From NCBI RefSeq assembly GCF_030546645.1, contig NZ_JAUOTO010000007.1, forward strand, positions 186,001 to 250,000: a stretch of DNA of 64,000 nt, read 5' to 3'. Made by a program: the position numbers and the translations under genes. Origin of the DNA: Flavitalea plasmicola. Its GTDB lineage: Bacteria; Bacteroidota; Bacteroidia; Chitinophagales; Chitinophagaceae. How positions within the stretch are numbered: position 1 is the first letter of the stretch; each line of letters starts with the position of its first letter. Below, one piece after another: positions 1 to 64,000 of this stretch. The notes under the pieces are model-generated. The model saw only the letters and a list, made by a program, of their open reading frames with translations, was not told the DNA's origin and made no database searches.

Positions 1-755
1 CTTTTCTTAGGTTTGAGGTAAAGGTTGATAACGCTGCCCGTGCCCAGCATGGCCAGCGTCCAGGGCTGCTGCTCCTGCACATAAGGCAGCTCCAGGATCT
101 TCCTGCTGATAGCCTCCAGCCGCTCTTTCCTATATACGCTGCCATTGGGAATATTCAGATAGCGTTGCATAAATTCATTGGAGATCTTGCCCGTACCATA
201 CACGCGGATGCTGTCTATATGGTATAAAGGCCCTTTCTCCACCTTTAATTTCGCTGATACTTCCCCGTTGGCGCCCATCGTGACGCTGTCCAGGCTGATC
301 TTACCGAAAGGATAGCCGTTGTTCTCAAGATAGTTCAGGAGCTGCTGCTGCCGGGCCTGGTACTGCCTGAAATCCAGCAGCCGGTGAGAAAAAGACCGTT
401 CATTCCACGCGACGCCGGACAGAAGGGTGGGATCGACCCCGCTGACATCGATCCGGGCCCATCGGTACGTCTCACCGACAAACAGACGGATGGTCGTGCC
501 TGTAGTGTCTGCACCGACGCTGTCGACCGAAGCCGTCAGGTAGCCTTTGGCCTGGAGAAGAACGGGTAGGGTGAAAATATACTCCGTGCAGGCATCTTTG
601 CTCTTGAAGGAGCTGAGAAGGCCCAGCTGCTTATGAATAAAGAGAGAATCCTTGTCAACAGACATGATATGCAGGGGATATTGCGTCCATCCCCTGGAAG
701 TAATCAATAATACAGCCACAATAAGGGCATATCGGCTTATTTTTGTACTTCGCAT
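1..755 (-). CDS. BamA/TamA-type outer-membrane assembly protein, N-terminal part (runs off the window)
   Basis: About 251 codons are visible from an ATG at 755 down to base 1, and the C-terminus lies outside the window. The protein opens with an N-terminal hydrophobic segment ending near SRGWTQ, which looks like a signal peptide. The rest reads as POTRA-like repeats, for example the YLENNGYPFGKI stretch followed by KVEKGPLYHIDSI. This pattern is typical of the periplasmic part of Omp85-family proteins (BamA, TamA), which insert beta-barrels into the outer membrane. The barrel itself is not in view, so the exact subfamily is open. It is divergent from hemW with 26 bases between the start codons. 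Other choices are a ShlB-type or Bacteroidota-specific Omp85 protein. Confidence 0.7.
   Translation of the reverse strand, partial: MRSTKISRYALIVAVLLITSRGWTQYPLHIMSVDKDSLFIHKQLGLLSSFKSKDACTEYIFTLPVLLQAKGYLTASVDSVGADTTGTTIRLFVGETYRWARIDVSGVDPTLLSGVAWNERSFSHRLLDFRQYQARQQQLLNYLENNGYPFGKISLDSVTMGANGEVSAKLKVEKGPLYHIDSIRVYGTGKISNEFMQRYLNIPNGSVYRKERLEAISRKILELPYVQEQQPWTLAMLGTGSVINLYLKPKK
738..745 (+). promoter_or_regulatory. Putative -7 box (TATTTTTG) for hemW
   Basis: The octamer TATTTTTG matches the Bacteroidota primary sigma factor -7 consensus TAnnTTTG. It lies 36 bases upstream of the hemW ATG, inside the start of the divergent gene. I see no clear TTG at the expected -33 distance, so the call rests on one box. 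Confidence 0.4.
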
Positions 756-781
756 TCGTCCGCTAAAATTAAGCAAACCGC

Positions 782-1903
782 ATGGCAGGTATCTATCTTC
801 ATATTCCTTTTTGCAGGCAGGCCTGTCATTACTGTAATTTTCATTTTTCCACATCCCTGCATCGTAAAAACGATTTTGTCCTTGCTTTATTGAAAGAAAT
901 GGAAGCAAGGAAGGATTATCTTGCCGCAACGCAGGTGGACACCATCTATTTTGGGGGTGGAACGCCTTCCCTGCTTACGGATGAAGAGCTCCGCCTTATC
1001 CTCGACAGCCTGCACACGCTTTTCCCCGTGGCTCCCGGGGCGGAGATCACGCTGGAAGCCAACCCCGACGACATGGCGGCGCCCGGTAAGCTGGCCGGCT
1101 GGCGACAGTCCGGGATCAACCGGCTCAGCATCGGTATCCAATCCTTCTTCGAAGAGGATCTCCGGTGGATGAACAGGGTCCATAATGCTGGACAGGCGGC
1201 GGATGCCATCCGTAATGCCCAGGACGCAGGCCTGGATAATATCAGCATCGACCTGATCTATGGAACCCCCGGCCTCTCCGACCAGCGCTGGGAAAAGAAT
1301 GTGACCCGGGCCCTGCAATTGAACATTCCCCACCTCTCCTGCTACGCCCTGACAGTAGAGCCGCGGACAGCCCTGGATACCATGATCCGGCAGCACAAAA
1401 AAGAAGATGTGGACCCGGATGTCCAGGCCCGCCAGTTCCTGTTGCTGATGGACCTCCTTTCAACAGCCGGCTACGAGCACTATGAGATCTCCAATTTCTC
1501 TCTTCCCGGACGGCGCAGCCGGCACAATACAGCTTATTGGCAGGGTAAGCCCTACCTCGGGCTGGGCCCTTCCGCCCATTCGTATGACGGCAGGGCCTCC
1601 CGCCAATGGAATGTCGCTAATAACGCGCTCTATATAGCCGATCCCACCGCCCGGATCGAAAAGGAAACGCTCACATCCACCCAGCAGCTGAATGAATATA
1701 TCATGATCTCGCTGCGGACGATGGAAGGCTGTGACCTCGATCACGTCTCGCAAAGATTCGGAGACAACGAAGCCCATGCCCTGCGCCTTAAGATAGCGCC
1801 TTATGTCCGCGGGGGAAAAGCCATTGACGACGGACGCCGCCTTATATTGACAAAAGAAGGAAAATTACTGGCGGATGGGATCTCGGCGGACCTTTTCTTC
1901 TAA
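782..1903 (+). CDS. hemW: HemW, radical SAM heme chaperone (oxygen-independent coproporphyrinogen oxidase-like)
   Basis: A 373-residue radical SAM protein. The 4Fe-4S motif CxxxCxxC is at Cys11, Cys15 and Cys18, followed by NF, as in HemW rather than true HemN, which has a fourth Cys in the motif. FGGGTPS at residues 57-63 and IDLIYGTPG are further family motifs, and a HemW-type C-terminal domain follows. In characterised members HemW binds heme and delivers it to acceptor proteins. Many databases still name the family coproporphyrinogen III oxidase. Length and start agree with the family. The last 4 bases overlap the end of the convergent metallophosphoesterase gene. Confidence 0.92.
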   Translation: MAGIYLHIPFCRQACHYCNFHFSTSLHRKNDFVLALLKEMEARKDYLAATQVDTIYFGGGTPSLLTDEELRLILDSLHTLFPVAPGAEITLEANPDDMAAPGKLAGWRQSGINRLSIGIQSFFEEDLRWMNRVHNAGQAADAIRNAQDAGLDNISIDLIYGTPGLSDQRWEKNVTRALQLNIPHLSCYALTVEPRTALDTMIRQHKKEDVDPDVQARQFLLLMDLLSTAGYEHYEISNFSLPGRRSRHNTAYWQGKPYLGLGPSAHSYDGRASRQWNVANNALYIADPTARIEKETLTSTQQLNEYIMISLRTMEGCDLDHVSQRFGDNEAHALRLKIAPYVRGGKAIDDGRRLILTKEGKLLADGISADLFF

Positions 1904-2847
1904 CCATTCCACCCATAGGTGAAATATTCATTGTCGAAGGTGCCGTCATCGTACAGGTTCACCATCGCATATCCATTGTCTGTGCGAAAATGCTTGCCAT
2001 TCCACCAATTACCGCTGACAGCCCCATTGCTTATATAAGTTACGCCATTGTAGCTCACCTGCTCGTTAAGATGAATATGGCCGCTGAGACACAGACGGAC
2101 ATTGGGATGCCGGTCGAAGAGCCCAATGATGCGGGCCGCATCCGTATGCATATTACCCCCTCCCAGTATGTACCCGGCTTCATCCTTCACCTGCTTGTCT
2201 ACAGCCAGCACGGCGGCCGACAGGATAGGCGCGTGGGAGATGACCATCACTGGCCGCTCGCCCGGCGTTGCAGCAAGATCGCTTTCCAGCCAGGCAAACT
2301 GCTCGTCGTCCAGCCTGATCGTATACCAGCCTCCATCCAGCTTGGGATGGATACTGTCCAGTACGATAAAATGCCACTCTGCTTTGTCAAAGCTGCGGTA
2401 CGGCTTGTCCAGGCGCATCTTGTCCAATGCAAATTTCTTTCCGTATAATGGATCGCTTTTCTCTCCCAACCCCCAGCAATCATGGTTACCGATGCAGTAT
2501 TCGATGGGTAGCGAGTTCTCTTTTTTCCAGACCTCATGCCAAAGTTTCCATTGCACTTCCACCCTTTCCTTCGTCGCCCCCAATGAGTCGAAAACAGCAT
2601 CCCCTCCGCTGAAGATAAATGCAGGCGCTTCTTTCTGCGACTGCAGATGATGCAGGCAGGCAGCAAGCCCCTCCGCAGCCCTGAGTTCAGGCTCAACATG
2701 CACATCTGTCAGATGCGCAAACCTTAGAACTTTTTTCTTCGAAGCCCCGGCGGCTGTAGCAGGCGATGCAGCCAGCACCCTAAGGCCAGGTAAAGAGCCA
2801 AGCAGCCCCAGCAGCCCGGCTTGCTTTAATAATTCACGACGATTCAT
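1900..2847 (-). CDS. Exported calcineurin-like metallophosphoesterase
   Basis: A 315-residue protein with an N-terminal leader MNRRELLK followed by a hydrophobic stretch, resembling a twin-arginine or Sec signal. The dinuclear-metal motifs of the family are all present: D48xH50, GGD at 81-83, GNHD at 120-123, SHAP with His205, and GHIH at 256-259. It therefore hydrolyses phosphomonoesters, diesters or nucleotides in the periplasm or outside the cell. The substrate cannot be told from sequence. The gene converges on hemW with a 4-base overlap. A TAGCTTTA element at 2864-2871 on the minus strand is a possible -7 box. Confidence 0.88.
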   Translation of the reverse strand: MNRRELLKQAGLLGLLGSLPGLRVLAASPATAAGASKKKVLRFAHLTDVHVEPELRAAEGLAACLHHLQSQKEAPAFIFSGGDAVFDSLGATKERVEVQWKLWHEVWKKENSLPIEYCIGNHDCWGLGEKSDPLYGKKFALDKMRLDKPYRSFDKAEWHFIVLDSIHPKLDGGWYTIRLDDEQFAWLESDLAATPGERPVMVISHAPILSAAVLAVDKQVKDEAGYILGGGNMHTDAARIIGLFDRHPNVRLCLSGHIHLNEQVSYNGVTYISNGAVSGNWWNGKHFRTDNGYAMVNLYDDGTFDNEYFTYGWNG

Positions 2848-3028
2848 AGATGGAATATTAGCGTAAAGCTAAAATGACACCGGGAAGTTCCTGTATTAAT
2901 AAATTATGAACTCCCCCTGCGATATCCCCCCATGGATTGTCGTATTTGCCCCTTCGGATCGTCCTGATCCCACCCCCCGGTTCCCATGAAAGGGCCGGAC
3001 CTTTATACAGTATAAAAACAAACGCACT

Positions 3029-3472
3029 ATGGAAAAAGAATTTAAGATCACCATCGACGCCCCCAGGGAAAAAGTATGGAATGCGCTTTGGAAAAATGAG
3101 AGCTATCAACAATGGACGGCGCCTTTTGCCGCCGGCTCCAGGGCGGAGACGGACTGGAAAAAAGGAAGCAAGGTCCTGTTCCTCGATGGAAAGAATTCAG
3201 GCATGGTATCCACGATCGTTGACAATAAGCCCAATGAATTCATGTCCATCAGGCACCTGGGCATTATTAATAATGGGGTGGAAGACCTGGACAGCGCGGA
3301 AAGCAGGCAATGGGCAGGCGCGCTGGAGAATTATACGCTCCGGACAGTGAATGGGAAGACTGAGCTCATCGTAGATATGGAAGGCAATATCCCCGAAGCG
3401 TTCGTGGACTACTTCGTACAGACCTGGCCAAAAGCTTTGGAGAAACTGAAAGAGATAGCAGAGAGGAACTAA
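3029..3472 (+). CDS. SRPBCC (AHSA1-like START fold) protein
   Basis: A 147-residue protein starting MEKEFKITIDAPREKVW, the classic first strand and helix of the SRPBCC/AHSA1 fold, with the YQQWTAPF signature of the Activator-of-Hsp90-like group and a C-terminal helix FVDYFVQTWPKALEKLKEI. These single-domain proteins bind hydrophobic ligands in a deep cavity. No specific ligand or partner can be inferred. It is a stand-alone rightward gene between two leftward units. Confidence 0.85.
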   Translation: MEKEFKITIDAPREKVWNALWKNESYQQWTAPFAAGSRAETDWKKGSKVLFLDGKNSGMVSTIVDNKPNEFMSIRHLGIINNGVEDLDSAESRQWAGALENYTLRTVNGKTELIVDMEGNIPEAFVDYFVQTWPKALEKLKEIAERN

Positions 3473-3476
3473 TGAC

Positions 3477-3587
3477 CTACTTCCGGTGGAACCTATCCTT
3501 CACATAATGGATGCCCTGCACCGCGGTGAGGATGAGTACCATTCCCAGAATGGCCATGGCTCCGAATCCCTGAAATGAAAGAGGCAT
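3477..3587 (-). CDS. Possible 36-residue single-pass membrane peptide
   Basis: A short minus-strand ORF from ATG at 3587 to TAG at 3477-3479. It begins MPLSFQGFGAM, carries one hydrophobic segment (AILGMVLILTAVQGI) and ends in a basic tail KDRFHRK. That is the layout of a small inner-membrane protein with a positively charged cytoplasmic end. It fills most of the space after the SRPBCC gene and converges on it with 4 bases between the stops. I do not recognise a family. Chance occurrence is possible because the ORF is only 37 codons. Confidence 0.35.
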   Translation of the reverse strand: MPLSFQGFGAMAILGMVLILTAVQGIHYVKDRFHRK

Positions 3588-3600
3588 ATGGCTGAATTTT

Positions 3601-3775
3601 GTGCACCGGTTATGGTTTATTCCGAAAATTAACCCATCCCCGGTGCACGGCTAATGATGGGAACTTCGGCGGAGCTGCTTCGACACGCTCCTTCTCGTTC
3701 GTAACCTTACGGTTACAGCCAGTGGACCTGTGGTCCACTTTTGTCAGATGGGGCTCCCTGGGTTCCAGGGATCCC
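3601..3775. repeat. Cluster of inverted repeats (REP-like extragenic element)
   Basis: Four inverted repeats occur within about 170 bases of non-coding DNA. GTGCACCGG at 3601 pairs with CCGGTGCAC near 3641-3649. GTAACC/GGTTAC lies at 3701-3716 with a 4-base loop. GTGGACC/GGTCCAC lies at 3722-3738 with a 3-base loop. CCCTGG/CCAGGG lies at 3756-3770. A GGGATCCC palindrome follows at 3768-3775. The element ends next to the gpsA stop codon and may serve as its 3' terminator, or it may be a mobile palindromic repeat. Confidence 0.5.
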
Positions 3776-3786
3776 GTCCTCCATTG

Positions 3787-4824
3787 TTAGACAAGGTACG
3801 GCTCAATTTGTTTAAATCCATCCCCGGCTTTAACATTTTCCCACAAGATGCGGTAAATAGTGGCTGCGATGGGCATCTCTGCCTTTATCTCTTTATTGAT
3901 CAGATACATACACTTACTTGCATTGTACCCTTCCGCCACCATGTTCAGCTCCAGCTGAGCAGCCTTGACAGAATATCCCTTCCCGATCATATTCCCAAAT
4001 GTCCTGTTCCGGCTGAACAGGGAGTAACAGGTCACCAGCAGATCGCCCAGGTACACGGAAGCGGCATAATTCGCGCTCCTCCGGTGAGAAATGGGGTCTT
4101 CCTCTGTGTGAATGCCCACTTCAATGTGTCGGATACCTACTTTCAGCAGAAAGCTGGCCATTTCATCCGCGCAGTTGGCTATCAATACGCTGAGGAAATT
4201 ATCCCCATATTCCAGCCCATGAGCGATGCCCGCTCCCAGCGCGTAAATATTCTTCAGGATCGCGGCAAACTGTACGCCATATATATCATTGTTAATGACA
4301 GTATTAAGGTAATCCGTCGCAAAATAAGACGCGATCTCGCCCGTAGAGGTTTCATCCTGACCGGAAAAAGTCAGGTAAGACAGCTTTTCGGCAGCCACTT
4401 CCTCGGCATGACAAGGTCCCATGACGGTGTAATAATCGGCAAGGTCCGTATGGAACTCCCGGGCGAGATAATCGTTGAGCAGCAGGTTCTGCTCTGGCAA
4501 GATCCCTTTCACGGCAGAAATAACCTTCTTCCCCTGGAAAATGGTTCTGTCAAGGCCCTGCAATGTCCCTGCCACATAAGCAGACGGAACCGCGATCACC
4601 AGGGTGTCGGCCGCCTGGATGACTTCCCGCACATCTTCGCTCATCGTCAGCAGCCCCGTGTCGAAATAGACGGAAGGAAGATACTGCGGGTTGTGATGCC
4701 GGGATTGTATATGCTGTATGATGCTCTGGTGTCGTATCCACCAGTTAATGGGAGTCCCGTTGTCGGTGAGGATTTTGGCTAACGCCGTAGCCCAACTGCC
4801 ACTGCCTATCACTCCAAAGCGCAT
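3787..4824 (-). CDS. gpsA: NAD(P)-dependent glycerol-3-phosphate dehydrogenase
   Basis: A 345-residue protein of the GpsA family, which reduces dihydroxyacetone phosphate to sn-glycerol 3-phosphate for phospholipid synthesis in the cytoplasm. The Rossmann motif GSGSWA (GxGxxA) starts at residue 7. The SAVKGI segment carries a conserved lysine, and GPCHAEEVA matches the family signature. The length is normal. It lies 12 bases downstream of the adaptor-protein gene, so it is probably the last gene of the tolC-adaptor-gpsA transcript, although its function is unrelated to efflux. Confidence 0.93.
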   Translation of the reverse strand: MRFGVIGSGSWATALAKILTDNGTPINWWIRHQSIIQHIQSRHHNPQYLPSVYFDTGLLTMSEDVREVIQAADTLVIAVPSAYVAGTLQGLDRTIFQGKKVISAVKGILPEQNLLLNDYLAREFHTDLADYYTVMGPCHAEEVAAEKLSYLTFSGQDETSTGEIASYFATDYLNTVINNDIYGVQFAAILKNIYALGAGIAHGLEYGDNFLSVLIANCADEMASFLLKVGIRHIEVGIHTEEDPISHRRSANYAASVYLGDLLVTCYSLFSRNRTFGNMIGKGYSVKAAQLELNMVAEGYNASKCMYLINKEIKAEMPIAATIYRILWENVKAGDGFKQIEPYLV

Positions 4825-4836
4825 GCTGCCTTCTTT

Positions 4837-6216
4837 TTAGTTCTTGCCTTCGAACAATTTTTCTTTTGGTACCACTTTCACCTTCATTCCGCTCTTCAAT
4901 GTCTTGTTGACGATGCTGTAAGGGCCCGTGATCACCTGGTCGCCTTCCTTCAGACCATCCACGACCTCAATGTAATTAATATCCTGTATATCCGTCCTAA
5001 CCTTGACTTTTTTCACCGTGTCGCCGGTTTGCAGCACAAAGGCCACCACATCCAGGTCATTCATGGAAGGAGCGGTAGTCTTGCTGGCATCGGGACCTTT
5101 GTCGTCCGTCTTCTTATCCTCCGCCTGCGTGCTTTTATCTGTTCCCTTTTCGCGGGTGGACACGGCATTGATGGGCACCGACAGCACACTGACGTGCGTC
5201 CTGGTCTGGATATCCGCGCTGGTGCTCATCCCGGGACGGAAAGGGAAAGATTTAGGCCGGTGGGGATCGATGAGGTCCTGGTAAGAGTCCGGCGAAAGAC
5301 GAATGTGCACCTTATAGTTGGTGACGTCATTGGTGGACACGGTGGTAGTAGCGCCGGAGGCGGTGGTCACGCTGCTGGCTATTTGCGTAACGATACCTTT
5401 GAACTTGCGGGTGCTGTACGCATCCACTTCCAGGAGGGCAGAGTCCCCGAGGTGCACCTTGGGAATATCGTTCTCGCCTACATCTACAATGGCTTCGATC
5501 CTGCTCATATCCGCTACCCGCATCATCTCGGTGCCCGCCATCATGGAGTTGCCCACCACCCTTTCGCCTTTCTTGATGCTCAGCAGGGAAACCACGCCGT
5601 CGATGGGAGACACCACAGTCGTGCGGCTCAGGTTCTTGGCCGCAATAGAGAGGTTGGCACGGGCACTGGCGACGCCGGCGACATTCCCTCTGGCCGTCTG
5701 CAAAGCCGCCATATAGTTCGCTTCGGCCGTTCTGTAGGCGCTTTCCGCGGCCTCGTATTCGGACTGGGAGATCACTTTCTGATCCAGCAGCTGCTTTTGC
5801 CTGTCTAATGTCCTTTGGGTCGTCTCCATGGCCGTCTTCAGACCTGGCAGGGTAGCCGATACATTGGAGACCAGGGCCTGCTGCTGGTTCATCTGCGCCG
5901 CGGCCTGGTCACGCTGGGTAGTATAGATATCCGCATAGATCCTGGCCAGCTCCTGCCCTTTCTTGACACTGTCTCCTTCCTGCACCACGTTGAGCTCCAC
6001 CACCTCTCCCGAAATATCGGGACTGATCTTCACTTCCTTTTCCGGGTAGATCTTGCCGCTGGCCGTAACGATCTCCGTGATATTGCGGCGCGCAACTTTT
6101 TCGGCCGAAACTTTTGTTCCCTCGTCCTTGCCTATCACACCTGCCTTCTTCAGCCCCACCAGTCCGATGACCAGTATCACGATTCCGAGGATTATCCAGA
6201 GTGCTTTCTTGTTCAT
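4837..6216 (-). CDS. HlyD/MacA-type periplasmic adaptor of a tripartite efflux pump
   Basis: A 459-residue membrane-fusion protein. Residues about 6-26 form one N-terminal transmembrane anchor. A lipoyl-like half follows (ISGEVVELNVVQEGDSVKKGQ), then a long helical hairpin and a second half with SPIDGVVS and ERV. A beta-barrel with FRPGMSTSADI comes next. A Lys/Asp/Thr-rich insert (about residues 355-380) interrupts the C-terminal domain. Such adaptors connect an inner-membrane pump to a TolC channel. The TolC-type gene is directly upstream with 14 bases between them. No pump gene (RND or MacB-type ABC) is adjacent. Confidence 0.88.
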   Translation of the reverse strand: MNKKALWIILGIVILVIGLVGLKKAGVIGKDEGTKVSAEKVARRNITEIVTASGKIYPEKEVKISPDISGEVVELNVVQEGDSVKKGQELARIYADIYTTQRDQAAAQMNQQQALVSNVSATLPGLKTAMETTQRTLDRQKQLLDQKVISQSEYEAAESAYRTAEANYMAALQTARGNVAGVASARANLSIAAKNLSRTTVVSPIDGVVSLLSIKKGERVVGNSMMAGTEMMRVADMSRIEAIVDVGENDIPKVHLGDSALLEVDAYSTRKFKGIVTQIASSVTTASGATTTVSTNDVTNYKVHIRLSPDSYQDLIDPHRPKSFPFRPGMSTSADIQTRTHVSVLSVPINAVSTREKGTDKSTQAEDKKTDDKGPDASKTTAPSMNDLDVVAFVLQTGDTVKKVKVRTDIQDINYIEVVDGLKEGDQVITGPYSIVNKTLKSGMKVKVVPKEKLFEGKN

Positions 6217-6230
6217 AGATCAACAGGTTA

Positions 6231-7667
6231 TTATTTTGATAGTTTTATGCCCATTCCCTTATAGAATTCCAGCACCTTCATCTTGAACACATAATCATAC
6301 TGGGCGTACACCAGGTTTATTTTAGCGGTGAAGTAATTATTCTGGTTGATCAGCAGGTCTACGGTGTTCAGCATGCCGACACCATATCTTTTCTGCGCAT
6401 AGTCCGCGCTTTTCGCCGTAGCCTCCGCAGTGACCTTATTGGCTTCGAATTTATGGAGGGCCGTCACCGCTGCGGTATATGCCTGGTAGATATTGTTCTT
6501 CAGGGTGAGATTGTCCTGCTCCCGCTGCAGCTCTGCATTCCGGAGGTTGAGCTTCGATTTGGAATAGTTGGTGCGAAGCGTGCCGTTATTGAGGATAGGT
6601 ATGCTGATATTCAACCCTACATACTGGTTGAAGTAATTGTCCAGTTGCCTGAAGTAAGGCGTCTTCCGAAACTGGTATCTCACTACGCCATCCTGCACGA
6701 TCCAGTTGGAAGTGCCGGATACACGCAAAGCTTTCAGCGTATCTGTTCCCATCTGGGCGGAAGACAGGATGGGGTCCGTGGCATTGCTCACATAGTTCGT
6801 CCCGAGGTTGCCTCCCAGCGCGACGGTAGGCCACCGGGCTCCCTTGGTTGCCGATACATATTTTCGGGCCGACTCTATCTGCAGGGCGTCCGCCTTCTGC
6901 AAAGGCTGGTTGATCAATGCCGTGGCATATACCGCCTCCGGCTGTAAATTATCTATATTCTCGATGGGTATATTATCCACGGGCGGTGTGTCTACCTCAA
7001 AAGGGGCGGCAGCATCCAGTCCCATATATGCTTTCAGCGTCAGCACGTTCAGCTGGACGGTACCCACCAGGGTGATGTAATTGGAACTATCCTGCGCCAC
7101 CTGGGACGCCAGCTCGGCCGCATTCAGCTCCGGCAAAGTACCGGCATTCACCTGCTTACGCGTGATCTCCAATTGCGATTGTGACAGCTGCAGCTTCGCC
7201 CGCCCCGTCTCCGCCTGCTCTCCCGCCAGCAGCACATTCAGGTAAGCGTTCGCGACATTCAGGGAGACATCGTTTCGGGTCTTGTCCGTGACAGCCAGGG
7301 CCGCCTGCCAGGCAAACCGGTTGGAAGCGATGACGTTTTTGAGATTAAAGCCATTGAAGAGGACAACACTGGTCTGCAAGGCCCAGTTATTATTGACAAA
7401 CGTCTTGTTATCGATGGTATACGTCGTTTGGTTGAGTGCGTTACCGCTGTTGACGCCAACCGCAGTGCTTAAAGAAAGCGTCGGTATCTGGGAAAGCTTG
7501 CTTTGATCAAATGTCAGCCTGGACAGCCTTGCCTGTACGTCAGCCTGCTTGATGGAGATATTATTGGCCAGCGCATAGTTGACGCAACGCGTGAGGTCCC
7601 ATTTTTCCTGGGCCAGACTCATATAACTAATCAAGGATAAAGGTAGTAGCCACAGCAATTTTTTCAT
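6231..7667 (-). CDS. TolC-family outer-membrane efflux protein
   Basis: The product is 478 residues from the chosen ATG at 7667. A signal peptide (MKKLLWLLPLSLISYMSLAQ) is followed by two repeats of the outer-membrane efflux protein domain, with the typical WDLTRCVNYALANN opening. These proteins form trimeric channels across the outer membrane. An upstream in-frame ATG at 7700 would add 11 residues ahead of the signal peptide and lies inside the promoter region, so I reject it. ATG at 7673 (MTMKK) is an equally possible start. The gene heads a leftward unit with the adaptor and gpsA. Confidence 0.88.
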   Translation of the reverse strand: MKKLLWLLPLSLISYMSLAQEKWDLTRCVNYALANNISIKQADVQARLSRLTFDQSKLSQIPTLSLSTAVGVNSGNALNQTTYTIDNKTFVNNNWALQTSVVLFNGFNLKNVIASNRFAWQAALAVTDKTRNDVSLNVANAYLNVLLAGEQAETGRAKLQLSQSQLEITRKQVNAGTLPELNAAELASQVAQDSSNYITLVGTVQLNVLTLKAYMGLDAAAPFEVDTPPVDNIPIENIDNLQPEAVYATALINQPLQKADALQIESARKYVSATKGARWPTVALGGNLGTNYVSNATDPILSSAQMGTDTLKALRVSGTSNWIVQDGVVRYQFRKTPYFRQLDNYFNQYVGLNISIPILNNGTLRTNYSKSKLNLRNAELQREQDNLTLKNNIYQAYTAAVTALHKFEANKVTAEATAKSADYAQKRYGVGMLNTVDLLINQNNYFTAKINLVYAQYDYVFKMKVLEFYKGMGIKLSK

Positions 7668-7697
7668 GGTCATGGACAAATTTAAGGGACTCGCCGC

Positions 7698-7728
7698 CAA
7701 AAATACAGAATCCGCCTGATCTCATCAA
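7698..7728 (-). promoter_or_regulatory. Promoter of the tolC-adaptor-gpsA unit
   Basis: On the minus strand a TTG (7726-7728) is followed after 20 bases by TATTTTTG (7698-7705). This matches the Bacteroidota arrangement of a -33 TTG and a -7 TAnnTTTG. Transcription would start near 7691, about 20 bases before the start codon. A second perfect -7 octamer, TAAATTTG, lies at 7677-7684, only 3 to 9 bases ahead of the two candidate start codons. Confidence 0.5.
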
Positions 7729-7730
7729 TT

Positions 7731-8894
7731 TTACCAGGCTTTCAGGAAAGCCTGCTCCAGGTCGGCTATCAGGTACCCGGCGTCTTCCAGCCCCGTGTAC
7801 AGCCGCAGCATACGATGTTCGTCGTTGGAAGGGTCAAACTGTACGGGGTCAAGGGAGGCGCAACGGGGAAGGATAAGGGACTCATGTCCGCCCCAGCTCA
7901 CCGCCATCATGATATGCCGAAGGGACTCGCAGAGACGGACGATCTGCCCCATCTCCGTGGCCCGGACATAGAAGCTCAGCAGCCCGCAGGCCCCCTGCAT
8001 CTGTCTCGTAGCCAGCTCGTATTGCGGGAAGGTTTCGTCGAAAGGGAAAAGGACCCTTTCCACCCGGGGATGCCCTTTGAGAAATTCCGTCACCTGCCGG
8101 GTGGTTGCCGCGATGCGCTCCAGCCGTGCAGGCATCGTCCGCAATCCTCTCAGCAGCAACCAGGCATTGAAAGGCTGGATCCCACTGCCGATGTTGAGGT
8201 ACTCGCTGTCAAAGATCTTCTTCATCATCGCGCCGGAACCCGTGAGCACCCCTCCCAGCGCGTCGCTATGGCCGCCGATGTACTTGGTGGCAGTCTGCAT
8301 AGCGATGTCGATGCCCATTTCGATGGGACGTTGTAGCAGGGACGTGCAATAGCTGTTGTCGACGATGGTGATGATGTTCTCCGCACGGGCCAGCTCTGCC
8401 ACGGCCCGGAGGTCCTGGAGCTTGAATTCCCAGGAATTGGGAGACTCCAGGTAGATCACACGGGTATTCGGCAGGATTGCCCGCTCGAAGTTCTCAATCT
8501 GCGTTCCGTCGATATACGTAGTGGTCACCCCAAAGCGGGGGAGCACCACGTCAAACATCCTGGCGGACCAGGTATAGGGCCGCTCCACCGACACGATATG
8601 ATCGCCGGCGCCGACATTGGCCAGCACAGCCGCGAAAGTGGCCGCCGCCCCGCTGTTGAAGACCAGGCAATCTTCAGCGCCATCCAGCGCCGCCAGCTTT
8701 TTACGGAGGATCTCCACCGTGGGATTCAACCCCCTGCTATAAAGATAGCCGCTGTACTCGTCGTCGAAAAGCTCCTTCAACGCCGCCACCGTCCCCACCC
8801 TGAAATTACTGGTCTGCATGATGGGAGGAGCAACGGCATTGAAATAAAGCTCCCTGTCTTCCCCTAATTCATTGATGATATAAGAGATATCCAT
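7731..8894 (-). CDS. Cys/Met-metabolism PLP-dependent lyase or transferase
   Basis: A 387-residue fold-type I PLP enzyme of the cystathionine gamma-synthase/gamma-lyase/methionine gamma-lyase family. YSRGLNPT at residues 52-59 is the phosphate-binding signature from the neighbouring subunit. IVDNSY holds the PLP-ring Asp179, and TATKYIGGHSD carries the Schiff-base Lys204. Members break or make C-S bonds in cystathionine, methionine, homocysteine or activated homoserine, and sequence alone does not separate these reactions here. The gene starts 2 bases after an amino-acid permease gene ends, which suggests uptake and breakdown of one substrate, perhaps a sulfur amino acid. Confidence 0.85.
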   Translation of the reverse strand: MDISYIINELGEDRELYFNAVAPPIMQTSNFRVGTVAALKELFDDEYSGYLYSRGLNPTVEILRKKLAALDGAEDCLVFNSGAAATFAAVLANVGAGDHIVSVERPYTWSARMFDVVLPRFGVTTTYIDGTQIENFERAILPNTRVIYLESPNSWEFKLQDLRAVAELARAENIITIVDNSYCTSLLQRPIEMGIDIAMQTATKYIGGHSDALGGVLTGSGAMMKKIFDSEYLNIGSGIQPFNAWLLLRGLRTMPARLERIAATTRQVTEFLKGHPRVERVLFPFDETFPQYELATRQMQGACGLLSFYVRATEMGQIVRLCESLRHIMMAVSWGGHESLILPRCASLDPVQFDPSNDEHRMLRLYTGLEDAGYLIADLEQAFLKAW

Positions 8895-8896
8895 AT

Positions 8897-10234
8897 CTAT
8901 TTCTTTCTGGATTTACTATAACGGACTACAAAATACACTATAAAGAAGATGGCCAGGATCAACGCGCCATATGCCGCCGTCAGCGGGTCATTCAGCACAA
9001 TGCTGGCGGCAACCCCCATGTACGCGAGTATAAAGATCAGGGGCAGCAAGGGAAAGAGCTTCATCCTGTAAATTTCTTTGCCGCTCTCCTCGCCTACCCG
9101 CCTTTTTCGTAGGATGAACAGACAGGCCGCGGAAGTGGACATGCCGATGGAGTCCAGGAAAATCGTGTAATTGATGATCTTCTCCACCGCGCTGGTGAAA
9201 AGAAGCGTGATGATGATGACAAGGCTGAAGGCGGTCAGCGACCAGACGATCGCATCGTGTTTCTTCGTCTTCTTCTTAAAAGCGGCAGGCAGGATGCCTT
9301 CGTCCGCCATGGCATACATCACCCGGGGATTGCTCATCAGCAACACGTTCACATAGGCGAGCACGGAAAGGAACATCAGCACACGCAGAATATTTTCGCC
9401 TATCGGACCGAAAAGATGATTGATAAGAATGGCGGCAATGGCATCGGCATGTTTCAGCGACTCGAAGCCAATGACCTTCACATATACAAAGTTGATGGAG
9501 AGATACAGCAGGATAATGATGGTGATGCCATAAGTAATGCCTTTGGGCATTACCCGGGAGGGCGATTGCACGTCTCCTCCAAAATTGATCGATTGCTGGT
9601 AACCGCCATAGGTGAAGGAGACGGCGATAAGCCCTACGCCCAGTCCTTTTAGAAAGGCAGGCAGCCCGGAAAAGGAGTGGGCAGACGCAGGGACGGTGTC
9701 CGGGAGACCCGTAGGCTGGGTGCCGAAAACGGATAGCAGCAGCAAAAGGATGAGCGAGATCTTTATTAGGATCAGCGCATTCTGTACCCGGCTGCTCATT
9801 TTGATACCCAGCATATTCACGATATAAAATACCGCGACGGCGCCGATGGTGATCCCCTGTTTGAAGATCTCCGGCGGCGGCCCTTCAAAAAAGAAATGCC
9901 CGATATATTCCGCCCCGATGACAGCCACCAGCGCAGTAGAACCCGCATTCGACACCAGGATGATACAATTGACGGCAAATGCCACAGAAGGATGATAGCC
10001 GTAAGAGAATATCTTATAATAGCCCCCCGTGACAGGATACCGGGAGCCGATCTCCGCATAAGTGAGGGCGCCGCAGAGGGCCACCAGACCGCCGGTGAGC
10101 CAGGCCAGGAAAAACACCGCCGGCGTTCCCGCATTCGCGGCAGCCACAACAGGCGTCCGGAAAATGCCCATGCCGACCGTCAGGCTGACCACGATCATGG
10201 TGAGGTCGAACAGACTTAGCTTTTTCTGAGTCAT
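8897..10234 (-). CDS. APC-superfamily amino-acid permease
   Basis: The product is 445 residues from ATG at 10234, with about 12 hydrophobic helices. The first helix contains VGMGIFRTP, matching the GxGIF substrate-binding signature of amino acid-polyamine-organocation transporters. An in-frame ATG at 10387 would extend the protein by 51 non-hydrophobic residues across the start of the divergent TonB receptor gene. I therefore chose the internal ATG directly before KKLSLFDL. It forms a two-gene leftward unit with the PLP enzyme. Substrate unknown. Confidence 0.85.
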   Translation of the reverse strand: MTQKKLSLFDLTMIVVSLTVGMGIFRTPVVAAANAGTPAVFFLAWLTGGLVALCGALTYAEIGSRYPVTGGYYKIFSYGYHPSVAFAVNCIILVSNAGSTALVAVIGAEYIGHFFFEGPPPEIFKQGITIGAVAVFYIVNMLGIKMSSRVQNALILIKISLILLLLLSVFGTQPTGLPDTVPASAHSFSGLPAFLKGLGVGLIAVSFTYGGYQQSINFGGDVQSPSRVMPKGITYGITIIILLYLSINFVYVKVIGFESLKHADAIAAILINHLFGPIGENILRVLMFLSVLAYVNVLLMSNPRVMYAMADEGILPAAFKKKTKKHDAIVWSLTAFSLVIIITLLFTSAVEKIINYTIFLDSIGMSTSAACLFILRKRRVGEESGKEIYRMKLFPLLPLIFILAYMGVAASIVLNDPLTAAYGALILAIFFIVYFVVRYSKSRKK

Positions 10235-10289
10235 ACGCTTTGTAAGATAAGTTCTAACTTCGTAACCACCAGAACTTAAATCCGGTGCA

Positions 10290-12377
10290 ATGAAAAAATT
10301 CCTGCTCCCTGTATTCCTTGTGATCAATGGTTTCGCATCAGCCCAGGAAGCGGTGCCACCCTCATTCCTGTCGGATTCGGCTGACACGAAACCTTTGCAG
10401 GAGGCAGTGGTAAAAGCCTATGAGCAACACCGGAAACTATCCGACGTCGGCGCTCCCATCAGCATCGTCAGCAAGGCGGCCCTCAACCGGTTTGGCAACA
10501 GCAGTATCCTGCCGGCCATGAATGCCAATCCCGGCGTCAGGATGGAAGAGCGCTCGCCCGGCAGCTATCGCCTGAACATCAGGGGCAGCTCCTTGCGCAG
10601 CCCCTTCGGCGTAAGAGACATCAAGGTCTACTGGAATGAGATCCCCCTCACGGATCCCGGGGGCAATACTTACCTCAACCAGCTGGGCTTCTACAATTTC
10701 CAGTCGATGGAGATCATCAAAGGCACCGCGGGCAGCCTCTATGGCGCGGGCATCGGCGGCGCCGTGCTCATCAACAGCATGCCTGCCGTCTGGGAGAAAG
10801 GGGTCACCGTGGATTACGGCCGTGGCAGCTGGAACGCACAGAACATCAACGTAAATATCCGCACAGGCGATGAAGACCATCGGAATATCTTCAGCTATAC
10901 CCATCAGAACAGCGATGGCTACAGGTCGTGGACAGCCATGCGGCGGGATGTTGCCAGTTGGGAGACGCAGCTGAAGACCAGTGAGAAACAGTCTATCCAT
11001 GCCTATATCCTGTACAGCGACCTGTATTACCGGACACCCGGCGGCCTCACCCTGGCAGAATATCTGAAAGACCCGAGGCAGGCACGCCCTTCAACACCTA
11101 CTCAGCAGGGAGCCATACAGGCCCGGGCAGCCATCTACCAGAAGAACTTCACCGCGGGATTCAGCAGTCAATACCATTTCAATGAGCACTGGCAGAATAC
11201 CACCGCCGTATATGGTGCTTACACCGACTTCCGCAATCCCGGGATCAGGGTCTATGAGATCCGGCAGGAACCGCATTTCGGCGGACGCACTGTATTCCAG
11301 TATAAGACAAGACTGGGAGAGAATAGCCTGCAGATAAATGCCGGCGCTGAAGCGCAAAAAGGATTTTTCGAAACGAGGGACTACGCCAATAAGCAGGGCG
11401 TGCAGGACACGCTGCAGACTGATGATCGCATCGGCAACTGGCAGTATATCCTTTTCGCCCAGGCCGACCTCAGGCTGAATGCAGGCTGGACCGTGACGGC
11501 AGGCGCCAGCTTCAACCGCAATACCCTGCAGCTCACCCGGACATCCATTATCCCACCGGTGACGAACGATATCCATTTTGCCAACAAGTTTGCCCCCCGC
11601 ATTTCCATCCTGAAAAAGATCCTGCCTGACATTTCCCTCTATGTCAGCGCCGCCCGGGGCTTCTCCACTCCCACCGCACAGGAATTACAAAAGACCAATG
11701 GATTGCTGGGCCCCAGGCTGCAGCCGGAAGATGGCACAGACTATGAAGTGGGTACAAGAGGCAATCTGTTCCATGGAAAGCTTTTCTTCGATGTCAATGC
11801 TTTTTTCTTCTACCTGTCCAATACCATCGTGCAACGGATCGACTCCAACGGGGTGGGCTATTCGATCAATGCAGGCCGCACCAATCAGCATGGCATAGAA
11901 AGCTTTGTATCCTACCAGCTGGCCGACGCCCCCAAAGGCTTTTTCAGCAGCGTCCGCCTGTGGGCAAGCCATACCTGGCATGACTTTCACTACCGCGACT
12001 TCTCCACCGGAGGACATGACTATTCGGGCAATCGCCTGCCCAGTGTCCCGACACATACGGTGGTCACCGGCGCGGACATCCTCCTGCAGCCGGGATTTTA
12101 CACCAATATTACCTTCACCTACGCAGAACGTATCGCACTCAACGACGCCAACACCGCATATGCCGGATCGTACAACCTCCTGGGCGCCCGCGCCGGTTAC
12201 AGAAAGGCCTTCCATGCCAGGTGGAAGCTCGACATCTATGCCGGCGGCGACAATCTGCTCAACACCCGCTATAGCCTGGGCAATGACATCAATGCGGCGG
12301 CCCCCCCGGCGAGATACTATAATGCAGCGCCCCGCGTGAATTATTTTGGAGGAGTGTCGGTGAACTATCTGTTGTAA
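10290..12377 (+). CDS. TonB-dependent outer-membrane receptor (non-SusC type)
   Basis: A 695-residue receptor. A signal peptide ending at FASAQ is followed by a plug domain (VGAPISIVSKAALNRFG, then LNIRGSSLRSPFGVRDIKVY and IKGTAGSLYGAGIGGAV) and a 22-strand type barrel ending in an aromatic-rich NYLL terminus. Such receptors import siderophores, corrinoids or other large ligands using TonB energy. It lies immediately before riboswitch 1 of the cobalamin island, but no riboswitch lies in the 55 bases upstream of its own start. A role in corrinoid uptake is therefore possible but not shown. A second receptor in the island (20730) is the better btuB candidate. Confidence 0.85.
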   Translation: MKKFLLPVFLVINGFASAQEAVPPSFLSDSADTKPLQEAVVKAYEQHRKLSDVGAPISIVSKAALNRFGNSSILPAMNANPGVRMEERSPGSYRLNIRGSSLRSPFGVRDIKVYWNEIPLTDPGGNTYLNQLGFYNFQSMEIIKGTAGSLYGAGIGGAVLINSMPAVWEKGVTVDYGRGSWNAQNINVNIRTGDEDHRNIFSYTHQNSDGYRSWTAMRRDVASWETQLKTSEKQSIHAYILYSDLYYRTPGGLTLAEYLKDPRQARPSTPTQQGAIQARAAIYQKNFTAGFSSQYHFNEHWQNTTAVYGAYTDFRNPGIRVYEIRQEPHFGGRTVFQYKTRLGENSLQINAGAEAQKGFFETRDYANKQGVQDTLQTDDRIGNWQYILFAQADLRLNAGWTVTAGASFNRNTLQLTRTSIIPPVTNDIHFANKFAPRISILKKILPDISLYVSAARGFSTPTAQELQKTNGLLGPRLQPEDGTDYEVGTRGNLFHGKLFFDVNAFFFYLSNTIVQRIDSNGVGYSINAGRTNQHGIESFVSYQLADAPKGFFSSVRLWASHTWHDFHYRDFSTGGHDYSGNRLPSVPTHTVVTGADILLQPGFYTNITFTYAERIALNDANTAYAGSYNLLGARAGYRKAFHARWKLDIYAGGDNLLNTRYSLGNDINAAAPPARYYNAAPRVNYFGGVSVNYLL

Positions 12378-12381
12378 GCCT

Positions 12382-12389
12382 TACATTTG
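12382..12389 (+). promoter_or_regulatory. Putative -7 box (TACATTTG) ahead of cobalamin riboswitch 1
   Basis: TACATTTG fits the TAnnTTTG consensus and lies just after the receptor stop codon, about 12 bases before the riboswitch structure begins. The identical octamer lies at the same relative position before riboswitch 2, which strengthens both calls. Confidence 0.55.
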
Positions 12390-12399
12390 CGCAGATACT

Positions 12400-12593
12400 G
12401 GTTCCGCAACAGGCGGATTAAAAGGGAAGTCCGGTGAAAAACCGGCGCTATCCCCGTAGCTGTAAATGCCCCCGTAAATGACTGGTGCTTCTACCACTGT
12501 CCGTCAGCCGACGGATGGGAAGGTACACCGGTACGGCATAAGCCAGAAGACCTGCCAGCATCACTCGATATTCATCACTTTCGGGCGAAAAGT
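12400..12593 (+). ncRNA. Cobalamin riboswitch 1, controlling the cobQ operon
   Basis: The leader carries hallmark cobalamin aptamer elements in order: GGGAAGTCCGGTG, CCGGCGCTATCCCC, GTAGCTGTAAATGCC, a P6-like CCGTCAGCCGACGG hairpin, and the B12 box GCCAGAAGACCTGCC at 12542-12556. An expression-platform hairpin, ACTTT-CGGGCG-AAAAGT (12577-12593), ends directly against the cobQ ATG at 12594. This geometry suggests that bound cobalamin hides the translation start. No U-rich terminator is seen. Edges are approximate. Confidence 0.93.
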
Positions 12594-14096
12594 ATGCAAA
12601 ACAAAGAAGGGCTTCGATCAATTATGTTTGTAGGCACCGGCTCCGATGTAGGCAAGAGTGTCATCACGGCGGGATTTTGCAGGATCTTCCGCCAGGACGG
12701 CTATACCCCTGCCCCATTCAAGGCGCAGAACATGTCCCTGAACAGCTACGCCACCCCGGAAGGCCTTGAGATAGGAAGGGCCCAGGCAGTACAGGCCGAA
12801 GCTTGCGGCATTCCCTGTCACACCGACATGAACCCCGTATTGCTGAAGCCCACCACAGACAAAAGCGCCCAACTCGTATTACATGGCAAACCCACCGGTA
12901 ATTTCTCCGCCGCCGAATATTTTCTCTCCGGCAGCAGGGAAGCGTTGTTCACGGAAGTGAAACAGGCCTACCGTCGCCTGGCCGCGCGCCATTCCCCCGT
13001 CGTCATGGAAGGCGCAGGCAGCATCTCGGAGCTGAACCTGAAGCACCTCGACATCACCAATATGCGGATGGCCATGGAGGCCGGCGCCGCCACCTATCTC
13101 ATCGCAGATATCGACAGAGGCGGCGTATTCGGCAGCTGTTATGGAACGATGGCCCTGCTGACCGCCGATGAGAGAGATTGTATCAAAGGCATCATCATCA
13201 ATAAGTTCAGGGGCGACGCCCGGCTGTTCGAAGAAGGAAGGACGATGCTGGAAAAAATATGCCGTGTGCCCGTCATTGGCGTTGTCCCTTTCTTCCGTGA
13301 TATTTTTATAGAGGAGGAGGACGCCATCGGGCGGCAGCAGAAAAGCAAGGGCTTCCTCACCGGAAAAGTCAACATAGCCGTGGTCCTGCTCCATCGCCTG
13401 TCGAACTTCACGGACTTCCATTACCTGGAACAGGATCACCGTGTCAACCTTTATTACAGCCATGAACCCCGGGAGATAGAAAAAGCCGATATCATCATCC
13501 TGCCCGGCAGTAAGAATACCATCGAAGACCTGTCGGCATTATATGACGGCGGTGTCGTCGCAGCGATCCACCGCGCTCATGCAAGCCGAAAAACCATCAT
13601 CGGGATTTGCGGGGGCTACCAGATGATGGGCCTGCAAATAAACGACCCTGAGCAGGTAGAGTCAAAGACAGGAGCTATTGCAGGTTTAGGGCTCCTGCCC
13701 GTTTCTACCACCATGCAGGCAAACAAGACCACCCGGCAGCGGAAGTTCCGGTTCCGGAATGGTACAGACATCTGTGAAGGCTATGAGATCCATATGGGCG
13801 AGACGAACGCGCTGGAAAAGGAATGTCCCCTGAACCGCTTCGTCGATGACCACAACGGCGGCCACAACGGCCGCCTCGCCGACGGCTATTTTCTCAACGA
13901 ACGATGCTGGGGCACCTACCTGCATGGGATCCTGGATAATCCTGCCGTCGTCGATGCCCTCCTCGCACCTTACACCAGCCTCCCGGGTAAAGCAAAGGAT
14001 CACCGGCAATTCAAAGAAGAACAATACGACAAGCTGGCGGCCCTGCTGCGGCAGCATCTCGACATACAAAGCATCTATCAAACATTACAAAGCTAA
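12594..14096 (+). CDS. cobQ: Cobyric acid synthase (CobQ/CbiP)
   Basis: A 500-residue amidotransferase that uses glutamine and ATP to amidate four carboxylates of adenosylcobyrinate a,c-diamide, giving adenosylcobyrate. The N-terminal dethiobiotin synthetase-like ATPase domain shows FVGTGSDVGKS at residues 12-22. The C-terminal class I glutamine amidotransferase domain has the nucleophile Cys339 in GICGGYQ. Length is typical. It is the first gene under riboswitch 1. Its start codon abuts the regulatory hairpin. The stop is 4 bases before the cobD start. Confidence 0.95.
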   Translation: MQNKEGLRSIMFVGTGSDVGKSVITAGFCRIFRQDGYTPAPFKAQNMSLNSYATPEGLEIGRAQAVQAEACGIPCHTDMNPVLLKPTTDKSAQLVLHGKPTGNFSAAEYFLSGSREALFTEVKQAYRRLAARHSPVVMEGAGSISELNLKHLDITNMRMAMEAGAATYLIADIDRGGVFGSCYGTMALLTADERDCIKGIIINKFRGDARLFEEGRTMLEKICRVPVIGVVPFFRDIFIEEEDAIGRQQKSKGFLTGKVNIAVVLLHRLSNFTDFHYLEQDHRVNLYYSHEPREIEKADIIILPGSKNTIEDLSALYDGGVVAAIHRAHASRKTIIGICGGYQMMGLQINDPEQVESKTGAIAGLGLLPVSTTMQANKTTRQRKFRFRNGTDICEGYEIHMGETNALEKECPLNRFVDDHNGGHNGRLADGYFLNERCWGTYLHGILDNPAVVDALLAPYTSLPGKAKDHRQFKEEQYDKLAALLRQHLDIQSIYQTLQS

Positions 14097-14100
14097 ACGC

Positions 14101-15114
14101 ATGTTATACGGGCATGGTGATAATGGTTACAGGCTGGGCGGCGACATCATCGCCGACTTCAGCACCAATGTCTGGCATGGGGGCGAGCCCGCGGGACTGA
14201 AAGAACACCTGTTCAGCCAGTGGCGGCAGATCAACCGCTATCCGGAAGTAGCAGGCGAAAGCCTGGCAGTGAAAGCAGCACGTCATCATGGATTGACATC
14301 GGAAAATATACTGGTCACCAACGGCGCCACCGAAAGCATTTATCTGATAGCCCAGGCCTATGCCGCCCGGCGGTCGGGCATCGTCATCCCTTCTTTTTCG
14401 GAATACGAGGATGCCTGCCGCATGCATGGGCATAAAGTAGATCTCATTGAATGGGATCACCTGGCAGTCCCCGGCAAACAAGAACTGTTATGGCTGGGCA
14501 ATCCCAATAATCCTACAGGTGCGGTATTTTCTCAAATGGAACACCTGCTCGGCAATCATCCCGATACGCTATTTATCATTGACGAAGCCTTTATTGAGTT
14601 CACCCGCACGATCACATCCGCGATCTCCCTCCTGCACCATTACCCCAACCTGGCGATCCTGCGCTCGCTCACCAAGACCTTTTCCATCCCCGGATTGAGG
14701 CTGGGATACATTGCAGCCTCCCGGGAGATCATCAACAAGCTGCAATCTTTAAAAATGCCCTGGTCAGTGAATGCGATGGCCCTGGTAGCGGGACACTTTA
14801 TCTTCGACCATTATGCATCCATCGGTATTCCGCTGGATCGCCTGTTACAGGATAAGGAAAGCTTTGTACGGCAGCTGCGGCAGGATCATCTCACCGTCCT
14901 GGATAGTCATACGCATTTTTTCGTCTGTGAAACATCATCGGGCACTGCCCGGGCGCTGCAGCAATATCTATTGGATGAATGCCGCATCCTGATCCGGGAC
15001 GCGGGCAATTTCAGGGGACTGAGTGAAAGACATTTCCGGTTGGCTACCCTGGCCCCGCATCAAAACCAGTTATTGATCACCGCTCTTGAAAAATGGCAAC
15101 GGAAATGCGCATGA
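14101..15114 (+). CDS. cobD: CobD-type threonine-phosphate decarboxylase (class I/II aminotransferase fold)
   Basis: A 337-residue PLP enzyme. The conserved SLTKTFSIPGLRLGY segment carries the PLP Lys192, and GNPNNPTG is the class signature. In cobalamin synthesis CobD decarboxylates L-threonine O-3-phosphate to (R)-1-aminopropan-2-ol phosphate, which CbiB joins to cobyrate. Close homologues include histidinol-phosphate aminotransferase, but the N-terminal YGHGDN opening and the operon position favour CobD. I chose ATG at 14101, 4 bases after the cobQ stop. An upstream in-frame ATG at 13846 would lie inside cobQ. The end overlaps the next gene by an ATGA. Confidence 0.88.
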   Translation: MLYGHGDNGYRLGGDIIADFSTNVWHGGEPAGLKEHLFSQWRQINRYPEVAGESLAVKAARHHGLTSENILVTNGATESIYLIAQAYAARRSGIVIPSFSEYEDACRMHGHKVDLIEWDHLAVPGKQELLWLGNPNNPTGAVFSQMEHLLGNHPDTLFIIDEAFIEFTRTITSAISLLHHYPNLAILRSLTKTFSIPGLRLGYIAASREIINKLQSLKMPWSVNAMALVAGHFIFDHYASIGIPLDRLLQDKESFVRQLRQDHLTVLDSHTHFFVCETSSGTARALQQYLLDECRILIRDAGNFRGLSERHFRLATLAPHQNQLLITALEKWQRKCA

Positions 15115-16025
15115 TCATACCGCTGGCAGCAGGCTATCTGCTGGACCTTTGCCTGGGCGACCCGGCCGGGTGGCCGCATCCTATCCGGCTCTTCGGATGG
15201 CTGATCGCCAAAGGAGAGGCCTGGCTGAATAAAGGCAGCACGATCTTCCTCAAGGGAATGGCCATGACCCTGGTTTTATGCGGAGCCATGTTTGTTTTCT
15301 TCTGGTACCTATCCATTCTGTTATGGCGCCTGCATCCCGCCCTGTATTACATCGTCAGCAGTCTCTTCGTGTTCTATGGCCTGGCTAACCGGCAGCTGGT
15401 GGTCGAATGCAGGCAGGTGTTTACCATATTGCAACGCAACGGGACCGACGCGGGTCGCAAACAATTGTCCCGCATCGTAGGAAGGGATACCTCAACGCTC
15501 AACCCCGCACAGATCCGCATAGCCGTGATGGAGACCCTGTCAGAAAACCTCAGTGACGGCGTCATCGCCCCCCTGTTCTTCTATGCGCTGGCGGGCGTTC
15601 CCGGCATGATGACCTATAAGATGATCAATACGCTGGACTCCATGGTCGGCTATCGGAGTCCGCGCTACGAACAGTTCGGCAAGTTTGCCGCCCGCCTGGA
15701 CGACGTGGCCAACTTTATCCCCGCCCGTCTGACGGCGTTGCTGATGGTGCTGGTGACAGCCAGCGGAAGGGGCGCGCAATTTATGTTCCGGTATGGGCGC
15801 CGGCACAAGAGCCCCAATGCAGGCTACCCGGAAGCCGCGCTGGCAGGTATCCTGGACGCACGGTTTGGAGGCGCCAATATTTACCAGGGGGTCATCGTGA
15901 CAAAACCTTTCATAGGCGTCAACCCGCGTGAGCTGTCGCCGGAAGAGATAGAAAAAGCCGCCGGCGTCAATCATAAAACCTGTTTGTTGATGGTAATACT
16001 GATCATATGCCTAAATATATTATAA
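15111..16025 (+). CDS. cbiB: Adenosylcobinamide-phosphate synthase (CbiB)
   Basis: The product is 304 residues from ATG at 15111, which forms an ATGA overlap with the cobD stop. ATGs at 15093 and 15105 are alternative starts. It is a multi-pass membrane protein opening LLDLCLGDPAGWPHPIRLFG, the family signature. Further motifs are NLSDGVIAPLFFYALAG and NTLDSMVGY. CbiB attaches aminopropanol phosphate to cobyrate, making adenosylcobinamide phosphate (the enzyme is called CobD in Pseudomonas). The end overlaps the P-loop NTPase gene by 19 bases. Confidence 0.94.
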   Translation: MIIPLAAGYLLDLCLGDPAGWPHPIRLFGWLIAKGEAWLNKGSTIFLKGMAMTLVLCGAMFVFFWYLSILLWRLHPALYYIVSSLFVFYGLANRQLVVECRQVFTILQRNGTDAGRKQLSRIVGRDTSTLNPAQIRIAVMETLSENLSDGVIAPLFFYALAGVPGMMTYKMINTLDSMVGYRSPRYEQFGKFAARLDDVANFIPARLTALLMVLVTASGRGAQFMFRYGRRHKSPNAGYPEAALAGILDARFGGANIYQGVIVTKPFIGVNPRELSPEEIEKAAGVNHKTCLLMVILIICLNIL

Positions 16026-16564
16026 CCGGCGGCCCGGGTGCAGGTAAAACAAGCCTGCTGCAAGGCTTGCATCGGTCGGGGTATCCTTGTCAGGCAGAAG
16101 CTTCCCGGCAGCTGATCATCGAAGAGAAGGAACGGGATTCCGGATGCCTGCCCTGGCTGGACCTGCCCTGCTTCGCCGGAAAGGTATTACAGCGCATGGT
16201 GTCGTCCTTCGATGCAGCGGGCAATACAGGGCCCGTCTTTTTCGATAGAGGTATCCCTGATATCATCGCCTATCTCAGGGCTGCCCATCTGCCGGTGGGA
16301 GAGTTGTATCACGCGGCGCTGGAAAGGTACCGCTACGCCCCGACCGTTTTTTTGCTGCCGCCCTGGGAGGAGATCTATATCCAGGACAGCGAAAGATGGC
16401 AGACATTTGCAGAGGCGGCGCAGTTGGCGGATCATATATGGACAGTTTACCGGCAAGCAGGTTATCAGGTGGTAGCGCTTCCCCTGGTCCCGGTGCAGCA
16501 GCGGATCATATTTATTCAGGACACCCTTTCAGCCCTGGCCGGAAAGGAAAAACAATTTTCATGA
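16007..16564 (+). CDS. P-loop NTPase of the AAA_28/NadR-kinase-like type, function in cobalamin pathway unknown
   Basis: A 185-residue protein with a Walker A motif GGPGAGKT at residues 8-15. It has an E-x-SRQLI segment as in the AAA_28 (Ttd14/NadR-related) family, and FFDRGIPD at about residues 79-86 as a Walker B-like/DR-G motif resembling nucleoside- and small-molecule kinases. It overlaps cbiB by 19 bases and the btuF gene by 4 bases, so it is an integral part of the operon. The family contains predicted kinases. No known cobalamin enzyme has this name. A kinase making threonine phosphate or alpha-ribazole phosphate is a guess from context, because no PduX-type threonine kinase is seen here. 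Confidence 0.8.
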   Translation: MPKYIITGGPGAGKTSLLQGLHRSGYPCQAEASRQLIIEEKERDSGCLPWLDLPCFAGKVLQRMVSSFDAAGNTGPVFFDRGIPDIIAYLRAAHLPVGELYHAALERYRYAPTVFLLPPWEEIYIQDSERWQTFAEAAQLADHIWTVYRQAGYQVVALPLVPVQQRIIFIQDTLSALAGKEKQFS

Positions 16565-17721
16565 TCAACATCAGACTTTTTTATTGCGCCCTCCTGCTCA
16601 CGATCTTTTCCTGTAAGGAAAGAACAGCTCAAAACACGCCGCCGCCCGCCGTCGACAACAGTGACAGCCCCGGGGTCAGTACCACGATACGATACGCCCA
16701 TGGCTTTACCATCGACTATCATGACCATTACAAGCTGGTGCATGTGCTGGACAGGAAAGGAGAGGTGACGGATACCCTGGAATACCTCCTGGTGCAAAAG
16801 GGACATCCCGCCCCCGCCGGCCATCCCAAAGCGCAGGTGATTCCCATCCCTGTCTCCTCCTTTATAGCCATGTCGTCCATGCATGTGGGAATGGCAGATT
16901 TCCTGGGAATAGCCGACAGGATCACCGGGCTGGGCAGCTTACAATATATCAACTCCCCCGTCGTCCGGGCAAATATCAAAGCCGGCAAGACCATACAGGT
17001 GGGCCTCGACGGCAATCTCAACAATGAGCTGCTGATCTCCCTCCATCCCGGCCTCATCATAGCCATGAGCAACCCCGAGGCTACGACGGCTAAGTATAAA
17101 ACGCTGATGGACGCGGGCATACCCGTCATCCTGAACGCGGAATGGCTGGAATCCACTCCCCTGGGCAGGGCCGAGTGGGTAAAGCTAATGGCCGCGCTGG
17201 TGAATAAAGAAGACCTGGTGAATAAAAAATTCGATAGTGTGGCGAGATCTTACGACAGCCTGGTGCGGCTGGCCAGCCAGGTGAAGGAGCATCCCCGCGT
17301 CATCATCGGAATGCCTTACAAAGGATCCTGGTTCGTCCCGGCTGGTGACAGCTATATGGCCCATTTCATCCGGGATGCGGGAGGAGGGTACAAATGGGCT
17401 GATACCAAAGGCGTCGGCAGCCTCGCCCTGAATTTCGAAGCCGTGGCGCCGGAGGCACTGAAGGCGGATTTCTGGCTGAATATTGGATATTTGGATCGCA
17501 AACAGGATATAACGGCAAAGGACACCCGATTTGCCAGCTTCAGATCTTTCAGTACAGGGCAGCTGTTTAACAACAATAAAAGGACCAACGACATCGGGTC
17601 CAACGATTATTGGGAATCCGGCGCCGTAAACCCCCAGGTACTGCTGGCGGATATGATCAGCATCCTTCACCCGGAGCTGCTGCCCGGGCATACCCTCGTT
17701 TATTATAAACAATTACCATGA
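16561..17721 (+). CDS. btuF: Corrinoid ABC transporter substrate-binding lipoprotein (BtuF-like)
   Basis: The product is 386 residues from ATG at 16561, which overlaps the preceding stop as ATGA. It has a lipoprotein signal with lipobox IFSC (Cys18), then a periplasmic-binding fold of the FecB/BtuF type (PF01497), with VIPIPVSSFIAMSS starting the first lobe and PGLIIAMSNPEA in the linker region. It should capture corrinoid in the periplasm and hand it to BtuCD, whose genes follow directly. An in-frame ATG at 16396 would lie inside the P-loop gene and lacks a signal peptide, so I rejected it. An iron-siderophore ligand cannot be excluded, but riboswitch and context favour B12. Confidence 0.87.
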   Translation: MINIRLFYCALLLTIFSCKERTAQNTPPPAVDNSDSPGVSTTIRYAHGFTIDYHDHYKLVHVLDRKGEVTDTLEYLLVQKGHPAPAGHPKAQVIPIPVSSFIAMSSMHVGMADFLGIADRITGLGSLQYINSPVVRANIKAGKTIQVGLDGNLNNELLISLHPGLIIAMSNPEATTAKYKTLMDAGIPVILNAEWLESTPLGRAEWVKLMAALVNKEDLVNKKFDSVARSYDSLVRLASQVKEHPRVIIGMPYKGSWFVPAGDSYMAHFIRDAGGGYKWADTKGVGSLALNFEAVAPEALKADFWLNIGYLDRKQDITAKDTRFASFRSFSTGQLFNNNKRTNDIGSNDYWESGAVNPQVLLADMISILHPELLPGHTLVYYKQLP

Positions 17722-18779
17722 TGCAGCTGAGAACCAACCAGCGAAAACGCAAAACCATACAGCTGGCATTTCTTTGCCTGCTGCTGCTGGCGGCCTTCTT
17801 CCTGGACATTGCGCTGGGACCGGTGAGGATACCTTTACGATCCATTTGCAGGATCGTCCTTTCCCTGCCCGGAGAGGACAGTACCTGGCAATACATCGTC
17901 ACGCAGATCAGGATACCAAAGACTTTTACAGCCGTCATCGCGGGCTGCGGACTTTCCGTCAGCGGACTGCAGATGCAGACCCTGTTTCGCAATCCCCTGG
18001 CCGAACCAGCGGTGCTGGGCGTTACTGCCGGCGCCAGCTTAGGAGTAGCCGCCGTCATGCTGGCAGGAGGAAGCATCACCACGCTGTACACGATCCGCGA
18101 ACTCGGTCTCTCCGGAAGCTGGCTGATCACTGTCGCCGGTTGCACAGGCGCCGCAGCCGTCATGCTGCTGGTGATTCTGATCTCGAGAACAGTCAGGGAC
18201 AATATCATGATGCTGATCATCGGCGTTATGGTCGGCACCGTCACTTTGTCCATCATCAGCATCTGGCAATACTTCAGCGACCCCGAGCTGATCAAAGATT
18301 ACCTCATGTGGACCTTTGGGTCGCTGGGCGGGGTGACGGGGGCGCAGCTGTATATTTTAGGACTGGCGGCCTTCGTGGGCCTCGTCATTTCCTTTCTTTC
18401 CTCCAAAATGCTGGACGCCCTGCTGCTGGGAGAAAATTATGCCAGAAGCATGGGCGTAACGACACAGCGGGCGCGGGTGATCATCATCTGCAGCACGAGC
18501 CTGCTGGCAGGCAGCATCACGGCCTTCTGCGGCCCCATCGGATTTATAGGGATTGCGGTACCGCAAATGGCACGTTCCCTCTTTGCCACTTCCAATCACC
18601 GCGTCCTCATACCCGCATGCTGCCTCATCGGCACCATCCTCATGCTGCTATGTGATGTGATAGGACAATTGCCGGGCAGCCAGGCGGCCCTGCCCATCAA
18701 TATCGTCACGGCCCTGGTGGGCGCCCCCACCGTCATATGGATGATCCTTAGAAAAAATAATTTAAGCATATTCGGATGA
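17718..18779 (+). CDS. btuC: Corrinoid ABC transporter permease (BtuC/FecCD family)
   Basis: A 353-residue membrane protein with about 10 helices. Family signatures include LRIP-like QIRIPKTFTAVIAGCGLSV, then MQTLFRNPLAEPAVLGVTAGA and CGPIGFIGIAVPQMAR. It forms the membrane channel of the BtuFCD importer that moves corrinoids across the inner membrane. It overlaps btuF and btuD by 4 bases at each end, indicating translational coupling. Confidence 0.92.
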   Translation: MMQLRTNQRKRKTIQLAFLCLLLLAAFFLDIALGPVRIPLRSICRIVLSLPGEDSTWQYIVTQIRIPKTFTAVIAGCGLSVSGLQMQTLFRNPLAEPAVLGVTAGASLGVAAVMLAGGSITTLYTIRELGLSGSWLITVAGCTGAAAVMLLVILISRTVRDNIMMLIIGVMVGTVTLSIISIWQYFSDPELIKDYLMWTFGSLGGVTGAQLYILGLAAFVGLVISFLSSKMLDALLLGENYARSMGVTTQRARVIIICSTSLLAGSITAFCGPIGFIGIAVPQMARSLFATSNHRVLIPACCLIGTILMLLCDVIGQLPGSQAALPINIVTALVGAPTVIWMILRKNNLSIFG

Positions 18780-19798
18780 GCAGCCGTCAGACCTTATTAG
18801 AAACAAAGGGATTGGAGGTGGGATACAGATCCCGCCGGGGCAAGCCCGTCACCATTGCAGGACCGATCTCCGCGACCATCCGGTCAGGACAGCTCATCTG
18901 CCTCCTGGGACCCAACGGCGCAGGCAAGTCCACGCTATTGCGGACCCTGGCCGGACTACAACCCTCGCTGGGCGGCGCCATTCACATTATGGGTGATCCC
19001 AGCTCCGCTCAACGGACTCCCGCCGCATTGGCCCGAAAGATCAGCCTGGTCCTGACAGACCCCGTTCGCTACAGCAACCTCACGGCCTATTCCCTGGTAG
19101 CCCTGGGAAGATATCCTTATTCGGGCTGGCTCGGCACCCTGAAGGAAGAAGACCGGCGTATCATCGCATGGGCCATGGAGGTGACAGGCATTGGATCATA
19201 TGCCGATCGAAAAATAGGAATGCTCAGCGACGGTGAAAGCCAGAAAGTGATGCTGGCCCGCGCCCTGGCACAGGACACGCCATTGATGATGCTGGACGAA
19301 CCCACGGCCCACCTGGACCTCCCCAGCCGCATACGGATCATGCAGCTGCTGCATAAGATGGCCAGGCAAACGCAGAAAGGGATCCTGCTCTCCACCCACG
19401 AGCTCGACCTGGCTTTGCAGGTGGCCGATGAGCTATGGCTGCTCCAGACGGGCGGCAGGCTGGACAGAGGTATGCCGGAAGACCTGGTGCTCAACGGCAC
19501 CTTCGAGTCTGTCTTCGACAAAGAAGGCATTCTCTTTGACAAACGAACAGGTAGTTTTAATATCCATTCCGGTCATCTGAAAAAAATAGGGCTCGCCGGC
19601 AAGGGCGTGGCTACTTTCTGGACAAAGAGAGCCCTGCAGCGGGAAGGTTTCGAGGTGACGGCGGCAGGCCAGGCAGCCATGGACATACGGGTGGAGGAAG
19701 GCGCCGCTCCTGTATGGCTGCTGGACTCATCGTCGGGCAGGCAAACCTTTGACAGCTTATCCGGCCTGCTCGACACATTACGCAATCAATTTATTTGA
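18776..19798 (+). CDS. btuD: Corrinoid ABC transporter ATP-binding protein with C-terminal extension
   Basis: A 340-residue ABC ATPase. Walker A is GPNGAGKS at residues 45-52. The signature is LSDGESQK instead of LSGGQ. Walker B is MMLDEPTAHLD, and the switch His is in STHELD. It energises the BtuC permease. FecE/BtuD proteins usually end near residue 255-260. Here about 80 more residues follow (from about 262), beginning KKIGLAGKG and containing TFWTKRALQREGFEV. That extra domain has no recognised role in my reading. The stop precedes the adenosyltransferase ATG by 1 base. Confidence 0.92.
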   Translation: MSSRQTLLETKGLEVGYRSRRGKPVTIAGPISATIRSGQLICLLGPNGAGKSTLLRTLAGLQPSLGGAIHIMGDPSSAQRTPAALARKISLVLTDPVRYSNLTAYSLVALGRYPYSGWLGTLKEEDRRIIAWAMEVTGIGSYADRKIGMLSDGESQKVMLARALAQDTPLMMLDEPTAHLDLPSRIRIMQLLHKMARQTQKGILLSTHELDLALQVADELWLLQTGGRLDRGMPEDLVLNGTFESVFDKEGILFDKRTGSFNIHSGHLKKIGLAGKGVATFWTKRALQREGFEVTAAGQAAMDIRVEEGAAPVWLLDSSSGRQTFDSLSGLLDTLRNQFI

Positions 19799-19799
19799 T

Positions 19800-20387
19800 A
19801 TGAAGATCTATACAAAAAAAGGAGACACAGGCACCACAGGCCTTTTCGGCGGCAGCCGTGTTGCGAAGGACGATGTCCGGGTGGAATGCATCGGAACGCT
19901 GGATGAAGTGAATTCCAGCATCGGGCTGCTGCGCGTGCAGCTGGGAACTGAACATGCATGGCAGCCAAAGCTGCATAAGATCCAAAAGGACATGATGGAT
20001 ATGATGTCGCATCTGGCCAGGCCCTCCGACGCCAAAAAAGTCAACAACAATCCCATGCCCGAAGACGGAGCGGCGCTCTGCGAAGCCTGGATCGATGAGC
20101 TGGAAGCGGCAATGACCAGCCCTTCCGAATATTTCCTGCTGCCGGGCGGTGATGAGATCTCGGCCTTGTGCCACCTGGTGCGTACACAGATGCGCAGAGG
20201 CGAGCGAAGACTGACGACACTGATGCGGGCTGATGCTGTGCACCCGGCCATCCCGGCGTATATCAACCGGCTATCCGATCTTTTCTTTACATTGGCGAGG
20301 GCGGAAATGGATAAAGCAGGAGTGGCAGAAGAGAAATGGAAATTATTCCTGTACAAAAGATTTAAAGGTGAGACGTCGGGGAAATAA
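19800..20387 (+). CDS. pduO: PduO-type cob(I)alamin adenosyltransferase
   Basis: The product is 195 residues from ATG at 19800. The N-terminus MKIYTKKGDTGTTGLFGG is the ATP-binding signature of the PduO/MMAB family, and RRGERRL near residue 135 is the conserved helix motif. The enzyme transfers the 5'-deoxyadenosyl group of ATP to the cobalt of reduced corrinoid, making the adenosylated forms that downstream enzymes use. An in-frame ATG at 19749 lies inside btuD and is rejected. It is the last gene of the first B12 operon. Confidence 0.94.
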   Translation: MKIYTKKGDTGTTGLFGGSRVAKDDVRVECIGTLDEVNSSIGLLRVQLGTEHAWQPKLHKIQKDMMDMMSHLARPSDAKKVNNNPMPEDGAALCEAWIDELEAAMTSPSEYFLLPGGDEISALCHLVRTQMRRGERRLTTLMRADAVHPAIPAYINRLSDLFFTLARAEMDKAGVAEEKWKLFLYKRFKGETSGK

Positions 20388-20419
20388 GTAATAAATTTCC
20401 ACGTTACCGCTCCTCTTCC

Positions 20420-20427
20420 TACATTTG
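20420..20427 (+). promoter_or_regulatory. Putative -7 box (TACATTTG) ahead of cobalamin riboswitch 2
   Basis: The same TACATTTG octamer as before riboswitch 1 lies here, 32 bases after the adenosyltransferase stop. It suggests that the btuB operon has its own promoter in addition to any read-through. Confidence 0.55.
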
Positions 20428-20437
20428 CCACCGATCA

Positions 20438-20642
20438 TGGTTGATCCGCCTACAGGCGGATCATTAAAAGGGAAGTCCGGTGCAAATCCGGCGCTATCCC
20501 CGTAGCTGTAAGTGCCATTCTCAGATTCCGGCAAACTTCAAACCACTGTCCGTCAGCCGACGGATGGGAAGGTCAGCCGGTAGGGCACGAGCCAGAAGAC
20601 CTGCCAGATCATTTCATCATTCAAGGCTTTCGGGTGAAAAGC
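20438..20642 (+). ncRNA. Cobalamin riboswitch 2, controlling the btuB operon
   Basis: The aptamer core is nearly identical to riboswitch 1: GGGAAGTCCGGTG, CCGGCGCTATCCCC, GTAGCTGTAAGTGCC, the CCGTCAGCCGACGG hairpin, and the B12 box GCCAGAAGACCTGCC at 20591-20605. A GATCCGCC/GGCGGATC hairpin marks the 5' side. The final hairpin GCTTT-CGGGTG-AAAAGC (20626-20642) abuts an ATG at 20643. That ATG is not the btuB start but opens a 24-codon ORF. Control is likely at translation initiation. Confidence 0.93.
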
Positions 20643-20717
20643 ATGGAGTGTAAATGTCCCGCACAGGCAGGCAATTTATATTTCAGCCCTGTTTCATTAA
20701 TCTCGAAGGCTCATTAA
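20643..20717 (+). CDS. Possible 24-residue leader peptide between riboswitch 2 and btuB
   Basis: ATG at 20643 directly follows the riboswitch 2 hairpin, exactly where riboswitch 1 has the cobQ start codon. The reading frame encodes MECKCPAQAG and continues to 24 residues, ending TAA at 20715-20717, 12 bases before the btuB ATG at 20730 and in the same frame. It could be a leader ORF that couples riboswitch control to btuB translation, or a non-coding coincidence. The peptide has no recognisable domain. Confidence 0.4.
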   Translation: MECKCPAQAGNLYFSPVSLISKAH

Positions 20718-20729
20718 AACCCAACTGTA

Positions 20730-22679
20730 ATGAGCAAGAAACATTTCTTTCTTTTCATGTTGTCGGCAGCCGGCAGCAGCGCCCTTTTCGCACAATCATC
20801 AGACACCAGCGGCCGCAGGCTGGACGAAGTAGTAGTGACAGCCACCAAATTTCCCGTTAAGCAAAGCCTTACAGGTAAAGTACTGACAGTGATCACCAAA
20901 GAGCAGCTGGAAAAAAGTGCCGGCAAACAGCTCACGGAAGTACTGAACACCCAGGCCGGCGTCTTCGTTGCAGGATCCCAGGGTCCGCTGGGATCGACAC
21001 AGACCGTTTTCCTGCAGGGCGCCTCGGGGGGAAAGACGCTCATCCTCATCGATGGCATCCCCGCTTATGATCCTTCAGGTATCGCCACGTCTTTTGACCT
21101 GAACCTCATCAACACAGACCAGGTGGAAAGAGTAGAGATATTAAAAGGGAGCCAGTCCACCCTCTATGGCAGCGACGCCGTGGCAGGGGTCATTAATATC
21201 ATTACCCGCAAAGGAGGGAACAAGCCCGTCAACCTTTCCGCGCATCTGTCAGGAGGCAGCTACGGCACCTTCAAAGGCTCCGCCGGCATAGACGGAAAAA
21301 TAAAGAACACTTCCTACAATGTCATGTACACCCACCTCCGCAGCGATGGGATCTCCTCGGCCTATGACTCCAGCCATAAAAGCCACTACGATAACGACGG
21401 CTTTTCAGAGAACCTCGTAATGGTCAATGTCGGTCAAAAGATCAGCGATGCGCTGAATCTGAGAGGCAATTTCCAATACAACCAGTACGACAACGACCTC
21501 GACGCGGGTGGATACAAGGATGATAAATTATACACCACCACCAATAAGAACACCCAGGCCGGCATTGGCGCGGACTACACCATTCTCCACTCGGCGGTCC
21601 ATTTCAATTATAATTACAACACGGTGACCAGGAGTTACCTGGACGATTCGGCGACGCTGATCACACAGGGCGGCAGCTTCAGCAAAAGTAAATTCACCGG
21701 CACGTCACATTACCTGGAGCTGTATACCAACATCGGCATATCCCGGCACCTCGATCTGTTGGGCGGAGTGGATTACCGCAACCAGCGGATCAATGAAACA
21801 AGCCTGTATATCTCCCAGTACTACGCGCCACCTCTTTCTGTCCTGAGCCCGGATAGCGCCAAAGTCCGGCAGTTCGCGGCCTATGTCTCCGCCATTGTAA
21901 AGAATATGGGAGGGTTTAATTTTGAAGTGGGCGGACGCTACAACAGCTTTAACAGGTATGGCGACGTCTTTACCTATTCTATCAATCCCTCTTATCTGAT
22001 CAATTCCAGGGTAAAGATCTTCGCTAATCTTTCTTCCGGCTTTTCAGCCCCCACCTTGTACCAATTGTATTCTGAATACAGAAACCCCTCCGGCGACCTT
22101 AAGCCGGAAAGGACCACCAGCGTGGAAACAGGCATTCAATACAACTTTTCTCCTTTCAACATCAGGGCGCTGTACTTCCACCGCAACACCAGGGACAATA
22201 TAATCTTCTACACCGATGCGAATTACACCAGCTGGTATATGAACCTGAACAAGCAGCAAGACCAGGGGGCTGAGCTGGAAGCTTCTTACAGGATAGATCG
22301 GTGGTCTTTCTCGGGAAATTACACGTACACCACGGGAAAAGTCACCACGCCCGTGAATGGGAAGGACACCACCTATAATAATCTCTACCGCCGTCCTAAA
22401 AATGCGGTGAACCTGAGCGCAGGCTTTCAAGCCACTTCGAAGCTCTTCCTCAGCACGGCTTTACGGACAACAGGTAAGCGTATCGAATCGGTATTTGGCG
22501 GCGCACCGGTGAACATAGATAGTTATTATACGCTGGACGCTTATGCCGAATACAAGGTCACATCTTTCCTGAAAGTGTTCGCGGATGGCAAGAATCTCAC
22601 CAATCAACAGTTCTTCGACATACCCGGTTATAGCACCAAAAAGTTTAACTTCATGGCCGGCGTCAGCCTGCGTTGGTAA
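20730..22679 (+). CDS. btuB: BtuB-like TonB-dependent corrinoid receptor
   Basis: A 649-residue outer-membrane receptor with a signal peptide ending LFAQ. A TonB-box-like segment LDEVVVTATKF follows, then a plug domain with KTLILIDGIPAYDP and ILKGSQSTLYGSDAVAGVINI. The barrel ends in a C-terminal aromatic residue (SLRW). The length is close to E. coli BtuB. It is the first large gene after riboswitch 2, which supports a corrinoid ligand. The downstream gene starts 12 bases later. Confidence 0.9.
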   Translation: MSKKHFFLFMLSAAGSSALFAQSSDTSGRRLDEVVVTATKFPVKQSLTGKVLTVITKEQLEKSAGKQLTEVLNTQAGVFVAGSQGPLGSTQTVFLQGASGGKTLILIDGIPAYDPSGIATSFDLNLINTDQVERVEILKGSQSTLYGSDAVAGVINIITRKGGNKPVNLSAHLSGGSYGTFKGSAGIDGKIKNTSYNVMYTHLRSDGISSAYDSSHKSHYDNDGFSENLVMVNVGQKISDALNLRGNFQYNQYDNDLDAGGYKDDKLYTTTNKNTQAGIGADYTILHSAVHFNYNYNTVTRSYLDDSATLITQGGSFSKSKFTGTSHYLELYTNIGISRHLDLLGGVDYRNQRINETSLYISQYYAPPLSVLSPDSAKVRQFAAYVSAIVKNMGGFNFEVGGRYNSFNRYGDVFTYSINPSYLINSRVKIFANLSSGFSAPTLYQLYSEYRNPSGDLKPERTTSVETGIQYNFSPFNIRALYFHRNTRDNIIFYTDANYTSWYMNLNKQQDQGAELEASYRIDRWSFSGNYTYTTGKVTTPVNGKDTTYNNLYRRPKNAVNLSAGFQATSKLFLSTALRTTGKRIESVFGGAPVNIDSYYTLDAYAEYKVTSFLKVFADGKNLTNQQFFDIPGYSTKKFNFMAGVSLRW

Positions 22680-22691
22680 AAATATTATACA

Positions 22692-23627
22692 ATGAAAGCC
22701 TGCTCCTTTCTTCCCGCCGCCACGAAAATGATCTATGACATGGGCTTAGAAGATCTTCTGTATGGAGTGACCTTCGAATGCCCGCCGGAAGCAGCCGGCA
22801 AGCCGGCGGTGGTGCGCTGCATGCTGGAAGGAAATAACTACAGCAGCGAAGAGATCGATAGAATATTCTCCGCCTCCAAAGCCCAGGGGAAAAGCCTGTA
22901 TTATGTGGAGGAGGACCTGCTGCAGGCCATTGCGCCCGATATCATCTTCACGCAGGATGTCTGCGATGTCTGCCAGATCGATACGGCATGCACGGCAGCA
23001 GCCATTGCCCGCCTGGAACGACGGCCTGTGCTGATCCCTCTGACTCCATCCAGCCTGCAGGATGTCTTCCAGACAGCGGTGCTGATCGCTACGGCCCTGG
23101 GCCGCGAAGAAGCAGCCTATCGCCACCTGTCCATCCTGCAAAAAAAGATGGATCATATCATCGACGAATTACGCAGGCACAGGGCTCCGCACAGAAGGGT
23201 GATGGTGATGGAATGGATCGAGCCCGTGTACAATTGCGGACATTGGATACCTTACCAGGTAGCCTGCGCGGGAGGTATCGACATGCTATCAAATCCCTCG
23301 GGAGACAGCATCGTCACCCCCTGGGAAAAGATCGTACGCTATGATCCCGAAGTATTGGTCATCGCCCCCTGCGGGTTTCACACGGGTCGCTCGGCCGAAG
23401 AGCTGCACCTGCTGCAATCCAAACAGGGGTGGCAGGATCTCCAGTCCGTGAGGAACGGAGCCGTATTCCTCGCTGACTACGACCTGTTCACACAACCAAG
23501 TCCGGGAACCCTCACGGATGGGATCGAGCTGCTGGCTGCGCTGTTCCATCCCGGTATATTCACCGTGCCTGAAACCTTACGTTCCAAATACCGCATTGTA
23601 CCCGATAAATTTCCGCAGCATGTGTAA
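22692..23627 (+). CDS. BtuF-like corrinoid-binding protein without signal peptide
   Basis: A 311-residue protein of the PF01497 periplasmic-binding fold, starting MKACSFLPAATKMIYDMGL. The N-terminus is already the first strand of the fold, so there is no export signal and it should stay in the cytoplasm. It carries unusual cysteines: Cys4, FECPP, VRC, and a DVCDVCQIDTAC cluster at about residues 90-100. The HWIPYQVACAGGIDML stretch resembles the second lobe of BtuF-type proteins. It lies between btuB and a Cys-rich small protein, and its end overlaps that gene by 8 bases. A corrinoid carrier, sensor or processing partner is plausible, but the function is unknown. Confidence 0.8.
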   Translation: MKACSFLPAATKMIYDMGLEDLLYGVTFECPPEAAGKPAVVRCMLEGNNYSSEEIDRIFSASKAQGKSLYYVEEDLLQAIAPDIIFTQDVCDVCQIDTACTAAAIARLERRPVLIPLTPSSLQDVFQTAVLIATALGREEAAYRHLSILQKKMDHIIDELRRHRAPHRRVMVMEWIEPVYNCGHWIPYQVACAGGIDMLSNPSGDSIVTPWEKIVRYDPEVLVIAPCGFHTGRSAEELHLLQSKQGWQDLQSVRNGAVFLADYDLFTQPSPGTLTDGIELLAALFHPGIFTVPETLRSKYRIVPDKFPQHV

Positions 23628-23844
23628 GCACGAGGAAAAATATTGTCCCCGTTGCGGAACTCCTTTCGAATGCAAAGTAGGAGATATCACGCAGTGCCAG
23701 TGCTACGGCATCCGGCTGTCACCGGAAGAACGGGCCTTTATTGAAGGCAGATACCAGGACTGCCTCTGCCGGAAATGCCTCTCGGAACTGCAACAGCGGT
23801 ATACCTTATTCAGGGAAAAATATTTTTCGAATGAAGGAAAATAG
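23620..23844 (+). CDS. Small cysteine-rich CWC-type protein
   Basis: The product is 74 residues from ATG at 23620, overlapping the BtuF-like gene by 8 bases. It has nine cysteines (2, 9, 12, 18, 26, 28, 48, 50, 53), in pairs such as CPRC, CQC and CLCRKC. This fits the Cys-rich CWC family (PF14375) and suggests a metal site, probably zinc. The tail is helical and charged. An in-frame ATG at 23518 lies within the previous gene and is rejected. The gene overlaps cobU by 14 bases, so it belongs to the operon. Its role is unknown. Confidence 0.78.
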   Translation: MCKHEEKYCPRCGTPFECKVGDITQCQCYGIRLSPEERAFIEGRYQDCLCRKCLSELQQRYTLFREKYFSNEGK

Positions 23845-24370
23845 ACAGACATCCGGCCTCATTTTCATCACTGGCGGCGCCCGCAGCGGCAAAAGCCGTC
23901 ACGCCCAGGAGCTGGCCCTGCAATGGAGCGACAATCCTGTTTACATAGCGACGGCCCGGCAGTTCGACGACGAGTTCAAACAACGGGTCCGCCGTCATCA
24001 GCAGGAGAGGGACCACCGATGGACCTCCATCGAAGAAGAAAAAGCGCTCAGCCGGCTTGACCTGGGAGGCAAGGTGGCTGTGATCGACTGTATCACGCTG
24101 TGGTTGACGAATTTCTTTATCGATCTTCGATATGACGTGGATGCATGTCTGGAAGCCTGCCGGAAAGAGATCGATGCGTTATGCCTGCAGGATGCCCTTC
24201 TCCTCATCGTAAGCAATGAGATCGGCATGGGCGTACATGCAGAGACGGAGATGGGAAGAAAGTTCACGGACCTTCAGGGCTGGATGAACCAGTACATTGC
24301 ATCGAAAGCAGGCACGGTGCTCCTGATGGTCAGCGGTATCCCCCTCGTCGTAAAAAAAGAAGCATCATGA
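23831..24370 (+). CDS. cobU: Bifunctional adenosylcobinamide kinase / adenosylcobinamide-phosphate guanylyltransferase
   Basis: The product is 179 residues from ATG at 23831. The P-loop is GGARSGKS at residues 15-22. His56 in RVRRHQQ corresponds to the guanylylated histidine of the family, and SNEIGMGVH is a conserved motif. CobU phosphorylates adenosylcobinamide and converts it to the GDP form for nucleotide-loop assembly. A longer ORF start at 23741 lies within the CWC gene and is rejected. It overlaps the next gene by an ATGA. Confidence 0.94.
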   Translation: MKENRQTSGLIFITGGARSGKSRHAQELALQWSDNPVYIATARQFDDEFKQRVRRHQQERDHRWTSIEEEKALSRLDLGGKVAVIDCITLWLTNFFIDLRYDVDACLEACRKEIDALCLQDALLLIVSNEIGMGVHAETEMGRKFTDLQGWMNQYIASKAGTVLLMVSGIPLVVKKEAS

Positions 24371-25050
24371 CCCGGGCCTATATGAACTGGAGTGGCGGAA
24401 AAGATTCCGCGCTTGCCCTGAACAGGATACTGGAAGATCCGGCCTGTCAGGTACAAAGCCTGCTCACCAGCATGAATGCAGAAGCAGACCGGATCTCCAT
24501 GCACGACGTGCGCAGGGGGCTGCTGGAAGCGCAGGCGGCATCCATCGGCATTCCGCTGCGGACACTGGACCTGCCCCATCAGCCCGCTATGGATGTATAT
24601 GAGGCCGCCATGGGGGAAAAGGTAGCGCTCCTGAAGGCCGAAGGCTGTACCCACGCTATCTTTGGCGACATCTTCCTGGAAGACCTGCGACGATACAGGG
24701 AAGAAAAGTTGGAAAGCATGGACCTGACCTGTATCTTCCCGTTGTGGAAAATCCCATCCGCGGTGCTGATGCGGGAATTCCTGGAGAAGGGGTTTAAAGC
24801 AATCGTCATATGCGTGAACACCCGGTGGCTGGACAAAAGCTTCTGCGGAAGGATCATCGATGAGACTTTTTTGCAGGACCTGCCCGCAGACGTGGACCCC
24901 TGTGGCGAAAATGGAGAATATCATTCCTTCGTTTTCGAAGGGCCCATTTTCAGCTATCCCATTCCTTATGAAAAAGGAGCTATCGATTTTAAAACATACA
25001 AAGGACCCGAGGGTCCGGCAAAATTTTATTTCTGTGACCTACATTGCTGA
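24367..25050 (+). CDS. Dph6-like ATP pyrophosphatase (ATP_bind_4 family), embedded in cobalamin operon
   Basis: A 227-residue protein with the PP-loop motif SGGKDS at residues 9-14, the hallmark of ATP pyrophosphatases that adenylate a substrate before amide or thiol transfer. GENGEYHSFVF and FGDIFLEDLR are typical of the PF01902 family, whose eukaryotic and archaeal member Dph6 amidates diphthine on EF2. Bacteria do not make diphthamide, so the usual name is misleading here. The gene overlaps cobU (4 bases) and cobT (17 bases from its GTG). This places it in the B12 pathway. An amidation or ligation step on a corrinoid or alpha-ligand is an inference. Confidence 0.82.
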   Translation: MTRAYMNWSGGKDSALALNRILEDPACQVQSLLTSMNAEADRISMHDVRRGLLEAQAASIGIPLRTLDLPHQPAMDVYEAAMGEKVALLKAEGCTHAIFGDIFLEDLRRYREEKLESMDLTCIFPLWKIPSAVLMREFLEKGFKAIVICVNTRWLDKSFCGRIIDETFLQDLPADVDPCGENGEYHSFVFEGPIFSYPIPYEKGAIDFKTYKGPEGPAKFYFCDLHC

Positions 25051-26095
25051 TACAACCGCTCAATTGCAGGAAACCTTACAAGGCCGCATCGACAGCAAAA
25101 CAAAGCCCCTGGGCGCTTTAGGACGACTGGAGGAGCTGGCGCTGCAGGTCGGTATGATCCAGGGAACAGCCCATCCACGGCTAACCCACCCTCATATCGT
25201 TGTGTTCGCGGGAGACCATGGCATCGCCGCCACCGGCCTGGTAAATCCCTATCCCCAGGCTGTGACGGCACAAATGGTCCTCAACTTTCTCCAGGGCGGC
25301 GCGGCCATCAATGTATTGTGTCGTCAGCACGGCATCGGGCTGCAGGTGGTGGATGCAGGCGTGAATGTGGACTTCGCCCAACTGCTGCCGGAAGGAACCC
25401 CCTCTCTCATCGATGAGAAGATCGCTCCCGGCACCCGCAACTACCTGGAAGGGGAGGCAATGACCAGGGAAGACGCCTTAAGGGCCATGGAAGCGGGGAA
25501 AAAGATAGTGACCGGCCTGCATAAAGAAGGCTGCAACTGCATTGGGCTGGGGGAAATGGGCATCGGCAACACGTCCTCCGCATCGCTGATCATGAGCTTT
25601 GTCACCGGCTTCCCGGTGGAAGAATGTTGCGGGCGTGGCACGGGCGTCAACGACCAGCAACTGGAAACAAAGATAGCAACCCTCCGCGCTGTCCACCGGC
25701 GGCATGTGCAGGCAATCGCCGCATCCCCCGATGTGGTGACGATCCTCCGGCACGTAGGAGGCTACGAGATCGCCATGATGACAGGCGCCTATCTCCAGGC
25801 AGCCGCCTTAAAAATGGTGATCCTTGTGGATGGCTTTATTACCACCGCCGCCTTATTGCTGGCTACCCTGCTGGACCCGGAAGTAAAAGATTTTTGTATC
25901 TACTCACACACCAGCGGCGAACAGGGACATCAACGAATGCTGGAGTACCTGAACGCCCGCCCGCTGCTGAACCTGGGCATGCGGCTGGGCGAAGGCACCG
26001 GCGCTGCCATGGCCTATCCCATCGTACAGTCGGCCATGGCTTTCCTGCGCGAGATGGCTTCGTTCGAATCAGCCGGGGTGAGTAAGCGCGAGTAG
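25034..26095 (+). CDS. cobT: Nicotinate-nucleotide:dimethylbenzimidazole phosphoribosyltransferase
   Basis: The product is 353 residues from a GTG at 25034. The motif TKPLGALGRLE near residue 25 aligns with the family start, and LGEGTGAAMA near the C-terminus carries the catalytic Glu. CobT makes alpha-ribazole phosphate from the lower-ligand base and nicotinate mononucleotide. No ATG fits well: one at 24968 would add 22 residues inside the Dph6-like gene, and the next internal ATG removes the conserved N-terminus. I chose GTG because it gives the usual spacing of about 24 residues. It overlaps the previous gene by 17 bases. Confidence 0.92.
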   Translation: MTYIADTTAQLQETLQGRIDSKTKPLGALGRLEELALQVGMIQGTAHPRLTHPHIVVFAGDHGIAATGLVNPYPQAVTAQMVLNFLQGGAAINVLCRQHGIGLQVVDAGVNVDFAQLLPEGTPSLIDEKIAPGTRNYLEGEAMTREDALRAMEAGKKIVTGLHKEGCNCIGLGEMGIGNTSSASLIMSFVTGFPVEECCGRGTGVNDQQLETKIATLRAVHRRHVQAIAASPDVVTILRHVGGYEIAMMTGAYLQAAALKMVILVDGFITTAALLLATLLDPEVKDFCIYSHTSGEQGHQRMLEYLNARPLLNLGMRLGEGTGAAMAYPIVQSAMAFLREMASFESAGVSKRE

Positions 26096-26110
26096 CCTCA
26101 CGAGGATCAT

Positions 26111-26920
26111 ATGATAAAGCAATGGAAAATATTCCTTACGGCCGTCATGTACTTCACCCGGATAAGGGTGCCGCAGAACATTGGGCATGATCCGGAACAC
26201 CTGAACAAGGCAGCCACCTATTTCCCCCTGGTAGGAGGGATCGTCGGTGGTATCTCGGCCCTCGCGTTCCTGGTGTTCTCCCGGCTCATCTCAACGGACA
26301 TCGGCATCCTTTCTTCCATGATCGCCGGACTGCTGGTGACCGGGGCCTTTCATGAAGATGGATTTGCCGATGTATGCGACGGCTTTGGCGGCGGCTGGAC
26401 AAAAGAAAAGATCCTCCTTATCATGAAGGACAGCCGGGTGGGCGCTTTTGGCGTCATCGGGCTGATAGCGATGCTGGGCAGTAAGTTCCTCCTGCTCCGT
26501 GAGCTGCCGTCTTTTACACCCGAGCTCAACGGCTCACCCCGCCTCCTCTTTTTCAACTACCGCTATTTCATCGGCGCTGTGATCACAGCCCATACTTTGA
26601 GCAGGCTGATGCCCGTGGTCGCTTTGCAATGGACAGACAATGTGACGGACCCGGAACATAGCAAGTCCAAACCCATCACTGACCGGCGGCTGCCATTGCC
26701 GGCGCTCCTGATGGCAATATTGTTCGGGGTCCTGCCCCTTGCTTTCTTTCCCTGGCCTTTCTGGCTGGTGATCCTTCCCGCAGCGTATGCTACCTTTGAA
26801 ATGACAAAGTATTTTAAAAAATGGATCGGCGGCTATACGGGCGATTGCATGGGCGCCATCCAGCAAGTGACGGAGATCGCCATCTACCTGGGTTGGATCA
26901 TCGTCTGGAGGTATACCTGA
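26111..26920 (+). CDS. cobS: Adenosylcobinamide-GDP ribazoletransferase (cobalamin synthase)
   Basis: A 269-residue integral membrane protein with about 6-7 helices. The signature FHEDGFADVCDGFGG provides the metal-binding acidic residues (EDxxADxxD). YFTRIRVP near residue 16 is also conserved. CobS joins adenosylcobinamide-GDP to alpha-ribazole or its phosphate, completing the corrinoid nucleotide loop at the inner membrane. It starts 15 bases after cobT and ends 9 bases before cobC. Confidence 0.94.
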   Translation: MIKQWKIFLTAVMYFTRIRVPQNIGHDPEHLNKAATYFPLVGGIVGGISALAFLVFSRLISTDIGILSSMIAGLLVTGAFHEDGFADVCDGFGGGWTKEKILLIMKDSRVGAFGVIGLIAMLGSKFLLLRELPSFTPELNGSPRLLFFNYRYFIGAVITAHTLSRLMPVVALQWTDNVTDPEHSKSKPITDRRLPLPALLMAILFGVLPLAFFPWPFWLVILPAAYATFEMTKYFKKWIGGYTGDCMGAIQQVTEIAIYLGWIIVWRYT

Positions 26921-26929
26921 ACCACCTAT

Positions 26930-27580
26930 ATGAACGATATATATCTGATACGGCATACGACACCCGCAATAAGCAAGGGCATCTGCTATGGACAGACGGA
27001 CCTGGATGTCACGGAAACCTTTATGGACGAAGCAACTGTCATCCGCCGGCATTTGCCGTCCGGATTTTCGGCCGTGCATAGCAGCCCGCTGCAACGCTGT
27101 GCCCGGCTGGCGGAACATTTATTCCCGGAACACCCCCTGACCCTTCATCCCCAGCTGATGGAGATCCATTGTGGAGAATGGGAAATGCGTGGCTGGGACG
27201 ATCTGCCAAAGGAGGAAATAGAACCCTGGATGAAAGATTTCGTGCAGGTGAGGATACCCGGGGGTGAGAGTTATGCCGACCTGCATCAGCGGGTGACGGG
27301 ATGCTTCCACCGGATCCTTGACAATGCACATACCGCCAACGGCCCCATTGCCATCGTAGCGCACGGCGGGGTTATCCGGAGCATCCTCTCCCATCTCACC
27401 GGTACGCCTTTAATAGACAGTTTCAAGGTATTTTCCCTCTACTACGGGTGCGTGATACGCCTGTATGACACCGGGGCGCCGGAAGGCCTGGGATACGAGA
27501 TCCTGTCCAACCTGGCGCCGCCAGAAAAAGAACAACACAAACCAAAGAGCTTTTATTCCAACGATAAAGGCCCTGCCTGA
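26930..27580 (+). CDS. cobC: Alpha-ribazole phosphatase, histidine phosphatase family
   Basis: A 216-residue phosphoglycerate mutase-like protein. The phospho-acceptor is in LIRHTTP (His9). CYGQTDLDVT is the CobC-type substitute for the usual YGxxDxPLT, and VAHGGVI holds the second catalytic histidine. CobC removes the 5'-phosphate from alpha-ribazole 5'-phosphate or from the cobalamin 5'-phosphate product. It is the last gene of the second B12 operon, and a polar tail of about 20 residues follows the fold. Confidence 0.88.
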   Translation: MNDIYLIRHTTPAISKGICYGQTDLDVTETFMDEATVIRRHLPSGFSAVHSSPLQRCARLAEHLFPEHPLTLHPQLMEIHCGEWEMRGWDDLPKEEIEPWMKDFVQVRIPGGESYADLHQRVTGCFHRILDNAHTANGPIAIVAHGGVIRSILSHLTGTPLIDSFKVFSLYYGCVIRLYDTGAPEGLGYEILSNLAPPEKEQHKPKSFYSNDKGPA

Positions 27581-27603
27581 GCTGATCCACGTACCTTCGC
27601 AAA

Positions 27604-28194
27604 ATGGGAAAATGGATGGATTTCGACTGGAATCAGCTCCTCACCGTGACATTCACATTATTTGCCGTGATAGACATCATCGGGAGCATACCCCTTCTTC
27701 ACGCCCTGAAGAAAAAGCTGGGCGGCCTGCACGAAGGGAAAGCCACGCTGATCTCGGGGCTGCTGATGATAGCCTTCCTGTTTGCCGGCGAAAAATTATT
27801 GCAGGTCCTGGGGGTGGACCAACGCAGCTTTGCCGTTGGCGGCTCGATCGTCATCTTTATCCTGGGGCTGGAAATGGTGCTCGGGGTGGAATTCTTCAAA
27901 AGCGAGCCGGACGCGAAAGCCTCCATCCTCGTACCTATCGCCTTTCCACTGATAGCCGGATCGGGTACTTTGACCACCATCATGTCCCTGAAAACCAATT
28001 TTGAGACCTCCATCGTGCTGTTCGCCATCCTGATCAACCTTATTATCATCTTCATCGTGCTTAAATCCCTGAATTCTATAGAAAAAATCTTAGGACAGGC
28101 AGGTATGATTGCTGTACGTAAATTTTTTGGCGTAGTTTTGCTGGCCATCGCCGTAAAAATATTCAGCAGCAACCTCCGGGAACTGCTGAAATAG
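27604..28194 (+). CDS. MarC-family membrane protein
   Basis: A 196-residue protein with about six hydrophobic helices and the MarC-family features DIIGSIPLL in the first helix and the LIAGSGTLTTI motif in the second half. The family (PF01914, UPF0056) is widespread but has no settled function; the old link with multiple antibiotic resistance in E. coli is not supported as a direct role. It follows cobC by 23 bases. A TACCTTCG element at about 27590 resembles a -7 box, so it may be transcribed on its own. Confidence 0.85.
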   Translation: MGKWMDFDWNQLLTVTFTLFAVIDIIGSIPLLHALKKKLGGLHEGKATLISGLLMIAFLFAGEKLLQVLGVDQRSFAVGGSIVIFILGLEMVLGVEFFKSEPDAKASILVPIAFPLIAGSGTLTTIMSLKTNFETSIVLFAILINLIIIFIVLKSLNSIEKILGQAGMIAVRKFFGVVLLAIAVKIFSSNLRELLK

Positions 28195-28212
28195 ATCAGC
28201 GGAAATGTATAT

Positions 28213-28287
28213 GGTCCTGTAGTACAATGGATAGTATAAGGGTCTCCGAAGCCCTGGATTCCAGTTCGATTCTGGACGGGACCACCA
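28213..28287 (+). tRNA. tRNA-Arg (anticodon CCG)
   Basis: The sequence folds as a cloverleaf. Acceptor arms GGTCCTG and CGGGACC pair and are followed by discriminator A and an encoded CCA. The anticodon stem AGGGT/GCCCT encloses the 7-base loop CTCCGAA, giving anticodon CCG, which reads the arginine codon CGG. The T arm contains GTTCGATTC. No integrase or tRNA-end duplication is visible nearby. Confidence 0.93.
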
Positions 28288-28609
28288 CTTTTTAATGACA
28301 AATTAAGGCTCTCCTGGGCTTATCTTAACCTCCAATCTTGGATGTTTGTTAAAATTCGTTAATTTACAGTTGAAATAATGTCTTGTCGTGTGATGAGCAT
28401 TGTTTTTTTACTATCCAGACCCCATTGAAAGATCACACTGTCAATAAACCATTAACCAAACTATAGTCACATGATAGTTACATCCCCCCATATCTTTTAA
28501 TACCCGTTTTTTTATTGCGCACCATCGAATTGCTATAGCACTATAGGAATTCGTATGGATATTTATTCTATTGTCAACATTAAACCATAATCAAAAAATC
28601 AGCAAGCTT
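28288..28609 (+). other. Intergenic leader region upstream of the first SusC gene
   Basis: This is 322 bases of AT-rich DNA between the tRNA and the SusC gene. I find no coding potential and no clear TTG/TAnnTTTG pair. The last 25 bases resemble the segment before the second SusC gene, with AAGCTTATGAGAAAA shared at the start codon. It most likely holds the promoter and 5' leader of the susC-susD transcript. Confidence 0.4.
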
Positions 28610-31600
28610 ATGAGAAAACTCTCATTATTATGCAGTCTTATCCTGCTATGCGGCCAGTTATGGGCGCAAAACCGGATAATCACCGGTAAAGTAACAGACG
28701 AACGCGGAGCACCCGTAGCTAATGCCACTGTCCAGGTGAAAGGGGGCAATAAGGGCGCGGCCACTGACGAAACCGGTAATTTCACCATCTCTGTCGGCCC
28801 TAAGGCAGTGCTGGTCATTTCCTCTGTTAATTTTGCCACACAGGAAATACGCGACCTGTCTTCTGTTCCCCTTGTCATCACACTTAAGGCGGGAAGGAAC
28901 GACCTGGCCGAGGTGGTCGTAGTTGCTTACGGCACACAGAATAAGACCAATGTCACCGGTGCGATCGCTTCCATCAAAGGAAACCTGATAGAAGACAGAC
29001 CCGTTGCTTCTGTGGACAAGGCGCTGCAAGGGCTCGCCGCTGGTGTCCAGGTATCTTCTTCCAATGGTATTCCCGGATCCGCCACCGATATCAGGATCAG
29101 GGGCATCGGCTCCCTTAACTCCGGATCGCAGAGCCCGCTGTGGGTCATTGATGGCAACGTCAACTCCCTGCAAGGCGATCTTACGACCAATACGACTACC
29201 GCCAATGCCCTGAGCGCATTGAACCCGGACGATATCGAAAGTATTTCCGTGTTGAAGGATGCATCCGCTACTGCCCTCTATGGATCCCAGGCCGCCAACG
29301 GGGTGATCATCGTGACCACCAAAAGCGGCAAAGCCGGCAGGACCAAGGTTAACCTCTCCACGGAAATAGGTAAGAACAGCGTTGCCTTTTCCAATAAAAG
29401 GAACAGACCGGTAAATACACTACAATACCAGACATTGCTCCGGCAGTCTTTGATCAATGCCGGTTATGCAGCTGATAATACAGAGGCGGACGCGTTGATC
29501 ATCGACCCCACCAACGGCTTGGGCCTGGATCCCAATTGGACCAAGACCAATACGGACTGGATCAAGGTCGTTACCCACACTGGCAAGCAGCAGCAATATA
29601 ATTTAAGCCTGAGCGGCGGCAACGAAAAAACGCAATACTACGCTTCCGCCGGCTATTTCAACCAGGAGGGTACCACCATCGCCACCTATTTCAAAAGATA
29701 CAATGGAAGCATTGCTGTGGTCAACAAGCTAAGCGACCAGCTCACTTTCAAGGCAGGCGTCAGCGGCAGCAGCAGTATTCAGCATGCTCCTCCCGGAGGT
29801 TCGGCATATTCCAGCCCGGTCAGCGATGCCTTTTTCCTGCCCCCTTATTTTTCTCCCTACAATGCAGACGGAAGCCTTCGTTACCACGACCCGGAAGGTC
29901 AATTTGCTGAAGGCTCCAATTACAACCCGCTCGTCACCGCAAAATGGAACAAATACTCGGATCAGCAGACGAATTTCAGGGGTTATGTCACGGGTGAATA
30001 CCAGATCATCCCTAATCTGAAATTCAGAAGTAACTACAGCGCTGAGTACCTGGATGTAGACGAATATTCTTACTGGAATCCGATCTATGGTGATGGTAGT
30101 ACTTATGGCGGGTTGGGACAGGCAAACGACCGGAAAATTTTCAACTGGACCTGGACCAATCAATTGAACTATCGCGTCAACCTCACCAGCGCGAAGGACT
30201 TCTATGTGGACCTACTGGCGGCTACAGAAGCGCACAGGCAAAACAATTCCTACCTGCAGGCTTCAGGCCAGGCTTTTCCACAAACGGTCCAATTGATCTA
30301 CCTGGCAAACGCAGGCACACCGACGGCAGCCTATAACGTTCCTACGGCCATGGCCTTAAATTCCTATTTTGGAAACGCGGTGGTGAATTACAAAGACCGT
30401 TATGTCCTGTCAGGCAGCTACCGCCGTGACGGCTCCTCCATATTCGCCGACAAACATAAATGGGGAGGGTTCTATTCTGTGGGTGGATCATGGAACATCA
30501 ACCAGGAAGAATTCTTTCGGGATATTCCGGTGATTAGCCTGTTAAAGCTCCGCGCCTCCTATGGCGGCACGGGCAATACAAGCGGCTTTAACTTCTACTC
30601 TGCTCTTCAAACTTATGCGTATAACACCGCCTATGGAGGCGCTGTCGGAAGCATTCCCGACAATGTAGGCAACACTAACCTCTCCTGGGAAAAGATCTAT
30701 CAGACCGACATCGGCCTGGACTTCGGCCTGTGGAAAGATCGTCTGAATGGTTCGATCGATTACTATAACAAGGAATCCAGGGACCTGCTGATCAACGTTC
30801 CGCTGTCACCCACCGCAGGCTTTTCCTGGAACACTAATAACTCCGGCCAGTTGATGAACGTGGGAAGCATGTATAATCGCGGTTTCGAGGTCTCCCTCAC
30901 CGGCAGACCCGTCGTGACGAAGGATTTCACCTGGGAGTCCACTTTCAACATTTCGCATAATGTGAACAAGGTCACCAAGCTGTATAACAAAGCGCCCATC
31001 CCCCATAATACCCGGTTCAATATTTCGGAAGGACATAATATTTATGAGTATTACACCCGTAAATGGGCCGGTGTCGACCCTGCCAACGGGGATCCGCTGT
31101 GGTATACGGACACTGCCAATAAAGCAACTACCAATAACTCAGCCATTGTCCCCCTCATGTTGACAGGTAAGACTGCGATGCCCAAGTATTTCGGGTCCTT
31201 CATCAATACCTTTACCTACAAAGGGATCTCCTTGTCGGCGCAGTTCTATTACAACTTTGGCAATTATATCTACTCCACCTGGGAGAATTATTTTTCCAGC
31301 GAGGGACAAAGGCTGCCCGGCATGGGCCAGCTGACCAATGAATTGCGGGCATGGCAGAAACCCGGAGATCATACGGACATACCGAGAATTGTCTTCGGTG
31401 GTAATAAGTCTTCCAACCGTCCTTCCACCCGCTATCTGTATAAAGGCGATTATATCCGTCTGCGTGATGTCACGCTCGGCTATTCCCTGCCAAAGGCCAT
31501 CCTTAGCAAAGCCAAGATCTCCAATCTCATGGTGTACGTGAGGGGCACCAACCTGCTGACATTCGCCACCGACAAGAACCTTGGCATCGATCCTGAATTA

Positions 31601-31675
31601 GGTGCAGAAGGCATTGCCGATCTGCAGGTATTCATGCCGAAATCTGTCACAGCTGGTATAAAGGTTGGATTCTAG
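28610..31675 (+). CDS. susC: SusC/RagA-type TonB-linked outer-membrane transporter (pair 1)
   Basis: The product is 1021 residues from ATG at 28610. A signal peptide ends at QLWAQ. Next comes a carboxypeptidase-D regulatory-like domain (IITGKVTDERGAPVANATV), a TonB-box-like EVVVVAYGTQ, and a plug with DIRIRGIGSLN and VLKDASATALYGSQAANGVIIV. A large barrel with the SusC C-terminal features ends in KVGF. It imports glycans or peptides captured by its SusD partner, encoded 30 bases downstream. A TTG at 28571 would add 13 residues before the signal peptide and is rejected. The substrate cannot be read from sequence. Confidence 0.95.
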   Translation: MRKLSLLCSLILLCGQLWAQNRIITGKVTDERGAPVANATVQVKGGNKGAATDETGNFTISVGPKAVLVISSVNFATQEIRDLSSVPLVITLKAGRNDLAEVVVVAYGTQNKTNVTGAIASIKGNLIEDRPVASVDKALQGLAAGVQVSSSNGIPGSATDIRIRGIGSLNSGSQSPLWVIDGNVNSLQGDLTTNTTTANALSALNPDDIESISVLKDASATALYGSQAANGVIIVTTKSGKAGRTKVNLSTEIGKNSVAFSNKRNRPVNTLQYQTLLRQSLINAGYAADNTEADALIIDPTNGLGLDPNWTKTNTDWIKVVTHTGKQQQYNLSLSGGNEKTQYYASAGYFNQEGTTIATYFKRYNGSIAVVNKLSDQLTFKAGVSGSSSIQHAPPGGSAYSSPVSDAFFLPPYFSPYNADGSLRYHDPEGQFAEGSNYNPLVTAKWNKYSDQQTNFRGYVTGEYQIIPNLKFRSNYSAEYLDVDEYSYWNPIYGDGSTYGGLGQANDRKIFNWTWTNQLNYRVNLTSAKDFYVDLLAATEAHRQNNSYLQASGQAFPQTVQLIYLANAGTPTAAYNVPTAMALNSYFGNAVVNYKDRYVLSGSYRRDGSSIFADKHKWGGFYSVGGSWNINQEEFFRDIPVISLLKLRASYGGTGNTSGFNFYSALQTYAYNTAYGGAVGSIPDNVGNTNLSWEKIYQTDIGLDFGLWKDRLNGSIDYYNKESRDLLINVPLSPTAGFSWNTNNSGQLMNVGSMYNRGFEVSLTGRPVVTKDFTWESTFNISHNVNKVTKLYNKAPIPHNTRFNISEGHNIYEYYTRKWAGVDPANGDPLWYTDTANKATTNNSAIVPLMLTGKTAMPKYFGSFINTFTYKGISLSAQFYYNFGNYIYSTWENYFSSEGQRLPGMGQLTNELRAWQKPGDHTDIPRIVFGGNKSSNRPSTRYLYKGDYIRLRDVTLGYSLPKAILSKAKISNLMVYVRGTNLLTFATDKNLGIDPELGAEGIADLQVFMPKSVTAGIKVGF

Positions 31676-31705
31676 AGATTTTTAAATTAAAAAAAGAAGA
31701 TCATT

Positions 31706-33127
31706 ATGAAGAATATAGTCAATAAAACATTTCTAACCCTGAGCATTGCGGCGATGATGCTGACATCCTGCTCAAAGAATTTCTTGGTTCAGGACCCCCA
31801 TGATAAGCTCCCTGCCTCACAGGCGTTGAACGATGTCCCGGCCATGCAGACGGCATTGAACGGGGCCTATGCGCAGCTTAGGACAACCAGCCTGTACGGC
31901 AGGGATTTCCCCATCCTCGGCGACCTGCAGGCCGACAATATTTTCATTGAAGTAAATAATTCAGGACGCTACCTGACCCAGTTCCAATACCAGGTTGCCG
32001 CTTCCGATGCAACCCCCGATGGAGGCTGGAAATATGCTTATGGCGCGATTCTCGCCGCCAACCAGATCATCGATGCCAAGGTCACAGGCAACGGGGTCGA
32101 TGCCGTCAAATCACAGGCTTATGCCATCCGGGCGCTGACCTATTTTAAACTGGTTAATATCTATGCCCGTCCCTATACGGACAATCCGGCGGGCCTGGGC
32201 GTACCATTGATCCTGCATTATGATCCCACGCTGCTTCCTACAAGAGAGACTACCCAGAAGGTCTACGACCAGATCGTCAGCGACCTGAAGACAGCCTTCC
32301 AGACCGCCCCTGCCTATACGAGTTCTATTACCCTGAGCAAATATTCCATCGAGGCGTTGCTGGCACGGACTTATTTTTACATGGGCGACTACGCCAATGC
32401 AAAGACGGCCGCCCTGGACGTGATCAATAACAGTGGATTTACCCTGGTGAACTCAGCTGGTGCGTACAAGGCCTTCTGGGAAAACCCGGCTGCCCAATCC
32501 GATAAATCGGAAGTGTTGTTCGAAATAGACGTAACATCCACTAATAACAACGGTCCCGATGACCTGGGAGGTTTCTATTATCAAGGCTACCAGGACGTGT
32601 ATGCGTCCAAGCAGCTCGTCGACCTGTATAGCGCCACCGATATCAGGGCAGCTGTTTTGATACCGGGCCTGACCAAATCAGGAGCGACTACCACCCTGGT
32701 AGGAAAGTACACCAATGGCGCCAGCACATCGGATAGGGATAATCTTAAAGTCATCCGGCTGGCGGAAATGTACCTGATCGCCGCCGAATCATCCCTCCCC
32801 GGAAACGAGGCAGACGCCAGGACATACCTGAATGACCTGATGGCCTTTCGTGACCCGTCGTTCGGAGGATATGCCTCCACAGGCGCCCAGCTCTTACTGG
32901 ACATCGTGACTGAGCGCAGAAAAGAGCTGGCTTTTGAAGGCGATCGCCTTTATGATCTCAACAGGCTGAAATGGGACATTGACAGAGGCACGCAAAATGC
33001 CGGGTCCATTCCGCCGAAAGTACAGATTATCACGTATGCGGATTACAGACGGATATCCCCCATCGGTCAGTCTGAGATCCAGGCAAATGCCAATATTAAA
33101 AGCCAGCAGAACCCCGGCTACAACTAA
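31706..33127 (+). CDS. susD: SusD/RagB-type surface lipoprotein (pair 1)
   Basis: A 473-residue lipoprotein with lipobox MLTSC (Cys22). SusD features are the N-terminal FLVQDPHDKLPASQAL, the TPR-like helices (ALTYFKLVNIYARPY), and the C-terminal RRKELAFEGDRLYDLNRLKW motif. SusD proteins cap the SusC barrel at the cell surface and bind the ligand. The gene follows its SusC by 30 bases and is followed by a strong terminator hairpin. Confidence 0.95.
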   Translation: MKNIVNKTFLTLSIAAMMLTSCSKNFLVQDPHDKLPASQALNDVPAMQTALNGAYAQLRTTSLYGRDFPILGDLQADNIFIEVNNSGRYLTQFQYQVAASDATPDGGWKYAYGAILAANQIIDAKVTGNGVDAVKSQAYAIRALTYFKLVNIYARPYTDNPAGLGVPLILHYDPTLLPTRETTQKVYDQIVSDLKTAFQTAPAYTSSITLSKYSIEALLARTYFYMGDYANAKTAALDVINNSGFTLVNSAGAYKAFWENPAAQSDKSEVLFEIDVTSTNNNGPDDLGGFYYQGYQDVYASKQLVDLYSATDIRAAVLIPGLTKSGATTTLVGKYTNGASTSDRDNLKVIRLAEMYLIAAESSLPGNEADARTYLNDLMAFRDPSFGGYASTGAQLLLDIVTERRKELAFEGDRLYDLNRLKWDIDRGTQNAGSIPPKVQIITYADYRRISPIGQSEIQANANIKSQQNPGYN

Positions 33128-33156
33128 GATCCGGACACTTACATAAAAGATCCATG

Positions 33157-33193
33157 GAGGCCGGCTCGTCTGTACGAGCCGGCCTCTTATTTT
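33157..33193 (+). terminator. Rho-independent terminator after SusCD pair 1
   Basis: A perfect 13-bp stem, GAGGCCGGCTCGT/ACGAGCCGGCCTC with a CTGT loop (33157-33186), is followed by TTATTTT. It sits 30 bases after the SusD stop. Confidence 0.9.
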
Positions 33194-33513
33194 AAAAAAT
33201 TGCATATCCTTATTATTTTTTATACTTTACTTTCGAATCAGGCTGTTTCATGCCTGAAAAATCACTGTTAACCAACTGACCCGTTGGTCACATGAGGGGT
33301 CGGTAGCAACTATTTGTTATGCCAAATCAACGCTATCGAAGTCCCCCGGACATCGCCTTCCTTTCTTTGTATTTCACTCGTCCGTTATTATCTAAACTTC
33401 CAAAAGGATAATCGTATGTCCACGGACATATAGAATTTCCATGACACTCCTTTGCCCGGTTGCCACTCACCGGCAACCATTCTATTAGCTAATTATTCAA
33501 AAAACAAAAGCTT
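33194..33513 (+). other. Intergenic leader region upstream of the second SusC gene
   Basis: This is about 320 bases without a gene. It contains TACTTTCG at 33228-33235, a partial -7 match, with a TTG at 33200-33202 that is somewhat too far upstream. Two small hairpins follow: CAGGC/GCCTG near 33240-33257 and CCAAC/GTTGG near 33270-33285. It presumably carries the promoter and leader of the second susC-susD pair. Confidence 0.35.
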
Positions 33514-36500
33514 ATGAGAAAAGTCTTACTTTTTTTCACCCTTATTCTGCTATACAGCCAACTGACGGCCCAAAGCAGGATCATCAGCGGCAAGGTGCAG
33601 GACGAAAAAGGCAATCCCGTCCCCGGCGCCAGCATACAGATCAAAGGCAGCCGCCGCGGCACCAGCACCACTGCGGATGGCGTATTCAGCATCTCCGCCC
33701 CGGCCAATGCAAAACTGTTGTTGGTCTCCTCCGTCAATTTCGCCCCGCAGGAACTGCCTATTTCAGAGAAGATGACCATCGTGCTGCTGCCGGCCCCGGC
33801 CTCCGGCTTGCAGGAAGTGGTGGTAGTGGCCTACGGTACACAGAAAAGGTCCGAGGTCACCAGCGCCATCTCCGTAGTGGATGCAAAAGCCATCAGCAAT
33901 CAGCAGGTGACGACCGTTGGACAAGCCTTACAGGGCACAGCTCCCGGCGTCATGGTGGTCAATGACAACGGGCAGCCGGGTGAGAACCCCACCATTCGCA
34001 TCCGGGGCATCGCCTCTATCGCCGCCAGCGCCGACCCCCTCATCGTTCTCGACGGCATCCCTTTCGACGGCAACCTGAACATGATCAATCCCAACGACAT
34101 CGACAACTTCTCCGTATTGAAGGATGCTTCCGCCACTGCCCTCTACGGCTCCCGGGCCGCCAACGGCGTCATCCTGATCAACACCAAAGCAGGCAAACGC
34201 AATGCAGCCCCTTCCATCACTTTGTCGGCGCTCTATGGACGTAGCTCCCGGGCTACAAAAGATTATTCCTACCTGAACACCAAACAACAGTTCGAGCTCA
34301 CCTTCCAGCCTTACATGGAATATTGGGGAATGACGCCGCAGCAGGCATCCGACTATCTCACCTCGCCTTACGGATTTGGTTATAATCCTTTCGGCCCTTC
34401 GATCCCCAAGCCGGTTGGCCCCGACGGCAAGCTGACAGCCGAGGCAGCCAGCGCCAAACTACTATGGAATGACGACTGGACAAAAGCATTGACCAGGAAC
34501 AGCCCCGCCCGCCGTGACATCAACCTGGGCATCAGCGGAGGAACAGATCGCTCAAGGTACTATTTCTCCGGAGGCTACCTGGACCAGGATGGATATATCA
34601 CCAAAAGCCAGTACCGCAGAATCACCGCCAGGCTCAACTATACCACGGATCTCACCGATTGGCTGCAGATAGGCGCCAGAACCTCCATCATTACTTCCCA
34701 TCAGAACTATCCCGACCAGGGCACCGGCCATTACAGCGACGTAGTAGCCTTCGGCCGGACCATGTCTTCCGTCTTCCCCATCTACGAGCGGGATGACAGC
34801 GGACGGATCGTCAAAGACATTAAAGGCAATCCCGTATTTGATTACGGATACTATGATCCCAACAAGAGCGCCAACACAGGCAGGCCCGTGCTTCCGCTGG
34901 CCAATGTAGTAGGCACCACCGCGCTGGACAGCTGGACCTACGATCGCCTCCTCACCGACCTCAACGTATATGCACAGGTGAATTTTACAAAAAGATTTTA
35001 CTTCAGGACCAGCTTTGGGATCAACAGGAACAATGTGGACCAGCTGCGGTACCAGAACAAGGATTATGGCGACGCCGCTTCCGTCAGCGGTCGCACGTAC
35101 AAAGAACAGGACCTCACTACCTCCTGGACCTTTAATAATATGGTGGGGTTCGACCAGCGTTTCGGCGACCATCACGTCGAAGCCATCGCCAGCTACGAGG
35201 CATACAAATACAATTTCGAGACGCTTTACGGGTCAAAGACGGGCTTTGGATTCAGCGGCGCGCAACAGCCGATAGGCGGCGCCGTGGCGGAAAGCTTCGA
35301 CGGCTATACGGTAGCCAACACGCTGGTGAGCCTGCTGGGACGCGCCCGGTATGATTACCAGGGCAAATATTTCGCCGAGGTCTCCGTCCGCCGGGACGGC
35401 TCTTCAAATTTTGCGCCCGGCAACCGGTATGGCGTGTTTCCCGCCGGCGGCGTCTCCTGGCTGCTCAGCAAGGAAAGCCTCTTCAATGGGAATGCAACGA
35501 TTGGCCTGTTGAAGCTCCGCGCTTCCTATGGAGCCGTGGGCAATAATGCCTTGCTGGATGGCAGTGGCTTCCGGACCTACTTTCCCTATCTCAGTACTTT
35601 CGCCTATGGTTATAATGACCTCACCAATCCGGGCGTCTATCTCAACCAGCTGGCCAACCCGCAGATCCAGTGGGAGAAGCAGCTGAGCGCCAACATAGGC
35701 GTCGACTTCGAGCTCTTTAAAAGCAGGTTCACAGGCAGCCTCGACCTGTTCACAAAGAACTCCCAGCACCTGATCCTCAACCAGCCCCTATCCCCTTCGG
35801 TCGGCTTCGGCTCCTTCATCTCTAACATCGGGAAAGTGCGCAACCAGGGCATAGAGCTGAACCTTAATTATGCCATCCTTCGAAGCAAAAACTTCAGCTG
35901 GGATGTCAATCTGAATATCACCTACCTGAGGAATAAGATCATTACCCTGCTGCCCGGCATCGACACTTTCGCTGTCAGAGGCGCATTCCGCAACGTGGTG
36001 GGTAAATCCATTTACGAGTACTATCTCCCTTTGTGGGCCGGCGTGGATCCTGCCGATGGCCACGGCCTTTGGTGGACAGACGAAAGGGATGCCAGCGGCA
36101 ATCTCACTGGCAAACAGGTGAAGACCAATAATTATTCCCTCGCACAAACCACCGGCAAATGGGTGGGATCGGGCATTCCCAAATACACCGGCGGTTTTTC
36201 CACCAGGCTGAAGTACGGCAACATCGATTTGAGCATCCTCTTCAATTACGCATTGGGTGGAAAATACTATGACAACAATTATGCTTCATTGATGCACGGC
36301 ACATTCAGCGGCTTCGGCGCCCAGATGAACACAGATGAAACAAAAGCATGGCGAAAGGCGGGAGATATTACCGATGTGCCTAAAATGAACGCCAGCGCCA
36401 ACGACGAAGAGCAGCTTTCCACCCGCTTCCTGTACAGCGGCGACTATCTCCGGCTCCGCAACGTCACGCTTGGATACACCATCCGCACAGACAAATGGCA

Positions 36501-36663
36501 GAAAGTGGTGAAGGACGCAAGGATCTATGTGCAGGCCGACAATTTCCTCACTTTCGATGGGCTGAAGCAAGGCTCCGATCCGGAATCTTCCCTCAATGGA
36601 TTTGCCAGTGGCAATGCATTTCCTTTCAAAACATTGTCCGCCGGCATTAACCTTACCTTTTAA
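33514..36663 (+). CDS. susC: SusC/RagA-type TonB-linked outer-membrane transporter (pair 2)
   Basis: The product is 1049 residues from ATG at 33514. It has the same domain order as pair 1: signal peptide to QLTAQ, carboxypeptidase-D-like domain (IISGKVQDEKGNPVPGASI), EVVVVAYGTQKR, a plug with TIRIRGIASI and VLKDASATALYGSRAANGV, then the barrel ending INLTF. It is a paralogue of the first SusC but clearly diverged, so a different ligand is likely. The SusD partner starts 12 bases after its stop. Confidence 0.95.
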   Translation: MRKVLLFFTLILLYSQLTAQSRIISGKVQDEKGNPVPGASIQIKGSRRGTSTTADGVFSISAPANAKLLLVSSVNFAPQELPISEKMTIVLLPAPASGLQEVVVVAYGTQKRSEVTSAISVVDAKAISNQQVTTVGQALQGTAPGVMVVNDNGQPGENPTIRIRGIASIAASADPLIVLDGIPFDGNLNMINPNDIDNFSVLKDASATALYGSRAANGVILINTKAGKRNAAPSITLSALYGRSSRATKDYSYLNTKQQFELTFQPYMEYWGMTPQQASDYLTSPYGFGYNPFGPSIPKPVGPDGKLTAEAASAKLLWNDDWTKALTRNSPARRDINLGISGGTDRSRYYFSGGYLDQDGYITKSQYRRITARLNYTTDLTDWLQIGARTSIITSHQNYPDQGTGHYSDVVAFGRTMSSVFPIYERDDSGRIVKDIKGNPVFDYGYYDPNKSANTGRPVLPLANVVGTTALDSWTYDRLLTDLNVYAQVNFTKRFYFRTSFGINRNNVDQLRYQNKDYGDAASVSGRTYKEQDLTTSWTFNNMVGFDQRFGDHHVEAIASYEAYKYNFETLYGSKTGFGFSGAQQPIGGAVAESFDGYTVANTLVSLLGRARYDYQGKYFAEVSVRRDGSSNFAPGNRYGVFPAGGVSWLLSKESLFNGNATIGLLKLRASYGAVGNNALLDGSGFRTYFPYLSTFAYGYNDLTNPGVYLNQLANPQIQWEKQLSANIGVDFELFKSRFTGSLDLFTKNSQHLILNQPLSPSVGFGSFISNIGKVRNQGIELNLNYAILRSKNFSWDVNLNITYLRNKIITLLPGIDTFAVRGAFRNVVGKSIYEYYLPLWAGVDPADGHGLWWTDERDASGNLTGKQVKTNNYSLAQTTGKWVGSGIPKYTGGFSTRLKYGNIDLSILFNYALGGKYYDNNYASLMHGTFSGFGAQMNTDETKAWRKAGDITDVPKMNASANDEEQLSTRFLYSGDYLRLRNVTLGYTIRTDKWQKVVKDARIYVQADNFLTFDGLKQGSDPESSLNGFASGNAFPFKTLSAGINLTF

Positions 36664-36674
36664 TTCAAAACACG

Positions 36675-38204
36675 ATGCGTATGTTTAACAATAAATACAG
36701 ATTAACGACAATATACCTCGGTCTCACGCTCGCCGTGCTGTTCGGGGCCTGTAAGAAAAGCTTTATCGATGGCAATCTGCCAACCGACAGCGGCGACCGC
36801 GCCCAGGTATTCGCTTCCGTATCATCGGTCCGATCCTATTTCACGGGCATCTACCGCAACCTCCGTCTTCAGTGGCAAAGCACCGATGGCAGCGCAGGCG
36901 GCACTGATGACTGCTACAGCTACAATTCCATTTGCCTGGCCCGTGCCATAAAAGGGAAGGACCTCACCATGGCAAGACAAAACTGGTTCATTTATGATTA
37001 TGCGAATGCTAACCGGGAACCCACCTACCGGCGGGTCCGGTTCACCTGGTACTATTTCTATGAGCTGATCAACCAGGTGAATATACTGATCGACGGCACG
37101 CAAAGCAGCACTACCATTGCCGACGCCGACAAGGCCACCATTATTGCCGAAGCGCGCGCCATGAGAGCTTTCTTTTATTTCGAGCTGGCACGCGAATTCC
37201 AGCTGGCTTACAGCAAGGATCCCAACGCCCCGGGTGTTCCCATCTACACCACTCCCGCTACCACTTCCACACCCGGCAATCCCCGGGGTACCCTGCAGCA
37301 GACATTCGACCAGATCAACGGCGATATCGCCTACGCATTACAGCACCTCGGCGCTTCCCGCAACCTGAAAGATCAGATCAATATCAATGTAGCCTGGGGC
37401 CTTGCCGCAAGGATCTACCTGGAGCAGGGAAAATGGGCCGAAGCGCAACATGCGGCGGAGCAGGCGATAGACGGCTATGCCCTGGACGCCAGCCACTATC
37501 GATCCAATTATAAAGACATGGCCTCCCCGGAAGTGATCTGGGGCCTGCCACAGACGACCTCCAATGGCGGACAGTCTCTCTATTATGGGACCCCCAGCTC
37601 CTTCTATGACCAAACGAGGTCGGGCTATGATGCATTCTATATAAGCCTGGACCTGGTGCAAAACTTCTCGGCTACGGATGTACGCAATACTTTCTTCCAA
37701 TCCGGCAGTGATCCATCAGGGCCTGATTATGCCGCCACCAATAAGTTCGGCAAGGGATCCGGGCAAGGCGTACAGCTGTTCACCGGAGAAGTGGTGGAGC
37801 AGCGTACCACGGACCTCGAAGAATCCATCAACCTCATGCGCGTGGCCGAAATGTACCTGGTAGACGCGGAGGCCATGGCCAGGCAAAATGATGACGCCGA
37901 TGCCCATGACGTGCTATTCGCCCTGCAAAGTGATCGCGACGTCAACGCCGTCAGATCGACCAACACAGGTCAGGCCCTCATCGACGAAATTCTCCTGGAA
38001 AGAAGGAAGGAGCTGTATGGGGAATTGGGTGTGGATTGGCTGGATGCGAAAAGATTACAGCTACCCATCGATCGTACGAACTCCAATCATGCGGCTGCGT
38101 TTGCCTATGTGATCCCTGCCAACGACCCCAGGTTTAATTTAAAGATCCCGCAGGCGGAGATGCAGGCCAACAAAAGCCTGAAGCCCGGAGATCAGAATCC
38201 GTAA
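36675..38204 (+). CDS. susD: SusD/RagB-type surface lipoprotein (pair 2)
   Basis: A 509-residue lipoprotein with lipobox LFGAC (Cys26); the second Met (residue 3) is an alternative start. SusD features are EARAMRAFFYFELAREFQLAY, LMRVAEMYLVDAEAMAR and LLERRKELYGELGVDWLDAKR. It should bind ligand for the upstream SusC. No glycosidase, lyase, protease or sigma/anti-sigma regulator follows, so the substrate remains open. Confidence 0.94.
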   Translation: MRMFNNKYRLTTIYLGLTLAVLFGACKKSFIDGNLPTDSGDRAQVFASVSSVRSYFTGIYRNLRLQWQSTDGSAGGTDDCYSYNSICLARAIKGKDLTMARQNWFIYDYANANREPTYRRVRFTWYYFYELINQVNILIDGTQSSTTIADADKATIIAEARAMRAFFYFELAREFQLAYSKDPNAPGVPIYTTPATTSTPGNPRGTLQQTFDQINGDIAYALQHLGASRNLKDQININVAWGLAARIYLEQGKWAEAQHAAEQAIDGYALDASHYRSNYKDMASPEVIWGLPQTTSNGGQSLYYGTPSSFYDQTRSGYDAFYISLDLVQNFSATDVRNTFFQSGSDPSGPDYAATNKFGKGSGQGVQLFTGEVVEQRTTDLEESINLMRVAEMYLVDAEAMARQNDDADAHDVLFALQSDRDVNAVRSTNTGQALIDEILLERRKELYGELGVDWLDAKRLQLPIDRTNSNHAAAFAYVIPANDPRFNLKIPQAEMQANKSLKPGDQNP

Positions 38205-38225
38205 TGCCGGCATAGATGAATTTAA

Positions 38226-38259
38226 AAAGAGGGAGCCTTTCGTACAAGGCTCCCTCTTT
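38226..38259. terminator. Bidirectional terminator between SusCD pair 2 and the T9SS protein gene
   Basis: The inverted repeat AAAGAGGGAGCCTT/AAGGCTCCCTCTTT has a 6-base loop. The A-rich and T-rich ends make it usable from both sides, and it separates two convergent genes. Confidence 0.88.
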
Positions 38260-38262
38260 GCA

Positions 38263-40116
38263 CTAATGCCGGATCGATATCTTTTGAGTGTTCCTTTTCT
38301 TGCCGCTGAAAACCTCGACGATATAAGTTCCGGGATGTAATTTGCTAACGTCAACATCTACGTTCAGAACTGATTGGGTTACAATCGATCTTACCAGCAC
38401 TCCGGAAACATTGTACAGGTTGATCCTGTCGATAGTCAGCTGGTTTTTCGATGGTGCTTTTGGCGCCTTGGAAAGCGGCCGCTGTCCATCAGCCTGGAAT
38501 GGCGGCGCCTCCGCTGTAATGGTAAGTGTATTGGAGACAGGGTTCGGGGAAACTTTGACGGAAAAGCCCTCCAGGCTGATTACATGGATCGTTATGGTAG
38601 TTTCAACTGTTCCACAATCATTCGTTTTCGAAAGCGTCAGGATATAGTTTCCGGGGTCGATGAAGGAGGTCATGGCCGGGTTGCCTGAGAGACCCATTGG
38701 AAAGCTCTCGCTTCCGGGCGGCGGCGTCAACATCCAGGCGTAGTTCTCCTCCGGATCGGTGGTCGCTTCATATCCATAAAAGTAATACATCTTATTTGTA
38801 TAGACTTGTGATACCGTTGCCTCTATCTCAGGATCGTAGGGCCCTTCTATCAGGCTCGGAGCCAGGCCGACGTAAATATTGTCTTTTGAAACCATCGAAG
38901 ACGCACCAGTACATGGATTGCTAATGTACGCAACAAGTGAAATCGGTCCCGCCTGGTTCCCATTCCTGGTCAGCATCACCGTGGTCGGGGTTAATGGGGT
39001 GACAGAGACGAGGCCGGTGGGCGTTACCTGCCACGTTACCGAACTTCCCTGCACAAGGGAATTGTTGAGAGCATATACCTCGGAGATACATACGTTACGG
39101 GCTCCCGATAGTTCGTAGGAAGGTATAGCGCTTGAAAAATTGACAGTTTCGATAAAATTGGTGGAAGACGGAGCGCCGTTGATCAGCGGCACTACCGTTA
39201 CATTTCCGGGCGGGGTGGTGCCGATATTAGGCACCAGCGTAATGGTGCTGGCAGTGGTAGTTATGGTGGCGGGAGCGGCCGATCCCCCATAAAGCCATCC
39301 ATTAGGTGAGCCCAGGTTCCATTGGAATCCAGTGACGCAGGTAGCTTGCGAAGCGTTTTGAATAGTGAAGGTCACCGGGTTGTTATCGCCACAGGACAGT
39401 GACAATGGATTGACATTATTGGCCAGAATACTAATCGTCGGCCGTTGGATGCTGATCTTCCACCACTCGCTGGGTTTCAACGAAGCGCTGCAGTTGTTCC
39501 TGGCCCTGACCTGGAAGGTACCCGTGGAGAGAGCATCCGGTGTAATGGTGGCGAACGATCCGCCCAGGATAACATTTGAGCCGGTAGAGGCGGTACCGTT
39601 GACCAACCACCCCTTTGGTACCTGCCACTCATAAGTATTCATAGCCGTGCCGTAATCCGTACCTGTGTTATCCTGGTAGAAGACCAGCGGTGAGTTATAA
39701 GTAAAAGCGGTCGTGGTACAAAGCGGGATCGTCACCACCGCATCGTAATTGGGCGGAGGCGTCGGCAATGGCGGCGCAGGAAGTTTTGCTTTGATGCCAT
39801 CCAGCGTATTCACATATTTAAATTTGTAGGGCCCGAAGTCAGTACCAGCGTGGATGGTGATGGAATGTTCTCCTTTCGTATCGAGGAATCCAAGAGCGAA
39901 TTCACCTCGATCATTTATATTATTAATAATGGTTACCCCGGGCGGAGAGGGCTTTATCGATGGGCTGGGAACGATGGTGGTAGTAAAATTATAGGCGCCG
40001 GCCACTTGTAATGGGCAGTAAAAGTGATTGGCATCGTCCGGCAGCGGGGAGATTTGAGCGTGAGTAAGTCCTGCAATGGAAATAAATACTAAAAGAAGGT
40101 TGAATTTTAGAGGCAT
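38263..40116 (-). CDS. Secreted PKD-like protein with type IX secretion (type A) sorting domain
   Basis: A 617-residue protein with a signal peptide ending LTHAQ. Several Ig/PKD-like beta-sandwich segments follow, rich in Thr, Pro and Asn (for example YEWQVPKGWLVNG and FQWNLGSPNGW). The C-terminal T9SS type A domain shows KVSPNPVSN, INLYNVSGVLV and HPGTYIVEVFSG, ending KISIRH. Such domains direct export through the type IX system and surface attachment. The sorting domain carries an insert of about 20 residues (Pro/Lys/Ser-rich) after TITAEAPP. No catalytic domain is recognisable; adhesion or a structural role is likely. Confidence 0.85.
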   Translation of the reverse strand: MPLKFNLLLVFISIAGLTHAQISPLPDDANHFYCPLQVAGAYNFTTTIVPSPSIKPSPPGVTIINNINDRGEFALGFLDTKGEHSITIHAGTDFGPYKFKYVNTLDGIKAKLPAPPLPTPPPNYDAVVTIPLCTTTAFTYNSPLVFYQDNTGTDYGTAMNTYEWQVPKGWLVNGTASTGSNVILGGSFATITPDALSTGTFQVRARNNCSASLKPSEWWKISIQRPTISILANNVNPLSLSCGDNNPVTFTIQNASQATCVTGFQWNLGSPNGWLYGGSAAPATITTTASTITLVPNIGTTPPGNVTVVPLINGAPSSTNFIETVNFSSAIPSYELSGARNVCISEVYALNNSLVQGSSVTWQVTPTGLVSVTPLTPTTVMLTRNGNQAGPISLVAYISNPCTGASSMVSKDNIYVGLAPSLIEGPYDPEIEATVSQVYTNKMYYFYGYEATTDPEENYAWMLTPPPGSESFPMGLSGNPAMTSFIDPGNYILTLSKTNDCGTVETTITIHVISLEGFSVKVSPNPVSNTLTITAEAPPFQADGQRPLSKAPKAPSKNQLTIDRINLYNVSGVLVRSIVTQSVLNVDVDVSKLHPGTYIVEVFSGKKRNTQKISIRH

Positions 40117-40202
40117 AAGGTTTATTTAGGACGACAAAATATTAACTTTTCCCTGTTAATGACAAGGAGCAATGTTACATTATGTCGTACCTAAGGGTAT
40201 TT

Positions 40203-41393
40203 TTAATTCAACACCTCTTTCAACTTACTCTCCAGCTCATCCCCTCTCAATCCCTGCGCAATGATCTTCCCCTGGGGATCGATCAGTATATTGAAAGGAA
40301 TACCCTGGAACTGGAAAACTTCCACGGCCTTGCTCTGCCAATATTTAAGATCGCTGACATGCGTCCAGCTGAGCCGGTCGTCCTTGATCGCTTCCAGCCA
40401 TGCATCCTTTTCTTTATCCAGGGAAACGCCCAGGATAGCAAAATTTTTATGCTTAAACTCACTGTAAGCCTGCACCACATTAGGGTTCTCCGCCCTGCAA
40501 GGCCCGCACCAGCTGGCCCAGAAATCCACCAGCAGGTATTTCCCTTTAAAAGAAGAGATGGAGACCGTACGCCCCTGTGGATCCGGCAAAGCCAGGTCAG
40601 GCGCCTGACGCCCTACCCAGGTGCTGTCTTTCTTCTGGGCCATTTGGGCCAGCTGCTGCTCATAATCCTGCTTGATGCCCCGCAGCGCCACATGGTCGGG
40701 GAATTTTTTCACCAGGTCATTCAACGCCGACTCGAACTCGGATTTGGAAAAGCTGCGGGAAGACCAGCCCAGTGCAAGCGCGCAAAGCGTCGGATTGTTA
40801 TTCGTGTTGATGAATTGGCGCAGATAGGTATTCAGCTCCTGGATGGCGCTGTTCTTCTTATTGGTAGCAGCCAGCAAAACACTGTCCGGGGCACTGGCGC
40901 CTTTCAGGCTGTCCAGCTGGGACATAGATTGCTCCATTTCAAAGTTCTTCCTGCCAAAGAAATTGATAAGGTCTCTCAGTTGCGCGCTGGCTTCCGATCC
41001 GCTGGTCTCATAAAAATCGTCTTTCTTCCCCAGGTCCACATTTATTTTGACGTCGGCCGCGTCATTCACGAGGGGAACAGCCAGGGCATTATTGCCGAAT
41101 ACCACCTCGTATACTTCCTGCGCGCGGACGGTGCCCGAAAGCGAAAAACGGCCATTGTTGCCGGCCAGCTTTGCGGAATCGAGTATGACAGGCGCCTGCT
41201 CTTTTCCATAAGGCACTTCCAGCAGGTAGGCATACCCGACAGGCCCCGCCATCAACGCCAGCTTATCCGCATTCTTATATTCTCCCTCGACAGTAAAGCC
41301 GCCTTTCTTTTTTTGTTGACAGGCAGACAACAAAAGGGCGATGATCACTAATCCTGCGACACTGCGGGTAAGGACTGAATATCTTTTTATCAT
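40203..41393 (-). CDS. TlpA/ResA-like thioredoxin-fold lipoprotein with DUF4369-like N-domain
   Basis: A 396-residue lipoprotein, lipobox LLSAC (Cys25). The N-terminal half resembles the DUF4369 beta domain (FTVEGEYKNADKLAL). A helical middle follows, then an AhpC/TSA-thioredoxin domain with the redox motif WASWCGPCR and the cis-Pro loop QGIPFN. It should act as a periplasmic thiol-disulfide reductase, perhaps in cytochrome maturation or envelope redox control. It lies 17 bases downstream of gatB and probably shares its transcript. Confidence 0.9.
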   Translation of the reverse strand: MIKRYSVLTRSVAGLVIIALLLSACQQKKKGGFTVEGEYKNADKLALMAGPVGYAYLLEVPYGKEQAPVILDSAKLAGNNGRFSLSGTVRAQEVYEVVFGNNALAVPLVNDAADVKINVDLGKKDDFYETSGSEASAQLRDLINFFGRKNFEMEQSMSQLDSLKGASAPDSVLLAATNKKNSAIQELNTYLRQFINTNNNPTLCALALGWSSRSFSKSEFESALNDLVKKFPDHVALRGIKQDYEQQLAQMAQKKDSTWVGRQAPDLALPDPQGRTVSISSFKGKYLLVDFWASWCGPCRAENPNVVQAYSEFKHKNFAILGVSLDKEKDAWLEAIKDDRLSWTHVSDLKYWQSKAVEVFQFQGIPFNILIDPQGKIIAQGLRGDELESKLKEVLN

Positions 41394-41410
41394 TGTATAT
41401 CCGATTAGAC

Positions 41411-42862
41411 TTAGTTTTCAAGTTTTTCCAGCAATAGCTGATTGGTGAGCCGGGGGTCTGCCTTGCCTTTGGACAATTTTTTTACTTCTCCGACAAAAAG
41501 GCCGATAAGCCCTTTCTTGCCTTTTCGGTATTCCGTGACCTTATCGGGCATCTTGGCCAGGGCCTGTTCTACCCAAACGGCAATTTCGCTGGTATCCGAG
41601 CTTTGCAGCAGGTTGAGGGCCGTGGCGATATCCAAAGGATCGCCGGCAGGGTCTTTCAGCATGGCGGGAAAGATCCTGGAGGAGGCGATGGAAAAGCTGA
41701 GACGCCCTTCTTCCACCAGCTGGATCAGACGGCCCAGGTTCGAAGGGGTGACGGGGAAGTCTTTCAGCGATAGGCCCTGCTCATTGCGGGCTGACCAGAC
41801 AGGTCCCTGAAGCCAGTTGGCTGCAGCTTTATAGTGAGGGGTTTCTTTGATCAGCTTTTCAAAATAATCCACCGTTTCCTTATCATCACAGATCACCCTG
41901 GCATCGTATTCCGGCAGCTGGAGATCACGGGTATACCGGGCCACCAGCTCTTCAGGCAATGCGGGAAGGGAACGACGGACCGCTTCCAGGAAAGCGTCGC
42001 TCACCTGGAAAGGCGGCAGATCAGGGTCCGCAAAATAACGGTAGTCATTCGCCTCCTCTTTTGTACGAAGGGGGAATGTCGTCCCATCACCCGCATCGAA
42101 GCTCCGGGTCTGCTGCTGGATCGGCTTGCCTTCTTCCGCCAGGGCGATCAGGCGCCTGGCTTCAAATTCTATCGCCCTCCGCACGTTGCGGATAGAGTTC
42201 AGGTTCTTTACTTCCACCTTCGTGCCCAGGGTAGTCACGCCTTTCAGACGGATGGAGACATTCGCGTCGCAACGCATGCTGCCTTCTTCCATATTGCCAT
42301 CGCAGATGCCCAGAAAACGCACGATCTTACGCACCTCCGTCAGGTAAGCATACGCCTCATCCCCGCTGCGCAGGTCCGGCTCCGTAACGATCTCGATCAG
42401 GGGCACGCCTGCCCTGTTGTAATCCACGCTGGTATTTTCAGGGTCCACATCATGCAGGCTTTTGCCGGCATCCTCTTCCAGGTGAATGCGGTTAAGCCGT
42501 ACGTCCTTTTCCCCTTCAGCCGTGCGGATATGAACATATCCGCCAATACAGATAGGCGTGGTATGCTGGGAGATCTGGTATCCTTTGGGAAGGTCGGGGT
42601 AGAAATAATTCTTGCGGGCGAAATAGTTATTCCGTTCAATCTCGCTGTGACAGGCCAGCCCCATCTTGATGGCGAACTCGACGGCCGTCCTGTTCAATTT
42701 AGGCAGGGCGCCGGGATGCCCCAGGGTCACCGGGCTCACATGCGTATTGGGATCTCCTCCGAAGACTGCACTGTCGCCGCAGAACAATTTTGTCCTGGTC
42801 AACAGCTGTGCATGAACCTCCAGGCCTATAACTATCTCATATGCATCATAGTTGATCGACAT
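41411..42862 (-). CDS. gatB: Asp-tRNA(Asn)/Glu-tRNA(Gln) amidotransferase subunit B
   Basis: A 483-residue GatB with the opening YEIVIGLEVHAQLLTRTKLFC, the GHPGALPKLN and KNYFYPDLPKGYQISQ signatures, MRCDANVSIR, and a C-terminal GatB/YqeY tail domain. It forms the tRNA-dependent transamidase with GatA and GatC, whose genes are not in view. The ATG at 42862 lies just 7 bases after a TAAATTTG box, which suggests a very short or absent leader. Confidence 0.95.
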   Translation of the reverse strand: MSINYDAYEIVIGLEVHAQLLTRTKLFCGDSAVFGGDPNTHVSPVTLGHPGALPKLNRTAVEFAIKMGLACHSEIERNNYFARKNYFYPDLPKGYQISQHTTPICIGGYVHIRTAEGEKDVRLNRIHLEEDAGKSLHDVDPENTSVDYNRAGVPLIEIVTEPDLRSGDEAYAYLTEVRKIVRFLGICDGNMEEGSMRCDANVSIRLKGVTTLGTKVEVKNLNSIRNVRRAIEFEARRLIALAEEGKPIQQQTRSFDAGDGTTFPLRTKEEANDYRYFADPDLPPFQVSDAFLEAVRRSLPALPEELVARYTRDLQLPEYDARVICDDKETVDYFEKLIKETPHYKAAANWLQGPVWSARNEQGLSLKDFPVTPSNLGRLIQLVEEGRLSFSIASSRIFPAMLKDPAGDPLDIATALNLLQSSDTSEIAVWVEQALAKMPDKVTEYRKGKKGLIGLFVGEVKKLSKGKADPRLTNQLLLEKLEN

Positions 42863-42869
42863 ATCCCGG

Positions 42870-42877
42870 CAAATTTA
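42870..42877 (-). promoter_or_regulatory. Putative -7 box (TAAATTTG) directly before gatB
   Basis: A perfect TAnnTTTG octamer on the minus strand has its last G 7 bases before the gatB ATG. If transcription starts at the usual distance, the mRNA begins at or next to the start codon. Confidence 0.45.
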
Positions 42878-42970
42878 CCATATTCGGGGGTGATTTCCCC
42901 ACCCATTTAACAATTGATAAAAAACTGGGGGGAAGGTCCGCCAGCCCAACAGATGAGCTACATTTAGCCC

Positions 42971-43822
42971 ATGGAAAAAGATAAAAGCAGCATTACTTCC
43001 CTGGCCGTAGCCGGTCTGCGGGCTGCACATCAACTCATTGATGGTCAGCCTAAATTGCTGGATGACCCCGCTATCCTCCGACTGCTGGGACCGGAATGGA
43101 ACGAAAAGATCCTTCAGCACCAGGGCACATATCAGGATCCGGCAGCCACGCATCTGCGCTCCCATGTCCTGCTGCGCAGCCGCTATGCAGAGGATTGTTT
43201 GTCGGAAGCTTATGCCCGGGGTGTCCGGCAATATATACTCCTGGGCGCCGGACTTGATACCTACGCCTGGCGACAACCACCCGGACTTGCACAGCTGCGC
43301 ATCTTCGAAGTGGATCACCCGGCCACGCAGGAACAAAAAAGGCAGCTCCTGGAAAAAGCCGGACTGGCAATCCCCGACAACTTATACTTCATTCCAACAG
43401 ACTTCGAATCAAGCTCCATCGGAGAGGCGTTGAACCGGGCCGCCGCTTCCTCTCCTGGCCGTCCTGACTTTGACGCCGCACTTCCCTGCTTTGTATCCTG
43501 GCTGGGGGTCATGGTCTACCTGACCATGGAGGCCATTGACGCCGTATTCGACTGGCTGTTCGCCCTGCCGGCCGGCAGTGAGATGGTGCTGACGTTCACC
43601 CGGAAAAGAGAGTTCAGCGTCCTGGGCGATAAGGCGGCGGCACTGGGCGAGCCCTGGCAAACTTTTTTCACTCCTGAGGAGCTCAGGGAGAAACTATTGC
43701 TTCGGGGGTTCTCGTCCGTCCATATCCTGGAGCCGCAGGAAGCCTGGCAAACCTACTATGCCGGCAGGACGGATGAATTGCCTTCGCCCTCCCACGCCAG
43801 CATTGCCCGCATAACCGTATAA
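42971..43822 (+). CDS. Class I SAM-dependent methyltransferase, leucine carboxyl methyltransferase-like
   Basis: A 283-residue protein of the PF04072 family. The SAM-binding motif LLGAGLDTYAWR (about residues 91-101) and the acidic FEVDHPATQEQKR at the end of strand 2 are diagnostic. Members methylate carboxyl or hydroxyl groups of small metabolites; the substrate here is unknown. It is a single gene divergent from gatB. TACATTTA at 42959-42966 resembles a -7 box 4 bases before the ATG. Confidence 0.87.
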   Translation: MEKDKSSITSLAVAGLRAAHQLIDGQPKLLDDPAILRLLGPEWNEKILQHQGTYQDPAATHLRSHVLLRSRYAEDCLSEAYARGVRQYILLGAGLDTYAWRQPPGLAQLRIFEVDHPATQEQKRQLLEKAGLAIPDNLYFIPTDFESSSIGEALNRAAASSPGRPDFDAALPCFVSWLGVMVYLTMEAIDAVFDWLFALPAGSEMVLTFTRKREFSVLGDKAAALGEPWQTFFTPEELREKLLLRGFSSVHILEPQEAWQTYYAGRTDELPSPSHASIARITV

Positions 43823-43826
43823 AAAA

Positions 43827-43845
43827 AGGCCCCACTGAGGGGCCT
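43827..43845. terminator. Bidirectional terminator hairpin
   Basis: AGGCCCC/GGGGCCT with a 5-base loop lies between two convergent genes. On the minus strand it is followed by seven T residues, making a strong terminator for the PDZ gene. Confidence 0.82.
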
Positions 43846-43871
43846 CCACTTTCATTTTATATACCTCAGCC

Positions 43872-44921
43872 TTACAGATCGGCCGTCTTCAGCTTCTTCG
43901 GTATCCTTACCTCCAGCTCCTGCGCCTTGCCATCGCGGTTCACGCTCACCTTGATGCTGGATTTATCCTTGCTCGCACGGGCCAGCTCCGCCAGTTCGGT
44001 AGCGCTATTGACCTCCTTGCCATCAAAGCGGGTGATGATATCGCCTTCCTTGATGCCGGCTTTTTCCGCTGCGGATTCGTCACCTACTTCCAGCACTTTG
44101 ACGCCCTTGCTGTCTTCCGTATCCTGGGCCTTGATTCCCAGCCTGGCCCGGGGGCCTCCATAAGAATAGCCGTAACCACGGGGCATAGGAGCACCTGGCA
44201 CACCCGGCGCACCCGGCATTCCTGGCGAATAATCAAAGTTGAAATTCTGCAGGTCCGGCATTTTGTAGAAATTATCGGAACTCATCCCCGGTGCTTTTCC
44301 CAGGGTCACCGTGATCTTCTGCTCCTTGCCATCCCGTTTCAGGGTCAGCGTCACCTTGCTCTCCGGTTTGTATTTGTGGATCGCTTCCGATAGGGATTGT
44401 GGGCCGTCGATCGTGATCTCATCTACGCGGGTGATGATGTCGCCCACCTTCAGGCCAACCTTGGCAGCAGCGCTGCCCTTGGAGATCTCATGGATCTCCG
44501 CGCCTTCCACGCCATCCTTATCCGGCTTTTCCGTGGTCACTCCCAGGAATGCCCTGTTGGAATTGCTTAACCATCCTTCGCCATCGATGCTCATGGCGCC
44601 GCCATGCCTGCGGAAAGGAGAGGGGGCGAAGGTGAGTGTTTGGCCATCCATTACCATCACTTTCTTCTTCCGCACAGATACATTGTCGTCATTGTATTCG
44701 GTGACAGGCTTTCCGTTGATAAAGACTTTATTGTCCCTGATCTCCACCGTCACCTTGGCATCCTTGCTGCTCTTGTGCTTGATGACGATCTCATCATAAT
44801 TCCCCAGCTTATCGCTGGAGCTGTCCGCATCATCCTCATTTTTGTCTTGTGCGAAACCAGGAGCATGCAGCATTAGGATCAAGGCTGCCATCCCGGAGGT
44901 CTTTAGAAGGTATTTCATCAT
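43872..44921 (-). CDS. Exported double-PDZ domain protein
   Basis: A 349-residue protein with a signal peptide ending GFAQ. After an acidic N-terminal segment it has PDZ 1 (about residues 130-215, with FLGVTTEKPD and AAAKVGLKVGDIITRVD). A Gly/Pro/Met-rich linker follows, then PDZ 2 (about 260-345, with RLGIKAQDTED and AAEKAGIKEGDIITRFDG). There is no HtrA/DegP protease domain. It probably binds C-termini of envelope proteins as a scaffold or adaptor. It is a stand-alone gene with its own promoter. Confidence 0.85.
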   Translation of the reverse strand: MMKYLLKTSGMAALILMLHAPGFAQDKNEDDADSSSDKLGNYDEIVIKHKSSKDAKVTVEIRDNKVFINGKPVTEYNDDNVSVRKKKVMVMDGQTLTFAPSPFRRHGGAMSIDGEGWLSNSNRAFLGVTTEKPDKDGVEGAEIHEISKGSAAAKVGLKVGDIITRVDEITIDGPQSLSEAIHKYKPESKVTLTLKRDGKEQKITVTLGKAPGMSSDNFYKMPDLQNFNFDYSPGMPGAPGVPGAPMPRGYGYSYGGPRARLGIKAQDTEDSKGVKVLEVGDESAAEKAGIKEGDIITRFDGKEVNSATELAELARASKDKSSIKVSVNRDGKAQELEVRIPKKLKTADL

Positions 44922-44963
44922 AGCTGATTTTTTTGAAGATTATCTACGTTGATTTTCGTAGAT

Positions 44964-44971
44964 CAAATATA
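44964..44971 (-). promoter_or_regulatory. Putative -7 box (TATATTTG) for the PDZ protein gene
   Basis: TATATTTG on the minus strand lies 42 bases before the ATG at 44921. An inverted repeat CTACG/CGTAG (44944-44961) lies between box and gene, near the expected transcription start. No clear -33 TTG is seen. Confidence 0.45.
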
Positions 44972-45013
44972 GGGAAATTCGGGAAATACGAAAGTTTTCG
45001 GAAATGTTAAAAT

Positions 45014-46024
45014 CTAACTCCCCGCACCAAACTCCCGCAGCACTTCTCCTATCCGGCTTTTCATAGCGACAGACAGTCCCGGCTCCCTTTCCAGCCATTG
45101 CAGCGTCCCCGGTTCGATCCGTGCGCCGGCCTCCAGCAGGATACGGATGATCCCGACATAGTCGGCTCTTTCTGCCGGCCAGTGGTACACCGGGTCGCTA
45201 TGGATCGCTGCATAAAAGGCGGCGCCCAGCGCCGTTCCGCCATAGATATTTTTCTTTTCAAGATCCATCTTCCGTCGGATCAGCAGCTGGATAGTCTCCG
45301 GGCGACCGCCCAGGATAGCCCAATGAAGCCCGGTCAACCCGTTCATATGCTTATCCGGATCCATCCCCCTGCCCAGCAGATATTCCACCACGGCCGTATG
45401 GCCGAACTCACAGGCCCAGGCAAAGCCATATTCCATCTGCGTCTTTGTACCCGGATCTTTCAGCGAGCCGTCCTCATTGAAAAAGCTCTTCACCGCGTCG
45501 AGCCGGCCAACGCCGGCAGCTCCTTCCAGGTCCAGTTTCGCTCCGCGCTGCGTTAGATAGCCGGCAGCCTCCGGTCGCCCATTGCGCAGACAGGCGACCA
45601 CCGCCAGCTGCCCATTGCCGCCCGCGCCGGGATGATCGATGGCGGCGCCTGCGGCTAATAAAGTATCCAGTAAAGGGATCATCAGCCCGGATTTAGCAGG
45701 ATGAATGCTGGTGGACACCAGCCCGAGGGTGGTCGCTCCGCCCCCATACATATCTGCCTCCGCATCCACGTCGGCGCCGGCCGCCAGTAAAAGCTGCAGC
45801 ATTTCCAGTGCGTTCGGGGGATATCGCTGCCGCTCGTCCTCGACGCCATTGGTGCCGACGTAATGCAGCAGGGTGGCATGGTGGCTGCGTGTGGAACGGG
45901 CCCTGATCAAGGCAGGGTCCTCCCGGAGCATTGCCTGTAAGGTAGGAGCGTCTCCGGCGATAAGGGCGTCGACAGCCCGTTCGAATAGTGGGTATTGACC
46001 TGAGGCCACTTGATAAGGCTGCAT
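45014..46024 (-). CDS. Ankyrin-repeat protein
   Basis: A 336-residue soluble protein made of about six ankyrin-type repeats. Examples are LEMLQLLLAAGADVDAEAD, AVVEYLLGRGMDPDKHMNG with LTGLHWAILGG, and TIQLLIRRKMDLEKKNIYG with GTALGAAFYAA. There is no signal peptide or catalytic domain. Ankyrin proteins mediate protein-protein contacts, and no partner is evident. It lies 27 bases after the DUF3820 gene and may share its transcript. Confidence 0.87.
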   Translation of the reverse strand: MQPYQVASGQYPLFERAVDALIAGDAPTLQAMLREDPALIRARSTRSHHATLLHYVGTNGVEDERQRYPPNALEMLQLLLAAGADVDAEADMYGGGATTLGLVSTSIHPAKSGLMIPLLDTLLAAGAAIDHPGAGGNGQLAVVACLRNGRPEAAGYLTQRGAKLDLEGAAGVGRLDAVKSFFNEDGSLKDPGTKTQMEYGFAWACEFGHTAVVEYLLGRGMDPDKHMNGLTGLHWAILGGRPETIQLLIRRKMDLEKKNIYGGTALGAAFYAAIHSDPVYHWPAERADYVGIIRILLEAGARIEPGTLQWLEREPGLSVAMKSRIGEVLREFGAGS

Positions 46025-46051
46025 GGAGCAATTGATTATGCGCCTTGCAAA

Positions 46052-46288
46052 TTATAAACTTTTTCTCAGGGGCCAGAGCAATTTTTCCAGGCCATTGATC
46101 TTGATCTCATATAGGGTGCCCAGCAGCATGCCTAATTTCCCCTTGGGAAACCCTTCCCGGTGAAACCATTCCAGGTAGGACACCGGTAAGTCACAGAGGA
46201 TCGTATCCTTATATTTACCGAAAGGCATCTTCATCTTGACCAGGTCCATGAGCAGCTCCGGGTTGGGCTGAAGTGACGGATTATCCAA
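46052..46288 (-). CDS. DUF3820-family small protein
   Basis: A protein of 78 residues if a TTG at 46288 is the start; ATG at 46249 would give 65. The core MPFGKYKDTILCDLPVSYL followed by WFHREGFPKGKLG matches DUF3820 (PF12843), sometimes labelled putative quorum-sensing-regulated virulence factor from one crystal structure. The MPFGKY segment resembles nuclease-associated modules, but function is not established. The TTG start keeps the NPELLMDLVKMK lead-in found in relatives. Confidence 0.8.
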   Translation of the reverse strand: MDNPSLQPNPELLMDLVKMKMPFGKYKDTILCDLPVSYLEWFHREGFPKGKLGMLLGTLYEIKINGLEKLLWPLRKSL

Positions 46289-46424
46289 TCTTTTGATTTT
46301 TTTTGGTTTTCCCCATTTATATTTGTGCGCCTGGTTAAGGCAGAATCATCCAAATGTACACTAAATCAAGCTGTTTTACCGTTGGTTGTCCTATCCCACC
46401 CTGTGATAATCTCATTGTTTGCGG

Positions 46425-47396
46425 ATGAAGAAGATCAAGTATTACTATAACACCAATACGCTCCGCTATGAAAAGCTGGAGACACCCCTGCGGGTAACCC
46501 TGCTGCGTGTCCTGGGTTTTATGTCGGCCGCCGTCGTTACCGCGCTGATCCTGGTGTCTTTAGCCTATAAATATTTCCCCTCCGCCAACGAGAAGCGGCT
46601 CATGCAGCGCAATGAAGCCCTCCAGGATAACTATTACACCCTCAATGACAAGGTGCAAAAGCTCCAGGGCCAGATGGCGGAGCTGGAAAAAAGGGATAAT
46701 AATGTCTACCGGGCCATTTTCGAGGCGGCGCCCATCCCCGACAGCGCCCGGGCCAAGGCCGCCGAACAGGAGCAGGAGATCCGGCTGGTGCAGGGCATGG
46801 ACCAGGAAAACCTCTATACTTCCGTGGCTACCACCCTTAACAAGCTCAGCGCCCGCATGGCCAGCCAGGCAAAATCCTACACGGCAATAGACGGATTTAT
46901 CAAAAATAAAGAACAGCTGCTGGCCTGTACCCCGGCCATTCAGCCCGTCAGCAATAAAGATCTCAGCCGGATAGCGTCCGGCTTTGGCTACCGGATCGAC
47001 CCCGTATATAAAACCACCAAATTCCATGCGGGCCTTGACTTTGCCGCCCCCCAGGGAACGCCGATCTATGCCACGGCCAACGGGACCGTAGAAGTAGCCG
47101 GCAACACCGGCAACGGCTATGGCAACCACGTCGTCATCAATCACGGGTACGGCTACGGCACCCTCTATGGGCATATGTTCCGGGTAAAAGTAAGGCCCGG
47201 GGAGAAAGTCAAACGGGGCGAGATCATCGGCTGGGTAGGCAGCACGGGAAAAAGCACCGGCCCCCACTGTCATTACGAGGTCCACCGCAACGGCGATCCC
47301 GTGGATCCCGTTTATTATTTCTACAACGATATTACGCCGGAGCAATACGACAGGCTGTTGAAGTTAGCCGCATCCAGCAATCAAAGTTTTGACTAA
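46425..47396 (+). CDS. M23-family (LytM) murein peptidase with N-terminal membrane anchor
   Basis: The product is 323 residues from ATG at 46425; a TTG two codons upstream is less likely. A basic N-terminus (KKIKYYYNTNTLRYEKLE) precedes one transmembrane helix (about residues 27-48) and a coiled coil (NEALQDNYYTLNDKVQKLQ). The M23 domain then has FHAGLDFA (His and Asp zinc ligands) and GPHCHYEVH (HxH). It resembles membrane-anchored MepM/NlpD-type endopeptidases that cut peptidoglycan cross-links. Both halves of the zinc site are intact, so it is probably active. Confidence 0.9.
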   Translation: MKKIKYYYNTNTLRYEKLETPLRVTLLRVLGFMSAAVVTALILVSLAYKYFPSANEKRLMQRNEALQDNYYTLNDKVQKLQGQMAELEKRDNNVYRAIFEAAPIPDSARAKAAEQEQEIRLVQGMDQENLYTSVATTLNKLSARMASQAKSYTAIDGFIKNKEQLLACTPAIQPVSNKDLSRIASGFGYRIDPVYKTTKFHAGLDFAAPQGTPIYATANGTVEVAGNTGNGYGNHVVINHGYGYGTLYGHMFRVKVRPGEKVKRGEIIGWVGSTGKSTGPHCHYEVHRNGDPVDPVYYFYNDITPEQYDRLLKLAASSNQSFD

Positions 47397-47480
47397 TCCT
47401 GCGTATCTTCACAATAGATACGGGTGTCCGCAGGGCCATTAACCAACGGACCGGAACGATTTTTGACCCATGATTTCGAG

Positions 47481-48599
47481 ATGAAGCAAGAGTTTTCCCA
47501 AATGGCGTTTGATTTTCCTATGGCGGAGCCGCAAGCTCCTTCCCAAAATGCCGCTGCCTCCCAGAATGGGAGACAGGGAAATAACGCGCATGGCTTGTCG
47601 CCGGAAGAAGAGCAGGCCGTCCACGAAGAAGGCCGCCGGGCAGGCGTAGTGGTACGCTTCAAATCCATGAAACCGGCAGAAACCCCGGTCACGGCATCAC
47701 CCGCTGGCGCCACCCCGGTCCCGGCTCCTGTCGCCGCACCAGCTCCGCTCGCAGCTCAAAACTCTCCGCTCACAGTTCAAAACTCACAGCTCGAAGCTCA
47801 CAGCTCACAGCTCGAAGCTCAAAACTCCCAGCTCGCAGCTCAAAGCTCGCAGCTCAAAGCCCCCCGTCCTGCGCCAGAGCCCATATTTGTGCAAATGGAG
47901 CTGCTGCCAAGACCGGAACCACTGCCGGAGCCGCCGCCCATAGCGCCGGAACCAGAGCCATCTCCCGAACCGGAACCCATACCCGAACCGGGCCCGCTGC
48001 CAAAGCCCGAACCAACGCCCCGCCCGATCGCTCAGGCGGAAGAGATCAAAACAATGCCGGCCCCCGTGCTCACCGCTCAAAGCGCACCGCTCGAAGCCCC
48101 CACGGCGCCAGCTCAGGCCGAGGCGCCCCCCACACCTCAAAACTCAAAGCTCGCAGCTCGCAGCTCAAAGCTCACAGCTCAAAGCGCGCAGCTCAAAGAA
48201 AAACCCAAATCCAAAAGAGGACGCAAATCCCTGAAGCAGGTGGCCGCCGAAGCCGATCTGATCAATATCCCCGAAGACGAGGTCCTGTTCAGCAAACAAT
48301 ATTACACCATGGGAGAGGTGGCCGAAATGTTCCGTGTCAACCAGTCCCTGCTTCGCTTCTGGGAGACGGAATTCAGCATCCTTCAGCCAAAGAAGAATAA
48401 GAAAGGCGATCGCTATTTCAGACCTATCGACATCAAGAATCTCCACCTGATCTATCACCTGCTCCGGCAGCGGAAATACACCATCGAAGGCGCCAAGGAT
48501 TTTCTTAAGAAGAACAAGACAGCAGACCAGAAATTCGAAACGATCCAGCGGCTACAGGAGATCAGGGCCTTCCTGCTCGAACTGAAAGCGCAATTGTAA
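47481..48599 (+). CDS. MerR-type transcriptional regulator with long repetitive linker
   Basis: The product is 372 residues from ATG at 47481; an upstream GTG at 47424 is unlikely. Residues about 274-345 form a MerR-like winged helix: YYTMGEVAEMFRVNQSLLRFWE and KGDRYFRPIDIKNLHLI, with a short helical tail. The N-terminal two thirds are low complexity. Two blocks of a 7-residue repeat of the form QNSQLEA (about residues 91-128 and 220-240) flank a Pro-Glu-rich stretch. DNA of the blocks consists of AGCTC-type tandem repeats. The HTH region alone is the size normal in Bacteroidota MerR-like proteins. Targets are unknown. Confidence 0.85.
   Translation: MKQEFSQMAFDFPMAEPQAPSQNAAASQNGRQGNNAHGLSPEEEQAVHEEGRRAGVVVRFKSMKPAETPVTASPAGATPVPAPVAAPAPLAAQNSPLTVQNSQLEAHSSQLEAQNSQLAAQSSQLKAPRPAPEPIFVQMELLPRPEPLPEPPPIAPEPEPSPEPEPIPEPGPLPKPEPTPRPIAQAEEIKTMPAPVLTAQSAPLEAPTAPAQAEAPPTPQNSKLAARSSKLTAQSAQLKEKPKSKRGRKSLKQVAAEADLINIPEDEVLFSKQYYTMGEVAEMFRVNQSLLRFWETEFSILQPKKNKKGDRYFRPIDIKNLHLIYHLLRQRKYTIEGAKDFLKKNKTADQKFETIQRLQEIRAFLLELKAQL
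47750..47868 (+). repeat. AGCTC-type tandem repeats inside the MerR gene, block 1
   Basis: Degenerate units of the form CAnAGCTCnA are repeated many times with a 21-base super-period, encoding consecutive QNSQLEA-like heptads. A second block with the same units lies at 48138-48205 in the same gene. Confidence 0.7.
48138..48205 (+). repeat. AGCTC-type tandem repeats inside the MerR gene, block 2
   Basis: The same AGCTC-rich units as at 47750-47868 recur here in the same frame, encoding QNSKLAARSSKLTAQSAQLK just before the basic stretch that leads into the DNA-binding domain. Confidence 0.65.
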
Positions 48600-48620
48600 A
48601 CCTTATTAGACCAAAAGAAA

Positions 48621-49148
48621 ATGAAACATCTTTTACTCATCGCCATCATCATCGGCCTGGGCATCCTCACCCGGGCGGAATCTGAATACTCCGTCTCCAG
48701 TGACGGCACCCATAAGATCCTGAAAGGCCTCATCAGCAGGGATATGCTGGAAAAAGATACAGCCTTCTCCTGGTTTCATCAAAACCTGCGCGCTTATTCC
48801 CCCAACGCAGCCACGGTAGCCGCAGTCCGGGCAAATGCCGCGCAGCTGCAGTTCCTCGTGTTCACAGGCACCTGGTGCGAAGAAGCGCAATATTTCCTGC
48901 CCCGCTTTTGCGCCCTGACGGATGCTGCCGCCATCCGGGCGGACCAGGTGACGCTGATAGGCGTCGACCCGGCAAAAAAGACAGTCCGTCATCTCACCGA
49001 AGAGATGCATATCACCGCCATACCTACCTTCATCGTCCTGAAGAACGGCAGGGAAATAGGACGCATCTCACCCACCTCCAAAGACAGCCCCTGGGAAAAA
49101 GAGCTGATCAGGACTTTGCAGAACCCACAGACAGACCCGCTCCGCTGA
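48621..49148 (+). CDS. Exported thioredoxin-fold protein with a single active-site cysteine
   Basis: A 175-residue protein with a signal peptide ending LTRAES and a thioredoxin-like domain. FLVFTGTWCEEAQ places Cys86 at the usual active-site position, but the second cysteine of CxxC is replaced by Ala89. The cis-Pro loop ITAIPTFIVLKNG is intact. A one-Cys site suggests a monothiol or non-redox role, or use of Cys97 as partner. It lies 21 bases after the MerR gene. Its last 41 bases overlap the convergent mscS-type gene. Confidence 0.82.
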   Translation: MKHLLLIAIIIGLGILTRAESEYSVSSDGTHKILKGLISRDMLEKDTAFSWFHQNLRAYSPNAATVAAVRANAAQLQFLVFTGTWCEEAQYFLPRFCALTDAAAIRADQVTLIGVDPAKKTVRHLTEEMHITAIPTFIVLKNGREIGRISPTSKDSPWEKELIRTLQNPQTDPLR

Positions 49149-50220
49149 GCCGTATATCCGTACTGGCTCCGGCAATGTCCACTTTCAGGGTCTCCAGCAA
49201 ACGCAGCGCATCCAGGTTGATGGTCTGCTTGACATCATTGAATTCATCCTGGGTGATAGGCGCAGTAAAATAATCTACATTGATCAAAAAGGCCGATGCC
49301 GTAATATCATTTAGAAATGCCGTGCTTTTCTCCACGGTGTCTTTCTTTAGTATCTCTTTCAGTCCTTCTATCAGCTTGTCCAATACCGCCGAAGAAGTCG
49401 AGAGTCCTATCTCCAGCCGCAGCTCGCCCTTCCGTTGCGTGCGGAGCGTAAGGTTGTCCACGATGCTGTCCACCATCTGCTTGTTGGGCACCGTGACATA
49501 GGTCTTCTGATCCGTCCGGATGCGGGTGCTCCGCAGCCCGATCCTTTCCACCGTACCGGAAATGTTGTTCACCTTCAGCACGTCCCCCGCCGTAAATGGC
49601 TTGTCAAAGAAAATGACAAAGCTGGCGATCAGGTTCTCGATGCTTTCCTTCGCCGCCAGGGCCACCGCAGCGCCGGCCAGACCCAGCGAAGCGAGGATCT
49701 TGGTGACATCCACTTTAAAAGCCGAGTCCAGGATCATCAGCAACCCGATGATGCCGATGATCACCTTGAGGAAATCGCGCAGGAACACCACCATCTGCAT
49801 ATCCCTGGGTCCGCCGCTGCGGCGGGACTTGTTACGCATCACCAGGGCGATGAAATCCACCAGCCGCAGCAACAGCCAGATGAAGCTGACCACCATGATG
49901 ATGACGGCAATACCCTGGATGATCGTCCTGGACTTGACTTCGTAAATATCAAAATCCAGGTCAGGAGGAAGATGCAGCTTTTCCAGGGAAGACACAGATA
50001 CGAACACGACCAGGAATGTGCCGATAGGCCCCACCACCAGGTCCAGGAATGCAGACTTATCCAGTCCCGAGCCCATCCGGCGGATCAACCGGAAAAGGCT
50101 CCTGGCTATCAGGCGCGAGATAAACCGCTTCAGGATGATGACAAAGAGGATAGTGGCGACAACAATAATATAGGCGCGAAGCGGATTGCCAAGGACGATC
50201 TGGTTCCAGAAATTGTGCAT
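49108..50220 (-). CDS. MscS-family mechanosensitive ion channel
   Basis: A 370-residue membrane protein with about four to five helices. The pore helix LASLGLAGAAVALAAKESIENLIASF matches the glycine/alanine-rich TM3 of MscS and is followed by the beta domain FFDKPFTAGDVLKVNNISGTVE with the TVPNKQMVD motif. These channels release solutes on hypo-osmotic shock. The C-terminus overlaps the convergent thioredoxin-fold gene by 41 bases. It is the last gene of a leftward run starting at rsfS. Confidence 0.92.
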   Translation of the reverse strand: MHNFWNQIVLGNPLRAYIIVVATILFVIILKRFISRLIARSLFRLIRRMGSGLDKSAFLDLVVGPIGTFLVVFVSVSSLEKLHLPPDLDFDIYEVKSRTIIQGIAVIIMVVSFIWLLLRLVDFIALVMRNKSRRSGGPRDMQMVVFLRDFLKVIIGIIGLLMILDSAFKVDVTKILASLGLAGAAVALAAKESIENLIASFVIFFDKPFTAGDVLKVNNISGTVERIGLRSTRIRTDQKTYVTVPNKQMVDSIVDNLTLRTQRKGELRLEIGLSTSSAVLDKLIEGLKEILKKDTVEKSTAFLNDITASAFLINVDYFTAPITQDEFNDVKQTINLDALRLLETLKVDIAGASTDIRLSGAGLSVGSAKS

Positions 50221-50262
50221 TACAGTTCAATTGTCGGGCAAAAATACGCCGGAGCCGGCTCA

Positions 50263-51072
50263 CTACCGATTCGAATACACTTCCAATCCCGTTTTTTTCA
50301 GCACATAGATCGCCGAAGGCGTGATCCTGATCCGGCGCGCATCGGCTGCATAAGCAGGGATCGGCTCCTCCTGTAAATTCAGCGTGCCTTGCTCATAGCG
50401 CAAAAAGGAATGAGCGTCCCGGCCGAGCATGCTCTTGTCCAGCACGTCGAAATCCTTCCAGCCTGTGAGGGCAATGTGGTTCTTCAGCCCTCCATAATGA
50501 TCGAACATATAGACACCTTTCGCCGTGTCATAGAGATACACATAGCCGCCCTGGTCACGCAGCAGCGATGGATCGGGAGTGGAATCAAACAGCAGCCGGA
50601 AATCGGTGGTCTGGTCCACCAGCGTCCCGTCATCCCCGATCCGCTTCAGCTTGGCTTCCAGCTCATCATATACCCAGACATTGTTGTCATAGGCCAGCCC
50701 TACTGCCTTGGCCTGGAGGATATTCAGCTTCCTCAGGTCGATGGTATTGACGATGTTCAGGAACCTGTCCAGCTCGATGACCATGGTAAATTCCCGGTAG
50801 TATACCACTATCTTCAGGGGATTGGTGACATCGATGGACGAGACTTTTCCAAATCGGCGGACGTCATTGAATATAGCCAGGGAATCTCCATTGGAACTTA
50901 GCTTCCGCAGCTGGTTGCCCGCGTTCAGCACATAGATATTGCCCAGGTTGTCCACCGTAAAATCAGTGTAGTCGCCTACGATGGTTTTGCTCAGCATAAA
51001 GTCGGACGCCCGCTGGGCAGATGCACCCTGCAGGATCAACATGCTCAGTATGGTAATATAGAGTGCCCTCAT
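50263..51072 (-). CDS. Exported protein of unknown function, probable beta-propeller
   Basis: A 269-residue protein with a signal peptide ending GASAQ. It contains repeated beta-strand segments such as DFTVDNLGNIYVLNAGNQLRKL, LIVQ-like hydrophobic strands and YVYLYDTAKGVYMFDHYG, which resemble six-bladed NHL/propeller repeats. No active-site motif is seen. Its ATG overlaps the lpxH stop by 4 bases, which points to translational coupling with lipid A synthesis. A structural or sensing role at the envelope is only a guess. Confidence 0.7.
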   Translation of the reverse strand: MRALYITILSMLILQGASAQRASDFMLSKTIVGDYTDFTVDNLGNIYVLNAGNQLRKLSSNGDSLAIFNDVRRFGKVSSIDVTNPLKIVVYYREFTMVIELDRFLNIVNTIDLRKLNILQAKAVGLAYDNNVWVYDELEAKLKRIGDDGTLVDQTTDFRLLFDSTPDPSLLRDQGGYVYLYDTAKGVYMFDHYGGLKNHIALTGWKDFDVLDKSMLGRDAHSFLRYEQGTLNLQEEPIPAYAADARRIRITPSAIYVLKKTGLEVYSNR

Positions 51073-51851
51073 TTTCGGATGATCTTTTGGTCCATCTCCG
51101 GCGATTGCGCCTTCAGGGCCAGCTGCTGTCCATCGAATACAGCATAGGTGTTGTACCTGATCCAGTCACCCAGGTTGAGATAACGGCTGCCATTGAGCGT
51201 AAAGTCGATGGGCAGATGCCGGTGGCCAAAGATAAAATAGTCGAAATGCTCTTTCTTCAGCACCTCCCTGCAATACACGATCAGCCATTCCCCCTCTTCT
51301 CCCAGGAACCGCTCGTCTGCCTGCCCGGTGACCGCCCTGCTCCGACGGCTGGCCCAATTGGCCAGTCCCACACCCACCGCCGGCGGAAGGATCCCAAACA
51401 GCCCCTGGCAAATACGATTGCGGAAGATCTTCTTCATGAACTTGTAGCCATGATCGCCCGGGCCCAGCCCGTCGCCATGCCCGATGTAGAACTTCCGGCC
51501 ATTATACTCAAATGTCTTCGGCTCATGATACACGGGTATATTCAGCTCCTGCTCGAAATAGCCGCTCATCCACATGTCATGATTGCCGACAAAAAAATGC
51601 ATCGGTATGCCCGAGTCCGTGATCTCCGCCATTTTTCCCAGTATGCGGGTATAGCCTTTCGGGACCACCGTACGGTACTCATACCAGAAATCGAAGAGGT
51701 CGCCTACGATAAAGATCTCCGCCGCATCCTCCCGGATAGACTCGAGGAAGCGGACGATATGCTTTTCCCTCGCCAGGCTGGTGGCATGGTCGGGAGCGCC
51801 CAGGTGAAAGTCGGAGAGAAAATAGATTTTTTTTCCGGGGGGGATCTCCAT
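51069..51851 (-). CDS. lpxH: UDP-2,3-diacylglucosamine diphosphatase (LpxH-type)
   Basis: A 260-residue calcineurin-like phosphoesterase with motifs FLSDFHLG (D-x-H), VGDLFDFW, GNHDMW, YIGHGDG and FGHRHLP, as in LpxH. The enzyme removes UMP from UDP-2,3-diacylglucosamine to give lipid X in lipid A synthesis. Bacteroidota versions are close to this length and also carry the ASRRSR basic stretch. It begins 9 bases after the LUD gene and overlaps the next gene by 4 bases. Confidence 0.88.
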   Translation of the reverse strand: MEIPPGKKIYFLSDFHLGAPDHATSLAREKHIVRFLESIREDAAEIFIVGDLFDFWYEYRTVVPKGYTRILGKMAEITDSGIPMHFFVGNHDMWMSGYFEQELNIPVYHEPKTFEYNGRKFYIGHGDGLGPGDHGYKFMKKIFRNRICQGLFGILPPAVGVGLANWASRRSRAVTGQADERFLGEEGEWLIVYCREVLKKEHFDYFIFGHRHLPIDFTLNGSRYLNLGDWIRYNTYAVFDGQQLALKAQSPEMDQKIIRK

Positions 51852-51860
51852 GAAATAAAT

Positions 51861-52499
51861 TTAATGCCTGTCTACCAAAAACAGGTAAACTTCTTTCGGG
51901 CCATGTACGCCTACCACCAGCGTCTTTTCTATGTCCGCCGTGCGGCTGGGACCCGTTGCAAAAGTGATCAGGGAAGGCAGCTGCCCCTGGTACTTTTCCT
52001 TCAACGCTACAAGACCATCCCGGATGTCATACACCAGCTGATCGGTATAGGCGATGCAGATATGGATGGGCGCGTACACGCTGACGGTACGCCCGCTCAC
52101 CTGCCCGGCGCTCATGACAATGCTGCCCGTCCTGGCGATCAGCAACTCGCAAGTGGTGACGGCCGCATCGCAGTCTTTCAGCTCCACCGGGGAAAAAGCA
52201 TCGAAAGCATGCTCCTTCAGCAGGGCCTTCAGCTGGTCCTCACGGCAGTAGAGCTTCGTCAGATCGCTATGAACAACCAACGCCTTCAGCTGGTCCGCCA
52301 GCTCACGATGGTCCACGCAAAAGATGAACTTACCCTGCAATTTGGTGAACTGCTCCGCAAACTCGATCTCGGGGTCCTGCGTCGCCGGTGTAAAGACAGA
52401 ATGATGGCCTTCACTTTGCGGAAAAGGAATAGGCGTTGATTGACTCAACGCCTGCCTTATCTTTTTTAGAATATTTTCCTTCGCGGAGGACACTTTCAT
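51861..52499 (-). CDS. LUD-domain (LutC/YkgG-like) protein
   Basis: A 212-residue protein of the LUD family (PF02589), recognised by the central LIARTGSIVMSAG stretch, the HICIAYTDQLVYDI strand and the C-terminal ATGPSRTADIEKTLVVGVHGP signature. LutC takes part in lactate oxidation with LutA and LutB, but neither is adjacent, so an alternative role is likely. It lies 13 bases after ftsH and 9 bases before lpxH. Confidence 0.88.
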   Translation of the reverse strand: MKVSSAKENILKKIRQALSQSTPIPFPQSEGHHSVFTPATQDPEIEFAEQFTKLQGKFIFCVDHRELADQLKALVVHSDLTKLYCREDQLKALLKEHAFDAFSPVELKDCDAAVTTCELLIARTGSIVMSAGQVSGRTVSVYAPIHICIAYTDQLVYDIRDGLVALKEKYQGQLPSLITFATGPSRTADIEKTLVVGVHGPKEVYLFLVDRH

Positions 52500-52512
52500 A
52501 TCACAACGCTGT

Positions 52513-54594
52513 TTATTTGACTTCTTCCGCCGTCGGGGGTACCACTACCGCCGGAGGCACGCCATTGCTATCGCCAGGCTGCAGACCTTCACGGGAATGA
52601 TCTTCGACGTCCAGCAGCCTTTTTTCCTCGTAAGGACGTTTGCCGATGAGGGCTTCCACATCGCTCTGGAAAAGGACTTCCTTATCCAGGAGCGCTTCGG
52701 CCAGGATCTTCATTTCCCTGTCCTTGCTGGTCAGCAGGCTCTTGGTAGCTTCGTACGCCTTTTCGATCAGGTTGCGCACTTCCTCGTCGATCATACGGGA
52801 AGTCTCTTCGGAATAGGGCTTGGTGAATGTATTCTCCGCCTGCGGATCATAAAAGCTCACATTCCCTACTTTTTCGTTCATCCCGTATACAGTGACCATG
52901 GAATAAGCGATCTTGGTGATCTGCTGCAGGTCATTCTGTGCGCCCGTAGAGATCTTTCCGAAATTCAGCTCTTCGCTGGCGCGTCCGCCCAGCGTCATAC
53001 AGATCTGGTCGAACAGCTGATCCGTGTTATAGAGATATTGCTCTTTCGGCGTGTATTGCGCATAACCCAGCGCGGCAACTCCCCTGGGGACGATGGTCAC
53101 CTTCAACAGCGGGTAAGCATGCTCAAGGTACCAGCCGCAGATCGCGTGACCGGCCTCGTGGTATGCAATGATCCTCTTCTCGTCGGGAGAGATGATCTTG
53201 TTCTTCTTTTCCAATCCGCCGATAACCCTGTCCACCGCATCCTGGAAGTCTTCCATCTCTACATTATCCTTCCCCTTACGGGCGGCGATCAGGGCGGCTT
53301 CGTTACATACATTGGCGATATCTGCGCCCGCAAACCCCGGGGTCTGCTCGGCCAGCTTATGGATATCCAGCTTGCTGGAGATCTTGATCGGTTTCAGGTG
53401 TACTTTGAAGATCGCTTCACGGCCTTTCAGGTCGGGCTTGTCTATGGAGATCTGCCTGTCAAACCTGCCTGGACGCAGCAGCGCCGTATCCAGTACATCG
53501 GGACGGTTGGTGGCCGCCAGGACAATGATCCCGCTATCGCCTCCGAAACCATCCATTTCCACAAGCAGCTGGTTCAAGGTGCTTTCCCTTTCATCATTGC
53601 TCATGATGGCATTCTTACCTCTCGCACGGCCAATGGCGTCTATCTCATCGATAAAGATGACGCAAGGCGCTTTTTCCCGTGCCTGCTTGAACAGGTCCCT
53701 TACCCGGCTGGCGCCTACACCCACAAACAGCTCCACAAAGTCAGAGCCGCTCATGGAAAAGAAAGGCACCTGCGCTTCCCCGGCCATGGCCTTCGCAAGA
53801 AGGGTCTTACCCGTTCCCGGAGGACCCACCAGCAGCGCTCCCTTGGGTATCTTACCACCCAGGGCCGTATATTTCTTGGGATTCTTTAAAAAGTCGACGA
53901 TCTCCATCACTTCCACCTTCGCTTCGTCCAGGCCGGCTACATCGTTGAAGGTAATGGTCACCTTCGTGCCCTTGTCGAAGAGCGTTGCCTTGGACTTGCC
54001 GATGTTGAAGATCCCGCCGGGCCCGCCGCTGCCGGCCTGCCCGCCCATCTTCCGCATGAGCATCACCCATATCAGTACAATGATCAGCAGGGGTAGTAAA
54101 AAATTAAGCAGGGGGCCGAACCATTCTCCTTCCGATTTGGAGTTGACGGATATCTCCAGCTGTGGATTCTTCACAAAGTAGTCCCGCAATATCTTTTCAT
54201 ATTCCTTTACGTCCGTCACCTTGAACTCGAACTGGGGGCCATCCTTGTTGACGCCGCTGGGCCAGCTGCCCTTCAATTTATTGGCATAATAAGGTTTCTG
54301 CAAAGAATCTTTCTTGATATACACCCGTACCAGCTGCTTATTGCTTATCAGGTCAAGCTTTTGTACATCTCCGTTGGCCAGCATGTCCCTCCTGAAATCC
54401 AGTTCGTCCACCTGATGAGCGTCGGGAGAAAGGCCCCCGAACAGGTTGAAGCCGATCAGTACGGCCGCGATGATCCCCCAGATCCAGTAGATACTGAACT
54501 TAGGGCCTTTTCTCGAACCGTTGTCGTCATCTCCCCTGGGCCTGAACCGCGGAAAGCCAGACTTATCGTTTTGTTTCAAATCTTCCTGTGGCAT
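52513..54594 (-). CDS. ftsH: ATP-dependent zinc metalloprotease FtsH
   Basis: A 693-residue membrane AAA protease. Two transmembrane helices flank a periplasmic domain (about residues 30-165). The AAA module has Walker A GPPGTGKT (about 257-264), Walker B FIDEIDAIGRARG and the arginine-finger segment ATNRPDVLDTALLRPGRFDR. The protease has the zinc motif HEAGH (about 479-483). It degrades misfolded and regulatory membrane proteins. The C-terminal tail is Pro/Val rich. It sits downstream of rsfS with a 122-base gap. Confidence 0.97.
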   Translation of the reverse strand: MPQEDLKQNDKSGFPRFRPRGDDDNGSRKGPKFSIYWIWGIIAAVLIGFNLFGGLSPDAHQVDELDFRRDMLANGDVQKLDLISNKQLVRVYIKKDSLQKPYYANKLKGSWPSGVNKDGPQFEFKVTDVKEYEKILRDYFVKNPQLEISVNSKSEGEWFGPLLNFLLPLLIIVLIWVMLMRKMGGQAGSGGPGGIFNIGKSKATLFDKGTKVTITFNDVAGLDEAKVEVMEIVDFLKNPKKYTALGGKIPKGALLVGPPGTGKTLLAKAMAGEAQVPFFSMSGSDFVELFVGVGASRVRDLFKQAREKAPCVIFIDEIDAIGRARGKNAIMSNDERESTLNQLLVEMDGFGGDSGIIVLAATNRPDVLDTALLRPGRFDRQISIDKPDLKGREAIFKVHLKPIKISSKLDIHKLAEQTPGFAGADIANVCNEAALIAARKGKDNVEMEDFQDAVDRVIGGLEKKNKIISPDEKRIIAYHEAGHAICGWYLEHAYPLLKVTIVPRGVAALGYAQYTPKEQYLYNTDQLFDQICMTLGGRASEELNFGKISTGAQNDLQQITKIAYSMVTVYGMNEKVGNVSFYDPQAENTFTKPYSEETSRMIDEEVRNLIEKAYEATKSLLTSKDREMKILAEALLDKEVLFQSDVEALIGKRPYEEKRLLDVEDHSREGLQPGDSNGVPPAVVVPPTAEEVK

Positions 54595-54716
54595 TTGTAT
54601 TTGTCCGTGTTGTTTTTGCTAATTATAATATAAGAACTATATGACGAAAATGTTCAAAAAAAACCCAGTAAACGGTAAAATATCCTGTTAAATTGTCGGT
54701 ATCCGGGGCTTTTCTC

Positions 54717-55118
54717 TTACCTGGTATGCTGATCGGTGTGTTTTTCCTGGGGTGCATCGCTCCACATGTCTTCCAGTTTGTAGAACCGGCGGCTTTCCGG
54801 CAGCATGACATGTATGACGACGTTGACATAATCGATCAATACCCATTGGAGGGTCTGTCTTCCCTCGTGCGCATAAGGGAGTTCACCGCAGTTGCTCTTC
54901 GTGGATTCTTCTATATGATCGGCAATCGCTTTCACCTGCGTACTGCTCCCGGCTTCACAAACAATGAAGAAGTCCGCTACAGCTTCGGGGATCTTCCGCA
55001 AATCAAGGGAAACAATCTCTTCTCCTTTTTTCTCCTGAATGGCCTGTATGATGGTTTTAAAGATTTTCGAATTCCTCGTTAATCTGGCTACACTATTGCG
55101 TTTCCGGGTAGCTAACAT
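54717..55118 (-). CDS. rsfS: Ribosomal silencing factor RsfS
   Basis: The product is 133 residues from ATG at 55118; a TTG at 55133 is the only longer option. The family core is clear: EIVSLDLRKIPEAVADFFIVCEAGSS, VKAIADHIEE and WVLIDYVNVVIHVMLPESRRFYKLEDMWSDA. RsfS binds ribosomal protein uL14 and blocks subunit joining when nutrients are low. It starts a leftward run that includes ftsH and is divergent from birA. Confidence 0.92.
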   Translation of the reverse strand: MLATRKRNSVARLTRNSKIFKTIIQAIQEKKGEEIVSLDLRKIPEAVADFFIVCEAGSSTQVKAIADHIEESTKSNCGELPYAHEGRQTLQWVLIDYVNVVIHVMLPESRRFYKLEDMWSDAPQEKHTDQHTR

Positions 55119-55204
55119 AGAAAGCTGTTCCAATAATCAAAACGTTTTTGTGATAAATTATATTTTAAATGTCGGCAAATCAAATTATTGTGAGAAGCAG
55201 GGTT

Positions 55205-55212
55205 TAATTTTG
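55205..55212 (+). promoter_or_regulatory. Putative -7 box (TAATTTTG) for birA
   Basis: A TAnnTTTG match lies 58 bases upstream of the birA TTG start. The nearest upstream TTG (55188-55190) is 14 bases away, shorter than ideal. Confidence 0.4.
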
Positions 55213-55270
55213 TCCAGTCGCTGCGAGCGCGTTATTTAACCCGCGCCCCTCATTCCAAAAATAGTACATT

Positions 55271-56011
55271 TTGTCTATCGGGCACTCTTTTATTGAATTA
55301 GGATCAGTGGATAGCACCAACAACTATGCCATGGCCCAGGTGCATGCGGGAATGGCCTCTCATGGGGCCATGTTCTTCGCCCATGATCAATGGGCCGGAA
55401 AAGGCCAGCGCGGCAAGCGCTGGACAAGCACTCCGGGTGAAAATATCATCCTCAGCACAGTCTTAGAGCCTGCTAATCTGCCTATTATACAACAATTTGC
55501 CCTCAGCGCCGCCGTTGCGCTTGCCTGCCATGACCTTTTCAGCCGCTATGCAGGCGCAGCCGATACAGCTATTAAATGGCCCAACGACCTCTACTGGCGT
55601 GACAGAAAGGCAGGAGGCATCCTCATCGAAAACAGCTTCAAAGGGGACCAATGGGCCTATGCCATTGCAGGCACCGGCATCAATATCAACCAGACCCTTT
55701 TCCCGGAAACTGCCCGTAACCCCGTTTCGTTGCGGCAGATCACCGGGCAAAGCTTCGATGCCCCCGCCCTGGCGCGTGAGCTGGGGACCTTCCTGGAGCT
55801 GCGCTACCAGGAGCTCATCCAGGGTAACGCAGGCGACCTGTTGCGGCAATACAACGATCGCCTCTACCGGCGGGACCAACCCGTTCGGCTTAAAAAGGAC
55901 CAGGCCGTATTCTCAACAGTAGTGAAAGGGGTCACCCCAACAGGCGAACTCATCACCCAGGACGTGCTGGAAAGGCATTTCTCTTTTGGGGAAGTGGAAT
56001 GGGTGCTTTAA
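55271..56011 (+). CDS. birA: Biotin--[acetyl-CoA-carboxylase] ligase
   Basis: The product is 246 residues from a TTG at 55271. The catalytic domain is complete without the N-terminal DNA-binding domain of E. coli BirA. Motifs are SVDSTNNYAM, GKGQRGKRW (biotinyl-AMP loop), IKWPNDLYW and KAGGILIEN, followed by the small C-terminal SH3-like domain. It attaches biotin to carboxyl carrier protein. TTG is chosen because the first in-frame ATG would delete the conserved FIELGSVDSTN strand. Confidence 0.92.
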   Translation: MSIGHSFIELGSVDSTNNYAMAQVHAGMASHGAMFFAHDQWAGKGQRGKRWTSTPGENIILSTVLEPANLPIIQQFALSAAVALACHDLFSRYAGAADTAIKWPNDLYWRDRKAGGILIENSFKGDQWAYAIAGTGININQTLFPETARNPVSLRQITGQSFDAPALARELGTFLELRYQELIQGNAGDLLRQYNDRLYRRDQPVRLKKDQAVFSTVVKGVTPTGELITQDVLERHFSFGEVEWVL

Positions 56012-56098
56012 CATGGAGCTACAAGCTTCAAGCGTCCAGCTACAAGTGGCGTATTATAGGTATTATGGCTTGCAGCTGATGGCTTGTAGCTTGCAGCT
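56012..56098. repeat. Imperfect inverted repeat of AGCTACAAGC-type units between birA and bcp
   Basis: The gap between the two convergent genes is filled by AGCTACAAGC and its complement GCTTGTAGCT plus related CTTGCAGCT copies. It can fold into a long imperfect stem and probably acts as a transcription end for both sides. The units resemble the AGCTC-type units inside the MerR gene. Confidence 0.55.
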
Positions 56099-56566
56099 TT
56101 AAAGCTCCGACCAGGCCTTCAGGATCTCCTCCGCGTGCTGCTTGCTTTTAGGCTTCAGAAAGATCTTACGGATAATGCCCTTTTCATCGACGAGGAACGT
56201 AGTGCGATGCAATCCCATATACCGGCGGCCGTAGAGCAGCTTCTCGCCCCAGACGCCATACTTATCGATGATCGTATGCCCGGGATCCGCCACGAGGGTA
56301 AAAGGCAGATCATATTTTCCCTCGAACTTCTTATGCTTCTTCTCCTCGTCCGGGCTGATGCCGAGAATGGTAAAACCCGCCTTTTTCAACAACGCATAAT
56401 GATCCCTCAGGTTACACGCCTGCACCGTACAGGTGGGCGTATCATCCTCGGGATAGAAATACAGCACTACCTTTTTGCCTTTGTAGTCGGATAAGGAAAC
56501 TTTCTTCCCATCCTGGTCTTTCCCCGTGAAAGCCGGGGCCTTGTCTCCTTCCTGTAAATGAGTCAT
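56099..56566 (-). CDS. bcp: Thioredoxin-dependent peroxiredoxin (BCP type)
   Basis: A 155-residue peroxiredoxin with peroxidatic Cys46 and resolving Cys51 in TPTCTVQAC, the BCP spacing. Strands LYFYPEDDTP and FTILGISPDEEKKHKKF are typical. It reduces hydrogen peroxide and lipid hydroperoxides in the cytoplasm. It begins 3 bases after the M23 gene ends, so it is likely co-transcribed with it. Confidence 0.94.
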   Translation of the reverse strand: MTHLQEGDKAPAFTGKDQDGKKVSLSDYKGKKVVLYFYPEDDTPTCTVQACNLRDHYALLKKAGFTILGISPDEEKKHKKFEGKYDLPFTLVADPGHTIIDKYGVWGEKLLYGRRYMGLHRTTFLVDEKGIIRKIFLKPKSKQHAEEILKAWSEL

Positions 56567-56569
56567 AGT

Positions 56570-58354
56570 TTATCTTGTAAATCGGTATTCTTTAATGGTA
56601 CGGTTGCCTGCTACGTCTTCCGCCGTCACTTTCAGCACATGCTTGCCGGCAGGGCAATGCCCGTCCAATATATAAATAAAATCCAGGTACTTGTCATTGG
56701 TAAAGCAAAGCCAGTGTCCGCCTTTTCCACCCGGTCCGTCCGCTGGCGGGTCCAATTCGGCACGGAAGCCCCGAATCCCGCCCAGGTCGTCTTTCACCCG
56801 GAAAGCGATCCGGCTGACCTTACGGAGGACAGCCCCATCACGTATACCAATAGGCGTAATGACAGGAGGCAGCTTGTCCTCCACCAGACAGAAATCCCCA
56901 AACTCCCGGAAACGGGCGGAAGCCCAATCTCCCAGCCATTCCGGGCGCACAGCCTCTTTTTTAATCCCTTCCTTACGCAGCATCACCACCCTGTCCTTGC
57001 TGACCCTGGCCGACCTGATCCTCACGAGCAAAGGCTCCTGCAACGGTATCACGGTGCTGCCGATGGCATACACCGGGGAGGGCCTGCCTGGCGCGGAGTC
57101 AATGATGCTGCATCCGATGTGCACCGAATCATACAACGCTTTTTCACTCACATAAAAGGCAACGCCCTCCGCCTCATATCCATCCAGCATACCCGGAAAA
57201 AAGACCTTCCCGGCCAATGGGGAGCTGATGATCGACACCACGGGAGAAGGACGATATTGCACCTGGAAATGCAGCACGGTGGTGTTGCCAGCGGCATCTT
57301 TCACGGTTATACGGATAGCATGCGGGATGCCGTCGCTGAGATCGATCACGCCGTCGGTCGCCGGGCGCGTAAGCCGGTGGGCAAAGTCGGGAGCAGCCGC
57401 CGCGACAGCAACCGTTTGGTAAATGCAGGGCGCGTTTTGCCCCGGCAACCGGGACAGGTGCTGCAGCCAGGGGCCGCCTTTCTCCTTCGTCCTATAGTCG
57501 ACGTGACCGTTGATCTTGCGGGTATCGTTGTAGCTGATGTTATTCATCTCGAATGCCGTCAGCAGCACGCCGTCCTCCTGGAGGCTGGCCTGGAAGATCC
57601 CATTGGGATTGGCGGAGCCGGACTGGCTGTCAAAGGCCGATATGGCAAAGCTTACCCGGGATGCCGTCACCACGACCAGGCTATCCTTCAGCCGGAAGCC
57701 TCCCTCCGAAGTCCTGATCACAGGCCACATCTGCGGCGACTGCTCATAGGTGCTGAGCGACCTGTCATAGATGGCTAACCGAAGAATGACGGGCGGTACG
57801 TTGTCCGGCACAGGCATGCCGAATAACAGGGGGTTCAGATTGGTGTCGTCGGCGGTACGCCGGATCTCGAAATGCAGGTGGGGCCCCTGGGAGCCGCCGG
57901 TATTGCCGCTGTAGGCGATCAGCTCGCCTTTCTTCACAGGGAAGAGGTCAGCGGGAATATCGATGGACGCCTGCCAGGACTCCGTCCTGTACTGCCAGCC
58001 GCTGACATAGGCCGCCAATGCCGGAAAGAACTTATTCAGGTGGGCATACAGCGTGGTATAGCCGTTGGGGTGCCGGATATAGATGGCCTGGCCAAACCCC
58101 GCCGGCTCGATCACCACTTTGGCAATGTAGCCGTCAGCCGCCGCCATCACAGGCAGGTTCTCCTTCTGCTGCGTGCGGATGTCCAGCCCCATATGGTAGT
58201 GATTGGCCCGGAGCTCGCCAAAATTCGCCGCCAGCTTGATAGGGATGTCCAGCGGGTTGCGGAAATAGCCCACAGGATAGCCGGAGGAAGGAAGATCTTG
58301 CGCAAAACATAAAAAAGGGTAAAAGGCAGCCGCGACGATCAGTAGATGCTTCAT
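56570..58354 (-). CDS. M23-family peptidase with large C-terminal beta-rich region
   Basis: The product is 594 residues from ATG at 58354. A signal peptide ends LCFAQ, then an M23 domain (about residues 45-190) carries HYHMGLD and PHLHFEIRR, the zinc ligands. About 400 residues of beta-sandwich-like repeats follow, including KVTAEDVAGN near the end, resembling Ig-like or bacterial filamin-like modules. It should act on peptidoglycan in the periplasm or outside the cell. A longer ORF from 58525 adds 57 residues with no sense before the signal peptide and is rejected. A TAACTTTG box lies 5 bases before the ATG. Confidence 0.88.
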   Translation of the reverse strand: MKHLLIVAAAFYPFLCFAQDLPSSGYPVGYFRNPLDIPIKLAANFGELRANHYHMGLDIRTQQKENLPVMAAADGYIAKVVIEPAGFGQAIYIRHPNGYTTLYAHLNKFFPALAAYVSGWQYRTESWQASIDIPADLFPVKKGELIAYSGNTGGSQGPHLHFEIRRTADDTNLNPLLFGMPVPDNVPPVILRLAIYDRSLSTYEQSPQMWPVIRTSEGGFRLKDSLVVVTASRVSFAISAFDSQSGSANPNGIFQASLQEDGVLLTAFEMNNISYNDTRKINGHVDYRTKEKGGPWLQHLSRLPGQNAPCIYQTVAVAAAAPDFAHRLTRPATDGVIDLSDGIPHAIRITVKDAAGNTTVLHFQVQYRPSPVVSIISSPLAGKVFFPGMLDGYEAEGVAFYVSEKALYDSVHIGCSIIDSAPGRPSPVYAIGSTVIPLQEPLLVRIRSARVSKDRVVMLRKEGIKKEAVRPEWLGDWASARFREFGDFCLVEDKLPPVITPIGIRDGAVLRKVSRIAFRVKDDLGGIRGFRAELDPPADGPGGKGGHWLCFTNDKYLDFIYILDGHCPAGKHVLKVTAEDVAGNRTIKEYRFTR

Positions 58355-58359
58355 ACAGG

Positions 58360-58367
58360 CAAAGTTA
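58360..58367 (-). promoter_or_regulatory. Putative -7 box (TAACTTTG) directly before the M23 gene
   Basis: A perfect TAnnTTTG match on the minus strand ends 5 bases before the ATG at 58354. As at gatB and tolC, this leaves almost no leader. No -33 TTG is obvious. Confidence 0.4.
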
Positions 58368-58647
58368 GTCGAACCGAAGTACCGCCTTCTATCCCGAAAC
58401 AAGAAAATCCGTCCCGTTTTTGAACAAAAAAGAACCATTGCTGTTAAATCCCAATGCATCTTCTCTGCGTATATATACCTGATCCGGCCGGGTGTTTGGG
58501 TACTAAGTAATTCTCCATCAGTCAAGGTCGGCCATCCTGAAAAAATACTACTAATAGGGAAGGACTTTTTTGAAATTTGGTACAGCTTTTGGCTTAGAAA
58601 TATTGTCTTATGATCAGAATACTTTTCCAGGATATAAAGTCACCGTC

Positions 58648-58863
58648 ATGAAAGGGGTTAAAAACAAAATGGTAGTTTTCGCAGCCGTCACCGTAGGAGG
58701 TGTCATCGGTCTGTTGAAAGGCGAAGAAGCCAAGCAGAAATGGGTCTTCCGGCTGAAAAGCAAGTACGACAACCGTCGCCAGATGGCCGAACGGAAGTCG
58801 ATTGCCCGGAAAGGCGGCGTGCTGCTTGACGACATCGAGCTGGCTGCCTATCACAACAATTAG
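58648..58863 (+). CDS. Small protein of unknown function with N-terminal membrane helix
   Basis: The product is 71 residues from ATG at 58648; a TTG at 58570 would add 26 residues of unlikely sequence. One hydrophobic helix (MVVFAAVTVGGVIGLL) is followed by a charged region with KWVFRLKSKYDNRRQ and a C-terminal LLDDIELAAYHNN. I do not recognise a family. A terminator hairpin 27 bases downstream supports a real gene. The gap between it and the M23 gene (58355-58647) shows nothing else coding. Confidence 0.6.
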   Translation: MKGVKNKMVVFAAVTVGGVIGLLKGEEAKQKWVFRLKSKYDNRRQMAERKSIARKGGVLLDDIELAAYHNN

Positions 58864-58890
58864 TAGTTAATTATACTATAATTCAGACGC

Positions 58891-58915
58891 ATCCGCCTGA
58901 AGGCGGATTTTTTTT
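58891..58915 (+). terminator. Rho-independent terminator
   Basis: ATCCGCC/GGCGGAT with a TGAA loop is followed by a run of T residues. It ends the small membrane-protein gene. Confidence 0.9.
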
Positions 58916-59061
58916 GCCCGTCCACCAGACATTTAATGCATTTTTAACCTTCCCATGGGTTACCCTGGCCGCTCTCGGCCGCCACACACAGAAAGAAATA
59001 AAATAATCGGGAAAATTTGCCTCACTGCCGTAACTTCGCGCAATTTTATATTTTTTCCAAC

Positions 59062-61887
59062 ATGCCCAAAGATTCCTCGATCACCAGCGTACTTATCATC
59101 GGTTCCGGTCCTATCGTTATTGGCCAGGCTTGTGAATTTGATTACTCCGGCACCCAGGCCGCCCGCAGTTTGCGGGAAGAAGGGGTACAGGTCATCCTGA
59201 TCAACAGCAACCCTGCGACGATCATGACAGACCCGATGATGGCCGACAAGGTTTACCTGCTACCGCTGACCGTGGAAAGCATCGAACAGATCCTGGAAGA
59301 AAACAAAATAACCGCCGTACTGCCCACCATGGGCGGCCAGACGGCCCTCAACCTGGCCAAGGAAGCAGAAGACCTCGGTATCTGGGAGAAATATGGGGTC
59401 CGCCTCATCGGCGTCGACATCAAAGCCATCGACAAGGCCGAAGACAGGGAAAAATTCCGGCAGTGGATGATCCAGCTGGGCGTACCTGTCGCCACGGCCA
59501 AAACAGCCAACTCCTACCTGGAAGGGAAAGAGTTCGCACAGGACATAGGTTTCCCCCTGGTGATCCGCCCCTCCTTTACCCTGGGCGGCACAGGCGGCGG
59601 CTTTGTTCATGATAAGGACGACCTCGACGAAGCGCTGAACAGGGGGCTACAGGCCTCTCCCATCCATGAGGTGCTGGTAGAGCAGGCCGTCCTGGGATGG
59701 AAAGAGTTCGAACTGGAGCTCCTGCGCGATGCCAACAACAACGTGGTCATCATCTGTACCGTGGAGAACTTCGACCCCATGGGCGTGCACACAGGCGATT
59801 CCATCACCGTGGCGCCCGCCATGACCCTCAGCGATACTGCCTTTCAGCTGATGCGCAACACCGCCATCATGATGATGCGCGACCTGGGCAACTTCGCCGG
59901 CGGCTGCAACGTACAGTTCGCCCTCAACCCCAAAACCGAAGAGATCATCGCCATCGAGATCAATCCGCGGGTAAGCCGTTCTTCGGCCCTCGCTTCCAAA
60001 GCGACAGGCTATCCCATCGCCAAGATCGCAGCCAAGCTGGCCATCGGGTTCACCCTCGATGAGCTGAAGAACCAGATCACAGGCACCACCTCCGCTTACT
60101 TCGAGCCCGTGCAGGACTATGTCATCGTGAAGATACCCCGCTGGAACTTCGACAAGTTCAAAGGCGCCAATGACACCCTGGGCCTGCAGATGAAGAGCGT
60201 AGGAGAGGTCATGGCCATCGGCCGCAGCTTCACCGAGGCCGTGCAGAAAGCCTGCCAGAGCCTGGAGAACAATGCCGTGGGACTGGGCTATTATGGCAAG
60301 AGCCTTATGCACGCCGAAGAGCTCCTGGAATATATTAAGACCCCGAAATGGGACCGCATCTTCCGCATTAAGGATGCGCTGATGGCCGGCATTTCCGTGG
60401 GCACCATCTCCAAAGCCACCAACGGCATCGACCGCTGGTTCCTCTATGAGATCCAGAAGATCTGCAACACCGAGAAGGAGCTGGCCAAATATAAAATTGA
60501 TACCCTCCCCACCGAATTGCTGCAGACGGCCAAACGGCAGGGCTTCAGCGACGACCAGATCGTCCGCATCATGAACTCCGGCACGGAAGATCAGATGTAC
60601 GAAAAAAGAAAGGCCCTGGGCATTACCCGCGTCTATAAAATGGTAGATACCTGCTCGGCGGAATTCGAAGCGAAAACGCCCTATTTCTACTCCACTTTCG
60701 AAGGAGGACACGCCAACGAAAGCAAGGTCAGCGATAAGAAGAAGATCATCGTCCTGGGTTCAGGCCCCAACCGCATCGGTCAGGGCATCGAGTTCGATTA
60801 CTGCTGTGTACACGGACTGCTGGCCATTAAAGAATGCGGCTACGAGGCCATCATGGTCAACTGCAACCCCGAGACCGTCTCCACTGACTTCGACATCGCC
60901 GATAAGCTCTACTTCGAGCCCGTCTACTGGGAACATCTCTGGGAGATCATCGAGCATGAAAAGCCCGATGGGGTCATCGTTCAGCTGGGTGGTCAGACGG
61001 CCCTCAAGCTGGCGGAGCGCCTGGATAAGAAAGGCATTAAGATCATCGGCACCTCCTTCGACAGCATGGACATCGCAGAGGACAGGGGCCGCTTCAGCGA
61101 CATGCTGAAAGAGCTGGGCATCCCATACCCCGACTACGGCACCGCCTTCGACGTCGATGAAGCCATCCAGGTGGCCAACCGGGTCGGCTATCCCGTCCTG
61201 GTCCGTCCCAGCTACGTACTCGGCGGTCAGCGCATGCGCATCGTCATCAACGACGAAGAAGTGGAAAAAGCCGTGGTAAGCCTGCTGAAACATATTCCCG
61301 GCAATAAGATCCTCATCGACCACTTCCTCGACCGCTGCCAGGAAGCCGAAGTGGACGCCATCTTCGACGGTGAGAACTTCCATGTGATGGGCGTGATGGA
61401 ACACATCGAGCCGGCAGGTATCCACAGCGGAGACAGCAATGCCGTCCTGCCCGCTTTCAACCTCACCCCCCTGGAAGTGACCACCCTGGAATATTATTCG
61501 GAAAAGATCGCCCGTGCCCTGAATATAAAAGGGTTGATCAATATCCAGTTTGCCGTCAAGGACGGAAAGGTATTCGTCATCGAAGCCAACCCCCGCGCCT
61601 CCCGGACAACACCTTTTATCGCCAAAGCCTACCAGATCCCTTATCTCAACGTCGCCACCAAGATCATGATAGGCCAGCATAAGCTGACGGACTTCAAATT
61701 TGAGAAAAAGCTGAAAGGCTTTGCCATCAAAGAGCCCGTCTTCAGCTTCAACAAATTCCCCGGCGTGAATAAGGAGCTGGGGCCCGAAATGAAGTCCACG
61801 GGCGAGGCCATCCGCTTCGTCAAAGACTTGCGGGACCCCTATTTCAGACAGCTGTACAAAGACAGAAGTATGTATCTCAGCAAATAA
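59062..61887 (+). CDS. carB: Carbamoyl-phosphate synthase large subunit lacking the MGS-type regulatory domain
   Basis: The product is 941 residues from ATG at 59062; an ATG at 59017 adds 15 residues ahead of the conserved SSITSVLIIGSGPIVIGQ. Both ATP-grasp halves are present, the first with IRPSFTLGGTGGGFVHD and the second with VRPSYVLGGQRMRIV. The oligomerisation segment lies between them. The protein ends EAIRFVKDLRDPYF... about where the C-terminal MGS-like domain of the 1073-residue E. coli enzyme would begin. It makes carbamoyl phosphate for pyrimidines and arginine with CarA, not in view. Confidence 0.95.
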   Translation: MPKDSSITSVLIIGSGPIVIGQACEFDYSGTQAARSLREEGVQVILINSNPATIMTDPMMADKVYLLPLTVESIEQILEENKITAVLPTMGGQTALNLAKEAEDLGIWEKYGVRLIGVDIKAIDKAEDREKFRQWMIQLGVPVATAKTANSYLEGKEFAQDIGFPLVIRPSFTLGGTGGGFVHDKDDLDEALNRGLQASPIHEVLVEQAVLGWKEFELELLRDANNNVVIICTVENFDPMGVHTGDSITVAPAMTLSDTAFQLMRNTAIMMMRDLGNFAGGCNVQFALNPKTEEIIAIEINPRVSRSSALASKATGYPIAKIAAKLAIGFTLDELKNQITGTTSAYFEPVQDYVIVKIPRWNFDKFKGANDTLGLQMKSVGEVMAIGRSFTEAVQKACQSLENNAVGLGYYGKSLMHAEELLEYIKTPKWDRIFRIKDALMAGISVGTISKATNGIDRWFLYEIQKICNTEKELAKYKIDTLPTELLQTAKRQGFSDDQIVRIMNSGTEDQMYEKRKALGITRVYKMVDTCSAEFEAKTPYFYSTFEGGHANESKVSDKKKIIVLGSGPNRIGQGIEFDYCCVHGLLAIKECGYEAIMVNCNPETVSTDFDIADKLYFEPVYWEHLWEIIEHEKPDGVIVQLGGQTALKLAERLDKKGIKIIGTSFDSMDIAEDRGRFSDMLKELGIPYPDYGTAFDVDEAIQVANRVGYPVLVRPSYVLGGQRMRIVINDEEVEKAVVSLLKHIPGNKILIDHFLDRCQEAEVDAIFDGENFHVMGVMEHIEPAGIHSGDSNAVLPAFNLTPLEVTTLEYYSEKIARALNIKGLINIQFAVKDGKVFVIEANPRASRTTPFIAKAYQIPYLNVATKIMIGQHKLTDFKFEKKLKGFAIKEPVFSFNKFPGVNKELGPEMKSTGEAIRFVKDLRDPYFRQLYKDRSMYLSK

Positions 61888-61893
61888 ATACAG

Positions 61894-61925
61894 ACGGCCA
61901 TCCCCAGGGTGGCCGTTTACTTTTT
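61894..61925 (+). terminator. Rho-independent terminator after carB
   Basis: ACGGCCA/TGGCCGT with a 9-base loop is followed by TTACTTTTT, 6 bases after the carB stop. Confidence 0.85.
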
Positions 61926-62007
61926 GGAATTATTCCCCAAAGTGGAAAACTGCAACTCTAGCAAGGAATTTGCAGTAGAAGCCCATAGCTAAACGCCATA
62001 AATACTT

Positions 62008-62511
62008 ATGAAGCAACTACTCGTTTTGACCCTTTCCCTGATCACAGTAACGACTGCCATGGGCCAGCTGAAAGCAAAAGTAAAATGCCCCGACCTTTAT
62101 GTGGATGTGCTGAACGGCACCGTGAATGACCAGAAGCCCAACTATGGATGGGCGGAGATAAAAGGCAGGATCCCCTGCTTTACCAGCGCGGTAGATGAAT
62201 CATCGCCGGAGGCCAAATGCGGCCCCGCCATATTTTACAAGGATAAGGACGTCTCCTTCTACACAAAAAGACATTACATAGAGATCAGCGCCAAATTCGT
62301 GGGCAAATGCAGCATTCCCCTCCTGGGCTCCAAAAGAGGCAGTCTTTTCAAAACCCTGGGCAACCCCAGGATGAAGGATGATCTGTGGGAGGCCTACGAC
62401 ATGCAATACGGCACGCTGATACTGCACTACAATGTCGCCGGGGCGGCCGGCAAGGTGATAAAATTCCAGATGACCACCGAAAGCACGGAAACCATCCAGC
62501 TCTGCGAATAA
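62008..62511 (+). CDS. Exported protein of unknown function
   Basis: A 167-residue protein with a signal peptide ending TTAMGQ. The mature part is beta-rich with four cysteines (CPD, IPCF, AKCGP, GKCS) plus one near the end (LCE), which may form disulfides. I do not recognise a domain. It is a single gene between the carB terminator and the convergent idi gene. Confidence 0.7.
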   Translation: MKQLLVLTLSLITVTTAMGQLKAKVKCPDLYVDVLNGTVNDQKPNYGWAEIKGRIPCFTSAVDESSPEAKCGPAIFYKDKDVSFYTKRHYIEISAKFVGKCSIPLLGSKRGSLFKTLGNPRMKDDLWEAYDMQYGTLILHYNVAGAAGKVIKFQMTTESTETIQLCE

Positions 62512-62533
62512 GCAGCGCGCTTAGCACTACCCT

Positions 62534-63082
62534 TTATGGTTCCCTGTTTCTTTTGGTCCACTCGCCGATCAACGGAAAAGCCAGGTGAAACCAGCTGGTA
62601 TAATGCGCGGGGTGCACAGCCAGATCCGCCTTGATCGCTTCCGGCGAAACAAACCGGTATTCACTTACCTCTTCAGGGTTAGGATGAACTTCCAGGTCAT
62701 AATATCCCACGAACACATGATCGAACTCATGTTCCGTAAGCCCATTGTCAAAGGTGGATTTATAGGTGAAGTCGAATACCTTCTCTAATGCTGTTGTAAA
62801 GCCCAGCTCCTCCGAAAGCCTGCGACGGGCAGCCTGGCAGGTGTCTTCTCCCGGTCGGGGATGGCTGCAGCACGCATTGGTCCAGAGCCCCGCGCTGTGA
62901 TACTTTCCCGGCGACCTGCGCTGTAAAAGCATTTCCTTTTTTGAGTTGAAGATAAAAACGCTAAAAGCCCTGTGAAGCAGGGCTTTTCGATGAGCTTCCA
63001 TTTTTTCCATTACTCCCAGGGGCTCGTCAAGCTCGTTTACCAGGATCACTTCTTCCAGCATAGTACCCGGGCAATTAGACAT
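62534..63082 (-). CDS. idi: Isopentenyl-diphosphate delta-isomerase, type 1
   Basis: A 182-residue Nudix-fold protein. TNACCSHPRPGE carries the catalytic Cys, SEELGF is in the Nudix helix, and EHEFDHVFVGYYD holds the catalytic Glu and a metal ligand. It interconverts isopentenyl and dimethylallyl diphosphate for isoprenoid synthesis. The start codon overlaps the stop of the upstream sigma factor gene as TAATG, so the two are translationally coupled; ATG at 63061 is an alternative start. Confidence 0.94.
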   Translation of the reverse strand: MSNCPGTMLEEVILVNELDEPLGVMEKMEAHRKALLHRAFSVFIFNSKKEMLLQRRSPGKYHSAGLWTNACCSHPRPGEDTCQAARRRLSEELGFTTALEKVFDFTYKSTFDNGLTEHEFDHVFVGYYDLEVHPNPEEVSEYRFVSPEAIKADLAVHPAHYTSWFHLAFPLIGEWTKRNREP

Positions 63083-63582
63083 TAGAATCGCTGAATTTGC
63101 GATTTCAATAATTTACGGGCAAAGTGAATGCGGCTCTTGATGGTGCCCAGCGGCTCCTGTAACATATCCGCGATCTCGTGGTATTTAAATCCGTCGAAAT
63201 ACAGCAGGAAAGGATTACGGAATATCTCCGGCAGCTTGTGGATCGCCGTCTGGATATCTTTCACCCGCAGATTGCTCTCCACCGCCCCGGGCACTGCCAG
63301 CTGGGCGGAGTTTAACAGGAAATCATTGGGCGTACTATCAAAAATGGTATTCTGTTTGGCTTTACGGCGGTAATTGTTGATGAAGATATTCCGCATGATC
63401 GTATATAGCCAGGCCTTTATATTGGTGCCGACATTATATTTATCCTTATTAGCTAAGGCCCGGAATAAGGTCTCCTGGAATAAGTCCTTGGCCGCCTCGG
63501 AATCACGGGTCAAAGTGATGGCAAAGGGCTTCAAAAACTCCGCATTATTGACCAAAAGTTGGTTGAATTCTACTGTGGCCAT
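63082..63582 (-). CDS. ECF-type sigma factor
   Basis: A 166-residue sigma factor. Region 2 includes SEAAKDLFQETLFRAL and IKAWLYTIMRNIFINNYRRK, and region 4 includes IHKLPEIFRNPFLLYFDGFKYHEIADML with GTIKSRIHFARKLL. No anti-sigma gene follows; idi is directly coupled by a TAATG overlap. The gene has its own promoter. It resembles the group of Bacteroidota ECF factors that lack a linked anti-sigma factor. Confidence 0.93.
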   Translation of the reverse strand: MATVEFNQLLVNNAEFLKPFAITLTRDSEAAKDLFQETLFRALANKDKYNVGTNIKAWLYTIMRNIFINNYRRKAKQNTIFDSTPNDFLLNSAQLAVPGAVESNLRVKDIQTAIHKLPEIFRNPFLLYFDGFKYHEIADMLQEPLGTIKSRIHFARKLLKSQIQRF

Positions 63583-63611
63583 GTTATAAAATTGTTTAAT
63601 AAAGTTCTACC

Positions 63612-63642
63612 CAAATTTAAACACAAAACGGATGCAGGACAA
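63612..63642 (-). promoter_or_regulatory. Promoter of the sigma factor-idi unit
   Basis: On the minus strand a TTG (63640-63642) is followed after 20 bases by TAAATTTG (63612-63619). This fits the Bacteroidota primary-sigma promoter. The leader to the ATG at 63582 would be about 20-25 bases. Confidence 0.6.
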
Positions 63643-63888
63643 TAATTCGTGTCCAATGGTTTAGTTAAAAAAACAACTGCCGAAAGATCAATGATTTATT
63701 TCCCACCCTTTCTGTGTGCATTGGTTACTGCGAATAATATGCAAAAACAAGGCCTCTTCGGCGAGATCGCCGGTAAGGAAAAAAAAGACTGCCAAATAAG
63801 GGGAAAGGCTGACGAAAGAGGTAAAAAGGCGGGAAATCGAGGAAAAAAGCGCTGACAGACCTGCAGACAGCCTCTGCCACATTGAAGA
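63643..63888. other. Intergenic region without a supported gene
   Basis: This stretch upstream of the sigma factor promoter is purine-rich on the plus strand (runs of GGAAAAAAG and GAAAGAGG). Short ORFs occur on both strands, but none has a recognisable domain or start context. It probably separates the sigma factor gene from the cut-off gene at the window edge. Confidence 0.4.
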
Positions 63889-64000
63889 TCAAAGCGTAGC
63901 GATAAACTCCTGTACTTCCGGAAGGCTCCGCTTGCAATGGATCCCGGCCGGTATTGGGCGAAGATGGTTCCTGGCCAGCTGACCGGAGATCACCAGGGGG
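63889..64000 (-). CDS. C-terminal end of an unidentified protein (runs off the window)
   Basis: A minus-strand open frame enters from the window edge and stops at TGA 63889-63891. It encodes 36 residues, starting PLVISGQLARNHLRP and ending EVQEFIATL. The composition looks like a real globular C-terminus, but it is too short to assign. The gene would be upstream of, and in the same direction as, the sigma factor-idi unit. Confidence 0.35.
   Translation of the reverse strand, partial: PLVISGQLARNHLRPIPAGIHCKRSLPEVQEFIATL

Follow-up and report, generated by a model that had tools for sequence, protein, structure and literature searches.

The window, that is, the whole stretch of 64,000 nucleotides of the Flavitalea plasmicola genome analyzed here (contig NZ_JAUOTO010000007.1), contains two cobalamin riboswitches. 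The one at 12382–12573 is followed by cbiP, an aminotransferase gene, cbiB, a gene for an AAA_28 protein, periplasmic btuF, btuC, btuD, and pduO. The other stands ahead of the btuB operon, in which lie the three genes considered here, coding for a signal-less BtuF-fold protein (BtuFcyt), a CWC protein, and a PP-loop protein of the DUF71 family. The features are the following:

16561..19798, + strand: periplasmic BtuF (16561–17721), BtuC, and BtuD of the neighboring riboswitch operon (PF01497, PF01032, PF00005)
19800..20387, + strand: PduO-type corrinoid adenosyltransferase (PF01923, TIGR00636)
20420..20622, + strand: cobalamin riboswitch ahead of the btuB operon (RF00174, 101.1 bits)
20730..22679, + strand: btuB, TonB-dependent corrinoid receptor, first gene after the riboswitch (PF00593/PF07715)
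22692..23627, + strand: BtuFcyt, signal-less BtuF-fold protein, 311 aa, with invariant C30, C91, C94, and C227 (PF01497, 1.2e-10)
23620..23844, + strand: CWC protein, 74 aa, nine Cys (PF14375, 4.4e-15, 56.2 bits)
23831..24370, + strand: cobU (PF02283, 4.7e-52)
24367..25050, + strand: DUF71-B12 PP-loop ATP pyrophosphatase, ENGEYH at residues 181–186 (PF01902, 2.7e-32)
25034..26095, + strand: cobT, GTG start (PF02277, 6.8e-132; TIGR03160)
26111..26920, + strand: cobS (PF02654)
26930..27580, + strand: cobC-like phosphatase (PF00300)
27604..28194, + strand: MarC-family membrane protein, final gene of the run and also found in the operons of relatives (PF01914)

The run from btuB to marC is compact, every gap or overlap being of at most 23 bases. 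The overlaps are of 8 bases between BtuFcyt and CWC, 14 between CWC and cobU, 4 between cobU and DUF71, and 17 between DUF71 and cobT, in agreement with an earlier note on this DNA, which had described interleaved genes with overlaps of 4–17 bases under a cobalamin riboswitch. The arrangement is not a product of chance, because it recurs in relatives. A genome-wide domain search of the host (8.73 Mb) gave a single PF01902 protein and no match to CbiZ (PF01955). Five TP_methylase matches were found in the genome, none passing the CbiE/F/H/L cut-off: two exceeded the SUMT cut-off and one the RsmI cut-off, one resembled YabN weakly, and the last was without an NCBIfam match at 1e-10. Because no TP_methylase match passed a corrin-ring methyltransferase cut-off, de novo corrin synthesis was rejected, and the host probably imports corrinoids instead of building them from scratch.

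BtuFcyt has the class III binding-protein fold, as indicated by PF01497 and by a structure model that predicts a BtuF fold (pLDDT 91). That it is a BtuF homolog without an export signal, as previously proposed, was borne out by a simple N-terminal hydropathy measure, with a peak of 1.1 for BtuFcyt vs. 2.5 for the periplasmic BtuF of the window. By the same measure, a peak of at least 2.0 was reached by 1 of 115 BtuFcyt sequences and by 23 of 29 periplasmic BtuF sequences from relatives. The cysteines C30, C91, C94, and C227 were present in all of the 115 BtuFcyt sequences aligned (112 distinct; three short or broken frames were left out of the count), and they appear to point toward the ligand cleft. 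BtuFcyt thus differs from the class III periplasmic binding proteins (PF01497) in having no signal peptide and four invariant cysteines, and also in that BtuC is often not encoded nearby: among 117 loci, three of them repeats, 15 had BtuC among the nearby genes, 56 had a gene for a DUF6580 protein, and 46 had neither. The open-licence PMC literature searched gave no description of cytosolic BtuF-type proteins with four cysteines as a family within the B12 regulon.

In a sample of the phylum, the BtuFcyt proteins fell into a group of close relatives (group A, 52%–65% identical) and a distant one (group B, 31%–37%). Among the loci of group A and of the window's family, 21 of 24 lay downstream from a same-strand cobalamin riboswitch, while none of the 13 group B loci, covering 13 of the 17 group B genomes, had such a riboswitch upstream. 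BtuFcyt could alternatively be a cytosolic protein of heme, an Fe–S center, or another metal whose place in the B12 regulon is incidental. We consider this unlikely, since its close relatives almost always adjoin btuB or a cobalamin riboswitch, and even in group B it still occurs together with DUF71 in 15 of the 17 genomes.

The PP-loop protein, listed as unassigned in the earlier note, carries the mark of a published subgroup. The DUF71 family (COG2102/PF01902) has been divided into Dph6 and DUF71-B12, the latter adjoining B12 uptake genes, already connected in 2012 with the salvage of B12, and recognizable by ENGEF/YH where Dph6 has the motif EGGE/DXE (de Crecy-Lagard 2012, PMC3541065). The window protein has ENGEYH, and ENGE(F/Y)H was found in 81 of 89 DUF71 sequences (87 distinct); the His was present in all 89, as were W8, K12, and D13 at the SGGKD PP-loop. 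A true Dph6 (diphthine-ammonia ligase) function was rejected, because the score against TIGR03679 is 87.1 bits vs. a cut-off of 197.3, and because the motif differs, His occupying the position of the catalytic Glu (E188 of PF0828). An ATP-dependent step carried out by the PP-loop enzyme is plausible. Of 51 DUF71 loci (33 drawn from the sample of the phylum, 18 from that of the family), 28 were downstream from a cobalamin riboswitch, and in the DUF71 tree the operon members were not separated from the stand-alone ones. The window protein resembles the published subgroup in its SGGKD and ENGE(F/Y)H motifs, its B12 uptake neighbors, and a genome without CbiZ. It differs in that the DUF71 genes studied here mostly belong to genomes without CbiB or CobS, and in being statistically tied to a signal-less BtuF homolog, of which no mention was found in the available part of PMC3541065.

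This tie was observed in one draw of 148 genomes, assigned to Bacteroidota via named relatives, in which BtuFcyt was counted as present at E ≤ 1e-20 (24 genomes). DUF71 occurred in 21 of these 24 genomes vs. 17 of the 124 others (Fisher p=2.3e-12), a statistic that, like the others given here, ignores kinship among genomes that are not phylogenetically independent. The association held within the 111 genomes encoding PduO, with DUF71 in 20 of 21 genomes with BtuFcyt vs. 17 of 90 without (p=5e-11), so B12 use alone is not its explanation. Counted by genus, DUF71 accompanied BtuFcyt in 16 of 19.

The same sample bears on the role so far proposed for DUF71-B12, namely, that it substitutes for bacterial CbiZ or provides an alternative pseudo-B12 route (PMC3541065). 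Applied to the window, DUF71 would cut pseudo-B12 to cobyric acid, to be rebuilt as cobalamin by CbiB and CobU/T/S/C, with BtuFcyt presenting the substrate. The published hypothesis agrees with the presence of cbiB, cobU, cobT, and cobS in the window of a genome without a CbiZ match, with the order cobU–DUF71–cobT seen in several relatives, and with the fact that none of the 38 DUF71 genomes of the sample also had CbiZ, just as the published subgroup does not accompany CbiZ in bacteria. Over the family cut-offs, DUF71 was detected in 38 of the 148 genomes, CbiB in 29, CobU in 37, CobS in 42, and CbiZ in five (weaker matches, which concerned CobU in 23 genomes, DUF71 in one, and PduO in two, were dropped). 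As would be expected of remodeling, CbiB was present in all five CbiZ genomes, but it was found in only one of the 38 DUF71 genomes, that of the window itself. Furthermore, 31 of the 38 had no match over the cut-off for cobU, cobS, and cbiB alike, and in ten of those 31 DUF71 followed a riboswitch and btuB. Since CbiB is so rare among them and all three genes are missing from most, DUF71-B12 cannot generally supply cobyric acid to CbiB in Bacteroidota, nor can DUF71 and BtuFcyt, both of which occur in genomes without cobU, cobS, and cbiB matches, generally depend on nucleotide-loop rebuilding. The replacement of CbiZ by DUF71 is, consequently, rather improbable, and remodeling was lowered as the core task of the module. 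In addition, CbiZ and DUF71 were both missing from 23 of the 29 genomes with CbiB, which departs from what is reported in the available part of PMC3541065. The remodeling enzymes CbiZ and CbiR, as presented in the available part of PMC7733943, share with the window module the B12-salvage setting, but here CbiZ is absent from the genome, and the module genes also occur without the rebuilding pathway.

The 74-residue, nine-cysteine protein was correctly recognized in the earlier note as a CWC protein, its PF14375 score lying above the curated cut-off of 24 bits; by sequence, its best match in the PDB had an E-value of 0.17. Eight of its cysteines were invariant in an aligned sample of 16 sequences. 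Of 117 Chitinophagaceae genomes, 58 had a PF14375 match, and the context was read in 53 of the 57 genomes other than that of the window (four were left out). In 43 of these 53 loci the gene was downstream from a same-strand cobalamin riboswitch, as called with a model built from 11 aptamers, all first found by Rfam, nine of which belong to loci that afterward entered the counts or searches; Rfam confirmed the riboswitch in ten of the loci, some outside the window's family. No same-strand riboswitch was found upstream in the other 10. Between riboswitch and CWC gene, the 43 loci had MetE in six cases, NrdB–NrdA in four, and no recognized gene in two; the other 31 had DUF6580 or a btuB-type receptor there, in some cases along with further module genes. 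NrdAB is, like MetE, a B12-independent isozyme. MetE is known to be cobalamin-repressed (PMC2211319).

In another reading, the CWC protein would serve B12-independent enzymes, for example, by supplying zinc to MetE or giving redox support to NrdA, and would owe its place in the btuB operon solely to common regulation. The loci following metE and nrdBA agree with this reading, which is nevertheless doubtful: most of the riboswitch-linked loci come after a btuB-type receptor or DUF6580, a Chloracidobacterium CWC protein adjoins BtuFcyt and DUF71 in a locus with no metE or nrdA match, and in Sulfurospirillum a CWC protein is encoded between cbiA and sirC of the cobamide cluster (PMC7755780). A position after cobalamin riboswitches together with btuB, metE, or nrdBA was not found described in the available part of PMC7755780 or in the open-licence PMC literature searched. 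The same positions, mostly under riboswitches, and the small, cysteine-rich nature of the CWC protein could also speak for a set of regulatory proteins that sense or signal B12 shortage and do not act on the corrinoid. This is quite improbable, as B12 is already sensed by the riboswitch, DUF71 has an ATP-using enzyme fold, and a Pfam scan of BtuFcyt, CWC, and DUF71 gave no DNA-binding domain over the cut-off.

In the phylum sample CWC did not track BtuFcyt (p=0.47). It tracked CobU, CobS, and CbiB, through a single family (f15) that accounts for 26 of the 28 genomes with both CWC and CobU and for 28 of the 41 phylum CWC matches; these 28 pass the Pfam cut-off. Three of the f15 CWC proteins matched that of the window, scoring 24–31 bits, and had no B12 gene in their vicinity; at one further locus there was no match. 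In two loci outside the window's family, CWC followed NrdBA with no riboswitch. CWC is tied to B12 shortage more broadly than to the BtuF-like protein, and is part of the B12-shortage regulon in Chitinophagaceae.

The module is best seen through its neighborhoods. In the family sample (117 genomes, assigned to Chitinophagaceae via named relatives), BtuFcyt was found in 21 genomes, one match being a fragment. In the 19 readable loci besides the window, the genes within 8 kb included DUF6580 (17), BtuB (16), DUF71 (12), CWC (11), MarC (10), CobU (9), and CobT (8), the fullest order being riboswitch–btuB–DUF6580–btuFcyt–CWC–cobU–DUF71–cobT–cobS–cobC–marC. Of the 24 loci with CWC and BtuFcyt on one strand, two of which are repeats, 23 had the centers of the two genes <700 bases from each other. 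Among 80 named loci, the best 80 of 589 and thus favoring close relatives (three repeat others, and are also inside the counts of 117 and 24), a known B12 gene lay within 7 kb in 57 of 64 Bacteroidota-like loci and in four of the 16 others, in ten of which nothing was found with the queries used. In the Nitrosomonas locus, the gene ending ∼12 bases upstream codes for a cobyrinic acid a,c-diamide synthase. The best independent evidence for the module is a Chloracidobacterium contig, in which DUF71, DUF6580, BtuFcyt, and a CWC-DUF5522 protein are consecutive, in a locus where no cob gene was found. The possibility that the three genes lie mostly away from cobalamin genes in related genomes is contradicted for close BtuFcyt (21/24 after a riboswitch) and for CWC in the window's family (43/53); 28/51 DUF71 loci followed a riboswitch, whereas the distant BtuFcyt genes are located apart from B12 genes (0/13 after a riboswitch).

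In many relatives, DUF6580 is encoded where BtuC is not nearby. Its predicted fold is nearest to BtuM and S-component-like: a Foldseek search of the model gave no hit with E <0.001 (best 0.035), and rows 1–7 were BtuM or vitamin S-components, among which is 4huq_S, which we take to be one of the latter. By sequence, DUF6580 had no match to solved structures in the PDB, and among 34 sequences no Cys was found in invariant or nearly invariant columns. It differs in both respects from BtuM, a Cys-ligating B12 transporter whose invariant cysteine is Cys80 in BtuMTd (PMC6072759). In the open-licence PMC literature searched, we found no paper on DUF6580 and no description of it as a BtuM-like stand-in for BtuCD.

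The conserved gene order, riboswitch position, co-occurrence, signal-less BtuF fold, four invariant cysteines, and DUF71-B12 motif support the module well, and it is very probable that this module is a system for B12 after its import. Of the corrinoid-handling or remodeling module proposed in the earlier note, the handling part stands, on neighborhood, shared riboswitch position, and co-occurrence, and the remodeling part is not supported, in view of the genomes without cobU, cobS, and cbiB matches. BtuFcyt would be a cytosolic acceptor that holds between its lobes the corrinoid handed over by BtuCD in the window's genome and, in relatives, by DUF6580, the BtuM-like membrane protein. Before PduO adenosylates the corrinoid, the cysteines of the cleft may change the ligand or the redox state of its cobalt, either as thiolate ligands themselves or by carrying a metal or Fe–S center. 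DUF71 would act on the corrinoid so bound while splitting ATP into AMP and PPi, the likeliest step being amidation of a damaged side-chain carboxylate or some other change that renders the molecule usable; re-amidation is the favored guess, since Dph6 ligates an amide and here, too, a protein would present the substrate. CWC would be a small metal-binding partner produced under B12 shortage, and cobU/T/S/C optional extras also present in the window's genome. A B12-shortage module handling the corrinoid after import by this chemistry is, taken whole, possible but slightly more apt to fail than to hold, the chemistry appearing much less likely than module membership.

More tentatively still, BtuFcyt may stand for a whole family of cytosolic BtuF-fold proteins that have a four-cysteine site (a thiolate set, zinc, or Fe–S) in the corrinoid cleft and are bacterial counterparts of the CblC chaperone; such a protein would take the corrinoid from BtuCD or DUF6580, strip or reduce it, and pass it to DUF71 for ATP-dependent repair or activation, DUF6580 being a widespread, unrecognized inner-membrane B12 importer. 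The module offers candidates for the cytosolic handling of imported B12 and for inner-membrane import where BtuCD is missing. It gives DUF71-B12 a partner while arguing against its proposed role in Bacteroidota, and assigns CWC proteins, for one family of bacteria, to the regulon of B12 shortage. In the operons of Pedobacter and its kin, a SIR2 protein is additionally encoded between BtuFcyt and DUF71.

The nearest fold to the predicted structure of DUF6580, a membrane protein encoded at btuB loci of relatives of the window (loci numbered L), is that of the known B12 transporter BtuM, which suggests DUF6580 as a candidate, so far unrecognised, for an inner-membrane importer of corrinoids. Its gene was also seen beside btuB or the gene for the signal-less BtuF homologue (BtuFcyt) where BtuC is not encoded nearby, at L087:8964-9551 and about 60 related loci (L086 to L329). 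Between DUF6580 and BtuFcyt, L287 and L288 carry a divergent copy of the PP-loop protein DUF71, with the motif EQGEYH; L287 has the usual copy as well.

A SIR2 deacylase gene adjoins DUF71 at L086, L087, L260, L261, L263-L265, L267, L268, L270, L272-L274, and L329, lying between BtuFcyt and DUF71 in Pedobacter-type operons, and the same pairing is found at L124 and L138, where BtuFcyt is absent. In the phylum sample of 148 genomes, 23 of the 29 genomes bearing CbiB lacked both CbiZ and DUF71, which differs from the pattern published in 2012 (PMC3541065).

The gene for the small cysteine-rich CWC protein was located as follows:

3' of metE: L211, L214, L215, L221, L229, L232, L126
3' of nrdBA: L223, L234, L235, L249, L231, L233, L131, L135
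L325:10966-11376, Chloracidobacterium: CWC domain joined in one protein to DUF5522 (PF17653), a family likewise rich in cysteine

Most, not all, of the metE and nrdBA loci have a cobalamin riboswitch, and at several a 4HBT thioesterase gene comes next in line.

Three further features belong to the riboswitch operons of the window:

27604-28194: MarC-family membrane protein, late gene of the B12 operon
16007-16564: P-loop protein of the AAA_28 family (PF13521), encoded after cbiB and before btuF in the first riboswitch operon
18776-19798: BtuD, with a C-terminal extension of ~85 residues giving no Pfam match

A late MarC-family gene recurs in other B12 operons (L122, L127, L194, L196-L200, L203, L206, L207, L224, L240, and L248, among others). 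Judged by its gene position, the AAA_28 protein is a candidate L-threonine kinase.
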